NCBI RefSeq assembly: GCF_015832195.1
Contig: NC_052046.1
Span: 36,050,911 to 36,114,910, forward strand
Source: Motacilla alba alba
Taxonomy: Eukaryota > Chordata > Aves > Passeriformes > Motacillidae
Direction of reading: 5' to 3'
Length of the DNA: 64,000 bases
In this document: positions 1-64,000 of the stretch, one piece after another
Layout of the letters: every line of letters begins with the position of its first letter
How positions within the stretch are numbered: the stretch's first letter is position 1
Made by a program: the position numbers and the translations under genes
The notes under the pieces: generated by a model
What the model was told of the DNA's origin: nothing
Database searches by the model: none
What the model saw: only the letters and a program-made list of their open reading frames with translations

Positions 1-803
1 GAGCTGACAAGTCTGCTCAAGAAACAGATTTCCACCTTCTTTGAAGACCTGTAGCTAACAGTTATTCTCCACATGGGATAATCACTCAGCAGAAGTCAGC
101 TGTTTCAACATGCTCTTTATCCAATAATGTTGATCTGTTTGTGCCAATTCTGTGTGCTTTGGCAGGAGATGATAAAAATTATGGATACAGTGTATGAGAA
201 CTTTCACTGGGAAAATGGAAAAAAAACCCATTTTATTATGGATTAAAGTTTTATCAGTTTCATGATTAAGATTGTACTGATACTTCTTGTGTCCACAGAC
301 TGCTCTGATTTATAGGTAACGATTTATAGAAGCAAAAACCTCTCTCCTGATACTCTCTCCTTTGCCTGTCCAGGTCCAACACCACTCATTTGACAAGGTG
401 AAGGAAACACCAAACTCCCCAACTCTAGGCTACACTGGCTGAGACCAGTGATGAACCTCTTGGTTTATCAAGAGCACATTGCTCAGGCCCATGTCCTCTC
501 TGACCCACGCACACAGCAAGGCCACTGCATGCTCTCTCCCATGACTGTACCCAAAATGGACCTTGAAAACCATTTTGCCTATGGCTGCAGTACACTTTCT
601 CACATGCTGGGGCTTAGTTGACATTTTCTGAATCCTCTCCCAGGTGTAGGTGGCTTCCATACCTACCGACTTAAGATCCTGGCTGACAATCAGGACCCTG
701 ATGCAATGCAGCAAATACACTCCTCCCACTGTACCCCCACTGAGCCAGGCCTGGGGGCCACCCCGAAAATGCCACCACCCCTCCACTCCCACCAGTGTCC
801 TAC
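1..803 (-). other. KIAA1958: KIAA1958 intron downstream of the large coding exon (partial)
   Basis: This is intronic sequence on the 3' side of the large KIAA1958 exon. The splice donor (GT after CCAG) lies at 803-802 on the minus strand. The reading frame happens to stay open for about 124 further codons to a stop near 430, but the extra residues do not resemble the family, so I treat it as intron or, at most, an intron-retention isoform. No downstream exon was recognised here. Confidence 0.6.
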
Positions 804-1956
804 CTGGCATCAGCTGCGCTGCTGCCTCAGGGGTGGTGATGGGTGCTGCGTGGGGCTGCTGCTGGCTGGAGCTGACCTCAGGCTCGGCGCCCACCGAGGG
901 CGAGCCGGCCACCTCACCACCCGGGGCCAGCTGTGGGATGGACGGGAGGGTCTCCTCGGCGGCCACCAGTGGCTCTTCCTGACCAGGCAGCTGCAGGGCT
1001 GAGAGGGGGATGCTGATGGGCTTCCCAGCGGTGGTGATGGCATTGGAGCTGGTGGCAGGCACCTGCAGGGCAGCCACAGGGCCACCGCCTGCCCCCCGCG
1101 CCGGGGAGGCGAGGGGTCCCCGGGGTGGCCGCTGCGCGGCCATGCGGGGCGGGCCAGGCGGGGAGGCGCAGGGGCGCGGCGGGTCGGGGTCGGGACCTGC
1201 GGCCGGCTGGGGCACGGTTCTGGCGGGTCCCAGGCAGGAGGGCCCAGCTGGGGGCTGCGGCTTGGGCTTGGACATCTGCGTCAGGGACAGGGCCGGCCCA
1301 TCAGCTCCGGCCGTCAGCTCCGCATTGGCCACTATATAGTAGTCCTCAGGGAGCTCCTGCTTGATCTTCTTGAGGAGCACGTCACCGCCGCCCTCGTCGG
1401 CGGGCTGAGCCTGGGCCTGGGCCGTGGCAGCTGGCCGCTTGCGGGGGCCGGTGGGAGCACGGTGCGGGTGTGGCTCAAAGTCACTGTCCTCGTCGGTGAC
1501 AGAGGACTCACAGACCATGTCGAAGAGGGTAGCCTCATCCTCGTACTCCTCCACAGGCTCACCCAGCTCTGACGGCTCGCTGCAGTAGGAGAAGTCGCAG
1601 GAGTCACGAGTGCGGGTGCAATCCAGCTTGGCCTTCCCTGGCCGGCCTGGGTAGCGCTCCAGGGGGCTGGCTTGAGCCTCTGATGGCACCCCCAGCATGC
1701 TGGGACTGTCTGAGTTGAAGCTGCGGCTGTCCTGGAAGCAGACACGCTCCTGGGAACCGGCCCGGCAAGTGGCGGCCAGGGGCCAGTGGTAGGCATGGCC
1801 AGCACTACAGCCCCACATGGCTGTCAGGTTGCCGTGGGCCCCCTCGGAAAGCAGGTGCTTGAGGTTGGGGATGAGGCTGCAGATGGTCCCATGGCTGTGG
1901 GCCCAGCTCACTAGCTTCGAGAGATTTTCGGAGGAGGTGTGAAGGCAGTCCTCCAT
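804..1956 (-). CDS. KIAA1958: KIAA1958, large N-terminal coding exon
   Basis: This exon encodes residues 1-384 plus one base of the next codon. It starts MEDCLHTSSENLSK, which I recognise as the start of vertebrate KIAA1958. Highly conserved stretches come first (about 1-160, including a Trp/His/Cys-rich part and an acidic EEYEDE segment near 136-142). A Lys-rich IKQE sumoylation-type motif follows at 198-201, then DYYIVANAEL. Residues 230-300 are a GC-rich, Pro/Ala-rich variable region, and ISIPLSALQLPGQ is conserved near 314-326. The exon ends at a good donor (CCAG then GTAGGA). KIAA1958 is known as a gene domesticated from a Crypton tyrosine-recombinase transposon; that domain lies in later exons, outside the window. 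Its molecular role is not established. The upstream acceptor is probably CTTCAG or CTTCCCAG, giving an exon start at 1994 or 1982. The ATG is the family start. No frame breaks are seen. Confidence 0.93.
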
Positions 1957-2175
1957 GGTACAGGATCAACAGCGCCTGGCCACTGGGAAGTCAGCTGAAG
2001 ATACAGTTCAGATCACAGGGTCCTGGCACTGATGGTCGTGTATTGCCAAGCTCATATTTACTTCTCACCTGCAGAGAGACAGAGCAAAACCCCACTCTTC
2101 AGCACTCCTACAGCATGATCATGTTTGCATGAGAAAATGAAACATTTGTATGCTCAGCTAAACCCACCCATTTCA

Positions 2176-2396
2176 CTCTTATCTCATGTCCTTCAAAACA
2201 TGCCTGGTTTTAAGCAGCCTCATTCCTCATTCTCAGAACATCCCTGCAACATACAACTGAAGAGAAAACTGCTTTTCAAACAAGCCTCTTATCTCATGTC
2301 CTTCAAAACATGCCTGGTTTTAAGCAGCCTCATTCCTCATTCTCAGAACATCCCTGCAACATACAACTGAAGAGAAAACTGCTTTTCAAACAAGCC
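2176..2396. repeat. Perfect 110-bp tandem duplication
   Basis: Two head-to-tail copies of a 110-bp unit (2176-2285 and 2286-2395) with no mismatch that I can see. The unit is ordinary AT-rich intronic sequence, just upstream of the KIAA1958 coding exon. Exact identity indicates a very recent duplication or an assembly artefact. Confidence 0.92.
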
Positions 2397-5300
2397 AATT
2401 CACTATCAGTAGCAAAATTATTAGAAGCTTAAATCTCTGGCAAAATATAAAAGCAGCCCAAAAGATGGTGATTGTGTGTTCATACCTAGGAAATGAAAAT
2501 TAAACAAAATCTTAATACATACAATTAATCTTGGACACCAGGGTGGCAATCAAGCACCAACTGGATCTGAAGAAACAAAGTTTTACATAATTTATGCAGA
2601 TTTCTCAACTGAATCAAATATCTCCTATTCAACTGAATTTAAGAGGGATCAAAAGGAAGGCTCAAAACTGCAGTTTTCAATACAAGGAATAAGCAAACAA
2701 GCTCACCTTTCACTGTTCTAAACTGATAGTCATCAGTTGCTCTAAGGCTTAAGAGACTCTCAAAGGGCCTGCAAGACTTAAACCAGAATCTTTTTTTAAC
2801 TTTGAGACTTAACATTTTGCTTTTTTTCATATTGTCTATTTTCCAACATCTAAATCACAATTCAGTTCAAGAAAACTTTTGCCATTTTCATCAAAACGTT
2901 TTAGAAATTTGCCATACAGGATGACAGCAAAGTCTGCATGTCTTTCTATGTATACAGCTAGTGACAGAGAAGTCATCTCCAGTGACCTCAGACAGCTAAA
3001 GTATCTGTGAATTTCTCATTTCTGCGGGTCTGTTTGGAGGCTCTCCCTAACCCTCTCTCTGCTGTTCTTTGTGAACATGACCTGCAAGCCTTGGAGTTCC
3101 TGTTGTTCTCATTTCACTTTTGTTTTCACATAGGCAGAAAAACCCATTACATTTGTCCCAGATCAAATGCAGCATCCATGGCAATGTTACACCTCATTTT
3201 ATTCCTTATCCTCATCTACACAAGCATTTTTAGATACAAAATTAACTGCGTCAAGGCTCAAAAAGACAGCCACATGGTGGCTAACTGGCCCTGGGGAATG
3301 TTTTCCCTAAAACTCAACATAAATTACTACCTGCCTACCTAGTTGCTCCTCAGTCACCTGCCACCAGTTAGCTGCAGATATCTATGTTTGCTCTGTGCAA
3401 AGGGAGGTGAAGAGGCTGTGTTTCAATGATTTTGCAGTTTGCACATCCCTTCCCCCTCACTCCACCAGGCAAGGGTTGGTCTGTGGAAACCAAAACTGGA
3501 AATAAAATAGACAAACACTGCCTGTGATTTTCCCCACAAGTCTCCTTCTGGTTTTTCCACCCCATCCACAGTGAGTCTTTGGTGGGGTCAAGAATGGAGC
3601 CAGCATGGGAATTTCTAGAAACTTTACAAATTTCTAGGTATTTTTTCAACATCTTTGAAATTAAGCATGGAGGGAATGAATGAACAGGAAGAAGCACATA
3701 ATTAGGAAACAAAATCGTATAAAATTCCAGCTTGTTTTTGCAGTAGCTCAAGACAGAGTGCATGTGCAGAGAACTGCTACACTAAATTGAATTCTAGCCC
3801 ACATGCAAACAGAGATCTCAGAGCATCACCTGCAACACAAAGCTCCTTGTGCGATCAGTGCATCTGTGAAGTATAAGAAATGCAGAAGGTCTCCAATTTG
3901 CAACTCTTTTAGGCACTGGAGAAGACCTCCTTTTTCAAACGTATGACTTTTAAATATCTAAAACTTCTTTTTTGTGATATTTTATTTGTTTTAAAGCTTT
4001 TAAAGATCACTCTTAACAGGGGCCATAATCCCTGTTTCTTCTAAGAAATCCATGTTTCTTCTAAAAGGCTAAGGAATCCATGTTTCTTCTAAGAGTCATA
4101 TTCAAAGATACATACTTACAACCTACCCTCCCACAGAAGAAACACAAAAACACAGGAGGGAGAGCTAAAGTCAGCAATACAGTCAGAAGCTGCATCAGAG
4201 TAAACCTCGTGTGGTATCATGGAGCTGCTCCATCACCACACAATCAGGAATGTATCTTGGGGAGACAGAAAGCCCCATTTGGCCAAAGGATCACTTTCCC
4301 CTTAGGAAAATGAGATAAGGTCTGCCACAGTCTGACTGCCATGGTGAATGTACATCCAAGTGTAAATTCAAGATTGTGCAGTTACTCAGAAGCACTGTGT
4401 CTTCAGTTTGCCAGCTGCAACAGAAGTCGCAAATGGCACTTTGGGAGGGAGGGACTAATGCTGTAGAAAGCACAGAAAAAGCATCATTATGTCCCTGGTT
4501 TTCTGGAGAGTACCTTGTCTGCTCAGTCAGACAGCAGGATCCTGGCTGACAATTTGCTCTTGTTTTCTAAATCACATTTTAGAGATTATGTAAGTTCTTC
4601 ATTCAGACTGGCAAGATCTGATAAGATGACTCATGCTTAATAACCTGATAACATGATAACTCTGAAATCATAGTTACATGATGTAGTTTCAATGCAATCT
4701 ACACTGGTATTTTAACTGCATTACAGAAATTTTAATCTTCCACAGCATTTTTTGCAGTTCAGAGCCTGCAAATATCTAAATCAGAGTGAAGCATGTCTGG
4801 GTGCTGCAAATTCACGGCAGCTACCTGGACCCTCAAAGAAGAGTTGAATTTCTGGGCTTTTTTAGATTTTACAACCTCATTTACAGCATACCACTATAAT
4901 GACTAATGTGGACAGAATGTGTGCTGTGCAAGAAAGTGGTATTATTGCAAAGCCATGCCTTGAGATCTGTTAATGCATTAAGGGGAACACCATTTGATTT
5001 AGGAAAGGCAATATTTTCTATATCCAGAACCAGAGTTTTGCCATAGTAAATCCATTTGATGACCAAGGGGCAATGAAAAATAGCAACATTTAAAGAGTAA
5101 CCCTCATTCATGTTCTAAGATGGGACTTGGCTTAGCTACTGTGATAAATCGGTGTGATTCGTGCGGACAAAATTGAAACACTAATCAATATTGTTACAGT
5201 AAATTAATATTTGGAAATAATAAAACAGTTAAAAGGTAAATGCCAAGAAAGGAAGGGAGAGGAGGGGTCCGTTCCCCCCCCCCCCCCCCCCCCCCCTTCT

Positions 5301-5414
5301 GCTGCACATGTTTAGAACAGGAAGAAGCAAGAGATAACTATTACTAAATTTATCTGGAAGAGAGGAAAATTTGGTGGGAAACCAGGAAAATGTTAATTAT
5401 ATGAGATTTATTGC
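2397..5414. other. KIAA1958 intron 1, unique sequence
   Basis: AT-rich intronic sequence without a supportable gene. It contains a small direct repeat at about 4035-4095 (three copies of a motif like AATCCATGTTTCTTCTAA) and a run of 23 C at 5274-5296. Short open frames here show no family resemblance. Confidence 0.6.
5274..5296. repeat. Homopolymer (C)23
   Basis: Uninterrupted run of 23 C on the plus strand, preceded by a G-rich stretch (GGGAGAGGAGGGG). It lies in an otherwise AT-rich intron, about 120 bp before an LTR. Length in an assembly is unreliable. Confidence 0.95.
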
Positions 5415-5419
5415 TTTAA

Positions 5420-5902
5420 TGCTGGAACATAATATTGGCTTATATTATGTTAGTTTTGGCTTGTACTATACCAGCTTGGTGCGCATGTGTAATCCAAAGG
5501 TGAAATAAAGGACACCTGAGGAAGAGGGTAAGCCTTCCTCAGACGACCCCCAAAGAGTGGTGCGACCACCTAAAAGGATGGTAGAGCATGCGTGATGATG
5601 ATGATGATAAGGGTGGAGATACAAGTGTGAAGAATCAAAAATAGGAGGAGATGGTGATGACGTACAGTATAAAAGGAGAACTTTAGCTTGGCAAGCTTGT
5701 ATGTGAGGTGGCAGGGGTCCAAAATCCCTGCGCTCTGTACCCCACGCGTAGTTCGCGCGGTTATTTGTTTGTTTTGTTTTGTTTGCTTATACGCTATTAT
5801 AAGAACCAAATTATCCCTTATTTTAACCAAATTATATTGTCAATGTTTTGAGTGTATTCAATTTTATATATATTAATTTACTTAATTAAAATTGCTGCTA
5901 CA
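5420..5902 (+). mobile_element. Solo LTR of an avian endogenous retrovirus, with intact TSD
   Basis: A 483-bp element with TG...CA ends flanked by the exact 5-bp duplication TTTAA (5415-5419 and 5903-5907). A TATA box (TATAAAAG, 5668-5675) and a late ATTAAA at about 5885 give plus orientation. There is no gag, pol or env sequence beside it, so it is a solo LTR left by recombination. The GATGAT run at 5594-5608 is internal to it. I do not assign a named family. Confidence 0.85.
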
Positions 5903-5907
5903 TTTAA

Positions 5908-8900
5908 TTTTGTTTGGGGTTTTTTTTGGGATAATAGGGCAAATATAACACTACTTTAATGCAGACAAAATTCTTCCTGATTTTGCACAGAGCAGTAGCA
6001 ACAGCCCCCTTGTTATGAGAGGCCCTTGCACCAAGCACGTCCCAGGAGCAATAGCAGTTGGTAGCTGTCCAACATGAACTCTTTCCTTTATCCCATGAAA
6101 AGAATGAACAAACACCATTGGGGAGCAGAGATCTGGCTACCTCAACTACATTTTCTCTTTTGGCTCCTTGCACATGAAAGTCATAGAGTGGAGTTTTGGT
6201 TAGGACTTTATGGAAGGTTCCTCAGACTAAAAAGGAATTAATTCCGTGATATGGCTCCCTCAGAAAGGAGGCCAGAAGAGGTGAGGATGCAGTGAAGGAA
6301 CTACATGCAAAAAAGTGGGATGATGCAGAGGTGTGGAGTGGGAAGTGAGTGTCCTCCAGCAGTGCCTATACAGTGGAACATGGATTTGGTGGACTGATAG
6401 CTCAGAGAGGGTGATGGGTGCATTTTGTTGTAAAGAAGGAAAAAAATAATGTCAGTATTCTGTCCTCTCACAGAACCCCAGGTAGTTAGCAATGGATTGC
6501 CTTCCCGGGGTAATTTTAGATAAGTTGATTCATACAAATTTGCATCACGCATATCTATGCTTGAAATTCTATTACCATTACTGATTATTGGTACTTCCAT
6601 ACTGGTTTTTTTCAAGGGAGCAATATAGCCAGGACTACATTAACAGTTCTCTTGAGACATGATGCTAAGGCTGATACTACTGAAAATTTTCTAAAAGTTC
6701 AAGATTCTCAAAATAAGAATACAATGCAAAATTTACTTCTGTTAATAATAAACAATAATTGTTCTAATCAGACAGCTGTATAAAAACTAAAACCTGAATC
6801 CTAAAACATAAAAAGGTGTAAAAAAACCTGCATTTACTCATTTTACATAATGGATTTCATACTAATCTTGTAGCAGCTGAAACCTAACTTTAAAGTGTTT
6901 TTATGGAGAAGCAATGTTTTGTCAGCTTCTACATTAAAAAAAAAAAAAAAACAACTTAGAAAGCAGTTGGGCTCTGCTTTCTCATACTTGCAAAAGAAGC
7001 TCAGAATATTTTCTCTGTGTTCAGTCCCTCCCCCCTGTACAAACTTACTAAGCTATTACTCCATCACTGTCTGAAGAGGAAGCATTGCTTCGTATTTTGA
7101 AAGATCCACCTTTCCATATTTAAAGCACTGTGTGTTAAAGGTTTGGCCACCATAATGTAAGTATGTATAGAATTCAAGATTTTAGCTAATGGACAGTATT
7201 GGGGCTTCTCTTATTACTAGAATTTCTTAAGCCAAATGTTTAGCACTGATAAATGAAAGAGGTCAATAACATCAGAAATTCAAGTGTAAATTCCTCCACA
7301 AAGGCAGAGTAGTACTGAAGTCCTCACAAAGGGCTGCTGCAGTCCCACGCTCCTTGCTAGCCATCAATCCAGGATCGCCTGGATATATTTCTCTTTCACA
7401 AAGTAAGTTGCTGAAGTAAACTCAGCAGTTGCTGCAGCCTTGCCCAGACAGCACCTACAAATGGTGGGCGCCCTAGCCATGCAATAGAGCATCCAAAATC
7501 ATACCACTGGCTAATCACCCTCTCTGTTATCTCCTTTGAGAGGACTCCTGCTAACAGTGGAGTTAAAGCTCAGCCTCTTTGACTCAGTGTTTTGATTTCT
7601 TCACTGATTTTGCTAAGGAGATCATCAAGATGACAAAGGACCAGGACAGACAACCAAAATAGACCAGCAAACTAGAAGAAATGGGAATAGATGAGGGCAT
7701 TTTCTCTGATTTTTGGTTTCTGGAGTACAAAACTTCCATGTCAACTCAAATATTATTGAATTTACTCTCTGCTTGAAAAAAAGGCTATGAAGCAAGAAGA
7801 AGCAGAAAGAGACAGAGAAAGAAAGTGCATAGAAAACAATGGCATCTTATAGGCAAGGTATGAATCAAGTAGTTTACCCAGTTCACCAGGGGGAGAAGGA
7901 GTTGACTTCCACCTCTAATACCAACTGTATATGGCTCCTTTTGTTTAGGAAGAAGTGTTTTTAATTGAATGTCTTTTCTGGAAAAAGAAGGGCATACATT
8001 ACAGAGGAAAAGCTCACAAATCCTGGCAAGTTCTGCAAGCCTGTGAGATAGTTTGGCAATGTCATGTATTCTTAAGCTAGTAATTCTCCAACTATGCTCA
8101 TTTGTTGCTTAACACAATCTCTGGATGGTGTCTTCAAGGGAAAAAGAACCTCTCACCTCAACAAAATCACTATTTTCAACTTACGTAAGCTTATACTGTT
8201 TGTCTGTGCTTTTAGCTCTAAAAGAAATAATTTTAAAATAAAGAGGGATACACAGTAGGAACAAAACAAAACCTTCATGCTAATTTTCCACCTCCACAAT
8301 TCTAGGATCCCAAATTTTACATGAAGTCAGTCATTTATGTGTAGCAAGTGCCTTCCCTTTTGTGGGTCTCAAGAGATTTTGTGCTTATATTTTGGGTGTT
8401 GTGAAATCAGTAGGAGCTCTGCTGCTGAATAAGCAGGCTTTACTCTCAATGAACCACAATTACAATTCCTGTCAATAACAAGCAGCACCAAGAATGCTTT
8501 CCTTAGAGAGGGGCTCAGAGGGTAGTAGGAGGAAAATATAATACATTTGTTTCTGGGCAAGTAATGCTGTACTCCATTCAGAAAAATGTTCTGGTTGTCT
8601 GTCACATTTACTCCACAAGGCTGCAGCTCCTTCTGAGTTGATGGTTAGTGTTCAGGATGCTTTCCTTGCCAAGTGTGGCACGCCTTCAGCTGCAGCTGTC
8701 ATCACCGAAAGCCGGAGCAAAGCAGTAAAACCTGTTTACTGGAGAAACTCCTTTAGCTGGCTAGGACAGCGTTTGAGGGTTTCCTCACCTTTTCATGTGG
8801 AAAACTATCACAGGATTAAGAACCTCCCAAGGGCCTGCCTCATTCACAAAGTAAAACGATTCACCCAATGACAGCAGAATTGACTAAGGAACAGTTCGGG

Positions 8901-10540
8901 GGCTCAATCCTTAATCTGAGTGTAGTGCTACACCACTGCTTCTATTTTTGTAATCGTTTTTCCTCAGCACCTACTAAACGGATCTACATGAGCCCTGCTC
9001 TTGCACAGTGTAGCTGAAGGGTCACAGAGAGACCAAAAGAGCACCAGGAGAAGCAGGTGAAAAGGGAGTAGAACAGATGGTGCAGGAAACCTGATCAATG
9101 AGTAAGTTCTTGTACATAAGAGCCTCTCCTATTACCCTACATGCCAAAGTCTCAATTAAGCTTCCTGAGACTGACCTTTTTCTCACTCTTTTTTTCCCCA
9201 GCTCATTGTGATTCTTTTGATATTACCTCAGACATGTTAAATCTTTATCATGAATCCCTGATCAAGCCACCCCCTGTGCTGGTGTTTCCCTGTCATGAGT
9301 TTCATTCCTCAGAAATATAGGTCTGATATTGTTGTTCTCATTTGCAGGGTGTAGAATCATCAGAGAACAGTACAGAAATGCACAGGACTGCTTCTTCTTG
9401 CTGAGGAAGGTTCTTCCTTCCAAGGACCATGTCTGAAAGAGAAGTGACCCTTCTACAGTTTTTGAATGTAACTGCTAAGTTGCTGAGTACCTCCAGCTCA
9501 AGAGAAGTCAAAGTACTTGGCAGTGCTATGCTTCATCTTTTTTACCCTGTGTCTTTCTTAGGCATCCTAGGACATGTTCTGCCATGCTCTGCACAGAAGC
9601 TCTGTAGCACTAATGTAGTCCTGTAAAATATCAACACTCCACACTACTTACAACTGAGCAGTGTACTCATGAACCCAGAAAAGACTTCAGGATTTTGAAA
9701 GCACCAAATCCTGCTTGTTCAATTCAGTGTTTAGCAAGTGCACCCCTGAAACTTTCTCTCAAATGACACATATCTCATTTTGTTAACAAAGATACTTCTC
9801 ACTGTGATCTTCAACAAAGACCTGAGAGACAACATAGACTCTCTGGCCTAGCTTAAATAAACTGTGTTCCTGCAGACTGACAAATGAAAGCAAGTTTTAG
9901 GACTAGCAGCTCTGAAGACTTACACAGTGTTAGATGAACTGTCCAATGACCATTATGTACTCCTGGGTTAGTGAGCAGAGAAAAATGTGGTAGGAGCAAA
10001 CATGTTCAGTTGTACTCATGTCTTTCTCCACTAGCAGCAATGGAGGTGATGTAGCAAGAATGATGATTAGTGCAAAATCCATCCTGGATTTCCAAGCACT
10101 TGGAAACCTGTGTAACTGTGATTTGTGTGAATTTGGCTCTACCTTCCACTGAAGTTATAATGGGTCTGACACTGAATTTTTCCACATCTTCAAACAAAAC
10201 CCATCCTTTTCATAAAGTATCTTTCAACAGCAAAGGCAAAATGCATGTTTCCATTTCTAATATTTTTACTGCTGCACTGTTCCTCACTCCTTGAATACAG
10301 GTAGGACCACTGTTGCACAGAAAGAAACAGCTGTTGTGGTGCAACCAAGCAATCCATCCTCAAATTTGCTTAGAAGAGCTTAATATCTACTGAAGTGAAG
10401 AAGAGCTTAATAGAAGAGTTTAATATCCACTCCTTTGAGTGCAGTGGCCATTGAACTAGGTCCAAAATGTCTTATCTGTGAGACCGGACTTGCTCAATGA
10501 ATAATGTCACTGCAGCCACTTCCCTTGATGGATGAATTTT
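5908..10540. other. KIAA1958 intron 1, no gene seen
   Basis: AT-rich non-coding sequence with short A-runs (for example near 6935-6951). An open frame of 77 codons at 8638-8871 has no recognisable similarity and no context supporting expression. I see no RNA gene. Confidence 0.55.
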
Positions 10541-11304
10541 GGACAGGCTAAAAAGATGGGCTGAGGCCAATTGTATGAGGTTCAGCTAGACCAAGTGCCG
10601 AGTCCTGCACTTTGGCCACAACAACCCCATATAGTGCTACAGTCTGGGGGCAGAGTGGCTGGAAATCTGTCCAGTGGAAGAGGATCCAAGGATGTTGGTC
10701 AACAGTGGCTGAACATGAGGTAGAATATGCCCAGGTGGCCAAGAAGGACAATGGCATCATTGCCTGTATCAGCAACTGTGTGGCCAGCAGGACCAGAGCA
10801 GTCCCTCTGTACTGGGCACTGGTGAGGCTGTGCCTCAAGTGCTGTGTTCAGTTCTGGGTCCCTCACTACTGGAAAGACACTGACGTGCTGGAGTGTGTAC
10901 AAAGAAGGGCAAAGGAGCTGAGGAAGGGTGTGGAGCATGGGTCTGATGAGAAGCAAGTGAGGGAGTTGGGGCTGTTTAACTTGGAGAAAAGGAGGCTCAG
11001 GGGAGACATTAACACTACAACTCTGCAACTCTGAAAGGAGGGTGTAGCCAAGTGTGTTTGGTCTCTACTTCCAGACAACTAGCAAAAAAATAAGAGGACA
11101 TAGCCTCAAGGGGCTGAGGTTGGACATTAAGAATTTCTTCAGAGAAAGGGGGACTTAACATTGGAATGGGCTGCCCTGGGATGTGATGGAGTCACCATCC
11201 CTGGAGGTGTTTCAGAAAAGATTGGATGTGGCACTCAGTGCCACAAGTATTATACTTGATGGTATCAGAGATCTTTTTCCAACTAACTGGTTCTGTGATT
11301 CTGT
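10541..11304 (+). mobile_element. CR1 LINE, 3'-end fragment
   Basis: A 5'-truncated CR1 copy. It carries the end of the ORF2 reverse transcriptase region (the typical ...[14 protein letters not shown]... and [12 protein letters not shown] segments in a still partly open frame, 10612-11034) followed by the 3' UTR. It ends in the CR1 hallmark of short ATTCTGTG-type repeats. 5' truncation is normal for LINE insertion; the coding part has no function on its own. Confidence 0.88.
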
Positions 11305-14300
11305 AATTTTGATTTCTGTTTTTTGAAAAGCCCAAACTGATGAAAATATGCCTCTACACTCACAAAATTCTTTCATCATTGCTCTTAATAAGATTTTTTA
11401 GCTCAGTCACCAGTAGTTAATCCCTTTAGTAATCCAGATTATCTTGTTTTGAGTTCACATTTTGTCTACCAAAACATAAAAATCCAAAAATAAGACCTCT
11501 TGCTCCATTTTTCTCAACCCAGTATCTCTTTTAAGTGTTAGAAATTCTTGCCTCCACTTTTAATGACTCCAACCTGTGTTTTACACAGAGCTGGCATCAT
11601 CACTCAGAGCAAGCTGAGCAGGGTGCTGAGGTGACAACAGCAATACAATTTTCCAGAGGAAAAAAAATGGCCCTGGTTTTGCTTTTTGCTACAACTGGGT
11701 CTTGGAATAATCAAAGAGGGATTCTCAGTACACCAATACTCAATGAAGAGTCTCTGGGGCAAAACCTGCTCTGAAAAGAGACAAAAATCACAGTGACGGG
11801 GAACTCTCCATCCAGTCAACAACTTAATGGTTAAACAGTTCTGCTGCAGTAGTGCCAGAGTGAAAACCTGATATTCACGATGCCTCCATGAGTTTTGTCA
11901 GTATGAGTGTCAAAGACAACATCAGCATAAATGTGATGGTGATAACAATGTACATTTCTACACCATGCAACCAGTGCTACAACACAAAGGAGTACTTCAG
12001 AAGGTACCTGTGCATCAGGATTAGTAAAACATAGCAGGGAGTTTTACTGTAGCCTCAGGTAAATCATGGCTACCTCTCATATTTTATTTTCTATATATTC
12101 AGCAAAGATTTTTTAAAGAAAGACCATATCTTCTGGGAAAGCACTTCTAAAAAGTATATCAACAATAAGATTTTAAGTTCCTAAGCATTTGAAAAAAAAA
12201 ATCTCTATTTTACTGAAGTTACCAGGGAGCTCATCTATCACAGATTGGTTGTTTTGTGTTGTTTATTAAAATGTGTTCCAAAATTGCATCTGCCTTCACA
12301 CCATTTTTCATGATAACCTGAGACTAAAACTGGTTTATATCAAAGACTCAGCTTATATGTCTTAGCTTGCAGTTTAGAATCATTCTTTAGTGGAGAAATC
12401 GCACCCCATGTTTGGAAAATGTTTAAAATATACCCTTTTCTGAGTTTACAACGAAACGTGTGTACCCTCTCTAACTTTAGAATTACAGTTAGAAGACTCA
12501 AGCACACACAGCCTGAAGGCAAGATGGTTTCCCTGGCTCTTCATTTTCCTAGAAATTATATTAAGAGAAAGTCTGCACATGATTTACTGAAAAGAAAACA
12601 GAAATATTAACACTGACTTGCCCAAATATTATGAAGACCAAACATCCTCATCTTCTTAGAGGGAAACCAATGCCTTCAGTTCCAGCCCAATTTAAATATT
12701 CCATACTATTCCTCACAAGCAAGTGTGAGCAGCTTCTGTGGATGAAAGGCTTTACTGTACGAGATTTTATTTGTAATTCTTATTTGTAGGATTTCTTTCA
12801 TTTCAGAGCTTTTCTAAACCAGTTGAAAATTGGAATAGTGCTACCATAGCAATACTGAAAACATGCATTACTTGGCTAAAAAGTGCCAATGAAACACTAT
12901 TAACCACCTATGAAAAACTGACGTTGTTTCCTACAGAAATTAGAAAAAATTTAGAAACTCAGCATTTCTGCATAAGGATGAAACTTCACTTCCTTTACTA
13001 GAATTGAAGGGTTTACGTTTTTCCTTTTTTTAACACAGAATTGGTTTTTGATGCTAAATGATTCTCCAAGGACTTAATTCTCAGCAAGAAAAACATTCTG
13101 AACTGTCTTTACAGTGTGCTTTTTGAAGTATCAACAATTTTTGTTATAAATTAACTATTGGCATCACTCTGAGGTCCTGTCCTGAAGCTGCTTTTTAAAA
13201 TCTTTTAAAAAACACCCCAGTCTCAGAGAAGAGTTGTTCTTGGCAAAATTTTTGAAAAAAATACAGGAAACTTAAAGATAGCAGATTATTCCATGAACAG
13301 GCTCATATCCAACTGTGCATAACAGATCATATGCAACCGAGTCCCTAATAAAAGTTCCTAGACCTGACTTTGACATGATGTAGAAAAAACAGTATATATA
13401 AAAGCTGCCCTAGAAATGAGCCAGCAAGGATTTGCATTCAAATGCAAGCCAGACAAAAATACAGGGTAACATCCTGTCGCTGACAGTCAGTGGACAAATA
13501 GAGTAGAAATGCTTCACTCAACTATGTGTCAAGTTTCCTTCTATCCACAGAAACATATCTAGCTGTGTGCCTCTAACATAATATCACTCATCAACTGAGA
13601 TTAAAATGAAAACTAGACCAAGGTTTAAAATGGATTATATTTTAAGATTACTGAGATGATCTCCCTGAAAGTATGCAGAGATCAATGCCTCATGATGCTT
13701 ACCCACATACAGGTGAGGGGTTGGTGGCTTGTCCCACAGGACAAGCAGCCTGACCTACTATTGTCTTGATGAAGAAGATGGGGAATGGGACATCCAGAGA
13801 TCTTAGAGACTGAGCCCACCCAGGCCACTCTGCATGCCACCACAAAAACTTGCAGGTCTGAGTTCACTGGGGCTGGAGCTATGGAGGCTTCAACAGCTGT
13901 ACATGAACAGCCCTTTGACATTGGCTGGCTCAGTCAACCCAGGCCTCAGTTCTAACAAGCATTTATGTAATCAAAAGCAGTGAATGGCATGTTCAGAGGT
14001 CTATGTAAACTAAATATCTATAAAATATGACCCTGAGGATCTAAAATCCTAACAAAACTCTGACTAGGCAAGTATTAGAGCTCTGGCCAAAAGAACTAAA
14101 TGTGTATTCTCAAGCAAGCACAGTTCTTATTAACATCAGTGCAGAATTTGGCATACACAAATGTAGATTTTGGGAAGGTGCATGATTAAGAAAGAGAAAC
14201 TCCAGAATATTCAGCTGGCATGCAAAAGACCTTGGAAGAAGAGCTCTACATATTATGGAGGACTCCCAAGTCTTACAAACTAACATTTATTTCCTCTTAG

Positions 14301-14505
14301 AGATTCAAAATGCAAACTGTAACCTTTGGACAACTGAAGTTCAAAACAACATGCTACATACACTGCTGAGTGTTTGGCAAAGTAAGTGAAAACAAGACTG
14401 AATAAATCACATGACCAGTAAAGTGGAAGCAGGTGTGTAAGAAAAAAACATTCATATATGGTTGGATGTATTGTTATACACTTGCATCACAAATCTTCAT
14501 TAACC

Positions 14506-14660
14506 TGTGGATGCCCCATTCCTGGAAGTGTTCAAGGCCAGGTGGGATGGGGCTCTGAGGAGCCTGATCTAGGGAGTGGCATCCCTGTCCATGGCAGAGG
14601 GGGTTGGAACTACATCTTTAAGTCCCTTCCAACCCAAACCATTCTATGATTCTGTGATTC
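14506..14660 (+). mobile_element. CR1 LINE, short 3' UTR fragment
   Basis: About 155 bp of the CR1 3' end: the 'CATTCCTGGAAGTGTTCAAGG' type segment, then 'TCCCTTCCAACCCAAACC' and the terminal ATTCTATGATTCTGTGATTC repeats. Heavily 5'-truncated. Confidence 0.9.
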
Positions 14661-15189
14661 ATTACAGACTGTTCTTGTTACGCTTTATTAGTACTGGACT
14701 TATTGCATAAAAATAGATGAGGAAATTCCTTCCAAAATTACCCATTTCTGTTCATACTGGTTTATTTCATTAGAGTGAAAAATGATCCTAGACAAAATAC
14801 ATGCTAGTATAAACAGCTAAATAAAACCAATTACAAGCAGGATAGGAATTTATTGTAAGGTATACACCTCCAAAGCAAATCTTTAACTTTCAAGAAATGG
14901 ATCCTGACAAACTTCTTAGTGTCCAGAAAGATAACTTTAAAAAAAATCAAAATATAAATTTTTTCATATGTGATCCTCCCCTTCCCTTCCCCTCTCCTCT
15001 CCTCTCCCTCCCCAATTAAATAACAGACAACCAACCAAAATATTTCTTAAAATACAGTATGTTTCAAAGAAAACAGCAGGTGTTTTAGTATACCAACCTG
15101 ACTGTGTTTCTAACTAATTCTTTTTTGTGGTTTCATTTAGTCCAGCCTTTGACTAGAATTAGTAGAAAATATACAGTCTTTCTGCATTC

Positions 15190-15214
15190 AAAAAAAAAAA
15201 AAAAAAAAAAAAAA
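15190..15214. repeat. Homopolymer (A)25
   Basis: A run of 25 A followed by GGAAGGGAAAAC. No retrotransposed gene is recognisable directly upstream, so it is recorded as a simple repeat only. Confidence 0.9.
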
Positions 15215-17563
15215 GGAAGGGAAAACACCCAACACACCTTACACACCTTTATCCCACAAATACAAGATGAAGTGTCACACTATACAGGCATTCCAGGGAC
15301 ATTGATATCAATATCTAATTTCTTCTAACTCTCTCTAGATATGAATAACCTATAATTAATGCCAAACACTGGAAAACATGCCAAGAATAACTAAGGCAAC
15401 ACAGAGCTTTCTAACATACTAATTATTAATCTAATCTTTGAAAACATTTTCCACAAGGACATGCACAGATTTGATACGCATTCATTCAACTTTGTCATGG
15501 AGTATATTTGCATTTAAAACCAGTCAGATCTCTTACACAGGCATCTGGACATTTCTTGCTTGAAGAAAAGAACCTAGAAGAGTTATTTTAGAATTATAGT
15601 AAGGAATGACACAGGGTGTTATTTAGAAATTAGAACTCAAAATAAAAAGGGAAAAGGGTGAAAAATAACATGCTGACATCTATACAGGATGTAAGTACTG
15701 AACTGTCCTGACCAATTTTCTTAAATTTCTGCTAACATTTTTCCAATCGAGTTTTACTGGCAGTGCACTTAGACAGTTTCATCTCCTCTCAGAAAGACTT
15801 GCTTCAGTCAAAACTCCTGATTAGTTACTAGTATGTTGAGTCCAAAACAGAAAAATCTGTACTGTGAATTCTTGTATTGATGCTTTGCACCAGTCTTGAG
15901 GTGTATGAAAACAGTGCTGGTTCCTTCCAGTTGTGAAGTGTTGCCATTGAGATATAGCTGGGGGGGCAGCAGTGAAAATTACTGCCACCAAACTCAGCAG
16001 TGATGATGTTGTCACATCTCTCTAGATAGCAGCACTTCTGAATTTGCCAAGGCAAGACATCCTCTAACCCTTCTGCAAACTGTCAATACTGGAGCAACCT
16101 CAGAAAGAAGTCAGAGGGACAATTACCCCTTGCCTTACACCATATCTGAGTCTGGAGCTGAGTTTCACCTTGTTTTGCACTGACAGTATTTCACCTTTAC
16201 CTGTAGGCATTTCAGCAGTCACTGTGGTACATACAAGGCAGGAGAAAACAGAATCCTCCGGATCTGAATGCAGTTCCTCTCATATGTTCACACACACTTC
16301 CTCCTGCCCAATTGCAAGTAAAAGGTACTTGTTGGCACCAAAAAGAAAAATGGACGTGCTGACTATTACCACTGCTGTGTTTAACTTCCAGACCCTTCTG
16401 ATGCTGTCAGTGCAGTCTAAGATTTCAATAGCATTTGTATGAGACTGCACTGAAGGGTCAGAGCAAGCTGGCATCTCCAGCCACAGTCCTATGATGTGTA
16501 CAAAGCCAAAGACAATGCTGTGAACCAACCCTTAGCAAAGCAGCCTCCTATGTGGGGACTTTGGTGGTGTGCCAAATGGAAGGGCATATTTCACTTACTG
16601 TCCTGGGAGGCTCAACATGCCACTGTCCTGTCTAGACAGAAGGTTGGGCACAATTTCTGATGCATGATTTTCTGCAGCAACAGAAAAAGAAATTCTGCCA
16701 CACACAAGAGGTGAACACACTTAAGAGAGACAAACATGTTGCTGCTTGGGTCATCTACACTATGGACAAGATGATCCTTTTACAATTGCCTTTTAAAATG
16801 TAACCATTTCATTAGAGCAGAAATGCAAGTACTGAAATTTTGCCTCTGATGAAGCATGAACTGGCACTTGTGTAACTGTTCCTCTTTGTAGCCACGTAAC
16901 TGCCCATGTCCACAGAAGAAATGGCACAGAAACAAAGCACTCAAAGGCTTTACAAAACACAGGACATCTGAGAAGTCTGAGCAACCCATATTACATTTGC
17001 AAAGGGCAAGCTCCACAGTTTTGTAAGGCCTAGCAGCAGCATGAGACCAAACTGAACAGCTCTGTTCCCCCTTTAAATGTCTTTTATGAAACTGCTTTTA
17101 GACCAGTTAAAAACATGAAGTACGTACATCAGTTTGGCCCTCAGAGATGGAAATGTGTCCACCTTTGTTAAAACCAGGTTTAATTTCAAGCTGCACCATA
17201 GCACACTACAGAGGAGTCTATTCGTGTGGTTGCTAAAGCAAGCAAAATGCTGAGGGACACTAAGAGAAATTTACCCTACTTGCTGTCTGCCAGACTGGAA
17301 CAACTAGACTCAGGAATACTTTTCAAAGAGGTGCAAACAAAAATAAAGCCTCTCACAGCATTTTAAAAGGCCTGTGTTTAGAATAACTGTGCAATACAGG
17401 GATAAATCTGCCAAAGACAAAAAGGGAAGAAATTAAAATCTCTTGGCTGTACAGTTTTGGAAGATGATAGATAGGGAAAAGGCAGTCAAAAGATGTCTCT
17501 CTCTGTAGCACAGCTGTGCAAGTTAAACATTTCATAGCTAAGAGCATTGTATTTTGTAACTAG

Positions 17564-17627
17564 CCTTTTTTCTTTTTTTTCTTTTTTTTCTTTTTTTTCT
17601 TTTTTTTCTTTTTTTTCTTTTTTTTTT
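17564..17627. repeat. Nine-base microsatellite, C followed by eight T
   Basis: C residues occur every 9 bases (17572, 17581, 17590, 17599, 17608, 17617) in an otherwise pure T tract, a regular (CT8)n array of about seven units. The period is exact across the array. Confidence 0.93.
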
Positions 17628-20125
17628 AACATAAAACTTCTGGTTGTTCTCATCCAGAGTCCAGTCCTACAGACTAGGCAAGATGGACAGTGCGGGGCAA
17701 GGGGAAGGAGAGCAGCCTCTGGGACATTTACAACATTTGGCAGGCAGGATTGATTCTGTGCCAGTAACTAGAAGTGATACTTGAGCCAACCATGAGAACA
17801 TACAAGACATGCAGAAGAAACCCACTCTGGCATTGTTCTCCAGTGCACATCGCTCAGGCCAGTGCAGATCGCTCAGGCAACAGGTGAGACCATTGGAAAA
17901 TACCTTGCTACTAGGCAGATAGTGCTTGGTGAGACTGACCTGCTCACCTGGGTGGCTGCATATGCTTATCACTCCAACATGGTGCAAATCTGAACCACAG
18001 CCACCACTGGGCAGCATCCAGTGAGGGGGCTGTATTTATTAGCTTCATGCTTTACAAACAACCAGTTCACTCTCTTTACTTATGGAATATTTGTGAAGCC
18101 AGTAATGTACAAAGTCTATGGCACCAGCAGTTAACATTAGGAAATGACTAATTTAAGAAATGAATGTAAGCAAAAGGCCACCAAAATCCCCAAAACACAG
18201 ATATACATTTAAATGAATCTCCATAAAGAAGACAAGCGGCGATGTCTAAACCACTGCACTTAGCTTCTCAGTGAAACAGCAGTGCTGTCACCTGCCTCTG
18301 CTTTAACAAGTGCTTCCACAGAAAGTTAAAGACTAACTTTAAAATCATCTATTAAGAAATACACTCTTAGCCCAGATGTTTAAATCAAATACTCACTGCC
18401 AGTTTCAGCAAAGGTCACATGTGCCTGTAACTTTCTTAATTCTTCCTCATGTCATTTGACTGCTATGATTTGTAGCCAACATTTGTAGTTTTTTTACCAT
18501 TCAGCATAAAAGCATGCAGAAATATGTGAGCCATCTAGATCCATCCAGAGGGACTGGTAGAAGGTAATGTGAAGGTTTCCAGCACAGTTCAATTTCATCA
18601 GCTTCCTTCAGCCCCTGCACATGCTGCTGCCATGCATGTCATGGCCAAGTGGCATTCCCAGTTGACAGTCATATGCCAGATCCTGAGTGATGCACAGTGA
18701 GCACACTCACTTGATCTTCCTGGTACCTTCCCATTAATGGCACACTAAATTCCTTTGCCACTAAGGTTAACAAACAAGATGTAACTCACTAGTGTGATAG
18801 TTTGCAGAGTTTTGAAAGCAGAGGGGATTTTGGTCAGGTGCAAGAGCTGGAGTAGCATGTGTTCTCCTTGCTGCGCAGCATAGAGGGAGAATTGGGAGCT
18901 GTCTTGGTGAGCCTAGCATGCATAGATGCCTGCAAAATTAAATTCACAATCCTTTTAAGCCATTCCAAACCACCCTTATGACAAAAAATCAAGCTTGCCC
19001 TTTATGGCAGTCTCTAGAAAACATACTCTGTTAACTGTGAAACATAAGCTGGCAACCAGACAGGCCAAGGGTTTTATTTACAGCAGCAGTTCCTGAAAAA
19101 CTGTTCTCTCCAGCAGTCTCAGACTTCCCACTCACAGCCCACTCAATCCCCAGCATGCACATCAGCAACCTTTATGAACACAAAACAGAATAAAACAGGA
19201 TTTTGTCAGAACAAATACTGTCTTGCTACAATTGTCCACCCAGTTACTCTGTACTTCTCTAGCATAACAAGCAAATGCATCCCACAAGAAAGAGCAAAAT
19301 AACTTTTTGCCAGCAAAATGCAGACATATTGATTTGCATGGACAAACCCGGTGGCTTGTTGTAGAGTGCAAGTACAGTAGAGTGCATAAGGTTCACATGC
19401 ACTACACACATCAAGCTGCATTTCATGATGAGCATCAGGCAGCACCAGGTAGCCCTTGCATTGCCCATTTTTAATTTTTGCTGTTCAGCTGTAGTCTCTT
19501 TCTCCTGAAGATATCACTAAGACACCAGCCTCAAAAAGACACTGTTGAATATTGCTCTCTCCTCTTACTAGAAAGATACTATTGCTTTAACCCTATCTGT
19601 GGGGAAGGGTTTTTTGTGTCTCATTTCCCCCACAGGGGTAGCTGTGTGAACAGTGAACAGAATCAAGATAGACTATTGCAAACTGCACCATTCCAGAGGG
19701 AACTGTAGTCTTCTGTCCAGAGAATCTGATTCAAAATTTGATTTTTTCTTGAAAGATTTATACCAAAATACAGTAAGCTCCTTCAGGAAGCACCAGTCCT
19801 GAGCCACATAGCTTTTGAGGAAAACTCAGTTTTAAAGTTCCACCTCATCCTCCCACCTTAACACCACTCTGGCATGTAATCACCTGATGATCTGGTGCAC
19901 TGGATAGTTTCTTCTGATCAAGTTAGATTATTTCTAACCTGAGGGGCTGGAAATTTCTTTGTATTTTTTGAGTTGTTTTCATCCTTCTCTCTTTTTCTGA
20001 GAATATTACTCACAACCTATTACTTCACAACCTATTCTTCAGAGTTCTCAAGCAAAGTAGATTTTCAAAACTTGAGGCTTTTTTCCCTCCACAGTATATT
20101 CTGATAATGAACTACCCCAAAACTT

Positions 20126-20757
20126 GAGTCAGCAGTGCCCTGGAAACCAGGAGGGCCAAGTGTGTCTAGGGGTGCATCTGGCACAGCCAGGCAAGGGAGG
20201 GGATTGTCCTGCTCTGCTCTGCTCTGGGGTAGCCTCACCTCAAGTACTGGGGGCAGTTTTGGGTGCCATAACACGAATAAGACACAAAGGTAATAAACAG
20301 CATTCAAAGAAGGGCCATGAGGATGGTAAAGGGTTTGGAGGCAAAGCCATATGAGGAGTGGCTGAGGTTATTTGGTCTGCTCAGCCTGGAGGAGACTGAG
20401 GGGAGACCCCACTGCATTTAAAACTTCCTCATAAGAGGAAGCAGAGGGGCAAGTACTGATTTCTTCTCTGTGGTGACCAGTGACAGGAGTCAAGGAAAAA
20501 AACATGAAGCTGAGTCAGGGAGGTTTAATTGGATATTAGAAAAAAGGGTCTTCACCCAGAGGTTGGTTGGGCACTGGAAGAGGCTCCCCAGGGAAGTAGT
20601 CACAGCACCAAGCCTGACAGAGGTCAAGAAGTGTTCAGACAATGTTCTCAGGCACAGGGTGTGACTCTTGGGATGTCTCGCACAGGGCCAGGATTTGGGC
20701 TCAATTATCCTTGAGGGTCCCTTCCAACCTACATATTCTGAGTCTATCAGTCTGTGA
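20126..20757 (+). mobile_element. CR1 LINE, 3'-end fragment
   Basis: A 5'-truncated CR1 copy in plus orientation. It starts in the RT C-terminal region (AGCAGTGCCCTGG, then GGCCATGAGGATGG) and runs through the 3' UTR (GAGGCTCCCCAGGGAAGT, TCCCTTCCAACCT) to a degraded terminal repeat. Several indels show that it is old. Confidence 0.85.
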
Positions 20758-21953
20758 AAACTGTCTTCCTCCAGTCTTCCTTCCTGTCTGCCTGCCCTCA
20801 GAGCACAGAAACATTAGTTTCTTTCAGCAGCTGATCATAACTGCTGCTTTTCACTGTCTTGATATAAAATACTGGGACCACTGCACACTACAGTCAACTA
20901 CTAAATGCAAACCTTGCTTTTTAATGTCAAAACTATAGCCTTAGCAGAGAAAGCAAATTATCCAGAAAAACACAAGCAAAGGAGTGGTTTACAAAATAAA
21001 AGCTTTTCTCAGGCAACTCCTATACAGAAAGTCCAGACAGTGCCTTGCCTCCCTGCTCTTCTGATAGCAGGCAGATTGTGTGAGTATCAGGTGTCCGCTC
21101 TACACTTCTATCAGATACAATAAATAATACACAAGTAATGCAGAATATCAGTTTCATTCTGTTCCTACTTACTGCATGCATTACCTTATCTCTAGCTGAA
21201 TGCAAAACATCTGCCCAAACCCATCACTGGAGACTGAATTAAATTTCCTTGGCGGTAATATTATTATATATGCAGCACGTATACCTAGTGCTGCCTTTTC
21301 TATTTTCTATCTTAAGCGTCTTGGAAATGTAAAAGCAATTCAATTTGTGGCCTACTCAAATACTTTCTACCAAATAATCTAATGGGTCAAAACATGTGAA
21401 TAATGGTAATGTCTCTTTCTTTTGTCAGTCCTCTGACAGAAACCAGGAAAATACATGAAAAAAAATACATCCCACACAACAAAACCGAGGCATTGTTTCT
21501 CAAACAGCGTGTCACATTAGCAGAAATTTTACTTTGACATTCTCCTGAATTCTCAGTTCCTTTTAGTATAATTATACATTCAGCGAAAGTGATATACTTC
21601 TATTATTTTTGAGAAAGTATCTTGCACAAGCAAAGTATAATTAAAAGTAGTGCAGCATTTAACACAAATGAAACCAGAAAGGATTATGCTTGATCAACAG
21701 TCGCAAGAGAAAACTGCCGGACCACTGATGGCTGTGAGAGTCTTTCAAAGTGATCGTTAAGTAGAGACAAAAGGTGAGTCAAGCAAATGAAAATGACCGA
21801 TTTAACTTAATTTACTTGACATTCAATAAAGCTTCAACAATATACCTCATAGCTTGGGGATAAGGCATTAATTCTCACAAAAGCATTATGCAACATGAAC
21901 AGGGGACCTTCTTGATGCATGAGCAGGACCCTTCTGCCACAGGGCATGGGGCC

Positions 21954-23202
21954 TGTGCTGGATTTGGGCCAGGTAGAGTTGATTTTCTTCACAGTGGCTG
22001 GTAAGGGGCTGTCTTCTGGATCTGTGCTGAACACAGGGTTGATAATATAGAGATAGTTTTGTTATTGTGAAGTATGGAGTCCTTGAACAACAGGCCCTGA
22101 GCCAAAGCTGACCTCCAGATGAACCCTGCAACCAAATGTTATATTTGTATCTGCTCATTAGCAAAATATGCATGATCATTAGCATTATGATATTTGTATC
22201 CCCTCATTAATGGAATATGTAGTGTGATAAGAATGAATTATCTTTTTGTGTTTAGAGGCCAGACAAGGCCATGAAATCAGACATCTGGCCTCATTTGGAG
22301 TTATATGGTCAAAGCCAACTCCCTTTGCTTCTTCCTTGAGCCCTGGCCAGGCTTTGGGTAGAACCCAAGAGGAGGATGAAACCTTATGTTTCCACACTAG
22401 AAGGTACATTAGACTGTTTGTTCCACAATATAAAAGCCAGCCCCTCTCACAGATGGAAACCTCACTTACAAGTGGACACACCATGTAGGATTTCCCAGTT
22501 ACCAGGAGTGGCTCTCCAGTCCTTCACTGCGACCAGGGCTCCCCAGCTGATGTGTGGATCTGGATGTTGGTAAAGTACTAGGGTAACTGGTGATGTATCT
22601 TTCTTAATCACTATAGGCAATCTTTTGCTTAGCTTATGCTTTTGTAATCCTTTTCTGTGTTGAACTATACTTCCTTGAAGTTGGTGTATGTGTCAGTTGT
22701 ACTGGCCCTGGCCACTGGCAAAATGTATTGCAGAGCAGGGCTTACACAGATCCAAGGCCTTTTCTGCTGTTTGTGCTTCCACACTGGTGAGGAAGTTGGG
22801 GGTGCATGAGAGGTTGGGAGGAGACACAGCTGGGACAGGTGACCCCAACTGACCAAAGGGATTTCCAGACCATATGACATCATGCTCAGTACATAGAGGT
22901 GGAGGGAAGAAGGAGAAAGGGAGTTCAGAGTGTTTGTTTTCCCAAGTAGGCATTACAAATGATGGGGCCCTGCTCTCTTGGAGATGGCTGAACACCTGCC
23001 TGCCAGTGGGAAGCAGTGAAATAATTCCTTGTTTTGTTTCCCTTGTGTGCATGGCTTTTGTTTTCCCTATTAAACCGCCTTTTTCTCAACCCCAGAATTT
23101 TCCAGCTTCTATACTTCTGATTCTCTCCCTAGTCCCGCTGGTGGGGGAGTGAGCGAGTGCCTGTGTGTGGGTTGGCTGCTGGCTGGGGTGAAATCATGAT
23201 AA
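21954..23202 (+). mobile_element. Solo LTR of an avian endogenous retrovirus, interrupted by a second element
   Basis: The first part (21954-22067) begins TGTGCTGGATTTGG. The second part (22726-23202) continues the same LTR through a U3/R region to ATTAAA (about 23070) and a U5 rich in GGGGGAGTGAGCGAGTG. I recognise both halves as one widespread avian LTR type. The whole is flanked by the 5-bp duplication GGGCC (21949-21953, 23203-23207). Without the insert it is about 586 bp. No internal retroviral genes are present. Confidence 0.82.
22068..22725 (+). mobile_element. LTR-like element inserted inside the older LTR
   Basis: A 658-bp insert that splits the host LTR. It is bounded by an exact 5-bp duplication TATTG (22063-22067, 22726-22730). 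It starts TGAAG, contains a TATA-like ATAAAAGCC near 22430, and ends in GGCAAAATG; a terminal CA lies 5-6 bases inside that end. Insertion size and TSD length fit a second retroviral LTR, though the 3' terminus is not canonical. It must be younger than the surrounding LTR. Confidence 0.7.
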
Positions 23203-23207
23203 GGGCC

Positions 23208-26200
23208 TGGGTACAACCCTCCCAGTTGCTGGTTGGCTGTGAGGAGGCTTTTACACCAGCCAGTACTGCAGACCTCTGCACAGCCCAGTACCAGAAACAC
23301 TTTTCCTGGGATACCCGTCCTGGACAAAAAGTGCAAGACCACAGGAAACTCATCGCGCCTACAAACTGCAGTGTACCACAAAAAACCCAGATAAATGTTA
23401 GGCTCCTCCACACAAAATCCCTGGTCCCTCTGCACAGCCAAGATGTTCCCTCCTATTACCCCCCACCCCCTATTAAGGCTATCAAAGGCTGCCCTAATTA
23501 TATGACAAGATTTATGTGGTGCCATCAAGGGAACCCTGTGTGTCCTGAAAGCCTTCCTACTGACTTGCCAAGGCAGTCCCCAAACCTTAATAATGACACC
23601 TGTGGGGGCCAGGGCAGAGTTTCGTTTAAGCAAAGACTCCAGTTCGTTCCTCCTCATAGGAGTCTCAAGAGCCACATGCAGATGCTCCTCCACGTTACTG
23701 AGAAGTCCCTTCTGAAGGGTGATGGGTACACTGGTCACTCTGATTTTTTATGAAGACCTACAGTCTCCAAAAAGTAAACAAACAAACAACACACAAATAA
23801 ACCCCAGCTCAAGTGAGAAAAAAAATACTGGCAACTCCCTTGGAACACATTAATGAAGATCACTGCCCCAGTGGCCATTGTTGTGGAATAAAGTGCATTT
23901 GATGAAAAGGACAGATATAACCTAATATTACAAATTTACCCCAGCTGTGCTGGAGGGAACAAGCAAACTTATCTTCCAACACAGCACAATGTAGTCAAGT
24001 AGTGAAATTGACAGGTGGAGGTAGACAAGGAAGAGCTGATATCGACATGTGCTCACTCAGACTTTCTGCTTTTTTATTGTACTGGGATAGCGGTAGTGCA
24101 TCAACAGTAATGAAGCAAAACAGAGAGCAATTTTCTTTGCTCTCACCGTATTGAAAGGCATATTCTTCGTGTCCCATATGGATCTCACACCTGCAGACAG
24201 GGCATCAACATCAGGGCAGAGCCACAAGGGGAGCTGCTGCAATAAGGGAAACCAAAGCCTTCCACTGAAGGAGCAACTTATCCTCCATAGGGAAATAAAA
24301 AAATTATTGATCCCAGAGGACCAGTCCTGAGACTTTAAAATACATGATGGATTTATACCTCTTTGTTTCATAAAGTCTGCTGAAGTGGTTCCAGGTTTTT
24401 ACCTCCCCCATCTTTACAGTATTATCCCACGTAAATACTCCTGCACCAGTTAAATGGTGTGTAAACGAAACTAATCAAACACAGCCTGTTTAATCAGTAT
24501 TCAGGAGGTCAGCAGAGGTGACACAGTTTTAGAAATGCCCGCATGGAAAGAGGTCACTTAGCTTTACAGAGTTAACTGTCCAACAGGAAGGCACTGAATG
24601 TTAACACACACAAACAAAAAATACAATGGTTAATCATTCATATCTTTGATATGTGGATCTGAGCTGCTATTTTTCTTTTACTCCTGGCTAGACCAAAACA
24701 AATTTTGGCCATCTTTATGAGATTGTTCAAATGCATACAGCAAACACAGCGTGTTAAAGCAGTTGCAGCATATTGAAGAGAGCTCAATTTAAGTGCAGAA
24801 TGTTACTTGCAAATAAAAGTCTGGGTGAATAACCAACCTCCATATAAACTACCTTCTGCTGTATTTCAGTAATGCTCCCCTGTATTGTGGAGCTGTTGCA
24901 AAACATTACTTATTTGCAATGCTCAGTATAATGTATTCTCTTGTGATCAAAAACAAATGGTAAATCCAAATTTACAATTCTTTTCCTCTACCAGGTCCCC
25001 TTTTTTACTTCCATACATGTGAATGCCTTGCCAAGAAAGGCTCCTGTACATTGCTATATTGAAATCAGTCTCCTTATTTCCAAATAGATTATTGAACCAG
25101 AAAAAAACTAACTGAAGGGTAGATTATTCAAGGGAAAGAAAACAACAAACAAAATAGCAACAGGAAAAAAATGCCTAGAACTTAATTATCTAGTAAAACT
25201 TGCAAGCATTAATTGACTAGTGCTTCTGTATCTGAGAGGTTAACTCGCCTGCATTTTGCTGTATATTACCACAATGTCTAATATGTTACAGGAATGAGCC
25301 CTTAGACTATTTATGATGAGACAAAGGGGGAAAAAAAATCTACCTTCTGTGTGTTTATGCATATTGCATTTATAATTTTCTGGCCTTCTTCACTCGCCCT
25401 CACAATAAGTAACTTCTGTTCCTGAAATAAACACAAATTTGTGAAAACTGAATATCTGACCCAGGTCTGCCCAGCGAAAAAAATCTTTGTCACCAAAATT
25501 TCAATCAAATCACACTGCCTGTTCAGCAAACACTTGGCACTGTGCCTGATTTTTAGGCTGATGCCAAACACCAGGTCTGACAAAATGGGTGGAATACTAC
25601 ATTGCTTGTTTAATTCATAATATTGAGTTCAGAGAAAATTTGTCATTTATGGGGTTCTTAGCTGTACACTGCTGTGAAGCAAAGTTGTGTGCAGAAAATG
25701 GAATTTAATTGAAAGCGGTTGTGGACACAAGTTATTTGCATGAGGGTTTTTTGCATGTCTTGGCTTGGAGGCACTAATTTTAGTCTTGTAAAGAAAATCT
25801 ACATTGAAATGCTACTTGAAATCTAGACAATTTGGAAAATATGCACCTGACAGTAGATAGTTAAGAATAAATCATTATAAACACAAAACACAACACTTCT
25901 TTTTAACTTGCTTTTTTCCGCAGTAGTTATAGTAATACTGCTTTTGGAAATCAGAGCTGGAAATGTTAAACTTGAGTGGTTTGAAATTAAGTCATCAGCA
26001 CTCGTCAAGTCTGGTAAAATTGCTAGGATACACATATCTGGCAGAGACTATGCCAACCACTTTACGGAACAGTTTCAATTGCAATTTACTGGTTACACAA
26101 TAAATGTTTGCCTCCTGGGTTTAAAAAAATTAATACTGGCACTGTAAGAGCTCAGTTTTTAAAAGAATACCCTTGTTTTTACAGTTACACATCAGAAAGT

Positions 26201-28077
26201 TTTAAAAAAAGAAGCCAGACATCATTCTTCCCCCTAACAGAGCTAAAAAAAGACAGTATGACGTCTAAATTTTGAACAGGAAATACTCATTTTCCTTGTT
26301 AAACATGAAAAAGGGGAGACTCTATAAAAAGCTTTCAGTTACAACAGAATCTGAGCAAATATTTAACCTCAGAGTGAAGAGTGACATGACCTGGTATGAC
26401 TGTGGACTGCCATAGGGGACAATCCACATGATGGAAAACAGAAAACATTCCACTGCATGAGTAGTTGGGCATCTTCTGTGCAAAGCTAGCTCAACAGCAA
26501 GGATCAAAATAATTTCACATATCAATATCAAAAACGAAAACAAAAACCAAAAAAAAAAAAAAAAAAAAGGAAAAAAAGGGAATTTAAAAAAGGAAAAAAA
26601 AAGGGCTATTTTGAGACAGTTCATTATTTTTTTTCCATCCTGCAATATTTTGCAAATTCCAAGCAATGACATTTGGAGTGTTACCAGCTAAAATATGCTG
26701 GCTCCTTATGGTGTGTTGCAGCAGATTTTGCAAACTATCACAGGGCGATGAGGGTTTTCTCTACAGCTTTGGGAGAACACTTGTAACATAAATACACCCT
26801 CTCCCCTCTGTACTTAGACTGCAAAGATACCAGTAGTATAGAAATTACAGTTTGTGACTTCAGGTTTAAGGAGAGGAGACAAACAGAAAAGTTATACTGC
26901 AACACCAAGCACATTCCAAAAGCTAATCTTTTCCTAATTTTGGGAAAAGTTTAGCTCTCTCATTCTAGAAACTTGCTATGCACAACTGCACAGAAGTACC
27001 TGCTGTAGCCCAGGTAGAGTGTAAATACCATGCCAGTGTGTGGTTCAACAAAACAGAGGAGGTTTCTCACTATTCCAATGCTTTTCTGCACCAGCATATC
27101 AGATATTAGCACTGTGACAAGGACAAAGCTGAAGATATGCCAGTCGAGAAGTGTTTTCATTTTGCCACAGTGTTTTCCTCTTTATGCCACTGGCATCCCT
27201 CTGCAAACCTATTCCCATATCACACTGGCTAATGAGCTTGTTTTGATGCCTAGCCCTGACCTTCCCTCCTACCAAAAATTGTTCCCCGTCCCATCCACAT
27301 CAGCCATACAGCGAAGTTACCGCCTTCCCTTTGCACAGCATTTTTTGTTTACAAAAAAAAAAAATTTAAAAAATAAATTGCTACTCAGCGTGTAATGTCA
27401 GCATTTTCCTCACCTAGCACATAGCAGAACCCTACGTTTTACACCTCACATCCTGTCATCTTCAGCCCAGATCTCCAACCTGTTGAGATGATTTTGAAAT
27501 TTGATTCTATGCTCCCATATCTTTGTGTCTCTTTCTGGCCTCATGCTCTGCACAAATGCAATACAGAGAAAAGTGTGTTATTTCTTACACCGTATCATTC
27601 AGGAAAATACTGGATAGGGCGGATTGCAGCAGAACCACAGCTCACTCATTGCGTAAGTCAGACACCTTCTGTGCAAGACCTCTCTTTTCTCTGTCATCTG
27701 ACAACAGAATGTCATGTACATTCCATCGCTACATGTTTAATAGTAACAATAAAAATAAAAATAATAATGCATAATGATAAAGTGTATATACCATGCTAAT
27801 AGACAATACTATATTTAATAATACAGAATATAGAATAGAATTTCAAAATAAAATTATGTTACTTATATATATTATTTATCTTACATATGTATATGTATTT
27901 ATAAATAAGCATAATTTTATATTGTATACTATTACTATGTATATATGACACACCTTTACATATTAATAAAATATGACAGCAGCTATTTTGGGTCACTACT
28001 GAAGAACCTATTAAGTGTCATTTACAGTTTGTAAACCACAGTCCTTGACCACGTGGAAATTTACACCTGCAAAGTAA
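23208..28077. other. KIAA1958 intron 1, no gene seen
   Basis: At 23157-23753 the plus strand and at 23109-23738 the minus strand are both open for about 200 codons, overlapping the LTR end. Neither product resembles a known protein. The rest is AT-rich. It includes a purine-rich A20 tract at 26549-26568 and a very AT-rich patch at about 27720-27975 made of ATA/TAT runs. Confidence 0.5.
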
Positions 28078-28930
28078 ATGTCTGGGTTCAGCAGAGCCAT
28101 ACTACAAAATCTGGTTTTTTAATTGGAGACAAGGAAGGGGTACATAACGACTTCAAGCAGTCAAGCTTTGGCCTTTCCCCGGGCAGCTGTTGTCTTGGCA
28201 CCGCTCTAATCTATTTTGGCTTACAGCTAAGAGGTTATTGCCCTGATCTCCCTGCCCTCTTATGGGGTATCCCTTACGACTGCCCAAAGTGAGAGGGGTA
28301 GGAAAGTGACTCAGACTCAAAAATACCTTTGGCCAGAGCTCCATTAAAACAACACTGTGGTCCTTTAGTAGGTAACAATTTTATTTGAAGGAGAACTTAC
28401 AAACGGTTACTTGCATGAAGGGACACCGTTAGCAAATGGCTGTATTTGTAAATTTTACAATGTATGAGAAAGAGGAAGAAAGAGGATGGGGGGAGAGGGG
28501 AAGAGAAAGAAAAAGAAAAGAGATAGAAAGAGAGAGTGAAAGAGATCACTGGTGCTGGATCCAGCCAACAGGGGCTTTTGGTGTCCTGAGGTCCCACACA
28601 GTGTAGCTCGCTGTCCTTTTTCACGTTGGTTGCTTCGGGCAACACCCCCTCCATGCTTAAACAGGGCGGGGGGTGGCAGCCAATTTATATGTATATGAGG
28701 AGTGTCGGCAGGAACAAAGACATTACAAAGACTCTGGGTCTAGCATAAGGATGGAACAGGACCGTAGTCACTTTAGCATCACTCTATCTTTAATCTGGTT
28801 GATTGCAGCAATAAGGATCTTCCATCTCCTCAGGCACAATATCCACACATCTCATGGCGTGTCTCATCGTGTGGCTCCCGTTGCTTCATTTAATTTCACT
28901 TTATTTCATTTGAAACCTCTAACCTACTAG
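28078..28930 (-). mobile_element. Possible old retroelement remnant
   Basis: The composition changes here. Read on the minus strand there is a long pyrimidine tract (about 28480-28545), an AATAAA (28384-28379) and GC-richer blocks, a layout like an old LTR with flanking sequence. I could not find terminal repeats or target-site duplications, so the call is tentative and the limits approximate. Confidence 0.25.
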
Positions 28931-29350
28931 ATCATCACTGTTTTGCTTTCCTCCAGCCTTAACCCCATGAGGATAGACAGTGAAATTCGAAATTACTAAA
29001 ACCAGTTGCTGTCGAGTTTAAATATATTTTGGAAAAAAACTGCTGTAGAAAATAATTATATCTTGGAGACCTTTCTTGCCTATTTCTTTCTTGGAGATGC
29101 AGCTGTTCTTAGGTCAAGGGACTGAACAATCAAGCTTTCAAAGCACAGCACTACTGATGCAAAAAAACTTCCACTGGACTAGATGAGAAGTAAAGTCTCG
29201 CATACATTTGGATATTTGATAACTGCTATATGGCTATGTTCCTGTTTTCAAAAAATACTAAGAGGTTATTTTTTTTTAATGCCTGATTGTCCACACTGAT
29301 CAAAGACATTCACTTTACTGAAGATCACAGAAGAAAGGAATAGGGCAGAT

Positions 29351-29406
<56 letters not shown>

Positions 29407-32400
29407 GATGAAATAAACAAAGCTGGAGAGAAAATGGGACAGGAATCTCTTTCCTCCCCTTACCTCTTCCAGTCTCTTGGGTACTGTTTGTAAAACAGAC
29501 ATGTAAAATATTTAAGGTATGATGGCTGCTTTTAGGAAATAATTGCCTTGAACAACAGAAATAAAAACTGGCAGAAGGTCACAGTACTCACTCAGTGAAT
29601 ACCATGAATCTAACCCTGTGATTCTGCACTTAGAGGAAAAATTTTGTTCCAGCAACTTTTCATAGGACTAAAATCCTAAGATGCCCGAGTACAACAGAAC
29701 TCGTGTTGTCTTTGAGCTAACATCAGTCAAGTGAACAAAAGTTTCAGATGCTGCCTGTTGCTAAACAAAAAATAAGAAAAGATAATGAAGTGTGAAAGAA
29801 CTCTTTAGCAATACAAAGACCATGATAAAAACTTACTGTGCAGAAAATGTGGAAAATACCTGTAATTGAGAACAGTCCCTAGATCACGCAGAGTAATTTC
29901 TTAGCACACAGTCAGGCAAAGCAGAGGCTCTACAAAGATCAAACTAAACCCAGGATCTGAGATAGGTACTTTTCACCATATGAGTCTCAGAAGAAAACAC
30001 ATCCTAATTGTGTACGTATGACTGCGGCTAAACTACAACACATTCTCACCATGCTGAAGACACTATTTTATTTCCTTTTTGAATGCTTAAGTTTGGACAG
30101 TCATATGACCAAGACCTTTTATTTACTTCAGGAAAAACACATATGGTCAGCGGCCTGCCAGGAGTGTCATTAGGGAATCTGTGAGGTCTACTCACTATTA
30201 CAGAAACAAGAGAGGACTGACACCCTGTAATTTCTGTCTTGCAAGAGAATTCACCAACCTGACTAGTAAATAAAGTTCATAAATCAACAAATCAGAACCA
30301 ACGCCAAGTAAATGAAGATGAAGCAGCTGGGCTCTATTGGTCCTCTTCATTATTCATAGTATCTTTTGAGTTCCTTTAACTTATTATGCAAATCCATGAT
30401 GGAAACATTTGATATAAACTAACACTCATTTTTAAATATTTTTCACAGAAAGGGATTAGAAAAGCCAATAAAAATTTGCTCTACTTTTAAAGCACTAACC
30501 TTAATCTCACCCTGTTTTGCTTCCCAAAAAAGGTGTGCAGCAATAACCTTTGGAAGCAGAGCCAATGTTCAGCCAGTTACACTTGAATTACCAGACGTAC
30601 AACAATCCTCAAGAGAACCAATTGCCACACACATTTCTGCGAAAGTGCTTTACAAACAGCAGTTAATTTTCACACCACCTCTGTGAGCCCTACGTGGATG
30701 GGTTATCACTCCCAAAGTGCAGATGTGGAAAACCAGTGGCCCCGTGGAGATGAGTGCCAAGGTTGGGATTACACTTAAAACCTTCAGACCTCTTCTGTCC
30801 GCATTTTATGACTAACAGGGCAGGAAGGCAGATAGACATAAGGCTGGGAGACTGGAAATACCAAAGGATGCCATTGCTGAAACTCCAAGTCTTCATGGAG
30901 CTGCGGTGGGTGGACCTGTGAACAACCAAGTCAAACTGGCACCAGGGTGAGGTTCAGTGGCCTCTAAGGGCAGGTGCAGCTGGTGACTGCCAGCTGCGAA
31001 CAGCTAAGGCAGTAAACTGCTGCTGCTCTAGGAACTTGTGACTATAAATCCATTATTACTGCGTGAATTAAACAGAATTATATTGTGCTTTTGAAACTTC
31101 CAGTAAGTTAAATTATAGAAAACTTCCTGGCATAATACCAACTACCAGTGCATAGATTCATCAGTACAGGAGCTATATCAATACATATCTAGTTATTTAA
31201 AAAACCCAGCTTGCTAACAATGGCTAGAGAAGTACTTGACCTGTGATGGTTTCTCCACGAGTTTTTAGTTACTTTCTGAACACCTAGCTATTTTAGTGGA
31301 ATACAAGGAAAAATTCTGCTACACTCTTGAGATGAGTTAGTGGCAACAGCAAAAATAGTAACTCCGTGGTGTATCTCTCTCACAACAAATTTTACACTGC
31401 ATGTAAGACCACCTATCATCCCCTCAACACTTTGTGTTAATACTAAACCACACAGTATCTTTTTGCCAATTCTTTTATCCGTTACTTTTCTGGGTGCAAG
31501 GTTTTTAAACTACCCGGTTTGTTTGTTAGCTTACCTATGAAGGATTTAGAAGAGCTGATAAACTTGAGCAAAAGGTTAAAAAATTGCTTTTTGCTCAAAG
31601 CCACAGGCAAAAGGGGAAGATGGGCACTGGGCATGATTTAGCCAGGCTGAGCACCAGGCACAGCACAGGACAGTAGACGAGTGAATGAACCATGTGATTT
31701 CCAATTTTTGTGTGGCTTTAGAAGTGAGCAAAACAGGTTTAGCCAAACCTGAAATGATGTTTGAATAATCAGCCTGAGACAACTAACATATTTGTCCCCC
31801 AGGGCAATTTTTCCCAGTTTCTGGTAAAGCCAGTCAGTCAGAAATGGTCTGATACCATGCACATGGTGCTGTGGGGCAGGCGTGCATCCCCAGTGTGGTG
31901 CTGGCTGAGGTTATTAGGTTAATTGCACAACCACGTGAGTACAGCCCTGTTGGTCTGAGCTCTGAATTATATGGAGGAGAACTGAAGAACCATGAGAGAA
32001 ACAGGAACTGCTATTCTCTTTAAAGAAAAAAAAAAAAGTTAAGGAAAACAAGCCTAGTTCCTTAGCTGAAAAGTTGCCATCCAGAACACAGCAAAGGGAT
32101 GTCATCATTGTCATCATTTGTTTCATGCAAATTCTCACTGCTACTATCAAGCACGCTAAGTGCTTAGTCCCATTTATCTTCAAATCGACGGAAAAATGAA
32201 AAACATTGTCGTTTGTGCCAGTTCACAGCCAAGCTTTAGCATCTATCACAGTTTTAGCATTGCAACACCACTGGCAGAGGTAGTATTTCTGAGAACGCTA
32301 AGTAGGAGGATGGCAAAGAAAGCAGTCAAAAGCCTTCAAGTCAAACTTCACCGATTAACAATTCAATGTTGAAAGCCAGCCACATACAAGGATGTCATTT

Positions 32401-32759
32401 TCACTGAGTGTATTGTTTTGTTCCTATGACAGATCTTCACTCACTTGAACTGAAATAGCCGTACTCTACATCTAGTACTACTGAACTGCCAGCTGTGTTC
32501 TGGAGATGCTGATAACCATTAATGTTGCAGATGGAAGGTGAGTTTTAGTGTATCAGTTACTCCTCTGGCTGGAGAGCAGCTCTCTGCCTGACAGCTGGAA
32601 CTGTATTGCAGTAAGCTCAATACATCTCTCCATCATTTTCACTCTTTTCCTTTGCATGTAACCATCCCTTCCAAGCTTGCTTCTGTTTTCTGTCTTGCCT
32701 TATTGCTCCTGCCTCGTCTCGGCAGCAAGCCAAGTTAATGTGGAGCTGCCTTTCCCAGT
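28931..32759. other. KIAA1958 intron 1, no gene seen
   Basis: Unique AT-rich sequence with one long A tract (listed separately). No open frame shows family similarity, and no RNA gene is apparent. Confidence 0.5.
29354..29404. repeat. Homopolymer (A)51
   Basis: An uninterrupted run of 51 A, the longest homopolymer in the window. The 300 bp upstream do not resemble a processed transcript and I see no target-site duplication, so a retropseudogene tail is not supported. Confidence 0.95.
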
Positions 32760-33080
32760 GCTCACCCCACTGCCTGCTTGGGATCAGAGGGACCCCTCGG
32801 AGCTCCCCTGCGGGACGTGACAGGAGGAACCTCACGTGGGACCAAACCACACCGCCAGGCACTTGGCCCCCAGCCCCGTTCTTGTTGCAGCCGGTAGACC
32901 CCTGAGGCCCCAAACCACAGCCCCCTGCGCCTGCCCACCTCTATTCCAGCCGGGAGCTGGGGGTGGGAGGGGGGCGGGGGCTGCAAGGGTCACTTTTCTT
33001 TCTGCAAGAGAATGCCAGGCGGGGCGAGGGGCTCCAGTCCACTCCGTATGTTGTGACAAACCACGACCCCTCAAGCACCG

Positions 33081-33083
<3 letters not shown>

Positions 33084-33114
<31 letters not shown>
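33084..33114. repeat. Homopolymer (C)31 in the CpG island
   Basis: An unbroken run of 31 C, so G31 on the minus strand. This can form G-quadruplex or i-motif structures. It lies about 260 bp downstream of the candidate minus-strand donor, inside the putative first intron. Confidence 0.95.
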
Positions 33115-33115
<1 letters not shown>

Positions 33116-33374
33116 CCCGCCCTTCATCGGCACGCCCCGCGCAGCCCGGGGAGGCACACTGAGCCCTGCCAGTCCACAGCGCTCCGCAACAAGGCCGGGA
33201 GACCCGCGCCTGTGCCCGGTGAAGCTTCCAAGAGAGCCCTTGGCCGCGCACAAAGAGAGAGCGAGCCACACACGGGAGTATCGCCCGCCCCCGCGGCGGG
33301 CAGCGCTGGATGCACACACACGCACCCCCCGCACACGCATCCACACGCACGGCGCGGCCGGGCGGCTCACGTAC

Positions 33375-33460
33375 CTGCAGGTGCCTGTCCGTGGGAGCGC
33401 GGGCCGGGGAGCCGTGCTATATCGCCCGTATTGCATGGGGGATGAGGGCGATATCGCTCG
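33375..33460 (-). other. KIAA1958: Candidate non-coding first exon of KIAA1958 (3' end defined)
   Basis: On the minus strand CTGCAG is followed by GTACGTGAG at 33374, a near-perfect 5' splice site inside the CpG island. Human KIAA1958 starts with a non-coding exon, so this fits exon 1 joined to the coding exon near 1990 across about 31 kb. The 5' limit is arbitrary; the transcription start is not visible from sequence. Confidence 0.45.
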
Positions 33461-33614
33461 GGGGCTGGGGCGGGGGGGCTGCTCTGCTCCCTCCGCCCTC
33501 TTCCTCCTCCTCCTCCCCGCGGTGTGTGTGGGGGTCTGTGGTACTCCTCGCCGGAGGAGGCAGCGGCGGGCTCCGGCTCCTGTCAGCCACCGGAAACCGG
33601 CGCCCGGTCCCCCG

Positions 33615-33752
33615 CACCGCAGGAAGTGTGCAATGGCACACCCGCACACCGGCCCGGACTGGCAGCGCACCGCAGGCTGTGTGCCATGGCACCCCGCACA
33701 CGCACAGCACCACACAGCACCGCAGGCTGTGTGCCATGGCACCCCGCACCGC
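33615..33752. repeat. Threefold minisatellite in the CpG island
   Basis: A motif of about 33 bp beginning CACCGCAGG and containing the palindromic core GTGCCATGGCAC occurs three times, starting at 33615 (diverged), 33668 and 33718. Spacing is 53 and 50 bp. The second and third copies are nearly identical. Confidence 0.85.
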
Positions 33753-36700
33753 ATCGGGCGACGCAGCCCAAGGCTGGCACAGCACGGGACCTTGAGGGAC
33801 ACCCAAGGGACACTTGCCCCTCCCGGGGGACTGAGGGGGGGCGGAGAGGGGGTCGCCGTGCCCCTCTGCGGGGAAACAGGCAACAGGAGCTGTATTCCCT
33901 GTGTTGCCATGGGCAGGAGTGAAAACAAGGAGAGATGCATGCATGTGAAATGGGGATGTCGTGCTAAGGAACACGTTCTCAGCTGACATAAAATAATGTA
34001 TTTCTCATTATTCTGGTGGTGGTCTCCCGACTTGCAGTATCTCACCTACTCCAAGTGAGTGTGTCCAAACAGCTGCTACTCCGTTGTTTTGTGCAGATAC
34101 AGAAACATGGGATTTACTGTTACTTTTTTTTTTTTTAAATTGGTATCTGCCACAAGGTGTTAATTTTATGTGGACGATATACATACGCATACATGCACAC
34201 ATCTGCACACATGCTGTGCCCATGTGTAAGACAATAAAAACTGCAATTTGTGTGTTGTGAAAACTCTCTTAATTTACTTGCAACTAGAGACTATCAGCAA
34301 CATTGCTTATACTTTTTTTTGCAATTAATCACAGGAGGGCTCACTGTGTGCTTGCAGTATTTTCTCTGGGTGTTGGTTCTCCCACAGTAAGCAAGGCACA
34401 TGCCAAAGCAAACTTTGCTTATCTCCTCATTTGGGCTTTTTTTACCCTGCATCACTCCAGAAGGAGACAGGCCTGGCTATCAGCCTTCTAAGCCGGCTGC
34501 TTCATGGCCCAGAGGTTTTCTTTCCTCATCTTCCTTATGCCAACATTTGCAAAACTTGAATGGGCTAACACATGCTTATTAGCTATGATGGCAACAATGC
34601 TTACACAAGAGTGAAATGGAGGCAATCTGGAAGTGTATTCCTGCCAAAAGTAATGCTCTGGAAAGATTTGCCTGTGAGGTGGCAGGGGAGTTTGGTAGCA
34701 GCACTAGCCTTGCCTAGGGAAGACTGCCATCCCTTCTGCTATTGTTATATTCACTAGGGTGTAATTGTCATGGTGCTGCAACCAGCAGAGGTCTAGAATA
34801 CTTAAATAATTAAGATTTCAGTAGTGCATTCCTAAAGATGAAGAACCCTAACAGAAGGAGTAATTATTCCAGGGAGAGGAGAGAGAGTCTACTTCCATCT
34901 GTCATGATCAAATAAATACACGACACTCTGCTTTCACATCTTGCTTTTAAAGCACGGACCTGTAGTCAAAGCACTGGCAACATTAAGAAAAAGACTACAA
35001 CGTTCCTGGACTCTGTTGTGCCCACAAAATCCTTGCAGGGACAGAAATGATCTGATTTTCAGGAATATGCTCCCGCAGTACCGTACAGGCCATCACACAC
35101 TGCTCGAGGGTCAGAGGCTGCATGGGTTGTACTGGTTGAAAGCAGTGCCCTGTTTGCCTCTAAGATGGGGCTGCTCATCTGTCTTTTCAAGACCAAATAG
35201 TTACACTTTCACAAACAACAATAAGGAATTCCTGAAGAGGAGGACTGCCTTCCAAATAAACACTCCTCATCTCTGGGAGCCCTATAATCAAGCACATCAT
35301 CTGCAGTCAGGAAACACAAGCAGCTTGCTCTTCACTGTTGGCCTTCAGTCTTGATCACTCCTTTGCATTCTTTTTCTTTGTTCTTCTCTACTTCTCTCAT
35401 GCTCTTCAGTGGCCACAGGACAAAGCCTCCCTCCTCCTCCTGCCTTCTCCCCCACCTCTTTCTTCTCCTTCTTCACTTCTTCATTGTTAGGAGCAGCCAC
35501 AGGTCACATCATATGCTCTGTCAAAGAGCTCAGCTAAGCCTAGAACAGTGTCACCAGCACCTCAGCACAGAATTGCAGTTCCGGATGGGCTCGTTTTAGC
35601 TCAATGCCTGTGTTAGTGATTGCACTGGGAGGGCAGCTATTGTGTGCACTGATATTCCCAAGCAAAAAAACAAGGTTTTCTCCGGGAAGGAAAGCTGCTG
35701 CTACTGACCCGACAGGACTGTGCTGGCTGCTGTAGGGTGGACAGACAGAAAAACTGTCCTGCCTCTGCAAAGCCAAGAGACTGCTGTGTTGAGGAGTTAT
35801 TGCTGGCCATTTCCCCTTCTGTTCATCACTTGGAATAAAACACAACCAGGCAGACATCTGACTTGGTTGGTGTGGACACCTGGTGGAGGTGCTGAGCACC
35901 TCTCCAGAGATGGTCCACATGTCCAGGTAAGGCAGCAGGGTCCTGTCATCAATGCAGTGGGCTGAGAAAGAAGGTGTATCAAATCCTCATCCCAAAACTA
36001 GCATGAATTTTATTCTGTGACCTCTGACAATCCACTTACAGATGTGCTGTGACCCTTCATCAGCCATAGGAGGCTGTGTGGCAAGGGTGAATTGTCTCAC
36101 TTCAGATGCCAGTGCCAGGAAAGCTAGGGCTCATGGTGCTCAGTGGAATTCCATGCTCGCCCCTCCAATACTTCTGGGCAGCCTGCCATCCCATTAACAC
36201 TTGTGCCACCAGCAGACCAAAAACAATGGGCAAAAGCATACCCAGATCCCACAAGAACTGATTGTTCTGCAGAGAAACACTGGCTGTGAAAAAGGGTGTA
36301 CAAGCTGCCAAACAGGAGGGAGAGGAATCACCATCCTCCTGTTTGGTAACACCTGACTGTCTGCTTGAAGAGAGGCCCAAAGCTCCTGGCAAGTGACAGC
36401 AACATCAGAGCGGAGATGATACCACCTCACAGAAAATGTGTAGGCACCAAGTGACCACATGGCTTTGTTGTGAACTGCTCAGCTTCCCCAGCATCCCTCC
36501 AGCACCACATTGGTCAAGCAGAAACAGAGCAAAGTTTGGCTTTTCCCAGGGATGTCCTCCATGAGATAAGATGTGCACCAACTCGGTCTGGGCTGGTTCC
36601 CTTGTTGTTCAGGACTGATGGGTGGGCTGGATTCTGCTGAGTGCTTTGTTTCTGCTGCCCAGTTCTGCCCTTCTTTGACTCAGGCAGCTGGGGAAGCTGA

Positions 36701-38588
36701 GTCACATCCCCGCAGTCTGTGCCCTGGCCATGCTTGCTCCTCTCCTGCCCAGCTGAGCAGGGTGTGCCAGCACCCACACAGACTCTCCCTCAGCCCCAAG
36801 ACCAGTCATGAGCCTGACCTGGTGCCAGAAGCTTTGCCAGCTGAAACACAAAGGTGAAACACCACTCCATGTGAAACACCCAGCCCTCACAGCAGGAGGA
36901 AAGCTGGCCTGGAAGACAGATGCAATCAGAAAATACTTCCAATTTTGACAGAAAGCTGGCCATACACTAAGGATCTTCCACTAGAGTAGCTGGGATGAGA
37001 ATGAAAAATGAGAAAGGCCAAGAATGGTCTGTTTTGCCAGCTGTAGTTTGAAATCAGAACTGATTGTGTCACAGGAAGAAGGGCAGGACCAGGCCACTGC
37101 CACAACAGGCTTTTTTATTTGCAGCAGTTCCCCACAGACTGCTATTAGCATGTCTGCTCCAAGGGCTGCTCATCTTGGCTGGAAACAGCCGAACACAGAT
37201 CATGAACTAGTTTTTACAGGTGTGTTTCTCAGAGGAACATGTGCCCAACCAAACTAGCTCCTGCTGCACAAAAAGTTAAGCTGGAACCACTTTTGAGTCA
37301 GAAAAAATTCCTGGCGCAACCAATATCTTCCTGAAAAAAGCAGCCCCTTGAAAAAGCAGTATGAGTTAAAAGATTCATCTTCCTTTCTAGACTTCATTTG
37401 TCATGATCCAAGCAAGACTTTACTCCATCAGTTAGCTGGAACATGCAGACAGTAGTATCTGTAAGGTCCCAGAAAGTCCTAGAAGAGCTCAGTGCCGGGC
37501 CAAACCTTGTGGTGTCCCACAGTGCCTCTTCCTCCTCTGTAACGGTTAGGGAAGCAGCAGGCACCTTCCAACATGCAGGCAAGCAGCTGGTTCTTCACTG
37601 AGGCTTCCTCTACCTCAACATCTATTGCAAAGGACTGAGAACCAAAAATCTGGGGAGCCAGCTTCCCATCCCAAAAGCCTGTTGTCAGTCTGGAATACTG
37701 CAGTCCCCTCTCAGAGAATTAAGCATGGGCTAGACTCACCTGACTGACACACTTCTCTGGGTGAAAAGGCTTGGTGAGAAACAGATGTCTGCAAGTCAGT
37801 ATTAATGGGCTGGCTCCCTCGTGGGACATCAGTGCTCTTGAAGGGCAGAGCAACAGGTGGGTCTGTGGGGCAGTGCAGCTTACAAACACCCAGCTGTGAG
37901 GACTCAAGGTCAATGACAGAAGGTGGGTGGCAGTTTCCTCCATGACTGCAGGAAGACAAATGGTCTGACTTGCAGAAGACTGGTGTGACAAGTGGAGCTG
38001 GGGTATTACAACACACACCTGAGATACTGGTGGTTAGTAAATGAGGAATCCTTCTCTCATGACTGTGCTGTGGGCTTTGTATCCCTGTGCTTTCAGAAAC
38101 AATGTAGCAGAGCTGCACTGGTGTAGACAGGGTCAGAATGAAAGCCTTAAAGCACCTCTTTGGACACCACCTTTCTGGCACTAAACTGGTATGCTGCTAT
38201 TGGGAAGTTCCTTCAATATGGAAGTGAATAAGTGGCTTGTCTGTGGGGTTGTTGTTTTTTGGGGTTTTTAGGTTTCCTGTACAAAACACTGGAACTGTAA
38301 TGTTTGAAAAGCAAATTCATTTACTAAGGCAAGGCAAAGCAGTATCAGAACATGATCCATTTGTTTAAGAGTGGTCCTTAAAGGGGAAGGTCAAGAAGGT
38401 AACTTCTCCCTCACCCCCCACCGCTTCTCTGTGGGTAAGGAAAGGTTTTTAAAGCAGAATCTGTGAAGTATCATATCTCCATTCCTGGAACATCCGTATT
38501 TAAACACACATAATATTTCAAAGCAAAGCACTGCTGGTTAATTTGCCCTTCACTTACCTGCCAGTCCAAAAATTACTTGTGGGGGCAC

Positions 38589-38640
38589 TACATGATGCCC
38601 TAATCATGATGCCCAGGATTTCATCACTTTTGGAGAAGAT
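38589..38640. repeat. 52-bp direct repeat, copy 1
   Basis: Identical over 52 bases to 39755-39806, beginning TACATGATGCCC and ending GGAGAAGAT. The surrounding sequence is not shared. It contains an internal near-repeat of CATGATGCCC. Confidence 0.9.
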
Positions 38641-39754
38641 TTCAGAACAAACTCACTTTTAGTCAATCATGGTCCTTCAGCCTTGTTGGTCATTCACCAC
38701 AGCATCTAGTTGCACCCTGCTTTGCAGTATTTCAGCACTTGTAATCCTGCTTTTAACACTGACCTGACATCACTGCTCCATAGGTCAGAAACAAGGGCAC
38801 TACAAAGATCCATAAGAGAAGAAGGCATTCTTCATTCTGGGACACTAATGAGACACAAGCCTTCAAGGAGCATGAGTCAAACAGGAAAGCTTGAGGAGAG
38901 CGGTCTTCTGCTTCAGCCACCTGGATTGCTGGCAATCCCTCTACTGGATTGCTAGGATACGTGTTGCAAATACTGCTCTGCCTGACCAGGGCAGGGCAGA
39001 CTTACACAGGTGCAGGAGCAGGCATTTTTCTGGTCATGTAGGTAACACTAGGCTGAACTAAAAGGGTTGACCAGGCAAGGAGTGTCCTGAGCTTGTTTCT
39101 GAAGTAGAAGGTTGTATGGGACAACCTGAGGAGCAGGGATTCAGCTATCACAGTGCACTGTAAACGTTTTGTCTGTTTCCAGTAATCACTGATTACCATT
39201 AAACTCCTACCCTTCTCAAACTCCCTTTGGAGGTTCAACACCCAGTCTGTAGGACATATGAGGGCATACTCATTTTCCTTTGGAGATCCTGAAGGAACGT
39301 GGGGGAGTAAGTAGCAGTACTAAAGACCACCCAACTCAGTCACTGGATTTGTTATGACTGCAGTTATTCATCAACTCCAAAAAAAGAAGAAAAGAAAAGA
39401 AAAAAGAAAAAAGAAAACCAGCACTACAAAATACCTAACTTCAGGTCAGGGCTACGATCAAAGTGAGTTAGAGTGTGATTGATTAAATGCAAAGCAGATA
39501 ACAGCTTATGAAAGCTTAGAGACATGGTAGTGCCCAGTAAAAGCACCCAGCTTCTAGGTCACTTCTAAATTTTTCATATCCTGTCTGGGGCAGCTAACAA
39601 ACTGACAGAAGAAAACCCCACTTAGTTTTCTCCACTGAGAACCTCAGATTGTCATGTTAGGCAGCCATCTTTCCTTCACAAGTGAATGATGCTGAAGAAA
39701 GCAGTGCAGACATCACAAGGATACTTCACAATTACATCCAAGCATATCAGCATA

Positions 39755-39806
39755 TACATGATGCCCTAATCATGATGCCCAGGATTTCATCACTTTTGGA
39801 GAAGAT
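39755..39806. repeat. 52-bp direct repeat, copy 2
   Basis: Perfect match to the segment at 38589, 1166 bp away and in the same orientation, with unrelated flanks. Confidence 0.9.
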
Positions 39807-41649
39807 CTCAAAATTCCCCTCTGTCATATTCAGTTGTTTAGTAGAAATAGTAAGGTATGAATGAAGAAATAGCTGACAACATCCTTCTGAAGAAAGTATT
39901 ACAAATAGTATGAAATATGTTTCTTGGTGAAAAAAATCCATCACACCGATTTTGTGTTGTTCACCCAATACTACATCTCACACAAACTCACAATCAAAAT
40001 TGTGAAAAAGATCATTATTGAAGATAATGGTATTGTACTTATCACCACCCTGCTAAAACTTTGCCCATTGATAAAAAGGTCTGCTTTCAGAGTTGTTGCT
40101 CATGCCATGTGGCTCCTGTGAGTGGGAGAAAGTGAGAACAAGCTCAAAATTACTGCTCACATTTAAGAAATTTGATAGAACCCACTTTTCCTTCCTTGCA
40201 TCACTTTCTAGTGAGGTAACCATAAAGCTTGATTTCAACCATGCCATGCCAAAAGAGTGTGCAGACTTTTCTGCCTCCTTGATTGTTGGGTTCTAATGTA
40301 CAGGCTTCCCAGGCCAACCTTGTGACCACAATTTCATTGCAAAAGCTGTCATTTAGCACTAAGTAGCAAATGGCAGATATATCAACTGCTGCACACAGAC
40401 ATGCACAAGTGATGTCACCTTTGCAATGCTCCAAGTGCTTTCTATGCCCCTTCAGGGCCCAGCTATCACTTGCAGGCCTGCAGCCTTCGACCCAAGCTGC
40501 TGTGTCAGTCTTTCTCCCTTCTCCTTCCTATGCTGTTGCCTCGGCCTTCTACTTGCAAATCTCAGTAGATTCTCATAGAAAGCAATTGCTCATGGTCCAA
40601 GACTCTCATCTTTCTTCCCCTTGTGTTTCCTATCTGTTTTGTAACTTTGGTTTGTATTAAGGGGAAAAACAAGAGTTAGCAAATAGAAAAATAGATAATA
40701 TTAATATAAATAACCCTTAAGCATTACCAATCATAAATATGCACAAAGTGGAGTGACTGGCACACACCACCTGTGACTGCTTAAATGTGATCCTGTCAGC
40801 ACTGACAGCATCATATACAAGAACAACCAAGAGGTAGCTTGGCTGGCTCCTAATGCCAAGGGCAGAGCTGACAGAGGATAAAGCCTGACGACAATAAGCC
40901 TCATCTTCACTGTCCTGGAAAGGACACTCTTCTGGGGGCCACATTGCTTCATTACTTGGCTGGATACTTGTCAGGCAATTCCTTTTCTTTCTATTATTTT
41001 TCGCCTACAGTAACTTCAAGGTGAATTGTGGACCCCACTGATAAAGTTCTGTGCAGGTAAACCTGTCTGAAGAGGTGTGATGATACTGTCCCCAGACAGC
41101 TGGCAAAGTCTCATTCTCAGCCCCTAGTAGAAATGGTGGGAAGCAGGGCTACAGGCCACCCTAGTAAAAGATACTGACTGTATGTATCATTGCTTGAGCT
41201 AGTTATATTTAGTTAATTAGAGTACCATCTTATTCTAGGACAGAATGATGCATAGAACTAAGATTAAGCAAGACACCATTATATAGACTATATGGATTAC
41301 ATGGACATTATATGGACATTATATGAAGATTCACTGGGTTTGATTTTTGCCAAATTTTAAGCATTCAGGCTAACACTCTTCCAAAACACGTCCCTCCCCA
41401 AAATATTACTTTCACTCATTATTTCAGTGGTTCAAATAAATATGACAAGCCCTGATGCCCTGTCATCTAGAAGTACACACCTTACCTCATTCCTGCTCTG
41501 GAGCAGGGACTTTATACCAGGAATAATGGAGGGGAGGTAAGAGGCTGCAAGGCACAGACACAGATTTTTAAGTTGCTGCAAACCTGCTTATCTCACCCTA
41601 TCCCACATTTGACCCTTGCTTTAAGCAGAAAAAAGATCTTGGTGCACTT

Positions 41650-41830
41650 TGGCGAGTCTAGCCCCTAACCAAGTCTGGCGCAGGCCGGGCAGCAGGGCAG
41701 GCTTGGCAGCGCCCGGGCGCCGCGGGGTGTCCGAGGCAGCCCCGCTCCGGTGTGCTGCCTGCTCCCTCTGCTGGCACCGCTTGCTCCAAACTCCGGCGCA
41801 GGACCTGGAACTGCTGACCTGGTGGAAGGG
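41650..41830. promoter_or_regulatory. Short GC-rich patch
   Basis: About 180 bp with high GC and several CpG, standing out from AT-rich surroundings. It could be a small promoter or regulatory island. No exon or splice signal can be assigned with confidence. Confidence 0.3.
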
Positions 41831-42749
41831 AAGACGTCTAAACAGAGCCCTTGAGCACCGGAGGGTCACATTTCCTTCACCACTAGTGTCATCCAGATCG
41901 TGTCTCTCTTATGCACATCCTGGAGCCGTTCTATTCATTTATCATCTCCCAGAAAACCTGTGCCTTTCTCTCCAGTTTCTCACAGTAGCAAAACAGTCAC
42001 AGTATTTTTAGTCGCTTCATTTTTATAGGCCTCAAAGTCTGTGAAGTGAGCAATGGAGTAAAAAAACCCCACACTTTTGACCTCATGCAAAAATCCTTTG
42101 CAGAAGGCAAATATCTGCAATAATTCCTCTGCTATAGCATCTATTGTAGGTCTTGTCCTAACAGTGCAGAGCGGACTTTCTCAATAGTTCAAGATCATCC
42201 AGCCTTTTAAAATAACATCTGATAGGGATGGTCAGTTCATGAAAGCTTTGTGTAACCAGTACAGGGCAGAAAAATACTTTTTATCTCCCAGTCAGAGGAA
42301 AACTTAGTGCTGACTTCAGGTCTTACAGGAAACATGCTGTGCATCCCCTAATAATGGGAGAAGAACTCCTATCTCCTTAGACATCAGGTAATTTAAAGAT
42401 GAGAAAACATGATAAGAAATAAAGTTATCTTAGGTTTGTATTTCACAGTGACACAGGACAGTTTGCAGTCACAAAACAAAACAAAAAAAAAAAAAAAGTG
42501 AAAATTAAAAAAGCTGTTATTGAAAAGAATTTTGGGACATAATTTTTTTTAAGCTTTACAGGAAGTTATTTTAAAAAGCCATAAAAGCCATGTTTGCTGT
42601 TGGGTATTATAATCAACTTGAGTTGTGACTTCTGTAGCAATTACAAAATCTATTGATCTTATACTGCGTCAGCAAAAAATGAGGACTGGTGTTTTAAAAT
42701 AGCATTGCAGTTACATAAGACCAGTATTCTGCTAGTGTTCAAAATTTAA

Positions 42750-42844
42750 CTATAGCAGCATCTTTTTCAGACTCAATGTTAGCATCACATCACCTTTAAT
42801 ACTAGAATTTCCTGGCATGAAAGCAATTAATAGCATTAGCTTAT
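42750..42844 (-). pseudogene. Decayed last exon of a second SCP2-domain gene copy
   Basis: This aligns with the last exon of the intact SCP2 gene at 47674-47786. The acceptor (TTTCATTTTAG) is kept and the frame stays open through KLMLLIAFMPG and IKGDVML, matching KLKPTLAFMTG and IKGNMAL. Nucleotide identity is only about 60-65% by eye. A TAG stop arrives about six codons early, so the peroxisomal SKL tail is lost, and the poly(A) signal found in the intact copy is mutated. I found no recognisable counterparts of the two upstream coding exons between 43.9 and 45.4 kb. Confidence 0.72.
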
Positions 42845-43550
42845 CTAAAATGAAAAAACAGAACCATCAGAAAATTAAAATGATCTGGATATAGGTCATG
42901 CACAGGAAACAGTAATATCCCTAGAGTAAGGTTTTTGAGTGCTTTACAAATTCTGTTTTGGAATATACTTCATAGTTTTATCCACGTGGTAAAAATGCTA
43001 AATCAGAATCTGTGATTAAATCTAATACACTTCCAATATCTGAATCTAATAAAGAATTTCTATATATATGTATCTATCTATATTTCACAATATTGAAGCA
43101 CTTTGCTATAAAGGAGGAGGCTGATGAATTGAAGTAGAATTTACTTTTCTAATCCATCTGTAAAAACATTCTGAGGACTTGATTACAACTATTAACTTAT
43201 TGGATAACTTTTTTTTCATTATTAATCTGTTCTCTTCTGACTCTATTTTGAAGAGTGTTTAAAAAGGTTTGGAGCTGTTTTGAATAGTGATACTTGTGGA
43301 AATCACACTTACAAAGAAGTGTAGCATTTTAACAATATAAAAGTTCTGACATTGTCTTCTGTCCAACACTACTTAATCAGTAAATACATTTTCTGGAATG
43401 AGAAAACAGTCTGTAAGAGGAGCAAATTACATTAGATGCTGAATCCTGTTACTTAATGAAATTATTAGATTACGACTGATTTAACTAAGAAAAGACCATA
43501 TGGCTCCAATCTCTCAGAGGAGATGAAAAAAAATCAGGTTATTTTTCTAC

Positions 43551-43920
43551 CAAGTCCTGCTGGTACAAGCAGTGCACGTTTAGGAGAGGCTGCTCAGGCA
43601 TGTGCAGAGCACAAGTCCAACGCATTGACTGGATTATTTCTGAAGATACACTGGCTGCTAAAATGTTGGTACCTGGTTAATAAAAGCAGTGTAGCCTTTT
43701 GCACTCTTCCTGTTCACAGGACGCAGGAGTGCAGAAAAATCCAAGCAGTTCTTGCCTGCACTCTCCCCTGAGCCACAAAAAGCTGAAAGCTTCTCCAATC
43801 CCAGATCAGAAAGCAAGAAGCCACTCAACTCCCCTGTCAGCAGAGGCTTTTCTGGGAGAGCTTTTCTGGCTTTCCCGGTACCTGCATCCCTTGACAAAGG
43901 CCTTTGTCCCTCACCTCTGC
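43551..43920. repeat. Paralogous flank shared with the intact SCP2 gene intron
   Basis: 43551-43645 matches 47893-47970 (CAAGTCCT.CTGGTACAAGCAGTG and following), and 43899-43916 matches 47971-47987 (GGCCTTTGTCCCTCACCT). Between them this copy has about 250 bp absent from the right-hand copy, with TTGA at both deletion edges. Similarity stops at the position of the exon B splice donor. This is part of the left copy of a tandem duplication. Confidence 0.75.
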
Positions 43921-45443
43921 CCAATGTGATGTGCCACTCAGGGCTGCAAAATATGCATTCACCTGTGTGTGAAGCAGGTTACTCCCCTTCGCGAGAGCCA
44001 TGTTGTGGATGCACATGCAGAGCACTGATGGTCACAGATAGTGAGGAGCAGCTGATAATGGTACAAACCTGGACTAATTTGGCTAGACTTCGATCTCATC
44101 TTTGATGAGATTAACCAGATCATGCATAACCAGATCAAAGTTAATCTCCTATCAGATAACTAAAAAAAAACTTGAGCTGGCAGTTTTTTACTTCCTCCTC
44201 TAATCTGAACACTGACATAAGTTAAGGTTAAATAAATACCCTGGACTGTTCCAGGAAAGCTTGGAGCATGGTTATGGGCAAAAGAGGGGAAAAAGACAAT
44301 CTTAGAGCATACGCAGTACTAATGCTGGTGCAAAAATGTGAAACCAATGTAAGGCCACAAGCAAGGGAATAGAGATGAGTTATTTGAGTAATGAGTAAAG
44401 CTAGATTTCAAACATTCATTTTTATTAAATAAATGGAATTCTGACTAAATAGGATTGTAGTTTTGGGAGTTTCTGTAAGTTGGAACAGAGGCAAATATTT
44501 GATGCGGTAACCAGTGTCCTGCCTGTGCTTATATCATTGCTAAAAAGAAATCCTAAAAAGAAACATTAACATGAATCCTGGTAAATTAAATGTGCTAGTA
44601 GGTAAGTTACTGTAACTTATTAATGAAATTGCCTTGTTTTTCCCATTTTGGTAACAGATATAAAACTTTACAATATGCAGTACAAGTCATTAATATTTTC
44701 ATCCTTTTGGGCTGAAAATGTCATCTTGCTGTGTTAAACAGTCTGTTTGTGGGGGAGTGGTAGCAAATAATGCTGCCTGTAGAAATAGCTGCTCCCAGAA
44801 GATGCTCTGAAGGTAGATGTTTGGCTGTTTAAAACATTGGTAAAAGAAATGTATTGCCATTTGCAAATTCCAGGTCTAAAAAACCCTGCAATCTTCTAGA
44901 ATTCAGTTCAAAGTCCTGATACTGAACAAACAAGTGTTGTGCCAGGCACTTGGTATCTTAATTTCCTGCCACTGAATGATGTCTGCCACAATCATTGCAG
45001 AGGGGCTAACACAAGTCCCTAAAAGCACATGTACTACCCCTGGAGTGGCTCTTGTAGTGCTAGTGGAATTGAATAGACTTCCACTGTCTCCAAGAGTACC
45101 TGGAAGCCTGTACCATACATTCACTGTGGCTGGTGTAATGTCTCTTAAATTAGTAGAAATGTTTCCAATTAAATGAGCTTATGTAAGTTTATACCATGAA
45201 CAAAAAAGGTCTCTCAGATGGAAAAGAAATTAAGTAACTGCAGTTTTTCTTCCTTCCTGAAAATAGTACACTCCAGAGACAGTTTGTTCAATGGCAAGAT
45301 GAGAGGAAGATTCAGCCAAAACCTACTGTTCCCCAAAGACATATTCCTAACAGTGTGAGACAGGTAGTGAAGATTTTTCCCATGAGAGTTAATGGAACTG
45401 AGTCGGAGGAAGCATGTAAACACATACATTACACCCTGCTCAA
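43921..45443. other. Left duplication unit, no gene seen
   Basis: This is where the decayed copy should contain its first two SCP2 coding exons. I see no similarity to them on either strand. The sequence is AT-rich, with a small hairpin (ATCTCATC/GATGAGAT) near 44094-44112. Confidence 0.5.
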
Positions 45444-45750
45444 GGAGGCAGCGGCAGAGCGCGCTGAGCGTGGGGCCAGCGCGGGCAGCCGGGCAGGCGT
45501 CGCTGCAACGCGGCACGGCGGCCTTGCGCAGGTCAGAAGGCCGATGGGCAAAATACCAACATTACAGGGGCAGCTCCTGAAAGAGAAGGGCGCTCCACGT
45601 TCTCCTGCGAGTAGCTGCGGGGTCAGGAGCCAGCTCCGGGTGAATGCCGCACCATCGGATGGAGGGAAGGGCATTTGGGAGAGCGGAGGAGAGTCCTCCC
45701 CCTGCCCCCCAGGACCGTGGTGTTTCCGCAGCGTAGAGAGCGAGCACTGG
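45444..45750. repeat. GC-rich segment, left copy of a near-identical pair
   Basis: About 307 bp, with only about four differences (roughly 98.7% identity) from 50150-50457, 4706 bp to the right in the same orientation. It is GC- and CpG-rich. By position it may be the promoter or 5' non-coding exon region of the dead SCP2 copy. Open frames through it on both strands reflect base composition. Confidence 0.88.
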
Positions 45751-46282
45751 ACTTTTTCACAGCAGCCAGCAGTATGTATGCATTATCACTATCACTTGAG
45801 GTGTTTGGTCTCCAGAGGACTCTGGTTTCAAGTGCTGGATCTTGTTTTCTTCCCATGTTCAGTCTTTCCTTCAGCATGTCCTGGTGTATGCCACCACTTC
45901 TGCTAACCTTCAGCTGCCAGATCTGAGCAGACAGACAGTAATCTGGGGTCTGCAGTCCAGCAGTCAGGGACTAAGTGGTGACCAGCTCAGACACCACGAT
46001 GGGGTAAGAGGAAGACACTGCCCAGTGTAGCCTGAAGCTTTTGGGCACAGCCCCTGGGACTGGTGGCACTGGGAGGTAATTAGGGCACACAGATGTCATG
46101 GAGCTTCAGGCTGAGCACAGCTGCTGAGCGCAGTCCAGTGTGCAGGCTGGACATTACAGCCCGCTGGTGCTTCCCCCTTGCTAGAGCCACCCTTTGCTGT
46201 ACTACCACAATGCCCAACATGGGATAAGGCACCTCCTCTCCCTCTTCCCTCCTTCAGCACCCCCAGCCCCTTGTGCCTGATG

Positions 46283-46850
46283 AGAAAGGAACCTATCTTA
46301 CTATTTTTCAAGATTCTAGAGACTGCAGGGCAGAGGTAAATTAGTTTTCTAACAGAATTCAATTGCCTTACCTCATCAGTATCTGCAAGTATCTGAAGGC
46401 AGGGTGCCAAGAGCATGGATCCAGGCTCTTCCAGTGATACCAAGCAATAGGTCAAGAGGCAATGGGCAAAACTGATGAACAGGAATTCCCACTCAAATAT
46501 GAGGAAGAGTTTTTTTACTGTGAGATTGACTGCACACTGGAACAGGCTGTCCAAAGAGGCTACGGAGACTCCCTCACTGGAGATACTCAAGAACCATCTG
46601 TTCTTAATTCTGTGCAATGTGCTTTAGGACAACACTGCTTGAGCAGGGAGGTTGGACCAGATGACCCAATGTCTGGTCCATTCCAAACTGACCCATTCTG
46701 TGATTCTGTGAACTGTGATGAAAGCAATACAGATGTGACCTTTTCAATGCAGGTCAAACAATTTTAAACAAGCACAGGCTCTAACAAGTTGTAAACTTTT
46801 GAGTTTCTAAGTTAATTAAGAAATAAATCCTAAGTCTTGCAACCTTCTCA
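46283..46850. repeat. Copy of HSDL2 intron 1 sequence, split by CR1
   Basis: 46283-46345 resembles 53622-53690, and 46712-46850 resembles 53700-53850 (shared TAAGTTAATTAAGAAATAAATCCT and GCAATACAGATGTGACC versus GATGCAGATGTGACC). The CR1 element at 46383-46711 interrupts this copy only. It marks the right end of the left duplication unit. Confidence 0.78.
46383..46711 (+). mobile_element. CR1 LINE 3' fragment inserted in the left duplication unit
   Basis: Typical CR1 3' UTR: GGCAATGGGCAAAAC, AGGAAGAGTTTTTTTACTGTGAG, CTTGAGCAGGGAGGTTGGACCAGATGA, ending in CATTCTGTGATTCTGTG. It is absent at the matching place in HSDL2 intron 1, so it arrived after the duplication. Confidence 0.9.
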
Positions 46851-47560
46851 TCTTGGTCAGAAGAGTGAATGATCCAGATTCTGGGCAGGTTTTTTGGCCA
46901 CCATGAATAAACATTTTAAGAGGTTGGTCCATCTGACTTTGCAGATGCTGTCACATGAAGTGGCAGCCCATGTGTGCAAGCGTAAGTGCACTTGGGCACT
47001 TAAAAAGTGGAGACATGCATAATTTCACCAGTGGGCTTTACCAGCCAAATGGAAGGGGAAATGACTGGCTGCAGGGATGTAGGGGGACAGGAAAAGAGAG
47101 AGAGCACATGAGCATGCACGTGTGTCAGTGCACCTTTGCATAAGAAGAAAACCTGCTTATCACTCGGTAAGGCTGTGCAGCCTCAGTGCAATACAGAGGT
47201 ATGAGAACACGTGTAGGTAATAAACTCATGAAAGGAAAGAAAAATTTGAGATAATGATTTACCAGGTGTAACTAAAGCTCTGTTAAACTGACTACATTAC
47301 TTCTACTCCTAAGCCAGCTTAGTAAATTCAGCACAGCACTTCTAGGACTGATCTGCAGGGTGACATTTGCTCTACCCACCTTTTCCATGGGATAGGTGCA
47401 CAATCAGCTACATGGGAAAAAACTCACTTCACATGTCCTATGTTGATCCAGAGGAGCAGAAACAAAGAAAACACCTGGAACCTAAGTGCATTCTTGAGAC
47501 GGAATTAGTTTAATTATGAACATCTTCTTAATGAGATTGAGTTACTTCTTCTATAAAAAT
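46851..47560. other. Spacer between the duplication units, no gene seen
   Basis: Unique AT-rich sequence between the end of the left unit and the 3' end of the SCP2 gene. Nothing coding is recognised. Confidence 0.5.
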
Positions 47561-47573
47561 CTCACATTTTATC

Positions 47574-47579
47574 TTTATT
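47574..47579 (-). terminator. Poly(A) signal of the SCP2-domain gene
   Basis: AATAAA on the minus strand, about 95 nt after the TGA stop of the SCP2 gene, giving a plausible short 3' UTR. The matching site in the left copy is mutated. Confidence 0.65.
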
Positions 47580-47673
47580 TCTTATACTGCATCAGAAAAA
47601 CAAGGACTAAAAATTTAAAACAGCATTGCAGTTATATATTAAAGGCCACTGTTGTGCTAGTATGGGTTTCCCC

Positions 47674-47786
47674 TCACAGTTTAGAATTAAGCTGTGAAAG
47701 CATCTTCTCAAGCTTTATTGCTAGTGCCATGTTTCCTTTAATCCTTAATCTTCCAGTCATGAAAGCCAGAGTTGGCTTTAATTTAC
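47674..47786 (-). CDS. Stand-alone SCP2-domain protein, exon C (last)
   Basis: The acceptor TTTTTAG is followed by GT AAA TTA AAG, completing the Gly codon begun in exon B. It encodes residues 103-139: GKLKPTLAFMTGRLRIKGN, then MALAIKLEKML, then QLNSKL and TGA. This is the C-terminal helix region of the SCP2 fold, which closes the lipid tunnel. The last three residues, SKL, are the canonical type 1 peroxisomal targeting signal. HSDL2 and SCP2 proteins also end in PTS1-type tripeptides, so location and ending both support a real peroxisomal lipid-binding protein. There are no frame breaks. Total CDS over three exons is 420 nt including the stop. Confidence 0.85.
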
Positions 47787-47986
47787 CTAAAAAGAAGAAA
47801 CACAATCATCAGAATACCAAACGAAATGAAAAGAGCCTCGCACATGAAAACATTATGCCACCACAATGAAACGTTAGCATCTACATTGCTACCAAGTCCT
47901 ACTGGTACAAGCAGTGGACATTTAGGAGAGGCTGCTCAGGCATGCTCAGAGCACAAGTCCAACGCATTGAGGCCTTTGTCCCTCAC

Positions 47987-48115
47987 CTGTGAACATCTTC
48001 ACAAAGTCGGCACTCGACATGCTCATAACCACATCAGCTGTCACGGGAGGCTTCCCGAAGCCAGCGCTCCCACCCTTGGTCTTCAGGTCAATGTACCAAG
48101 TGCCTCCACCATCGC
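47987..48115 (-). CDS. Stand-alone SCP2-domain protein, exon B
   Basis: The acceptor CTCTCTGTCCAG precedes GC GAT GGT, and the donor is ACAG followed by GTGAGG. The exon is 129 nt, phase 1 at both ends. It encodes the central SCP2 strand region: DGGGTWYIDLKTKGG, then GFGKPPVTADVVMSMSSADF and VKMFTG. The xDGGTWxxDLK and ADVVMSM..xDFVKMF motifs are those of the HSDL2 SCP2 domain and bind acyl chains in the family. The intron after it is about 200 nt, and the one before it about 506 nt and GC-rich. Confidence 0.88.
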
Positions 48116-48621
48116 CTGGACAGAGAGTGAAGCGAGGTGAGAAGGCAGCAAGGACTGCTGCGCCCTCCCTCTCTGTTGCCCCCGCCAGACGGCCGCGGCC
48201 GTGTGCGTCTGCAGCGGTTCCGTGGCAGCCCGCACGCTGGCGGGCGCTCTGCAAGGAGTCGCCTCCTGTCCCCCGTGACGCCCCAAGCACCACGGGCTGC
48301 GGCCACGGGCAGGAGAGCCCAGAGGCTGCGCTTTGCTCACAGAGCCGCTGGCAGCTGGCGCTTCTGCCGTGGCCCCGAGAGCGCCCTGTCCGTGGCCGCA
48401 CCAGCCCCGTGCGGGGCGGCAGCGCCGGGACAGAGGCTCCGTGCGCGGCACGAGGGACAGCAGCTCCCGGGGCCTGCCCAAGTGGGCCTGCAGCAGGAGC
48501 GGCACACAGAACCGAAGAGGAGCCCGTCTGCTGCGGGAAAGTGCGTCAGCTTCCAAAGTGGTTGTGTCTGAAAACACCCAGGGCCTTTTGCTAGGCCAGG
48601 CTGCACAAGCGATGGGCTTAC
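48116..48621 (-). other. GC-rich first coding intron of the SCP2-domain gene
   Basis: A 506-nt intron between exons A and B with standard GT/AG ends and unusually high GC and CpG. All three frames stay open for long runs on both strands because of composition; these are not genes. Confidence 0.75.
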
Positions 48622-48799
48622 CAGAGAGCTCAAACTCAAAGACACCCTGAGTACTTCTCACGTACTCTTCCGTCACTGCCCCTTGGATAACTCGGAACGT
48701 CTCTGCAACAGGACCCGATGGTGTGGCTGCAGCAGATTCTGTCTTAGCCTTGGCTGCATCTGCTCCTTCCTGCTGGGATCTGCCTAATTTCTTCTCCAT
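48622..48799 (-). CDS. Stand-alone SCP2-domain protein, exon A with start codon
   Basis: This exon encodes residues 1-59 plus one base. The N-terminus is Lys/Ala-rich (residues 1-28). The SCP2 domain then starts, SGPVAETFRVIQGAVTEEYV, continuing to VFEFELS before a GTAAGC donor. The family member I recognise is the C-terminal domain of HSDL2. Here there is no dehydrogenase domain: the ATG has a good context (A at -3, G at +4) and an in-frame TAA stands 33 nt upstream (48832-48830). The likely acceptor (TTTGCAG) puts the exon start at 48838, with 39 nt of 5' UTR, implying an upstream non-coding exon. The protein is 139 residues. An SCP2 domain binds sterols, fatty acids or acyl-CoA. Parentage from HSDL2 is inferred from similarity and location; an older independent SCP2-like gene is the alternative. 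Confidence 0.85.
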
Positions 48800-48838
48800 T
48801 TTGAATGCTTGGGCAGCACCTCCAATAAATTAATTCTT

Positions 48839-50149
48839 CTGCAAAGACTTCTAAACTGTAAATCAATTTACTGCTTTTGTTGCCAACTTTCAGAACTCTC
48901 TAAACAAGGAGAAAGGGTTTAGACAGGAGACATTGTTTATTCTGGTTGAGATGCAAAGCAGAGATTTTCCACAAATCAAGCCAACCAAGGATTAAAAAGT
49001 GAAAGAATTCACACACTGAAATCTACATAAACCTGCCTATCTAATACATAGTTACCCCTGCCTACTGCATAATTGCTTGACTTGTGCAACCATATGCAGT
49101 GTCACTGCACCTTCGAAGGGTCTTTGGGGATCTCTAGTGGTCCCTGCTGGTTGTCTGGGGAGATGCCCCCTACTCCATTTCAAGCAAAGTTCAGTTCAGG
49201 ACGTGCAGAACTTCAGACTGAGAGTCGAAGAAGATGTCATCTTCTCAGACAATTGCCAGGCAGGTCATAAAATACACAAGCTTTCCATAAACACTGAGCA
49301 ACATCTGCTTAACCCGCCTGATAGCATCTTTTTGCATTTAAAAGAGGGGTTAAAGGAGAAAATTATACCATCAACTTCCATCTGGATTAGAGATCAAAAG
49401 AAGGGACAGTGAGTTCTGCTTCAAAACTCAGAGCTTAAAGATCTAGAGAATTCTACTTAAAAAATACAGAGAATTCTTTTTAAACACATCACCTTGATCA
49501 GCATTTTACTTTACCACAGTGAACATGCATCTTTAACAATAAAGGTAGGCTTTTGCAATAAAGGAAAGCTTTTGCAATTTACAAAGCCAATCAAGTGGAA
49601 CAGCCCCTTAAAATGCTAGTGAAGACACTCTTAGGTGTCTTCACTATCAAAAATACTTAGGTCTGTTCTGTGAGTCCCTACAGAATAACCTGCACTAGGA
49701 GCCCAAGGAACTAACACCATCTGTCCCTGCCAGAATGGTCCTAGTGTGACTACTCAAGGAGTATTCCCACCAGAAAGGAACACTTCCAAGCTTGCCTCCT
49801 CTGCTCTGGCCTTATCCCTATTTTGACACTCCTATAAAAGCAGTTCAGCATTCTTAGTTGCCCTTCAATTTGACATAAACCTGATAAATAAACCATAAAT
49901 TCTGAAAAAGCAAAGGCAATACTTTTCTGAAAAAAAACCCAAAACATTTCTGCACACGTGACGGTGTTTTCAGAGCCGACTGCGAGCCTGCAAGATGATC
50001 TCGCTGTCGCCAGGACACTCAGGGCCCAGCTGACAGTGCTCACTAGCACCCTGCTCGCCTCCTCCTTCCGCCTGGCTGCATTCCTCCTGCCCTCCGCGGG
50101 CTGCGGCCAGGCCCGGCCGGGGGCTGGCAGGGAGGCGCAGCCGGCGCAG
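48839..50149. other. Probable 5' intron/upstream region of the SCP2-domain gene
   Basis: AT-rich sequence from 48839 to about 49960, then GC-rich towards the near-identical segment at 50150. A non-coding first exon is expected in or beyond the GC-rich part on the minus strand, but I cannot place its donor with confidence. Confidence 0.45.
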
Positions 50150-50457
50150 GGAGGCAGCGGCAGAGCGCGCTGAGCGTGGGGCCAGCGCGGGCAGCCGGGC
50201 AGGCGTCGCTGCAACGCGGCACGGCGGCCTTGCGCAGGTCAGAAGGCCGATGGGCAAAATACCAACATTACAGGGGCAGCTCCTGAAAGAGAAGGGCGCT
50301 CCACGTTCTCCTGCGAGTAGCTGCGGGGTCAGGAGCCAGCTCCGGGTGAATGCCGCACCATCGGATGGAGGGAAGGGCATTTGGGAGAGCAGAGGAGAGT
50401 CCTCCCCCTGCCCCCCAGGACCGTGGCGTTTCTGCAGCGTAGAGAGCAGAGCACTGG
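50150..50457. repeat. GC-rich segment, right copy; candidate promoter of the SCP2-domain gene
   Basis: About 98.7% identical to 45444-45750. With the adjoining 49960-50149 it forms a CpG-rich block about 1.2-1.7 kb upstream of the SCP2 coding start on the minus strand, a natural place for its promoter. The nearest sequence outside the block is not shared between copies. A shared CACCCTGCTC just outside suggests that about 90 bp was deleted from the left copy. Confidence 0.85.
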
Positions 50458-51156
50458 GATGCAAGCACAGATGCAAGGGTGCTCAGCCCACGGCAAACCC
50501 GTGCTTCCCCTGCTCAGCATCCGAAGTGAATGGGGGCAAGCTGTGGGGCTACCGCGCAGGCACCTGCGACACTGCGGAAACCTGTCACTCGAGCCTTTCA
50601 CCTTCTGCATCTGTTCAAATGCTTTCTGCCCCTCATGCTAAAAAAAACCTTCCAGGAGGTAAACTGACCCTCCTGATACAGCAAAAAGCCCTGTCACTCC
50701 AGTTCCCCTATTACATACTGGAGGAAAAAAAACCAACCAAACAAAAAAACCCCAACCAATAAACAAAACAAACACTCAAGGGGAAGATGGCTGAACCATG
50801 ATGCCCAGGTGTTCCTCTTGCAGGTACCTGTGAACATAGGTGAAAGTGGCAGCTCTCTACACACAGTCACTATGGCTCCCTTCCATGGAGAACACCGCAG
50901 GCACGAGGCTTACAGTCTGGGTATGCTGCTATGGCAGTCAAGCCGTGCATTGGTCATTTGGGCAGAGTGGCTGCAGAGAGGATGAAGGAAAAGCATTCCT
51001 GAAGATCTTAGCAAAGCACTATCACTTCCATCTGTGCAGGATGTCAACTCTGGCAAAGCAGGTGGTAGGGAAGACTTTACAGTTGCAAAATGTTCAGACA
51101 GCCCTTGGTCCCATTAGCCTGGTCTCACCTCAGTCATGCAGGAGTCTACAGCCCTG
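50458..51156. other. Intergenic, no gene seen
   Basis: Sequence between the GC-rich segment and the minus-strand LTR. An (AACCAAACAAAA)-like A/C-rich patch lies at 50725-50775. No coding similarity is recognised. Confidence 0.5.
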
Positions 51157-51658
51157 TGTTAGGAAAATTAGTCCTCAAACACCAGAGGTTTATGTCCAAA
51201 AAGGAGACAGAGGAGTTCTTTTTGGCTTTATTCGAATAAAGGGAGAGGCCATGGGGGATTCCCCTAGGATGTCTAGAATTTTTGGAGGATGCAGCCTCCT
51301 TTTTATCCTAATTTCCCAGCGGCATTTCCCTTCTCTCTTTCCCCATTGGCTGAGGTACTTGAGAGGTGCAGACTCCCCGAAACACCTGGTACCAAAGATT
51401 TCCCTCTAATGTATAACGCTCCCTTTTAATTTTTAATTCTTATGGAATTTAGGGGTTTTTCTTCCCCATTGTTTCTTTCATCTTTCAGTGTCTAATTTGG
51501 TTTATCAGCAAGCCTATTTGTAAAAGCAAATATCTTTTTCCATTTACCAATCAGTGGAATCCTTCCTATTGTTTCTTTTACCTCCCAGTGCTAGTTTTAT
51601 CTACCAGCAGACCCTCAGCTTGTTTGTAAAGACAAATCTGCTATGCCTCTCAACTGCA
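51157..51658 (-). mobile_element. Solo LTR of an avian endogenous retrovirus, minus orientation
   Basis: About 502 bp with TG...CA ends, flanked by CCCTG (51152-51156 and 51660-51664; possibly 6 bp, with GCCCTG versus ACCCTG). On the minus strand a TATA-like ATAAAAAGG lies at about 51307-51298 and an AATAAA at 51232-51227, in the order U3-TATA-poly(A). No retroviral genes are next to it. It sits between the SCP2 gene's candidate promoter and HSDL2, pointing towards the SCP2 gene. Confidence 0.78.
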
Positions 51659-51664
51659 ACCCTG

Positions 51665-52162
51665 TGAACTGCAGTTAAGGGAGCCAACAACTACCATTAT
51701 GTTAATACACAGACTAGTTCATCTGCTCAGGCGTCACTTTGATATCTGTTGAAGTCAGTAAAACAGTCTGTCTCAATTCTTCCAGCAGGTTCAGACCTAC
51801 CAGGTGATTTCCCCTTCTGCCATCAGCTCTCAGTGAAACCTGAAGCCCTCTCAGGGTACTGCACAGAATCTCTGTGAGAGCTGAAGGGGGAAAGACAAGC
51901 CAAAGGTGGAACCTGGTGGAAGATTTGCTAACCACAGTAAGAGGTGGTCAGCATGGCAAGGACGGGAGGGAGTCAGAGTCTTCACTGGGCAGCAGAGGGA
52001 GGATGAGGAAAAGTTACATGTGCAGGGCATGGAGGAGAGGGCTGACCTCAAAGTTATTGTGAAATAAAAGAGGTACTAGGGGAGAGGATAAAGGACAGGA
52101 TAGGTGTGGCTGGGTGAACAAAGACACAGGATCCTACTGCAGGCTTTCTAATAAACAGGGAG
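51665..52162. other. HSDL2 upstream region, no gene seen
   Basis: Unique sequence between the LTR and a CR1 fragment; nothing recognisable. Confidence 0.5.
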
Positions 52163-52620
52163 TCACAGAATCATTAGAGTGCAAGGGACCTTTGGAGATT
52201 ATCTACTCCAACTACCCTGTCAAAGCACGGTGACCTGGAGCAGATGACACCGCCTCCATGGGCAGCCTGTTCCAGTGCTCTGCCACCCTCAACACAAAGA
52301 AGATCTTTGTCATGTTTCAGTGGAATTCTTGAGGGTTAGTTTATGGCCACTGCTCCTTATTCTGTCTATGTGCACTACTGAAAAGAGTCTGGCACCATGG
52401 TGTTGCCATCCACCTTAGAGATATTCATATGCATTAAGGAGATCCCCTCTCATCCATCTGGGGACTGAACAGGCTGGACTGCCAGCTCCTGCAGTTTGCC
52501 CTCAAAAGAGAAGTGTTCCAGGCCCCAAATCACCTTAGTGCTCCTCCACTTGACTGACTCCAGTAGCTCCCTGTCTCTCTTGTCCTGAGGAGCCCCGAAC
52601 TGGACACAGCACTCCAGAAG
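52163..52620 (-). mobile_element. CR1 LINE 3' fragment, minus orientation
   Basis: It starts on the plus strand with CACAGAATCATTAGAG (the reversed CR1 terminus) and continues through CCTGTCAAAGCACGGTGACC and GGCAGCCTGTTCCAGTGCT into the RT C-terminal region near AACTGGACACAGCACTCCAG. It is 5'-truncated and ends about 320 bp before the HSDL2 start codon. Confidence 0.9.
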
Positions 52621-52759
52621 ACGAGAGGGAGGCAAAGCTTCAGTGATTTGAGTGCAATTGGCAGGAGACCAAAGCAAAATTTCACACACACGGCGGAGAA
52701 CGAAAGGAAATAGAAAGCCTTCCAGATCCACCCTTCATCCCGAGTAGGCCCTTCTCCAG

Positions 52760-53200
52760 TCTCAGGTTAGCTCGCGTACCCGAGCCCGCCATCCCCGCTG
52801 TGCCCACAGCCCCGGCGTAAAGCGGCGGGGCCCGGCGGGCGAGCGGCCCCAGCCCCGCCCCGAGCGGCCGCGGCGGCTGCGCAGCGGAGCGGCCCCGGCC
52901 CCGGCCCCGGCCCTGCCCCGGCCCCGCCGCGCCGCCATGCTGCCCAACACCGGGTAAGGTGTCCCCGCCGCGCCGGGACGGGGCTGCGCCGCCCTCCGGG
53001 GGCTCTCGGGTCGGGCGGGTTGCGGCCGGCGGCCGCCGGGGGGTTCTCTGGACACCCCCGAGCGCTGTCGCCCTGCGGGGCGGGCGGGACTCGCAGCCGG
53101 CCGAGGGCGAGCAGTTGTAGCGGAGGACACGCGTGTCCGCGCCGTCCTGCGGGGCAGGCCGGCCGAGGGGCCCCGGGCGGCACCGGAGCCCTGGGATGAG
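52760..53200 (+). promoter_or_regulatory. HSDL2: HSDL2 promoter CpG island
   Basis: GC- and CpG-rich sequence around the first HSDL2 exon, with no TATA box near the expected start, typical of a housekeeping promoter. The 5' UTR contains a short GGCCCC hexanucleotide array (52891-52913). The transcription start cannot be fixed from sequence alone. Confidence 0.8.
52937..52953 (+). CDS. HSDL2: HSDL2 exon 1 (start codon)
   Basis: It encodes MLPNT and two bases of Gly6, the conserved N-terminus of hydroxysteroid dehydrogenase-like protein 2, in a GCCGCCATG Kozak context. It ends at the donor GTAAGG. HSDL2 is a peroxisomal short-chain dehydrogenase/reductase fused to a C-terminal SCP2 lipid-binding domain (about 418 residues in human), linked to fatty-acid and cholesterol metabolism; its substrate is not settled. 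Six exons, for residues 1-199, lie in this window; the rest of the dehydrogenase and the SCP2 domain lie beyond the right edge. All six junctions present are canonical and keep frame. Confidence 0.95.
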
Positions 53201-55729
53201 CAGTTCGGCTCGTCTAGGGGACTTGAACCGTGCCTTTTGCAAGGGAAACAATTACTAGAGGAGTTTAATGTAAATTAGGGAGTGTATCAGTAATTTCTTA
53301 CGGAACATTTTTATTAAAGTATAATTACTTATTGCTACTGCTATTGTTGTTGTTGCTATTTTTGGTATTATTTTTTTATTGTTGTATAGTAGTATAGTCT
53401 TCTACTACTGTCTTACCTAGCAGCCAAATTTTCTTCCTGTACAGGATCTTAATTTAGACGTGTTTTCTGCCTTTTGGCTTTTCAGATAACAGCTGGGAAG
53501 ATAAGTTATTATTTGTTCCTGTGTGTTATAAAGAGGATTATTAAATTCCTAGCATCTGTGTAAGCCCTTAAAAGTGTCCCTGATGTGACCTGAAGATCTT
53601 CATTGGCAGTCATCTGTGGTGGGGAAGGAACCAATCTTGTTTTTCAAGATTGTAGAGCACAGATGTGAATTTGATGTTTTCTGTCTTATTAGCAGAAATC
53701 AACTCTAATGGAAATGATGCAGATGTGACCTTCACAATAACGGGTCATAAGAAATTTTAGCCAGGCAGATATGCTTTATGAACTTTAAACTATTGGGCTG
53801 CTAAGTTAATTAAGAAATAAATCCTTAGTCTTGCGAATATGACTAACTAACCACCACCCTCTGACCCTGACCAACCAACTAGTTTTTTACCTGTCAGGTT
53901 TCACATGCATCCAGATCATAGCATCATGTCTTAAATATGAAGCAAAAATACTATGACAGTGTTGAAAGACTTGCATTCACCCACTCCCTTAAGCAGAGGG
54001 CCTGCTTTTCCTACCAGTGTAGCAGAAGTCTCTGAGCTTTTGATGCCCTTCACAAGCTTCTGCTGCAGGTGAACTCTGATTTTCCTGACACCACCTCAAT
54101 GTGCCCTGGTAATGTTTCTAATTCCTTCTTTGTGGCCTGTCTTTGCACCCACTCCCTGTATGACGCTTCTCTTGGGAGCTAAGTCACAAGTTCCCCGCAT
54201 AGCCCTGCTAGTCTCCTGATACACCTTCTTGTCTTCCTGTGTAGAATGCTCCAGCCCCAGGGCTTAGAGCCCCATCAGCTTTTCTCTGCTCTTTTCTCCT
54301 CCAGAGCTGCCTCCCACTGGACCCCATTTACCTCTTCCATGACTAAGGTGAATTGCTGACCTCATACTGGTTGGTTGAAGGTAGAAGCTAGATTCTGGCC
54401 TTACTTCACTGATTTTTACCCTTTGACTATGTATTCCACAGCTGAACTTTCCTCACTCAGTGTAGAAATGAATTTGCACTGTGTGTGACTGAATTAATAT
54501 CAGTAGTTTTTTGTGATTCACTCTTCTGTTCAGATATCTTTCGTCCTGTCTAAGGAAGAAAGCCTTTCTAAGACTCTTTAAGATTTTGCAGATAAAAGCT
54601 GTTTGAAATGGCATCTTCTGGACATGGTTGACTTTCTGAGATCCTGTAGATGCCTAGCCTTGCCTCTTCAGGGGAAGAGGCATCTCTCCCTTTCTGCCCC
54701 ATTCCAATTTTCTGCCTTCTGAAAGCAAACATCCTCCTAGAGAGCACTTAAGAGATGGATGTGCTCATATTAGAGGGGAAAAAACACATCTGAAACCAGA
54801 GGGAGAGAAACAATACTAAGTTTTGCCTGTTCTGAATGGAAAACTAGTGGAAACTCAGAGTGTAAGCTTTTGTAACATTTGTGACGTGACTTTAGTGATG
54901 TGAGCAAAAAGTGAAGTCACTGTTGCACATAGTTTATATGAATTCTTCAACTGAAGTTAAAAACCTGAATCTCCTGGGTTTTGCTACAGTGTTACATAAA
55001 GAAACACGACCCTTATGTGGAGCACTGACACACACTTTCCTTCATATGGAAACCTGTTGTCTAAAAGGCTTTATTATTGAATATGTTTGTGGAGTTAATA
55101 TTTCTCTTTTCAAGAATTCAGTGATACTGAGACATCCTTCTTAGGCTTTAAAACTTGTTAGATTCTCTAAGTTGATTGGACGTGTTTATAGGACTACACA
55201 CAGTTACTGGGAAGCTGTTGAGTATAGAAGATTTAAGAGAAAAATTGCCATTTCTGAAAAGAAAGCTTTTGGCATTTGGTGTGGTTCCAGACTTGGTACT
55301 TTACACCACTTTGAGACATCAGTTTTTTTGTGTTTAGAGCACTGTGATTAATAGATTACCAAGATCTGTGTAGGTGTGTTGTCCTGTTGGAAACTGGCAT
55401 TTTGTTTTTACAAATTACTCCTTTTCCATTGTTGCAGAACATAACAGCTCTGTTGTAAAATACTGTGTTGGATCTTTTTATAAAAAGGGAGAAATGTAAC
55501 TGGGTAACCTTCTTTAGAGTGTTTGCAAGCTCCAGGTCTGGTACTTTTCTGCAGCTGTAGCCATCCCTTTTGTGTTCTCAGGCCATTTTCTTAAAAGGAT
55601 GAAGGCATTTTTCTGGTTGGGAGACTGTGCTAATTACATTTGCCCTTAGAGTCTGATAAAAATCAAATTATTAACAGCTTCTGCTTTATTCTTCTCTTCT
55701 TTACTGTCCGCTTCCTCCTTCACCTTCAG
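52954..55729 (+). other. HSDL2: HSDL2 intron 1
   Basis: 2.8-kb intron. Its segment 53622-53850 is the partner of the duplicated sequence at 46283-46850. No other gene or repeat is recognised; short open frames (for example 54911-55144) have no family similarity. Confidence 0.8.
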
Positions 55730-55893
55730 GAAACTGGCAGGATGCACTCTCTTCATCACAGGCGCGAGCCGGGGCATCGGCAAAGCCATTGCTTTGAAAG
55801 CTGCCAAGGATGGTGCCAACATTGTGATAGCTGCCAAGACAGCTGAGCCCCATCCTACTCTTCCAGGGACTATCTACACTGCTGCAGAAGAAA
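55730..55893 (+). CDS. HSDL2: HSDL2 exon 2 (cofactor-binding motif)
   Basis: 164 nt, acceptor CACCTTCAG, donor GTAAGT. It encodes residues 6-60: GKLAGCTLFITGASRGIGKA and on to IYTAAEE. TGASRGIG (16-23) is the Rossmann-fold glycine motif that binds the NAD(P) cofactor in short-chain dehydrogenases. ANIVIAAKTAEPHP is a conserved HSDL2 signature that follows the second strand. Confidence 0.96.
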
Positions 55894-56302
55894 GTAAGTT
55901 GTAACAAATATAGGTGCTCAGCTGGGTGTATACCCTTGCTTAATTACCGTACCAGAGTGGAAAAATGCATAGACTCTTAGTTCGAGTTCACCTTTACTAA
56001 AATATGCTTAGTGCTTCTCTTGCCTCCCAGGAATACTGTAATGTTATTGTAATGAAGATGGATGTGTGTATATAAATGTAAAAATGCTATGCTACTTGAG
56101 ATGTATGAAATAAACATTTGCAGTGTTAAGATAATGTTTTGGCTTCCCTGTTCCTCATATGACCTGTTAAAAGGTCACAATTTGAGAGTGATTTTCAGTG
56201 CCATCTTGAAGCATGTCATTGCTTGAGAGGTTCTCAGAAGGTTCATGTTAGTTGTCCCATCTGAGAGCAAATTCTTAAATGTTTGATTTTTTAATTGTAC
56301 AG

Positions 56303-56401
56303 TTGAAGCAGCTGGAGGAAAGGCTTTGCCATGCATTGTTAATGTGAGAGAAGAACAGCAAATCATTAATGCCGTGGAGAAAGCTGTGAAGACTTTTGGA
56401 G
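56303..56401 (+). CDS. HSDL2: HSDL2 exon 3
   Basis: 99 nt, acceptor TTGTACAG, donor GTAAGT, phase 1 at both ends. It encodes residues 61-93 (IEAAGGKALPCIVNVREEQQ, then IINAVEKAVKTFG), the region around the third strand of the Rossmann fold, where the conserved acidic segment contacts the adenine ring in the family. Confidence 0.96.
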
Positions 56402-56545
56402 GTAAGTTAAGGCGTGGGGGAAGGCAGACATAAACAGGCAGATTGTTCAAACAAAGAGAAAAAAAGAACTGCCTGCCTTATTCATGTTTGTTTGTTTGTT
56501 TGTTTTCTTTAAATGCTAATGTGAAATGGCTTACTTTAAAACCAG

Positions 56546-56660
56546 GGATTGATATTTTGGTGAATAATGCAAGCGCCATCTCTTTGACGGGCACTTTGGA
56601 AACAGCAACGAAGAAGGTCAATCTTATGATGGATGTCAATGTACGAGGAACCTATCTTAC
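56546..56660 (+). CDS. HSDL2: HSDL2 exon 4 (NNAS motif)
   Basis: 115 nt, acceptor AAACCAG, donor GTAAGT. It encodes residues 94-131, starting GIDILVNNASAISLTGTLET. NNAS (100-103) is the structural and catalytic Asn motif of classical short-chain dehydrogenases; LMMDVNVRGTYLT follows. Confidence 0.96.
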
Positions 56661-57412
56661 GTAAGTGCTGAGAGAAGGAGGCAAAGCAATTGTAACAGAA
56701 TGTATGATGTTATTTCAGTTTTTCTGAGAAATTCTGTAGCTGTCTTGCTGCCCTAGAATTTGAGTGCAGATATTCTGCATGTGCTCACAGGAAATTGCTC
56801 AGTTATTGGTCAACTGATTTGAATTAATATTTCCAAGAATTATTTGCTAGTCGGAGTAAACAGAAACCTTATTACTGAAGTCATTAAATGTTCACAAGCC
56901 CCTCCATGCATATAGAAAGAAAAAAGTCATTTGTTTCAAATGAAGCTCCAGCTTGGCTCTATTAAATGCTGATGCTCTTTCATTTCAAACAAAATTACTA
57001 AATTTTTGCATACATCAAGTCAATATCTTACTTGTCAGTTTTCTTCTCATAAGCTTCTTTTTCATCTTGAGAAATGTTGTATAACTCACCATACTTAAAA
57101 GAGAAATGTTAAAGGTGTACCTTAATGATCCAAAGTGTTCTCCACCTACTTTCAGCTTATCAATTCTATTATTTATTTAAATGAACATACCAAGATTTGA
57201 TTTCACAATTCCTGGGTTCCTTATTTTGCTCATGTTTGGAGGTGGATTAAGCAGGTTGAATCATCATTACATTTACAGGATGTCATTTAAAGCACTGTCT
57301 TAAATAAAGACTTTGATTTTAACAGGGTTTATAAAAAAGCCTGTGATGATGGAGATTCTCTAAATCCAGTTGTTGCTTGGTCTGTTCAGAAGGTTTTGTA
57401 TCAAAGTATTAC

Positions 57413-57480
57413 CACAGAATTATAGAATAGTTTGGGTTAGAAGGCACATTTAAAGGTCATCTAGTCCAATCCTCCAATGT
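57413..57480 (-). mobile_element. CR1 LINE terminal fragment
   Basis: Reversed CR1 3' terminus: CACAGAATTATAGAATAGTT, then AGAAGGCACATTTAAAGGTCATCTAGTCCAA. Only about 68 bp remain. Confidence 0.85.
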
Positions 57481-57977
57481 AAAACAGATTGATTGTCATT
57501 CTCCTTTGTGGTGATCAGTCTGGTTGCCAGCTCGTCATAAATTTCTGAATGGATTCAACTGTATTGCTGTGGCAAGTTCCATCTTCTCCTCCTCACCCAA
57601 TAGCAGCAGTGATTTTCTTGATGTTACATCTAGCTATTCCAAATTAATGGGGAATTCCTAAAGTGTATTTTTGGTCCTTTTCTACCTTGAAAAGATTAAA
57701 AATGGAAGGGGAAAAGCATAAGAAAAATCAACACCTCTCAAGGGAATGGTCTTTGTCATTGTTTTTGTAATTCTCAATTGAGAAAACCTAGTGAAGCATT
57801 TTTGCCCTTTTTTTCTCCTTGCTTTGTATATTGATTCTGATTGTAATTTGTAGAGATCTACTATCTATTTAATGTTCAGAAAATTTCAATAGCTTAAAAA
57901 AAAGGTGTGAATTTTTTGCCTGTGTAGAGGTGGTACTAGGAGAGATTCCCCAGCTTACAGAGTACACCTGTTGACGT

Positions 57978-60843
57978 AGGATCATGGAACTGGTAAATCG
58001 TGGAATGGATTGGGCTGAAAGAAAGCTTAAAACATTGTCTACTTCCAGGGGCTGGAAGAGACCTTAAAACATTGTCTGCTTTTAAGCCCCCACCATGAGC
58101 AGAGATCTCTCCCATAGACCAGGTTGCTCAGAGCCCATGCAGCCTGGCCTTGAACACTTCACTGGGTGGGGAATCTTAGTTTCTTAGAACAGTTTCTTAG
58201 GGAACTTGTTCCAATGCCTTACCACTCTCAGAATAAAGAATTTCTTCCTAATACCTAATCTCAACCCCCACTCTTTCAATTTAAAACCATCCCCCCTTGT
58301 TCTCTCACTCCATGCCCTTGTGGATAGTCCTTCTCCCACCTTCTTGTACCCCCTTTAGTTACTGGAAGGCTGCAGTAAGTTGACTTCAGAGCTTGCTCTT
58401 CTCCAGGCGGAATAATTCTGAGCCTGTCCTTGCAGGACAGCTGTTCCATCCCTCTAATCAATTTGATCCTCTGGAGTTACCTCAAAAGTCCAATGTCCTT
58501 CCTGTTCTGGGACCTCAGTGCTGGATGCAGGGTTCCAGGTGGGGTCTCACCTGAGTGGAGCAGAGGAACAGAATTCCCTCCCTCTCCTGCTGCCCACGCT
58601 GCTTTGGATGCAGCCCAGGACACTTTTGGCTTTCTGGGCTGTGAATGCTCATGGCTGGGTCATGTCCTGCCTCTCACCCAGCAGCACCCCTAAGTCCTTC
58701 TCACAGGGCTGCTCTCGATCCGTTCACCCCCAGCCTGTGCTGGTACTGGGAGTGTCCTGACCAAGGTGCAGCACCTTGTTCCGGGTTTTGTTAAACCTCA
58801 TGAGATTCCCATGGGCTCAAACTTGTCCAGATTCCTCTGGATGGCATCCTGACCTTCATTGGTGTCTACAGCACCACTCAGTTTGGGATCGTCTGCAAAT
58901 TTGCTGAGGGTGCACTTGATCCTTTCATCTATGTCATTGATGGAGACATGGACTAACTCTGTTCCCAATACCCACACAGGAGAGACAGCTCTTGACCCTG
59001 ATGTCCATTAGGACTCTGAGCCATTGACCACTACTCTCTGGATGCTGCTGTCCAACCAATTTCTTATCCACTGAACAGTCTGCCCATCAAATCTTCTGTC
59101 CCCAAGTTATATAGAAGGATGTTATGAGGAACTTCTCTAAAGCTATACAGATTAAATGACATCTGTAGTGCTACCCTTGACCTCTGGTGTGGTCCTTCCG
59201 TCATAGAAAACCTTTTGGTTGATCAGGGAGAACTTGCCCCTGGTAAAGACCCTCTGACTGTCCCAAATCACCTCCCTGTCCTAGGACCACCTCCTGATTC
59301 TAGGAGGATCTGTTCCATGACCTTCCCAGGCACAGAGGTGAGGCTGACAGGTTGGTAGTTCCTGGGGTTCTCCTGTCCATCCTTTTTAAACATTGGTATG
59401 TTTCCCTTGTTCCAGACATTTGGGTCTTTACCGAATTCCACAATTTTTCAGATATGGAAAGTGACTTGGCAGCCTATTCCCTCAGGACTGTGAGGTGCAC
59501 ATCATCAGGCCCCATGGACTTGTGTATGTTCAGGCTCCTCAGATGGTCAGAATCCTCATCTTCATTTAAAGTGGGAAGCACTTTGCTCCCTCAGTCCCCA
59601 TCCTGCTGTCCATTTACTTAATAGGTGTGGGAAGAGAAGTTGCCATTGAAGACTGAGGCAAAAAATGTTATTGAGCTCCTCAGCCTTCTTGTCATCAGTT
59701 GCTACCAGCATTCCAGCCTTGCTTATGCCAGGGTGTATGTGTATACACTTTCTTTGCCTTCCTTTTCTGACTGACAAATCTGTAGAAGCCCTTTTTGTTA
59801 TCCTTTGCATCTCTTGTAAAGTTCAGCTCCAGCTTCACTTTGGCTTTCCTCACCCCAAAGGTGTACAACAAGTCTGTGCCCCTGTATTCTTCATAGAATA
59901 CTTTTCCCCTGTCTCCACTGGCTATGCATTTGTTTCTTGTCCTTTAGTTTGACCAGCAGTCCTTGTACTCTTTCATTCCTGTCTCTTGCCTTCCTTGCCA
60001 TTTCTTGTGCCATTGGATCACTAGCTCTTGTGCTCTGTGGAAGGTGTCCTCAAAGATCTGCCAGTTCTGTTCTGCTCCCTTGTTTCTGAAAGCAGCGTTA
60101 CAAGGGTTCCTACTGACTAACTCATTGAAGAAGTGGAATTTTGCTCTTCTGAAGCTCAGGGCCCTGGCTTTGCCCTTTGCCTCACCCATTTCCCGCCAAA
60201 CTGTGAACTCCACCTGTGCATGATCACTGCAGACCAGGCTGTCTCCCATCGTGGTGTCCCTGATTAGCTCCCTTAGGTTTGTGACCATCAGGTCCAGAAT
60301 GGCATCCCTTCTGGTAGGGTTGTTACCTGGGTTAAGGAGTTATGCTCCATGTATTCCAGGAATCTCTCGGATTGCCTACAGTTTGCTTTGCTACTTTTCC
60401 TTCAGACACTGAGGTGTCTGAATCCTCCCAGTAGGACAAGAGCCTGTGTGATCCTTCCTGTAGCTGGAGCAGGAAGGTCTCATCAATAGGCTACTCTTGG
60501 TCATGGACCTGTAGTGACACCAAGCACAAGATTCCCTTTGTTACCTCAGTCTCTGTTTCTTACCCACAGGCTTTTAACTGGTCATTGTTGTTCTTAAGTT
60601 CACACGTTGTTCTTCACAGATGGCTCATCACACTCAATGCACTTCTTGACGTAGAGGGCAGCCCCTCCATCTCTCCTTCCCTTGTCCCTTCTGAATAGGC
60701 TGTAACCATCAATGGCTGCAGTTGAGTCATGGGATTTATCCCACCAAGTTTCAATAATGGCAGTTTAAGTTTCTTGGTTCCTATGCATTAAGAAATTGAG
60801 GCATCTGTTAGTGAACCTGCCACTGAAAAGAGCTGAGGCCCCA
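57978..60843 (-). mobile_element. Long CR1 LINE with broken ORF2
   Basis: Reading from 60843 leftwards, the order is part of the endonuclease domain (CSDHAQVEFTV near 60240), the endonuclease-RT linker (FRRAKFHFFNELVSR; DDKKAEELNNIF), RT motifs ([20 protein letters not shown] near 59280-59370; HNILLYNLG; a decayed form of the FADDTKLSG catalytic motif near 58880-58900) and the 3' UTR. ORF2 is broken by many stops and frameshifts, and the FADD site itself is altered, so it is dead. ORF1 and the 5' end are missing. At 2.9 kb it is the longest transposon in the window. Confidence 0.88.
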
Positions 60844-61621
60844 GGACAGTTAAGGAGGTGGTAAATTACTTACTTTACTACTGTGGTGATTTTGCTATTG
60901 AAGGTGTGTAAGTTTTTCCCTTTGTGGCTGAGAGTATGCGTGGGTCCTGTTGGAATATGTGAACAGCTGGTCACTAATGTGGTGATGTTTTCACCCTGTG
61001 AAGCTTGATTAAAAATTCTCAAGCAGAGGTAAAATATAAACATGTGCCCTAGTGCTAGAAGTGAAGTCAAAAAGACAGTTTCTGTAAAGTAAAAGTTCCA
61101 ATTTACAGAGATGTGTAAATTCAAAGTAGAATTCTCTTAGAAGAGAATAGGGTTTCAGTTTTCTTTGGAGTACTTGTAGTAGCATACTGCTATGCAGTAT
61201 TATTTTTTCAACATTGTTTTAAAGAAGAAATGCGTATGGGACCAGAAGAAAATATTTTTATGACTACATGATGCTCTGCATTGTTAATTTTGATTGTTGC
61301 CTTAGAGTGTTTTGTTGCTGCTACCAGAACTATTACAAGGAGATTATGGCTTCTGAGTATCTGGAAAAGTAGCTTTAGTCAAAGCTGATGCACTGGTTGG
61401 AGAATGTAGTCTGGTTTTCAGGAATGAATACTATGCCTGAGATGAGTGATCTGCAACAGATTTTTTTTTTGTTGTTCTTTACATCAGTTAAATACCTGAT
61501 ATGAGAAGAGGCTTTGTCTTGGGCTGTTCTGAAAATACTGGTCCACTAGTATTGTTTTTACTGTAATTATAGGCATTCCATAAAATAAGAGGCGACTGAC
61601 ATGTCTGAATCTATCTTTCAG

Positions 61622-61725
61622 GTCTAAAGCATGTCTTCCCCACTTGAGAAAGAGTAAGAACCCCCATATCCTGAACCTTAGTCCACCGATGAATCTGAAT
61701 CCCATGTGGTTCAAAAATCATTGTG
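61622..61725 (+). CDS. HSDL2: HSDL2 exon 5
   Basis: 104 nt, acceptor TATCTTTCAG, donor GTGAGT. It encodes residues 132-166: TSKACLPHLRKSKNPHILNL, then SPPMNLNPMWFKNHC. NLSPP (150-154) holds the Ser region preceding the catalytic Tyr. The frame joins cleanly on both sides. Confidence 0.96.
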
Positions 61726-62674
61726 GTGAGTAGCTTTCAGAGCCTTTGTTGCTATTTTGTGAGAAACATGTAAGTACCTGGTGAAGTGTGCAGTAGTTGC
61801 AGTGCAGAATGCCAGATCTCATGTCTTTAGCCCTGCATACAGACTGGCACTAACGGTTCCTCAAAGCATTTTGTACCTGACCTGCAAGAAATTGTTTTGT
61901 GGGAAAATGTAGGGCAAGTTTCCAGGCATCATCCATCATTTTTGTTTTCAGTGTAAGTCTGTGATTTTCTATGGGAATTGTTAGGATTACATATTTTCTG
62001 CTCCAAATAGAGACTGAAACCCAAAATTTATTTTCTTACCGATTCATCTTTTTTTTTTTTTTTTTTTTTATGGATATAGCTCAGTGTTCTGTTTTAATGT
62101 GGAAATTATTTTGAGGTGGAAAAAGAACTTTGTGTTATCTTGAAGTTAGTGTTGCTGATTTTAAAACTGTAGCGAAACCTTACCATTTTGGACACTTGTC
62201 ATGTTAAACTCCAGCAAGTTCCAGTTCTTCCCCCAAGAAAGTTTCCATTCTCAAAGTAGATAGGTAACAAGGATATAGAACTCCTGTTCCCCACTTTTTT
62301 TGTCTATAGGATTCTAGTTTGATCCTTAACAGCTACTATGCCTTAGGCATCTTAAAAAAAATTGATCGCTCTTGTCAGTGTAGCCTGTATAAAAAGCATG
62401 ACAAAATCCACCATGCAGCTAGGCTTAAACTTTCTTTTTGGCAGAGCATGTGTAGTTTTTATTTTGTTTGCAGTGAAAAGAAGATAGACTTCAGTTTGTA
62501 GCTGATGGAGATGGCAGGTAGAAGGAAAAGATTTTGACTCTAGGAAAGTACTGGTTTTTTCTGAAAGCCATGAATTTTACATGTGAACTAATTATCTGTT
62601 TTATCTTCCTCTCATAATTAAAATTAGATTTTACATAGAATCTAAACTTTTTGTTTTTTCACTTCTTATCTTAG
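61726..62674 (+). other. HSDL2: HSDL2 intron 5
   Basis: 949-nt AT-rich intron with a T21 run at 62049-62069. No gene or recognised repeat. Confidence 0.8.
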
Positions 62675-62773
62675 CTTATACCATTTCTAAATATGGGATG
62701 TCCATGTGTGTCTTGGGAATGGCAGAAGAATTTAGAGGAGAAGTTGCTGTCAATGCTTTATGGCCTAAAACAG
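62675..62773 (+). CDS. HSDL2: HSDL2 exon 6 (catalytic YxxxK motif)
   Basis: 99 nt, acceptor CTTATCTTAG, donor GTAAAT. It encodes residues 167-199, AYTISKYGMSMCVLGMAEEF and on to NALWPKT. Tyr168 and Lys172 form the YxxxK active-site pair; the matching Tyr168 is the proton acceptor in human HSDL2. Continuation exons (rest of the dehydrogenase, then the SCP2 domain) are not in the window. Confidence 0.96.
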
Positions 62774-64000
62774 GTAAATTTTTTTTAGTATTACTGAAAT
62801 ACTGACTTTCTGTGTTTTGTCTGCTAAAGCTTGTTTTATTTGACACTGAATATACTTCAGACTTCTTGTGAAATAGATTCAAGTGATTGAGCAGTTCTTT
62901 TATGTGTTATTTTTTCATTCTGCATGGGTTCTGGTTTTCATTGCTAGTTCTCACTAGACTGTTGTCACTTTGATCTAAGCTCATCTTCATCTAGTTTAAA
63001 ACTGCACAGTTGAAGTGTGTATGTAGTGTTTGGCTTGCCTCTGCTTTTTCTGATGCACCCAGTGTTTTGGTTTGGACAGAATCACAAAAATAATTGTGTG
63101 CTTTAATGAGTGGGTATTGAACATCTGAGTCTGTACTACTACTCAGAATTCCTTGCTAGTTAAACTGTGGGAGCTTACTGACAAGATAGATACCTCTGTA
63201 CATGTGGAAATAATTTTTAAAAGGCCTATTCCTAGAAGTTTTGGCACAGTGCAGTTCTGTGAAGAGCTATTCACAGAACCATCTGATTGCAAATGACAAG
63301 AAATTAAAGAGCTTTCTGGAAGAAAAATAGCTTAATGCTCCCATGTTGTATTAGCTTCAATTTGCTTTGTGTGGGTTAGTGAGGATAAGGACTGCTGTTG
63401 AGGTTTGGCCAGCTGTTTGCCAAGGAGGCCAGTCTCTTTTCCCCAAATATATTTATGGGCAGAAGTTATACTGAGTGTTAAAATCAATACCTGACAGAGG
63501 GTAATCCTGCCCCTTAGTGGTGTAAGCCCAGTCACTGTGTTAGAAAACATTACAAGAGTGTTTATTTCCTTAACGTGTGCAAGGAAGGAAGAAGGAAGAG
63601 GAGATAAAGATATGAACCAAGATCCTCTTCTGAGGATGGTGCTCCTGTTTAAGGAGTGTTTGTACACACACTTCAATGTTTTGCTGATAGGAATTGCAGG
63701 CCACTTTTAACCATTAGTGGGAACTGGAACTCTCTGATCTACTTTCTGTAAGGTGAGAAATGTGAGGAAAACTTAACTATTCAGACAAAATCAGACAAAT
63801 TTCTCTGCATGAATACAGTAGGTGATCATCAGTTGAACAGTTGGGTTGGTGTGCCTGACAGACTTGGTCTTTTTTCATTGGTCTGGATGCTTGCATCTTA
63901 AATGCTTCCAGTAAATGGATGTCTCATAGTTCTGCTCACTCTGTGAGTTCTACCCACAGAAATATTTTGGTAAGGGATTGACTTTTAAAATTATAGTTAT
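62774..64000 (+). other. HSDL2: HSDL2 intron 6 (partial)
   Basis: No further HSDL2 exon was found before the window ends. The sequence is AT-rich and unremarkable. Confidence 0.7.

Follow-up and report, generated by a model that had tools for sequence, protein, structure and literature searches.

An inverted spare copy of the SCP2 exons of HSDL2 in Motacilla alba, probably an inversion remnant kept parent-like by gene conversion

Within the window (the whole stretch of 64,000 nucleotides of Motacilla alba alba DNA analysed here), three minus-strand exons in front of HSDL2 form a complete frame for a stand-alone SCP2 domain, and the question raised by this locus is whether these exons constitute a gene of their own. 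The initial annotation took them for a new gene, a small peroxisomal lipid carrier split off from its parent. The evidence given below makes it probable, in our judgement, that the spare exons are instead one arm of an inverted repeat, which was left as a remnant when HSDL2 was flipped, was kept like the parent by gene conversion, and was refilled recently in the wagtail line. The positions of the main features are listed in Table 1.

Table 1. Features of the HSDL2 locus in window coordinates
Feature	Position	Strand	Remarks
INIP	about -60 kb	+	located with a probe protein
KIAA1958 exon	1435..1956	-	located with a probe protein, 88% over 174 residues
Alternative last exon, (D)FEAYKNEATKNTVTVLLL then stop	41980..42038	-	homologue used by gene models of Melospiza, Onychostruthus and Prinia
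Decayed exon 3 of ancient copy, KLMLLIAFMPGNSSIKGDVMLTLSLKKMLL then stop	42735..42845	-	66% DNA identity to HSDL2 exon 3 region
Old second intron of ancient copy	43540..43913	-	resumes right after arm B; matches P0004, P0068, P0075
Arm B of inverted repeat	43914..48796	-	partner is arm A, 69593-74476 (+), C31:36120503-36125386
First 1,295 bp of arm B	47502..48796	-	exons 1-3, both introns and 3' end; zero differences from arm A
Exon 3 of spare copy	47674..47786	-	tail NSKL and stop; identical to HSDL2 70603-70715
Exon 2 of spare copy	47987..48115	-	identical to HSDL2 70274-70402
Exon 1 of spare copy	48622..48799	-	homologue of HSDL2 exon 9; 48796-48622 within arm B, ATG (48799-48797) just beyond it
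Diverged older segment close to the 5' side of exon 1	48829..48877	-	85.7% to HSDL2 intron 8 (69111-69159)
Possible upstream exon, codes MEVDGIIFSFNPSFKCKKMLSG	49318..49381	-	GC donor; matches first exon of P0007 (Onychostruthus)
Older diverged part of copy	49556..49936	-	92.1% to HSDL2 intron 8 (68705-69069)
HSDL2 exons 1-6 (dehydrogenase part in window)	52937..62773	+	
HSDL2 exons 7-11	about 67482-70715, past window end	+	
PTBP3	121-141 kb	+	located with a probe protein

The spare exons and their predicted product

As proposed in the initial annotation, the three exons, spliced in phase, give a frame of 139 codons and a stop, with canonical junctions throughout (GTAAGC and GTGAGG as donors, CTGTCCAG and TTTTTAG as acceptors), and an AATAAA lies about 95 nt 3' of the stop. 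The product gave 83.6 bits against the Pfam SCP2 profile (PF02036; curated cut-off 21.3; E 1.3e-23) over profile positions 12-100 of 101, which places it in the SCP2 family, and its residues 43-134 align with solved SCP2 structures. At its C-terminus it carries SKL (PTS1), and judging from the identical tail of HSDL2 this SKL is HSDL2's own and not a gain. Translation of the copy would be predicted to yield a peroxisomal lipid carrier of the SCP2 type, its binding domain being that of HSDL2. The short-chain dehydrogenase domain is absent from the copy, which is therefore not a full HSDL2; the dehydrogenase exons detected in the window all lie on the plus strand as parts of HSDL2, which starts at 52937 (+), 4.1 kb from the spare copy and on the opposite strand, in agreement with the arrangement first described. 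The product gave no further match in the rest of the window at E <1, though a decayed exon 3 lies at 42845-42735, and no match was obtained between Pfam profiles and six frames from the window.

HSDL2 was traced from exon 1 to the last exon across the window and the adjoining sequence, and its own SCP2 exons were located on the plus strand of the same contig, about 21 kb further along. A whole-genome search with the product yielded at least six matches at E <=0.001 (eight scored candidates), the decayed exon 3 not being among them; all were on contig C31 and formed two sets. Copy and parent are physically separate, occupying two places on this contig. The doubt that the spare exons might be the terminal exons of HSDL2 misplaced by an assembly inversion is answered in part by the finding of HSDL2's own set in the same assembly, which rules out misplaced terminal exons.

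The three spare exons and both introns match HSDL2 DNA exactly from just after the ATG, the splice phases are the same as those of the last three HSDL2 exons, and the best named matches are HSDL2, in support of the family assignment first made. The nearest public full-length protein is P0108 (Motacilla alba HSDL2), of which the last 138 residues equal the product minus its first M and the dehydrogenase part matches the HSDL2 exons of the window; the E in FEFELSG, common to the product and P0108, is present in two of 154 HSDL2s. Origin from SCP2 or SCP2D1, the candidate source genes other than HSDL2, was ruled out by the identity with HSDL2. Since the exons are identical to those of HSDL2, dN/dS on the copy carries no information.

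For the start of the frame, the earlier description stood with respect to the context of the ATG (A at -3, G at +4) and the in-frame TAA upstream (48832-48830), but the ATG adjoins the left end of the repeat arm, within the exon that starts GAAQEKK in HSDL2, and is not clearly the designed start of the spare copy. The 5' end of the copy, GCATTCAAAATG, is not present in HSDL2 exon 9. The possible upstream exon (49381-49318) joins in frame through its GC donor and a weak GAG acceptor, giving a possible product of 167 residues.

Several of these features bear on the reading that the copy is a working new gene, with its own start, coding for a small peroxisomal SCP2 lipid carrier under selection. 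Such a gene would show the complete frame, the splice sites, the SKL, the AATAAA and the strong Pfam match described above, and an extra last exon common to the predicted proteins P0007, P0054 and P0073 of three songbirds, one of which includes the upstream exon as well, hints at spliced transcripts. We nevertheless regard a working gene as unlikely, because recent copying accounts for the identity to HSDL2, exon 3 is decayed in 36 bird proteins, and the first exons are unlike between species (P0003, P0007, P0015 and P0032).

The inverted repeat and the older copy beneath it

Alignment of arm A with arm B gave 4,885 columns with 99.713% identity, 11 mismatches and three gaps, bearing out the claim that the last three exons of HSDL2 were duplicated in inverted orientation. 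The spacer of 20.8 kb between the arms carries HSDL2 exons 1-8, and the HSDL2 promoter is outside the repeat. None of the 14 differences between the arms falls within the first 1,295 bp, for which the probability is 0.013 under an even spread. The right end of arm B at 43914 reads CAGAGG, followed by TGAGGGACAAAGG; at this junction only AGG is in common, whereas the left side is homologous at exon 1. From the divergence of 0.2% the refill of the arm looks recent, and at flycatcher-like rates this divergence would correspond to about half a million years.

Outside the arm, homology to HSDL2 continues on both sides at a lower level (Table 1). On the right, the old second intron is followed by the decayed exon 3, and in the predicted proteins P0004, P0068 and P0075 (snowfinch, crow and manakin) the same old-intron sequence comes after spare exon 2. 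Together, the old homologous stretches extend from 49936 to 42657 and correspond to HSDL2 68705-70809, as would be left by an inverted duplicate at the other breakpoint of a staggered-break inversion. Because the flanks on both sides of the arm are diverged (92%, 86% and 66% identity), the arm is read as placed within an older copy; on this sequence comparison the spare copy itself is old, and the 4.9-kb arm is an insertion within it. The divergence of 8% in the left flank suggests an age younger than a pre-Neoaves origin would imply, unless conversion reached the flank.

These remains bear on two rival readings. The 99.7% identity of the arms is what a plain recent inverted duplication in the wagtail, with neither an older copy nor gene conversion, would leave, but such an event is barely credible in view of the decayed exon 3, the old intron and the diverged intron-8 flanks around the arm, and of the decayed-exon-3 copies in 29 passerine and seven other Neoaves proteins; a single recent duplication was ruled out by the old remains around the arm. 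An artefact of assembly, by which the 3' part of HSDL2 was duplicated into the place of the copy, also has to be considered, as assemblers can err on arms 99.7% identical and 20.8 kb apart. It appears very improbable: the arms differ at 14 points, no N is present in the window or in the 314-kb stretch around it, and at its right end the arm passes back into unrelated old sequence through no more than a shared AGG, a junction that confusion of repeats would hardly yield, while the surrounding old copy is present in the proteins of other birds.

Two repeated elements were observed in the same region. A GC-rich element of 320 bp is located upstream of the copy at 50138-50457 (-) and again in each arm, at 45432-45750 and 72640-72958, with identities of 97.5-98.1%, and the predicted copy protein P0070 of Ficedula reads through it. 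A 135-bp stretch at 46711-46840, in the downstream flank of the copy, is 76% alike to 53701-53834 in HSDL2 intron 1 in the same direction, and is probably an old repeat.

Related copies in other birds

In the public protein search, 106 proteins were matched by the 139 residues. The decayed exon 3 was identified in 36 bird proteins, 29 from passerines and seven from other Neoaves (two penguins, a heron, a bustard, a kingfisher, a barbet and an eagle), with both exons 1 and 2 in 30 of them, exon 1 only in four and exon 2 only in two; by name, none of the 36 is from fowl, ducks or ratites. A 37th protein of this class, P0036 from a sturgeon, was misclassified and was dropped. Eleven short bird proteins (P0003, P0005, P0006, P0008-P0014 and P0016) keep an intact exon 3 and were assumed to be HSDL2 fragments, of which some may be intact spare copies. 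One of them, P0003 of Mergus octosetaceus, is a predicted stand-alone SCP2 protein of 164 residues, with an exon 3 that is intact and a first exon of its own that looks GC-rich; it may be either a fragment of HSDL2 or, in ducks, a spare copy that is intact. Automatic annotation labels the copies in other birds 'HSDL2'; the claim that no gene is described at this place held for the literature, in which a search, not exhaustive, found no description of this HSDL2 duplication, but not for the annotation, in which copies already bear the parent's name. With extra 'HSDL2' entries in many birds, dN/dS and orthology tests would be misled.

The relation of each copy to its parent was examined in 18 pairs made by hand, 13 from the same species (one being the window) and five from the same genus or family. 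The pairs compare proteins from automatic gene models, include 14 of the 36 decayed-exon-3 proteins, and contain three partners (P0005, P0009 and P0014) that are 104-residue pieces assumed to be HSDL2. Over exons 1-2, no HSDL2 among 154 was closer to the copy than its partner in any of the 18 pairs, ties being allowed: for the Hirundo copy, 14 HSDL2s, including four from Hirundo itself, match equally well (42 of 43 residues), and a tie is also found in Onychorhynchus. The Prunella pair (31 columns) and the Hirundo pair (43 columns) each cover one of the two exons. Rare letters, defined as those present in <=10% of the 154 HSDL2s, are common to copy and partner in 16 of the 18 pairs, the exceptions being Hirundo and Haliaeetus. 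In exon 3, by ungapped placement, only 10-20 of 29 residues agree in the 14 non-wagtail pairs with this exon, which is decayed in all 14. An earlier run on untrimmed sequences gave 17 of 18, the swallow copy ranking its own HSDL2 third, and in a shuffle test on looser, earlier rows the observed mean was reached in 0 of 20,000 shuffles.

At the protein level, each copy is thus at least as close to its partner HSDL2 as to any other in 18 of 18 pairs, as expected for concerted evolution, and gene conversion over exons 1-2 would be a likely source of this pairing pattern. The possibility that short bird gene models re-use HSDL2's own exons was considered; the counter-evidence is the window itself and the same-species pairs, in which copy and partner are on contigs of unequal size in seven of 13 (the partner being a 104-residue piece in three of these seven), of equal size in four, and not comparable in two. 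The copy and partner of Hirundo are neighbouring entries on one contig. Intron 9 of HSDL2 (69768-70273; mirror 48116-48621), which separates the counterparts of spare exons 1 and 2, has a GC content of 0.70 (range for the other nine introns 0.31-0.45) and a CpG ratio of 0.72, while exon 2 has a GC3 of 0.67; the GC-rich intron is likely to be a footprint of biased gene conversion.

The proposal that a new gene has separated from its parent was not supported by these data, as the wagtail DNA is identical to HSDL2 and, in the other birds paired, exons 1-2 track the HSDL2 of their own or a closely related species while exon 3 has decayed. Because conversion from HSDL2 can by itself keep exons 1-2 open, function does not follow from the open frame, and the spare set is more likely to be a converted duplicate without a conserved role. 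The locus is an example of an open, spliced and well-targeted frame, the good shape of which tells nothing about function.

Gene order, proposed history and known systems

Along the contig the order is INIP(+), KIAA1958(-), the copy(-), HSDL2(+) and PTBP3(+). In mammals we take PTBP3 and INIP to be on the minus strand and HSDL2 and KIAA1958 on the plus strand. The order in cattle and human is PTBP3, HSDL2, KIAA1958, according to the available parts of PMC5070821 and PMC8282839. Read backwards, and on the mammal strands assumed above, the bird order agrees with that of mammals in everything except the direction of HSDL2, and the spare exons retain the mammal direction beside KIAA1958. As HSDL2 alone is reversed and its end is mirrored, the arrangement is read as the remnants of an HSDL2 flip. 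With mammals as the group compared, the flip is placed on the bird side, but it could instead have taken place on the mammal side. Inversions with inverted duplications at both breakpoints, made by staggered breaks, are described for Drosophila mojavensis in the available part of PMC3355041. Beside the KIAA1958 exon, a 111-bp stretch is present twice in tandem with 100% identity (2176-2396).

The history that we favour would begin in the ancestor of Neoaves, where staggered breaks would have turned HSDL2 around and left its 3' end in two copies, one at each breakpoint. Conversion of exons 1-2 by the parent would have been ongoing since the flip, and exon 3 would have escaped it and decayed. 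In the lineage of the wagtail, the DNA would then have broken close to the end of spare exon 2 and been repaired with HSDL2 as the template, the repair copying a stretch that begins at exon 1 and reaches about 3.7 kb beyond the HSDL2 end, and rejoining through the shared AGG. By such a refill the wagtail copy would have regained exon 3, and with it the SKL and the poly(A) signal; the presence of exons 1-2 in the old wagtail copy before the refill is presumed from its relatives. If correct, this history would account for a one-gene inversion between mammals and birds, would show a decayed copy recovering its missing exon from the parent, and would provide a natural test of the reach of conversion tracts, exons 1-2 having been homogenised and exon 3 lost.

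Both arms hold the last three exons intact and identical, and an exchange between them would therefore leave a full HSDL2. We raise tentatively, as a doubtful possibility, that exchange between the arms reverses HSDL2 exons 1-8 with a full-length gene either way, giving a recurrent, coding-neutral inversion on the Z chromosome; if this is true, the spare exons matter as the landing pad of an inversion and not as a gene of their own. Contig C31 (75.7 Mb) is probably the Z. In the available part of PMC3886922, HSDL2 is Z-linked in sparrows, and the cline of an HSDL2 marker between the Italian and the Spanish sparrow is among the steepest. Exchange of the arms would predict recurrent inversion at a locus that serves as a marker of the species barrier in sparrows, and genotypes of this marker may mix two loci if it falls in the duplicated exons.

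Among known systems, the C-terminal SCP2 domain of HSDL2 is the closest, exons 1-3 after the ATG, the introns, the SKL and the 3' end being identical; the spare copy differs in that it is inverted, lacks the dehydrogenase half, has an old diverged 5' flank and is without the HSDL2 promoter. SCP2D1 and SCP2, which are proteins with an SCP2 domain, resemble the product in its single SCP2 domain and its size, but the wagtail copy descends from HSDL2. In the palindromes of sex chromosomes, the arms are reportedly kept alike by gene conversion. The wagtail repeat shares with them the near-identical inverted arms and the location on a chromosome of Z size, but this is probably the Z and not the non-recombining W, the arms carry part of a gene, and the spacer of 20.8 kb is the parent gene. 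With the Drosophila mojavensis inversions, as presented in the available part of PMC3355041, the locus has in common the reversed segment and the end mirrored at the other breakpoint; the ends of the bird duplicate differ in that they still look homogenised, at the protein level and across Neoaves. Human inversions between inverted repeats, with arms of 1.6-24 kb and spacers of 5.1-226 kb, are recurrent to a high degree according to the available part of PMC3961182, and the wagtail arm of 4.9 kb and spacer of 20.8 kb are within both ranges. Each kind of event is known from these systems, and what seems to be new is the proposed combination, in which the remnant of a flip would have been homogenised since early Neoaves, as the proteins suggest, would have decayed, and would have been refilled from its parent.
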